Shown: positions 1 to 9,229 of the stretch, piece by piece
How positions within the stretch are numbered: position 1 is the first letter of the stretch
Layout of the letters: every line of letters begins with the position of its first letter
DNA from: an uncultured Ruminococcus sp.
GTDB taxonomy: Bacteria; Bacillota; Clostridia; Oscillospirales; Acutalibacteraceae
Direction of reading: 5' to 3'
Length of the DNA: 9,229 bases
NCBI GenBank assembly: GCA_902773155.1
Contig: CACYDK010000184.1
Coordinates: 1 to 9,229, forward strand
Made by a program: the position numbers and the translations under genes
Notes under the pieces: model-generated
Seen by the model: only the letters and a program-made list of their open reading frames with translations
What the model was told of the DNA's origin: nothing
Databases searched by the model: none

Positions 1-2327
1 TAGTTTGCTACGCAACCTCTATAGTCGGTGTTGCCTGTTGTATAGTTGGAGTAATAGTACTTACCGCCAACCTTTACAAAGAAGCGGGCAATAACTGAAT
101 CTGTATCATTATCAAGATTGTTTATCGCGCATGTTACATATTTGTATGTCGAAGTCTTATCGGGATCACCGTACGTTATATTATCGCATACATTATTAAA
201 TGTACCCTTAGCGGAGATAGTCTTCTCTCCATTGCCCCAGTTAGCAACCAACTTGTCAAACTTTCCTGCATAATCTGCAGTTACCTTGTTTGAACCGGCC
301 TTAGCTACAACAAAACCGTAGTCCTCTGCGCCTGCGATGATGTCGGAGTTGATTACAGCAACAAATCTGATGTTGTAGTCGCCTTCCTGACCTGACTCGG
401 AAGTGTTCTTATAATCGTCTCCGAGCAGTTCCTTCTTCTGAGCGCCGAGAAGCTTAAGATTTGCATAGAGGTTATCGTCGATACCAAAGTGGCTTCCGTC
501 ATCTTCCTTAGCCATAGCGTCATCATAGCTAACTACATGATAATAATTATCGTTGCCCTTTGTTGTGAAGCCGCCGTCTACGTGAGGAGTAGCATTGTTG
601 GAGAATGCACCGCCTGTGATGATATTCTCAACTCTATCGTAATTACCGGTCTCTGTCGGATCATCCTGTTTTACATAGCTTGCTACAGCGTCGTGGCCTT
701 CGCCGCCAACGAACGTACCATCCTGAATGTTTACATCAGGTGCACCGCCGGGATAACCGCAGTTATCAACTACGATAGCGTCGCCTGTAGCATAGCATCC
801 GTTGCCGTAATATGTATAAGTTCTATCGCCGGTTCCGGTATATGTACCGCCGTTGATAGTAACGTCGCCGGACTTAACATAGATAGCAGTCTTACCTTCT
901 ACGGTACAATCTGTAAAGGTAGCGTCAGCGTCGCCGGGAAGATAAACAGCAGTTGCTCCTGTCGACTTAAGTGTACTATTCTCTACTGTGATAGTACCGT
1001 TCTTTGTTTTAGAACCGTTTGTCGCTAAAGCAAAATCAGCACCGTCTACTATAATACTGGAATCCTTAATTGTAACGTTCTGGTTCTCGGATAATACAGA
1101 TACGCCTGCAACAGCTGAGGTAATTGTTACGTTATCAATTACGATATCGTTATATTTACCCTGTGCCTGAACAGCTGCGAATTCTGAAGAAGCGTTAGTG
1201 TAAACGAGTGTACCGTTCTTTAATGTGAACTTATTAGGAGAAGCAGCAGTGCCGTTGCGGCCTAATAATACTGCGTAACCTCTAGTGGAGGAAGAAGTAT
1301 AGGTATGACCGTTGAGATCAATAGTTATGTCTTTGCAGGATGTACCGCTCGGAGTGATATAAGAAGTAGTTGTGATATCTTTTTGGAGTACATATGTACC
1401 ATTGTTGTAAGCAGATGGAGAAGATTTCAGATATGAAACTTTACCCTGAGCATTAGTGTAAATCCATAATACATCTGTCATGTCAACATACGCGCTTACG
1501 TCACCTGCGAAAGTACCGCCTGTGATTGTAACAGAATCAGAACCTGCAGCGGGAACTACGTCGCCGTTGATTGTACCGCCGGAAATTGTGATAGCGTTAG
1601 AAGCAGCAGCCTGAGTTACGTCACCGTTGATTGTACCGCCGGTAATTGTAGCTGTGCTGGCATCACTGTGGGAACCCCAGCTTGAATCGAAATAGAAGCC
1701 GGTGCCGGTAACTGTTACGTCACCGTTGATCGTGCCGCCCTTAATCTCTACAGGAGCTTCACCGTAGATGTCACCGTTAAATGTACCGCTCTTGATTGTA
1801 GCGCCTTTACCTTCAACATAAAGAGCCTTACCGTCGCTTGTAAATTTACCGCTTTCGATTACGATTTCACGACCTGTGTTACCGGAAATACATGCGCAAC
1901 CTGCATAATCAGGTCTTACAGTTGTAATAATCTCACCCTTCTTAGGGCTGGATGTATCTTTAACTGTAAATGTAGCATAACCGGGCAACGTTGAGCTAAG
2001 GTTGATACCCGATGTCTGATTGCTTGTAATTTTGTGACCGTTAAGATCGAAAGTGATACTATTCTTGCTGGAAACAAAAATAAACCCTGAGTTACCGTCG
2101 AACTCCATATCTGCGATAAGCTTAATAGTACCGTTATCGCCGGCAGCAGCCATAGCGTCGTTAATGTCAACGAACTGATTGCCTACATCGCCTGTAGCTC
2201 CGTCGCCTAACGCAACAACTTCAAAGTTTTCGCCTGCCGCGTTAGCCGAAACAGCACCGACAACCATCATGGAAACGACCATCATTACCGCCAGAACGAT
2301 TGACAGGACTTTTTTAGTCATTTGCAT
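1..2327 (-). CDS. Large secreted beta-helix repeat protein, 3' end outside window
   Basis: The frame is open without interruption from 2327 to the window edge, giving 775 codons with the C-terminus missing. Residues 1-31 are a signal peptide (MQMTKK, hydrophobic core, cleavage near ANA-A). The mature part has no catalytic signature that I recognise. It is rich in G, T, N, D and short beta-strand repeats, as in right-handed parallel beta-helices. Two modules each open with a DLNGH motif (residues 94-98 and 337-341), and GGTINGDV-like turns recur at residues 181-187, 197-204, 230-237, 250-257 and 270-277. From about residue 616 a different domain begins (IRFVAVINSD near 653, RFFVKVGGKYYYS near the edge); similar domains occur in other secreted Clostridia proteins, from memory. 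The start at 2327 is preferred because the upstream ATG at 2340 runs into a stop after eight codons; AGAAAGG at 2341-2347 is the RBS, at a rather long spacing. Likely role is a surface or extracellular adhesin-like protein; this is inference. Confidence 0.85.
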   Translation of the reverse strand, partial: MQMTKKVLSIVLAVMMVVSMMVVGAVSANAAGENFEVVALGDGATGDVGNQFVDINDAMAAAGDNGTIKLIADMEFDGNSGFIFVSSKNSITFDLNGHKITSNQTSGINLSSTLPGYATFTVKDTSSPKKGEIITTVRPDYAGCACISGNTGREIVIESGKFTSDGKALYVEGKGATIKSGTFNGDIYGEAPVEIKGGTINGDVTVTGTGFYFDSSWGSHSDASTATITGGTINGDVTQAAASNAITISGGTINGDVVPAAGSDSVTITGGTFAGDVSAYVDMTDVLWIYTNAQGKVSYLKSSPSAYNNGTYVLQKDITTTSYITPSGTSCKDITIDLNGHTYTSSSTRGYAVLLGRNGTAASPNKFTLKNGTLVYTNASSEFAAVQAQGKYNDIVIDNVTITSAVAGVSVLSENQNVTIKDSSIIVDGADFALATNGSKTKNGTITVENSTLKSTGATAVYLPGDADATFTDCTVEGKTAIYVKSGDVTINGGTYTGTGDRTYTYYGNGCYATGDAIVVDNCGYPGGAPDVNIQDGTFVGGEGHDAVASYVKQDDPTETGNYDRVENIITGGAFSNNATPHVDGGFTTKGNDNYYHVVSYDDAMAKEDDGSHFGIDDNLYANLKLLGAQKKELLGDDYKNTSESGQEGDYNIRFVAVINSDIIAGAEDYGFVVAKAGSNKVTADYAGKFDKLVANWGNGEKTISAKGTFNNVCDNITYGDPDKTSTYKYVTCAINNLDNDTDSVIARFFVKVGGKYYYSNYTTGNTDYRGCVAN
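1501..1680 (-). repeat. Three tandem 60-bp units encoding 20-residue beta-helix coils
   Basis: Inside the secreted protein gene, the GGT(I/F)xGDV turn recurs at exactly 60-nt spacing, with the Asp codons at 1622, 1562 and 1502. The conserved core of each unit is about 25-30 nt; the other half varies. A fourth partial copy of the core lies at about 1717-1740. The constant 20-residue period fits one beta-helix rung per repeat. Confidence 0.75.
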
Positions 2328-2556
2328 TGGATAAATTCATCCTTTCTAAAATTTTTTATTTTTTGTTTTTTTGTGAAAAAAATTCAGTACTGCAACATCT
2401 GACCCCACATTTTATATATAATGTATGCTGCCGCGAAGATCGCGACGTACCGCAACAGCGGGGTAACCCCGCAAATCAACTAATTTTCGGACGTATATTG
2501 TTCACATTATTCGTCATTTTAATGATGAACAATAATTTTTCCGATTAGTTGAAAAT
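2328..2556 (-). other. Gene-free leader region of the secreted-protein gene with several hairpins
   Basis: No convincing coding sequence is present. If transcription of the minus-strand gene starts near 2550, the leader is about 220 nt. It would contain a 73-nt nested inverted repeat (2478-2550), a GC-rich hairpin GCGGGG-TAA-CCCCGC (2458-2472), a hairpin CGCGA-AGA-TCGCG (2432-2444), a TATATATA tract (about 2413-2420) and a T/A-rich run before the RBS. None of the hairpins is followed by a U-tract on either strand, so they do not look like terminators. A second minus-strand promoter inside the TATATATA tract is possible, but I see no good -35 box for it. Confidence 0.5.
2478..2550. repeat. Nested imperfect 73-nt inverted repeat
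   Basis: The outer arms are AACTAAT (2478-2484) and ATTAGTT (2544-2550), followed inwards by CGG (2488-2490) with CCG (2541-2543), then ATTGTTCA (2497-2504) with TGAACAAT (2526-2533). The whole can fold as one long hairpin. The TGTTC/GAACA half-sites match those in the perfect palindrome at 2584-2599, so it could also be a second protein-binding site. Confidence 0.55.
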
Positions 2557-2586
2557 ATTGTAACATATTAATAATATTTTTTTGAA
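2557..2586 (-). promoter_or_regulatory. Candidate promoter of the secreted-protein gene
   Basis: Read on the minus strand, TTCAAA (2581-2586) and TACAAT (2557-2562) are separated by 18 bp, an acceptable -35/-10 pair for a housekeeping sigma factor. The -35 box overlaps the left end of the palindrome at 2584-2599. This is prediction by consensus only. Confidence 0.45.
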
Positions 2587-2599
2587 CACATATGTGTTC
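2584..2599. promoter_or_regulatory. Perfect 16-bp palindrome, candidate XRE operator
   Basis: GAACACATATGTGTTC is exactly self-complementary. It lies between two divergent promoter candidates and overlaps or touches both -35 boxes. Small XRE-family dimers normally bind such dyads next to their own promoter, so autoregulation and control of the divergent secreted-protein gene is a reasonable inference. Confidence 0.6.
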
Positions 2600-2626
2600 G
2601 TGATAGTGCGAAAAATTATCTATAAT
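2597..2626 (+). promoter_or_regulatory. Candidate promoter of the XRE regulator gene
   Basis: A consensus -10 box TATAAT stands at 2621-2626. The -35 position holds only a poor match (TTCGTG at 2597-2602, 18-bp spacer) and overlaps the palindrome, which fits a promoter governed by a bound regulator. The leader to the start codon would be about 28 nt. Confidence 0.55.
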
Positions 2627-2660
2627 AATATCACTTCCTACAGAAAGGAATGAATTATAC

Positions 2661-2894
2661 ATGGATAATAACACTATAGGCAATGTGATCCTCCGCGAAA
2701 GACAGGCAAAGAAACTTTCGCAAGAGATCGTAAGCAGCTTTGCCGACATTGGCCGAACGCACTTAAGTGCGATCGAGCGCGGGGAGAGAATCCCCACGCT
2801 GAAAACCTTCATCAAACTTGCCGACGCGCTCGAGCTGGCTCCGAGCGTGCTAATGGCAAAAATTGAAGAAGAAATGGCCAAGAACGAATCCTAA
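2661..2894 (+). CDS. Small XRE-family helix-turn-helix transcriptional regulator
   Basis: The protein has 77 residues and is almost entirely one HTH_3/Cro-C1 domain. The pattern I-x4-L-R-E-R-Q-x3-L-S-Q-E opens it, the recognition helix is around GRTHLSAIERGERIP (residues 31-45), and TLKTFIKLADALEL closes it. There is no sensor or peptidase domain, so it probably acts as a simple DNA-binding dimer. The SxIERGxRxP pattern resembles stand-alone regulators and restriction-modification controller proteins, but no methylase or nuclease is nearby. AGAAAGG at 2642-2648 is the RBS, about 12 nt from the start; the ATG at 2650 is in another frame and quickly stops. The gene lies divergently from the large secreted-protein gene with a palindrome between them, and ends at a strong terminator, so it is a single-gene unit. 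The family call is firm; the target is inferred. Confidence 0.9.
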   Translation: MDNNTIGNVILRERQAKKLSQEIVSSFADIGRTHLSAIERGERIPTLKTFIKLADALELAPSVLMAKIEEEMAKNES

Positions 2895-2896
2895 GT

Positions 2897-2942
2897 AAAA
2901 AGGACAGACGGGTAGCTAAAAAGCTATCCGTCTGTCCTTTTT
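2897..2942 (+). terminator. Strong intrinsic terminator after the XRE gene
   Basis: A 21-bp stem (2897-2917 with 2922-2942, one G-U pair) closes on an AAAA loop (2918-2921) and ends in TTTTT. The left arm begins with AAAAA, so the hairpin could also stop transcription arriving from the minus strand. It starts three bases after the XRE stop codon. Confidence 0.9.
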
Positions 2943-2955
2943 GCAATTCGCAATT

Positions 2956-3186
2956 TGTACCCCTTTTTAAAGGGGTGCGAATTGTTGCGAGCGTAGTGAG
3001 CCAATTCGCGGGGATCGTGTAGCGGAGCGGTCTCACAGATGAACTTCATCTTAAGGAGGAGTAATCCCCCAAAATCGAGCCCCTTGGGCTAACGATTTTG
3101 ACCCTCTTAGCGAGGGCGGCACCCCTTTTGTCAGCCATTTGCTGACATTTCCCCCAGCGGGGGAATTTCCTTTAAAAAGGGGTACA
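2956..3186. mobile_element. MITE-like multi-hairpin repeat with perfect 18-bp terminal inverted repeats
   Basis: TGTACCCCTTTTTAAAGG at 2956-2973 is the exact reverse complement of 3169-3186, bounding 231 bp with no coding capacity. Inside are consecutive hairpins: GCGAATTG/CAATTCGC (2977-3009), AGATGAA-C-TTCATCT (3037-3051), a two-part stem AAAATCG-AGCCC/GGGCT-CGATTTT (3071-3099), CCCTC/GAGGG (3102-3116), TGTCAGC/GCTGACA (3129-3147) and TTCCCCC/GGGGGAA (3149-3165). TA dinucleotides next to the CCCC/GGGG ends would fit a TA target duplication as in Tc1/mariner (IS630) elements, but this is only suggestive. It lies between the XRE terminator and the degV stop codon and may end degV transcripts. 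Whether it is dispersed in the genome cannot be seen from one copy. Confidence 0.6.
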
Positions 3187-3213
3187 GATAAAAATCAAAA
3201 AAGGTACAATTTA

Positions 3214-4056
3214 TTATTTTCTGATGAAGAGCACTCCCAGGGTGTTGGGGCCGCAGTGGGAGGTCACGGTGCAGCCGGCTGTGGTCTCTATGATCTCGTC
3301 AAACCCGAAATATGACTTGACCTTTTCGGAAACGAGCTTGACCGTCTCGGGGTTGCAGGCGGTATGGGTGATAAAGATTCTGTGGGTATCGATATCGGTA
3401 CGATCCTTGAGCTTGTCGTCGACATAGCTCAGGATAACCCTGTCGATATTTCCGCGGTACTTTTTGGTGGGCTTCATTTTGCCGTCGATAACCTCGATGC
3501 AGGGCTTGAGCTTGAGAAGATTTGCGCCGAACGCCGCTAGCGCCGAGCAACGGCCGCCCTTGTACAGATAGTCGATGCTGTCAACGACGAAGCTCGCTTC
3601 GACCTTGTCAACCATATTGTCGCAGGCGCGCTTTATCTCGTCGGCGGAGGCACCGCGCTGAGCCATTTCGGCTCCGTAAAGCACCACGAGCCCCTGGCCT
3701 GTGGAAAGGTTCCTTGAATCGACCACGCTGACGCCGCCTATCTCCTCGGCCGCCATCTGAGCGTTTTGGCACGCGCTCGAAAAATCGCCGCTGATACAAT
3801 AGTGCACTACCTCAAAGCCCTCGTCGCGCCATTTTCTGAACATGTCGAGGTAGTCGCCGATATTCGGCGCAGAGGTAGTGGGGAGCTTGCCGGTCTCCCT
3901 GACATATGAATAGATATCCTCCGGGCTCACCTCTACCCCGTCGCGTCGGGTTTCGGCTCCGAGAGAAACATAAAGCGGCAGAACATATATATCGTACTTT
4001 TCAATTATTTCCTGCGAAAGGTCGCAGGTACTGTCGGAAGTGATCTTTACCCTCAT
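3214..4056 (-). CDS. DegV family fatty-acid-binding protein
   Basis: The 280-residue length is normal for DegV/FakB proteins, which bind a single fatty acid and, with FakA, present it for phosphorylation in the cytoplasm. Visible family marks: ITSDSTCDL at the N-terminus (residues 5-13), TTSAPN (60-65) where FakB has its TSQPS-like motif, SGDFSSA (89-95), DSRNLSTGQG (113-122), YLYKGGR (163-169), KPCIEVIDGKMKP (184-196), R201 and H267 in HCGPNTLG, the usual C-terminal His-x-Gly-Pro site. There is no signal peptide. The start is set by AAGGAGG (4062-4068) five bases upstream. No fakA-like kinase is in the window, so the partner must be elsewhere, and lipid handling is known for the family, not shown for this member. 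It is monocistronic, with its own extended -10 promoter, divergent from the acyltransferase gene. Confidence 0.93.
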   Translation of the reverse strand: MRVKITSDSTCDLSQEIIEKYDIYVLPLYVSLGAETRRDGVEVSPEDIYSYVRETGKLPTTSAPNIGDYLDMFRKWRDEGFEVVHYCISGDFSSACQNAQMAAEEIGGVSVVDSRNLSTGQGLVVLYGAEMAQRGASADEIKRACDNMVDKVEASFVVDSIDYLYKGGRCSALAAFGANLLKLKPCIEVIDGKMKPTKKYRGNIDRVILSYVDDKLKDRTDIDTHRIFITHTACNPETVKLVSEKVKSYFGFDEIIETTAGCTVTSHCGPNTLGVLFIRK

Positions 4057-4091
4057 TTTGGCCTCCTTAACAATGCCGTTTTTTCGGATTA

Positions 4092-4120
4092 ATTATAACA
4101 TCATACTAAACAAATAGCAA
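4092..4120 (-). promoter_or_regulatory. Promoter of the degV-family gene
   Basis: On the minus strand TTGCTA (4115-4120) and TATAAT (4092-4097) are separated by exactly 17 bp, and TG stands one base before the -10 box (extended -10). The leader to the ATG at 4056 would be about 30 nt. Confidence 0.75.
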
Positions 4121-4202
4121 CTAAATTTTAATATTTTATGTTATTTTTTTGTGTTGTTTTAACAAAACACCTTAAAAGCCGCCTTTTTGTAACACATAGC
4201 AA

Positions 4203-4230
4203 TTGAAAAAGCGTCAACATATGGTATAAT
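4203..4230 (+). promoter_or_regulatory. Upstream promoter of the acyltransferase gene
   Basis: TTGAAA (4203-4208) and TATAAT (4225-4230) are separated by 16 bp. The box is followed by TTTTTGAGA. The promoter faces away from the degV promoter, leaving about 80 bp of A/T-rich DNA between the two -35 boxes. Confidence 0.65.
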
Positions 4231-4269
4231 TTTTTGAGAATATTGTCACAAAAAAGCCTTGACTAAGGT

Positions 4270-4275
4270 TATAAT
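4270..4275 (+). promoter_or_regulatory. Second -10-like box before the acyltransferase gene
   Basis: TATAAT at 4270-4275 lies in a near copy (4270-4283) of the upstream -10 region (4225-4239). The only -35-like hexamer, TTGTCA at 4243-4248, leaves a 21-bp gap, which is too long, so activity is doubtful. Confidence 0.3.
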
Positions 4276-4304
4276 TTTTGAGACCAACAAACTAAGGAGG
4301 CACT

Positions 4305-5363
4305 ATGAAAAACAAAATCGCTGACAATAAAATCCAATGTCTGCCGGCGCTTGGGTTTTATATGACCTGTGTATTTGTAATCTATCACGTTATGATTCCG
4401 CTACAGTCCCTTTCTGATCTGGATCTGGCGATTTACAAGTGGACTAATACGCTGAACGAACAGCTCGCGACTATCGCGCTGAGTTACTTCTTTGCGATAA
4501 CCGGCTTTCTTCTGTTCAGAAATCTTTCGAAAAGCACGATACTCAGAAAGATAAAGTCACGCGTTATGACCCTGCTGGTTCCGTATCTTTTCTGGGAGTT
4601 TTTGGTGCTCGGGATCTATTACCTGACAGGCCGTTTCAGGTCTATGGATATCTTTACTTTCTACTTAAAATCAATGTTTCTGTTCGGCGGTTTTCCGCCC
4701 AATATCCCTCTGTGGTATATTTACACGGTTTTCGCTTTGACTCTTCTGACTCCGATCCTACTGCTATTACTGAAAAACAAGGTAGTCGGGTTCATTACGG
4801 TTATGGTCTCGTTTTTTGCGGTTCAGTTCGTAACCACTAACGAGGCGTGCTCGGCCTTTGCAAGCTACGGGATCGTTCCGGTAGCGATAAAATATATTCC
4901 TTCTTTCCTTTTGGGAGCATACTTCGGGTTGCATTTCCCCAAGCCGGACGATCTGGAGTCGCTAAAGGTCATCGCGTTTGTTCTTGTGTTCGGTGTACTG
5001 CTTTCGTCTAAGGACTTGGTAGATCTCAGGACGTCGCTTATTTTGGCCTCGATACCGATGTTGCTGATACGCTTCTTCCCTGCCAGGCTTTGTAAGGAGA
5101 GAAAGATTTACAACGTTTCGTTCATCCTATACGCTATCCACTATCCTATCTACCAATACATTTTGGATTTAATAAAAAGCTTGCAGCCGACGGGATTTTC
5201 CGTAAGCGCTGTGAACATTATATTCCGCGCGGTTTTTCTTCCGGCGATGATCGGGTTATCGTATCTGCTTTATAAGCTGCTGTCAAGATTCACCCCGAAG
5301 CTTTTGAAGCTGATTACCGGCAGCCGAGCCGTTCGGCAGAATTCCGCTTTGGCTACTAAATAA
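4305..5363 (+). CDS. Acyltransferase-3 family membrane protein
   Basis: The 352 residues form about ten membrane helices, the usual size for the Acyl_transf_3 family, which moves acyl groups (often acetyl) onto cell-surface sugars or lipids. Family landmarks in order: VIYH with H28 in the first helix, YFFAITGFLLFRN (61-73), RVMTLLVPYLFWEF (86-99), NIPLWYIYT (133-141), YIPSFLLGAYFG (197-208) and VSFILYAIHYPIYQYI (271-286, H279). The Arg normally found 11 residues before the first-helix His is absent: the stretch reads CLPALGFYM and has no Arg at all before residue 72. Substrate cannot be told. AAGGAGG at 4294-4300 sets the start. The gene is followed after 80 bp by a secreted protein on the same strand with no clear terminator between, so partial co-transcription is possible and the acyltransferase might act on an envelope component connected with it; that link is speculative. 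Confidence 0.88.
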   Translation: MKNKIADNKIQCLPALGFYMTCVFVIYHVMIPLQSLSDLDLAIYKWTNTLNEQLATIALSYFFAITGFLLFRNLSKSTILRKIKSRVMTLLVPYLFWEFLVLGIYYLTGRFRSMDIFTFYLKSMFLFGGFPPNIPLWYIYTVFALTLLTPILLLLLKNKVVGFITVMVSFFAVQFVTTNEACSAFASYGIVPVAIKYIPSFLLGAYFGLHFPKPDDLESLKVIAFVLVFGVLLSSKDLVDLRTSLILASIPMLLIRFFPARLCKERKIYNVSFILYAIHYPIYQYILDLIKSLQPTGFSVSAVNIIFRAVFLPAMIGLSYLLYKLLSRFTPKLLKLITGSRAVRQNSALATK

Positions 5364-5390
5364 AATTTACTGAAAAAAGCTATCCGCGTT

Positions 5391-5419
5391 TTAGGCACGA
5401 AAAACGTGACCTTTATAAT
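5391..5419 (+). promoter_or_regulatory. Candidate promoter of the PTEA-linker secreted protein gene
   Basis: TATAAT at 5414-5419 is a full consensus -10 box 25 bp before the start codon. The -35 position 17 bp upstream holds TTAGGC, a weak match. A small hairpin or dyad CACG-AAAAA-CGTG (5396-5408) fills the spacer and could bind a regulator. Confidence 0.45.
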
Positions 5420-5443
5420 AGAAACACTAATCTAGGAGAAATT

Positions 5444-7045
5444 ATGAAAAAAATAATCTCAATTTTACTTTCCGCGCTTATGGTTTCGGGCGTTTTCGCC
5501 GCGTTGCCCTTCGGCGCGACTGCCGCCGCTAAGCCCGTTAAGCTCAGCAAAACCTCGGCGACCCTCACGATCACCGAAAAGAACGGCAAAAACGTATACG
5601 GCACAACTAAAATCAAGCTCAAAAAAGCCAAGGGCGTTAGCGTAAAAAGCACGAGCTACAAATGCTCGAACAAAAAGACCGTTACTGTAACGAAAAGCGG
5701 AAAAATCACCGCGAAAAAAGAGGGAAAAGCCGTTGTTTCGGTTAAGGTAAAATACACCGCAGCTAAGAAAAAATCCGGTAAGAAAAAGGTGTACTCTGCA
5801 AATCTGACTTTCAGGGTAACGGTTGTAGACAATAGACCTAAGGCCGAGGCCGTTACTGAGCCCGCTCCGACAGAGGCACCCACAGAGGCTCCGACCGAGG
5901 CTCCCACAGAGGCTCCGACAGAGGCTCCCACAGAAGCTCCTACCGAGGCACCTACTGAGGCACCTACTGAGGCACCTACAGAAGCGCCCACGGAAGAGCC
6001 TACAGAAGCGCCCACGGAAGCGCCCACAGAAGCACCCACTGAGGCTCCGACAGAGGCTCCGACAGAGGCTCCGACAGAAGCTCCCACAGAAGCTCCCACA
6101 GAAGCTCCCACAGAGGCTCCCACACAGGCTCCCACCGAAACTCCCACACAGGCTCCTACAGAAGAGCCCACAGGAACGGATCCCCAATATGACGAGAACG
6201 GCAGATTACCCTATGACGGCGAGCCTTGGGTGAACAAAGAGGAAATTGTTCCCACCAATTATGAAATCACCTTTAATTTAGTAATTGAAGCGATCTATTC
6301 CGACTGCTTCTTCGGCCGTCCGCTCACTTCTCTGCCGGAGTACTATAAGATCAACGACCACCTTAGCGATGATTGGTGCGTAGGCGACCGTGTTACCTGC
6401 ACCTGCCGTAACGTTTACTTCAGTAACGACTACAGCGAACATGTTGAGGGCGATCTGGTCAGCATCTTGCCCTCCACGTTCGAGCCTGACCCTGACGTTT
6501 GCTACAAGCCGGTAATCTACTTATATCCCGACGAGAAAACCGACGTCAGCGTAAAGCTCGACATTAACGGCAAATTCACCTGCACATATCCGTCCTACGG
6601 CGACGGCTGGAACGTCACCGCGAACCCCGACGGAACTCTCACCGACAAAAACGGTATGGAGTACAGCTACCTCTTCTGGGAGGCCAAGCTCAACGCCGAC
6701 TACGACTTTTCAAAGGGCTTCTGCGTTAAGGGCAGCGACACCGCAGCCTTCCTCGAGGACGCTCTCGCTAAACTGGGACTCAACCGCCGCGAGGCAAACG
6801 AATTCATCGTATTCTGGCTTGAGAAAATGCAGAAAAACCCGTACAACATCATCTCCTTCCAGCAGGAGGCTTACACAGACGCGGCCAAGCTGAACATCGA
6901 CCCCAATCCCGATACTCTCATCCGGGTATTTATGGCGTGGAAGCCGTCCGACAGCTTCACCGAGCTGCCAGCGCAGGAGCTTACCGCTCCCGAGAGACAG
7001 GGCTTCACCGTTGTTGAATGGGGCGGAACAATGGTCAGCCGCTAA
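5444..7045 (+). CDS. Secreted protein: basic Ig-like region, PTEA linker, KPVIYLYP domain
   Basis: Of the 533 residues, 1-28 are a signal peptide (MKKIISILLSALMVSG, cleavage near ATA-A). Residues 32-130 resemble a bacterial Ig-like Big_2 domain (SGKITAKKEGKAVVSV at 85-100) and are very rich in Lys. Residues 142-241 are 25 PTxx tetrapeptides, an acidic, proline-rich linker. The C-terminal part (about 246-533) carries CYKPVIYLYP (353-362), GDGWNVTANPDGTL (386-399), YLFWEA (409-414) and EFIVFWLEKMQ (453-463). I recall this KPVIYLYP-type domain from many secreted Clostridia proteins but know no function for it. There is no LPXTG signal, C-terminal anchor helix or dockerin, so the protein is probably released or held through the basic domain. 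AGGAGA at 5434-5439 sets the start. A strong terminator follows. Confidence 0.88.
   Translation: MKKIISILLSALMVSGVFAALPFGATAAAKPVKLSKTSATLTITEKNGKNVYGTTKIKLKKAKGVSVKSTSYKCSNKKTVTVTKSGKITAKKEGKAVVSVKVKYTAAKKKSGKKKVYSANLTFRVTVVDNRPKAEAVTEPAPTEAPTEAPTEAPTEAPTEAPTEAPTEAPTEAPTEAPTEAPTEEPTEAPTEAPTEAPTEAPTEAPTEAPTEAPTEAPTEAPTEAPTQAPTETPTQAPTEEPTGTDPQYDENGRLPYDGEPWVNKEEIVPTNYEITFNLVIEAIYSDCFFGRPLTSLPEYYKINDHLSDDWCVGDRVTCTCRNVYFSNDYSEHVEGDLVSILPSTFEPDPDVCYKPVIYLYPDEKTDVSVKLDINGKFTCTYPSYGDGWNVTANPDGTLTDKNGMEYSYLFWEAKLNADYDFSKGFCVKGSDTAAFLEDALAKLGLNRREANEFIVFWLEKMQKNPYNIISFQQEAYTDAAKLNIDPNPDTLIRVFMAWKPSDSFTELPAQELTAPERQGFTVVEWGGTMVSR
5867..6166 (+). repeat. Tandem 12-bp repeat, 25 units, encoding (PTEA)n
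   Basis: Exactly 25 in-frame 12-bp units encode PTEA, with variants PTEE at units 11 and 25, PTQA at 22 and 24, and PTET at 23. Synonymous codons vary between units (CCG/CCC/CCT, ACA/ACC/ACT, GAG/GAA), while the 12-bp period is kept. Such arrays change length by slippage in whole units without frameshift. They also create long spurious ORFs on the opposite strand. Confidence 0.95.
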
Positions 7046-7075
7046 ACAAATGCGGATAATATAATAAAAGCCTTT

Positions 7076-7106
7076 CAGGGCGGGACATGTTCCCGCTCTG
7101 TTTTTT
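7076..7106 (+). terminator. Intrinsic terminator of the PTEA-linker protein gene
   Basis: A 10-bp stem CAGGGCGGGA / TCCCGCTCTG (one G-U pair) with loop CATGT is followed by TTTTTT at 7101-7106, 31 bp after the stop codon. Confidence 0.9.
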
Positions 7107-7125
7107 GTTTCACAGATAACAAAGC

Positions 7126-7160
7126 AAAAAAAGAGAGGGAAAGGCTCTCCCCTTCCCTCT
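7126..7160 (-). terminator. Intrinsic terminator of the PH-domain gene
   Basis: AGAGGGAA (7134-7141) pairs with TTCCCTCT (7153-7160), with further G-C pairs inside. On the minus strand the stem is followed by a U-run, from the A-run at 7126-7132. It faces the plus-strand terminator at 7076-7106 in a convergent gene pair. The same hairpin occurs again near 8963. Confidence 0.85.
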
Positions 7161-7185
7161 GAAAATGTAGTACTTATTCAGTTTT
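7126..7185 (-). repeat. First copy of a repeated terminator element
   Basis: The hairpin and A-run, plus a conserved box AGTACTTATTCAGTTTT (7169-7185), match the segment 8963-9021. The loop and the 6-7 nt between hairpin and box differ. See the matching entry at 8963. Confidence 0.65.
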
Positions 7186-7215
7186 ATCGCGTTCAAAAAA
7201 AGTTCAGATGAATAA

Positions 7216-7599
7216 TTACAGGACAAATTCTGATATCATACGTCCTATAAGACCGATATCAGTATTCCCTTTAAATTCAAAATTAATCGTAGCGCCGTTA
7301 CTGAACATTATATAGAGTTCAGAATCAGGTATTATCTCAGCAAATCCGGGTGTTTGGATCGTAAAATACTGAATCTTTGAGTAAGGCATACTGGAAAATG
7401 ATTTTCGCTTTCCGGTAAGTCCCTGAACATCGATCGAAATGATTCGCTTGTTTGTAAAAACCAACTGATCACGAGATGTTTTAAACGCAAATAAGCATTC
7501 TTCACCATTAATCAATAAACCGTTGACTTCACCGATCACATTGTCTAATGAAATAGGTTTAAGGTTAAAAGCAGAATTCGAATTAAAACTAATAGCCAT
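7216..7599 (-). CDS. Bacterial PH-domain protein (bPH_1 type)
   Basis: The 127-residue protein is a single domain with the pattern of the bacterial PH family bPH_1: GLLINGEECLFAFK (27-40), RDQLVFTNKRIISIDVQGLTGKR (43-65), then MPYSKIQYFTIQT (71-83), ELYIMFSNG (94-102), FEFKGNTDIGLIGRMISEFVL at the C-terminus. Length and order are normal for the family. There is no signal peptide or membrane helix, so it is cytosolic. The biochemical role of these proteins is not established to my knowledge; bacterial PH folds generally serve binding. AAAGGAGA at 7605-7612 fixes the start. It has its own consensus promoter and terminator, so it is a single-gene unit, lying downstream of and in the same direction as the LRR lipoprotein gene. 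It is convergent with the PTEA-linker gene. Confidence 0.88.
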   Translation of the reverse strand: MAISFNSNSAFNLKPISLDNVIGEVNGLLINGEECLFAFKTSRDQLVFTNKRIISIDVQGLTGKRKSFSSMPYSKIQYFTIQTPGFAEIIPDSELYIMFSNGATINFEFKGNTDIGLIGRMISEFVL

Positions 7600-7714
7600 T
7601 TTAATCTCCTTTTAAGGTTTGATCAGCCGAAATACTCCCAAAAATCACGGATAGCGGTGTTTTGGCCGATAAACACATTTTTTCAAAAAACATACTGTCG
7701 TTCTGACCGAACAG

Positions 7715-7743
7715 ATTATAGCAGAGCGACATACAAAAGTCAA
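7715..7743 (-). promoter_or_regulatory. Strong consensus promoter of the PH-domain gene
   Basis: On the minus strand TTGACT (7738-7743) and TATAAT (7715-7720) are separated by exactly 17 bp, the best promoter match in the window. The leader would be about 108 nt (roughly 7708 to 7600), with no structure that I could identify as a riboswitch. Confidence 0.8.
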
Positions 7744-7797
7744 CAGAAATTGTAACGCAGCTATCCCGAAAAAACAGTACGGAATGCTTTTTAATGA

Positions 7798-8802
7798 TCA
7801 GGATTTAATACTCACTCCGCTGTTGAACGCATTGTCGCTTACCTCGCAGCCGGAAGGAAGCTTCACGCTTGTAAGCGCGCAGTCCGCGAACGCGTTGCTG
7901 CCGATCGACTTTATCTCGTCGGAGAACTCGACCTTCGAGAGAGCTTTACAGCCGTGGAAGGCGTGGTTACCTATGGATGTGATGTTGTCGGGGAATTCCA
8001 AGCCGGATATTTTAGCGCAATTCTCGAAAACTCTCGTGCCGACAGACGGGAGGCCCTTTCCGAATTCAACCTTTTTCAGATTGGAGCAGCCCTTGAAGGC
8101 GGCGCCGCCGAACACATTGACGCTGTCAGGTATCTCGACTTCGGCAAGGCTTTCGCAGTTCTCAAATGCGGAATCGCCGATCCTGATTACGCTGTCGCTT
8201 ACGGAAATCTCCTTGAGGTCTTTACAGCCGAAGAAGGTATAGTCGTTGATCAGCGTTGTCTTTTTTGGTATCTCAAATTCTTCGAGCCCCGAATTCTCGA
8301 ACGCGTGCATATAGATAGCGCTTACATTGTCGGAAAGCTCGAGTTCCTTAAGCTTTGAGCAGCCGCTGAACGAGTAGCCGCCTACGCTGGTCAGCGTGTC
8401 GGGGACTTTTACCTCTTTGAGTGAGGCGCAATCCTTGAAGGCGCTTGAACCGATACCCGTGATACCCTCGGGGATAACTACCATGACGAGCTTTGAGTTC
8501 TCAAAAGCGTTCGAGCCTACGCGCGTTACGGCCTTACCGCCGATTACTGAGGGAAGGGTGACCGAGGTCAGCTTTTTGTCCTTTAGTCCGGTGATAGTCA
8601 GCTCGCCGTCCTCCGACTCGTATTCTACCTTGTCGTAGTCGCCGTCGTTCTTTACCTTCGGCTTCTCAGCCTCGGTCGCGGTCTGAGCGGCGTCGGTCGC
8701 CTTGTCAGCGGTTTCGGTGTTTGAGCCGCAGCCAGCGGCGAACATCAGCAAAGCAGCCGAGAAAACCGCGATGAGCGAAGTCAGTTTTCTTTTTGTTTTC
8801 AT
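7798..8802 (-). CDS. Lipoprotein with BspA-type leucine-rich repeats (LRR_5)
   Basis: The 334-residue protein starts with a lipoprotein signal: MKTKRK, hydrophobic core, and lipobox FAAGC with Cys25 as the lipid-bearing residue after cleavage. A Thr/Ala/Glu-rich spacer (26-50) probably lifts the domain off the membrane. From about residue 81 to the end there are about eleven repeats of 22-24 residues with the LRR_5 (BspA) pattern, for example VxIPDSVxxIGxxAFxxCxxLKE. Known LRR_5 proteins bind host or surface ligands, or are of unknown role in gut Clostridia; no enzyme domain is present here. GGAGGT at 8808-8813 sets the start five bases on. It has its own promoter and is separated by 198 bp from the PH gene, without an obvious terminator, so some read-through is possible. 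Confidence 0.92.
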   Translation of the reverse strand: MKTKRKLTSLIAVFSAALLMFAAGCGSNTETADKATDAAQTATEAEKPKVKNDGDYDKVEYESEDGELTITGLKDKKLTSVTLPSVIGGKAVTRVGSNAFENSKLVMVVIPEGITGIGSSAFKDCASLKEVKVPDTLTSVGGYSFSGCSKLKELELSDNVSAIYMHAFENSGLEEFEIPKKTTLINDYTFFGCKDLKEISVSDSVIRIGDSAFENCESLAEVEIPDSVNVFGGAAFKGCSNLKKVEFGKGLPSVGTRVFENCAKISGLEFPDNITSIGNHAFHGCKALSKVEFSDEIKSIGSNAFADCALTSVKLPSGCEVSDNAFNSGVSIKS

Positions 8803-8826
8803 TTTGCACCTCCGGTGTTTTTTATT

Positions 8827-8840
8827 GCGGATTCATCCGC
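8827..8840 (-). promoter_or_regulatory. Small hairpin/dyad in the leader of the LRR lipoprotein gene
   Basis: GCGGAT and ATCCGC flank a 2-bp centre, between the predicted transcription start (near 8846) and the RBS. It could be a 5' stem or an operator; with two central bases it fits a protein-binding dyad better than a stable hairpin. Confidence 0.35.
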
Positions 8841-8852
8841 CTTGTCATTTGT

Positions 8853-8882
8853 ATTATAACACGGTTGATAATATATTTTCAA
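8853..8882 (-). promoter_or_regulatory. Promoter of the LRR lipoprotein gene
   Basis: On the minus strand TTGAAA (8877-8882) and TATAAT (8853-8858) are separated by 18 bp, with TG one base before the -10 box. Its distance to the start codon at 8802 gives a leader of about 45 nt. Confidence 0.7.
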
Positions 8883-8962
8883 TCACAAAATACAAAAAAT
8901 CAAATAATAAAACGCTTGTTATTTTTCCATTTTTGTATTTTCCAATTTTGGCTTAATAAACG

Positions 8963-8997
8963 AAAAAAGAGAGGGAAAGGATTTTTCCCTTCCCTCT
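8963..8997 (-). terminator. Intrinsic terminator of the membrane-protein gene entering from the right
   Basis: AGAGGGAA (8970-8977) pairs with TTCCCTCT (8990-8997), and the A-run at 8963-8968 gives a U-run on the minus strand. It lies about 50 bp after the stop codon of the partial gene at 9050-9229. Confidence 0.8.
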
Positions 8998-9021
8998 GCA
9001 ATTCAGTATTTATGCTGTTTT
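8963..9021 (-). repeat. Second copy of the repeated terminator element
   Basis: The hairpin, A-run and box AGTATTTATGCTGTTTT (9005-9021) match 7126-7185 over nearly 60 bp, apart from the loop and a short linker. An 11-bp direct repeat, TTTTGGCTTAA, lies just outside (8946-8956) and at its other edge (9019-9029). Confidence 0.6.
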
Positions 9022-9049
9022 TGGCTTAACCGAAATACCTCTTGATTAA

Positions 9050-9229
9050 TCATTCATCCGTATTGGATTTTTTGAACGCAAAGCAAAAGACTATCGCAAT
9101 AATCCATATCGGAATAAGTATCCAAGTGAGTTCGTAGCCAAATAAAAAGACAACGTTATCCTTAGTGATGATATGTGAGGTGTATATCAGATAGTTAGAA
9201 AGCAAATACAGCGCTGTTGAAACCGCGAA
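9050..9229 (-). CDS. C-terminal fragment of a membrane protein, 5' end outside window
   Basis: An open frame enters at 9229 and ends at TGA (9050-9052), giving 59 residues. It contains a hydrophobic stretch ALYLLSNYLIY, a short polar loop (HIITKDNVVF) and a clear membrane helix ELTWILIPIWIIAIVFCFAF, then a charged tail KKSNTDE. This is the usual end of a small polytopic membrane protein. The family cannot be named. The frame is supported by the terminator placed about 50 bp downstream on the same strand; the other two minus-strand frames contain early stops. Confidence 0.65.
   Translation of the reverse strand, partial: FAVSTALYLLSNYLIYTSHIITKDNVVFLFGYELTWILIPIWIIAIVFCFAFKKSNTDE

Follow-up and report, generated by a model that had tools for sequence, protein, structure and literature searches.

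Bacterial MITEs include RUP, Correia and similar repeats. As far as the accessible parts of the cited reports describe them, several other systems are also relevant to the element described herein. First, the hupL MITE family of Thiomargarita nelsonii has been tied by its authors to a PD-(D/E)XK-type nuclease gene, and not to a DDE or HUH transposase (PMC4853749). Second, the EDxHD group, including I-Bth0305I, is counted among the homing-endonuclease families (PMC3943268). Third, a DUF559 protein of Caulobacter has been described as Vsr-like (PMC12907096). A literature search, with most subscription journals outside its reach, yielded no description of hairpin-ended DUF559 elements. In the present study, the ends of a short hairpin element from an uncultured Ruminococcus sp. 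are shown to be related to those of larger elements bearing a DUF559 gene.

The window, i.e. the whole stretch of 9,229 nucleotides that was analysed, is an entire contig (G000:C184; G numbers denote genomes) of a fragmented 1.54-Mb genome in 227 contigs. The original prediction described a 231-bp element with perfect 18-bp inverted ends and a run of at least six stem-loops in non-coding DNA between a terminator and the degV stop codon, carrying far more structure than is usual in intergenic spacers, and all of these features were recovered. Positions 2956-2973 and 3169-3186 are perfect reverse complements (18/18), the arms reaching 21 nt at 95% when extended, and at least six hairpins lie inside the 231 nt. 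The + strand folds at -110.5 kcal/mol against a shuffle mean of -72.6 (z -7.67) and the - strand at -107.0 kcal/mol against -68.5 (z -8.63), so that both strands are about 8 s.d. better than shuffles, with 0 of 200 shuffles as low on either strand. The outermost T and A of the 231 bp vary among copies, and the unit therefore runs from GTAC to GTAC, as the 229 bp of 2957-3185 (GTACCCC...GGGGTAC), which are non-coding and contain no ORF of 80 aa or more. This copy sits between convergent genes, a helix-turn-helix gene (2661-2894, Pfam HTH_3, + strand) on one side and the degV stop (- strand) on the other; a crude ORF call had labelled it codirectional, but these are its real neighbours. The terminator-like hairpin belongs to the helix-turn-helix gene, and gene and hairpin together occupy 2661-2942. 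A search of the window against Rfam gave 0 matches that reach the gathering score. The parts of the element are as follows.

2957-3185, central domain reading on the - strand (the degV strand): whole element; copies end in GTACCCC/GGGGTAC, and orientation is given relative to the core of the relative in genome G066
2957-2976: terminal palindrome P, GTACCCCTTTTTAAAGGGGT, self-pairing; the terminal palindromes keep self-pairing across 35 copies
2977-3009: hairpin HP2, self-complementary and compensated across 35 copies
3010-3069: central domain, bounded on its two sides by GGGGAT (3010-3015) and ATCCCC (3064-3069); it is here that the G066 relative has its DUF559 gene
3070-3100: hairpin HP1, with pairing kept across 35 copies
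3101-3168: extra module, lying between HP1 and the degV-side end and made up of three hairpins at 3102-3116, 3130-3146 and 3149-3165
3169-3185: degV-side end, CCTTTAAAAAGGGGTAC, a perfect inverted copy of the other end

The window copy is a long form, with the 68-bp module at 3101-3168, and the short copies C24 and C77 of the same genome are without it. Relatives of the module occur in G012 and G003 within repeats having other ends, and the module lies at the opposite end in other pieces from the own genome; it looks like a second hairpin unit nested in the core. In G012, a relative of the module is contained in many composite hairpin repeats (L002, L007, L011, L014, L017 and others), which are nearly identical and have ends of TGTAGGG type. 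Elsewhere in the window, a 533-aa protein that looks secreted has an APTE-type linker encoded by a 12-bp tandem repeat (5864-6173, 25.8 copies), and the - strand at 7798-8802 encodes a leucine-rich-repeat protein of BspA type whose start resembles that of a lipoprotein.

A dispersed structured repeat was among the readings first offered for this DNA, and the copy search of the host genome agrees with it. Using blastn, 24 pieces of the element were obtained in the own genome, including a full copy of 97% identity (C143), a third of 84% (C94), two short ones of about 165 bp (C24, C77) and a diverged copy (C78), as well as several that are truncated where a contig ends. The flanks differ from copy to copy, and thus near-identical copies are present in different places. 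The end motif has 24 sites in this genome (21 exact and 3 with one mismatch), against 0 for a reversed-pattern control, and is thus not due to chance. Short stretches like AATTGCGAATT/AATGCGCAATT were seen beside six of the eight own copies checked (L001, L006, L013, L016, L024, L040) and are perhaps another small repeat. Three own copies (L006, L024 and L040, i.e. C143, C202 and C120) lie between similar terminator-like hairpins (like GAGGCTGTCGC... and AAAGGGGCGTCGC...), as though they belonged to a larger repeat.

In comparisons using one genome per species, the end motif with at most one mismatch was found in 30 of 161 congeneric genomes, with 77 sites in G066, 28 in G054, 23 in G119, 22 in the own genome, 8 in G149 and 5 in G005, and the reversed control gave 3 matches in total. 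The covariance model of 35 copies matches 13 of the 161 genomes, four of which hold many copies; with scoring limited to 19 candidates per genome and palindromic copies able to match twice, once per strand, match numbers are not copy numbers. Beside degV, no end motif was present in any of 28 readable relatives (the best 30 loci from 158 matching genomes, 29 of them not own, less L111, where the contig ends 1 bp after degV). A single copy conserved at this one locus, with stems that do not covary, had been named as the outcome that would speak against the original prediction; what was found are several copies, absence beside degV in all 28 relatives and covarying stems.

The orthologous junctions of 13 sister copies were sought with joined flanks against the genus, the best two candidates per genome being scored. 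Of two copies on G054:C37, copy b is missing at the orthologous gene junction in G118, G007 and G148, and copy a in G108, G070 and G005. The copy-a site holds a lone palindrome of about 22 bp in G118 and a different one of 17 bp in G007; lone palindromes are present at other places too, and these may be deletion scars or seeds. For the own-genome copies, none of the matches listed (best two candidates per genome) spans a junction, which is not evidence of absence. A TA duplication had been anticipated on comparison with empty sites, and this comparison resolved neither a TA nor any other target duplication: outside GTAC, none was seen in the flanks of 20 copies or at orthologous sites, and GTAC itself could be one.

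The copies have a common layout, namely P, HP1, a central domain closed by GGGGAT/ATCCCC, HP2 and P, and covariation was analysed in an alignment of 35 of the 48 complete elements. In this alignment, 97.7% of the cells of the local structure are paired, and 99 cells are changed on both sides, compared with 30 for shuffled and no more than 7 for slid versions; further pair types were not above shuffles (23 vs 23.0 over the 35 copies). HP1 comprises 244 Watson-Crick, 1 G-U and 0 mismatched cells, HP2 218, 0 and 4, the left P 279, 1 and 0, and the right P 270, 3 and 7, giving 1011 Watson-Crick, 5 G-U and 11 mismatched cells in total. The central GGGGAT/ATCCCC stem is not kept likewise: of its 209 cells, 15 are G-U and 17 mismatched. 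In some copies, one end reads GTGTCCC rather than GTAC, and in 14 copies the right end is compensated as GTCCC...GGGAC, so that P pairs with itself and no longer fully with the left end. A long end-to-end stem had been considered as the conserved fold and was replaced by local palindromes after these right ends appeared; none of its pairs changed on both sides. The covariance analysis suggested at the outset thus gave a divided answer, in that the short hairpins covary through double Watson-Crick changes and the long left-right stem does not. Because the short hairpins compensate and the end-to-end stem does not, the units are local, nearly perfect Watson-Crick palindromes.

Variable hairpin pairs switch almost only among Watson-Crick pairs, and this points to DNA palindromes. 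A structured RNA, or an intercistronic mRNA element kept for regulation, might also have covarying stems, and it would suit the position of many copies, 35 of 42 classifiable ones (44 given; crude ORF call) lying in short gaps between codirectional genes, with median gaps of 30 and 19 bp. However, an RNA stem would tolerate G-U pairs, of which only 5 were counted among 1011 Watson-Crick cells, and the patchy distribution (13/161), the absence at orthologous sites and the lack of an Rfam match make this explanation very improbable. The stable small RNA of the original prediction gained no support from these same pair changes or from Rfam. Template switching in quasi-palindromes can make such perfection without selection. 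If this process made the hairpins, with copies spreading only by recombination, the covariation would have no functional meaning, and the shuffling of modules among elements would be in keeping with it. Nevertheless, near-identical copies (97%) in different flanks, together with constant GTAC boundaries, suggest the movement of a defined unit, and we regard template switching as a highly improbable account of the family.

Coding relatives with the same ends were observed in sister species. In G066:C247, a 506-bp element (L300:762-1267) consists of P, HP1, GGGGGATTATCTTTCCT, a 117-aa DUF559 ORF, GACCGCTACGCTAGACAATCCCC, HP2 and P, and the gene occupies the position of the central hairpin of the short copies, between both halves of the short element. 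In G119, a 975-bp element (L133:6883-7857) with 75-bp inverted ends (73/75) encodes a DUF559 protein (E 9.6e-30). These elements share with the short element the terminal palindrome, the flanking hairpins and the GGGGAT/ATCCCC boundaries. The ends of the G066 element agree with those of the nearest short copy at 59/70 and 62/66 positions, with the 35 aligned copies at medians of 84% and 74%, and with own-genome short copies at 61/70 and 47/66 (no more than 46 and 44 for shuffled own ends). The right end of the window copy agrees with the G066 element at 48/66 positions (shuffled at most 43), and its left 70 nt are no better than shuffled (42/70) because the nested module intervenes. In addition, a DUF559 gene abuts a complete element in G005, and a decayed DUF559 gene abuts a lone palindrome in G036, after an upstream coding sequence that is alike by eye. 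Within the G119 element, the extra hairpin module is present in repeated copies, as is the right half of the element itself.

DUF559 is present in 68 of the 161 congeners, and its co-occurrence with the family is weak (9/13 vs 59/148 genomes, p 0.04 with no correction for relatedness). The own genome, a fragmented assembly with copies at contig ends, gave 3 DUF559 candidates and 0 matches, and no DUF559 was detected either in G007, G134 and G149, which also hold the element family. In the stretches examined between end pairs 0.5-4.5 kb apart, there was no transposase, and the gene within matching ends was DUF559; the other ORFs looked at between distant end pairs are presumably host genes, SipW-like and proB.

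These results bear on two explanations involving a transposase. In an ordinary IS-derived MITE, a DDE transposase recognising the GTACCCC ends would move the element and DUF559 would be the cargo of some copies. Inverted ends, a short non-coding unit and intergenic dispersal are typical of such MITEs, and the transposase survey covered two domains (Y1_Tnp and DDE_3) out of many families; on the other hand, no target duplication was observed in the copies inspected, DUF559 and no transposase was seen between the distant end pairs, and DDE_3, the IS630-type domain that would fit a TA site, occurs in 7 of 161 genomes and in 0 of the 13 with the family. This explanation is therefore unlikely, and its IS630-derived form was rejected upon the absence of DDE_3 from all 13 family-holding genomes. 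Alternatively, a Y1 tyrosine transposase (RAYT) might move a REPIN-like element in the form of single-stranded hairpins, as the intergenic position, the palindromic ends beside a GTAC tetranucleotide, two in inverted order, and the presence of Y1_Tnp genes in 80 of 161 congeners would allow. Yet Y1_Tnp has no match in G000 (0 candidates), G054, G066 or G005, and one broken copy in G119; it is not associated with the family (6/13 vs 74/148, p 0.71); and the tag is GTAC, as opposed to the GTAG given for REPs in the accessible text of PMC3733652. The RAYT/REPIN model was rejected on the absence of Y1_Tnp from the own genome, the missing association and the unmatched GTAG tag, and it seems extremely improbable.

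The coding relatives, as distinct from the window copy, carry a nuclease whose predicted structure is of homing-endonuclease fold. The AlphaFold2 model of the G066 DUF559 protein (pLDDT 90.6) was matched by Foldseek to the endonuclease-like protein 3hrl (TM 0.85) and the homing endonuclease I-Bth0305I (3r3p, TM 0.81, E 1.2e-5), with Vsr (1vsr) lower down (E 0.022), and a profile search finds I-Bth0305I by sequence (E 4e-5). The protein has 363 homologues at E of 0.001 or less, and E22, D49, E60, D62 and H66 are invariant in 41 aligned sequences.

The DUF559 genes of the genus often lie within hairpin inverted repeats, and repeats of this kind extend beyond those with GTACCCC ends. When the upstream flank of each DUF559 gene is compared with its downstream flank, the best inverted match has a median of 18, with 26 of 39 loci above 13 and 13 at or below it; the 39 loci are related across species and not independent. 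They were derived from 51 loci (L133, L267-L316; the 30 best-scoring, 20 hand-chosen and L133), which gave 44 distinct motif rows once duplicates, loci lacking the motif and a frame interrupted by a stop (L267) were excluded, 5 then being dropped for short flanks. Among control loci with enough flank, degV (27 of 29) had a median of 9 and a maximum of 13, with 0/27 above 13, and Y1_Tnp (19 of 20) had 2/19 above 13 and a maximum of 17. Flanks with swapped partners gave a median of 9 and reached 19 at the 95th percentile because the same end types recur in different elements. Sampled across the class, DUF559 was present in 40 of 148 genomes, and 12 of 17 scored loci exceeded 13 (21 of 30 loci were given, of which 3 lacked the motif and 1 had too short a flank, and these 4 were dropped).

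Moreover, one gene junction was compared across species (L270, L327-L352), the gene after it being, as we assume, argS-like. At this junction, G150 has a 557-bp DUF559 element and G113 a DUF559 gene plus hairpins; gene-less hairpin elements are found in G064 (158 bp), G041 (164 bp) and G100, G080 and G026 (287-288 bp); the inserts in G097 (386 bp) and G128 (220 bp) do not share these ends; and G029, G052, G099, G120, G012 and G040 have 0-33 bp. No target duplication outside GTAC was seen here. The junction looks like an insertion hotspot, with hairpin-ended inserts, with or without DUF559, in about 10 of 15 species.

Herein, we propose that the window element is a gene-less, MITE-like member of a hairpin-ended family whose members in sister species carry DUF559, that it likely arose by gene loss, and that DUF559 proteins, acting as homing-type nucleases, are predicted to spread it in trans; we consider this reading, on balance, the probable one. 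The MITE-like element of the original prediction is supported by the dispersed, non-coding copies with inverted ends, their absence at orthologous sites, the covariation of the stems and the coding relatives with like ends. That DUF559 moves the window element is what we infer from these relationships. First, DUF559 would cut DNA at or near palindromes, or at empty sites. The element would then be copied in during repair of the break, and gene-less derivatives would use the same ends as the DUF559-bearing elements. The window copy would have moved while a DUF559 gene was present, or such a gene might have escaped assembly. However, DUF559 could be a passenger, because some DUF559 genes are without inverted flanks (13/39 at or below 13). 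More tentatively, and with somewhat less than even confidence, we suggest that DUF559 genes drive a large, unnamed class of mobile elements without a transposase in Clostridia. In these, a homing-type nuclease would lie between rows of DNA palindromes and give rise to swarms of gene-less hairpin elements that fill intergenic gaps, the window element being one of them. If true, the hairpin-rich intergenic repeats of Clostridia would have a likely parent, and a widespread nuclease family of unknown function would have a role, namely mobility without a transposase.

Compared with the known systems, as far as the accessible parts of the cited reports describe them, the element resembles bacterial MITEs (PMC10969869) in being short, non-coding, strongly folded, nonautonomous and dispersed between genes with inverted ends. 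Ends in common with a larger coding element, by which MITEs are recognised, are those of the DUF559 elements in G066 and G119, although the gene of this coding relative is a nuclease and not a transposase; in addition, no target duplication was resolved, and local palindromes are conserved rather than an end-to-end stem. The hupL MITE of Thiomargarita (PMC4853749) is likewise a MITE family linked to a nuclease gene, but there the gene is YhgA/PD-(D/E)XK_2, whereas here it is DUF559, of Vsr/EDxHD-like fold, in Clostridia and with rows of hairpins as ends. I-Bth0305I (PMC3943268) has the fold of its catalytic domain in common with the DUF559 protein, but is intron-encoded and multi-domain, whereas DUF559 here is a single domain of about 117 aa between hairpin ends, with no intron seen. 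On the accessible text, REPINs and TIRtrons are the nearest in design: REPINs and REPtrons with RAYT (PMC3116915; PMC3733652) and TIRtrons (PMC3733652) share with the present family the use of inverted palindromes as a nonautonomous mobile unit, and a coding element flanked by the same repeats. In contrast, the family described herein has GTAC in place of GTAG, three of its four richest genomes have no Y1 transposase, and the gene between its repeats is DUF559.
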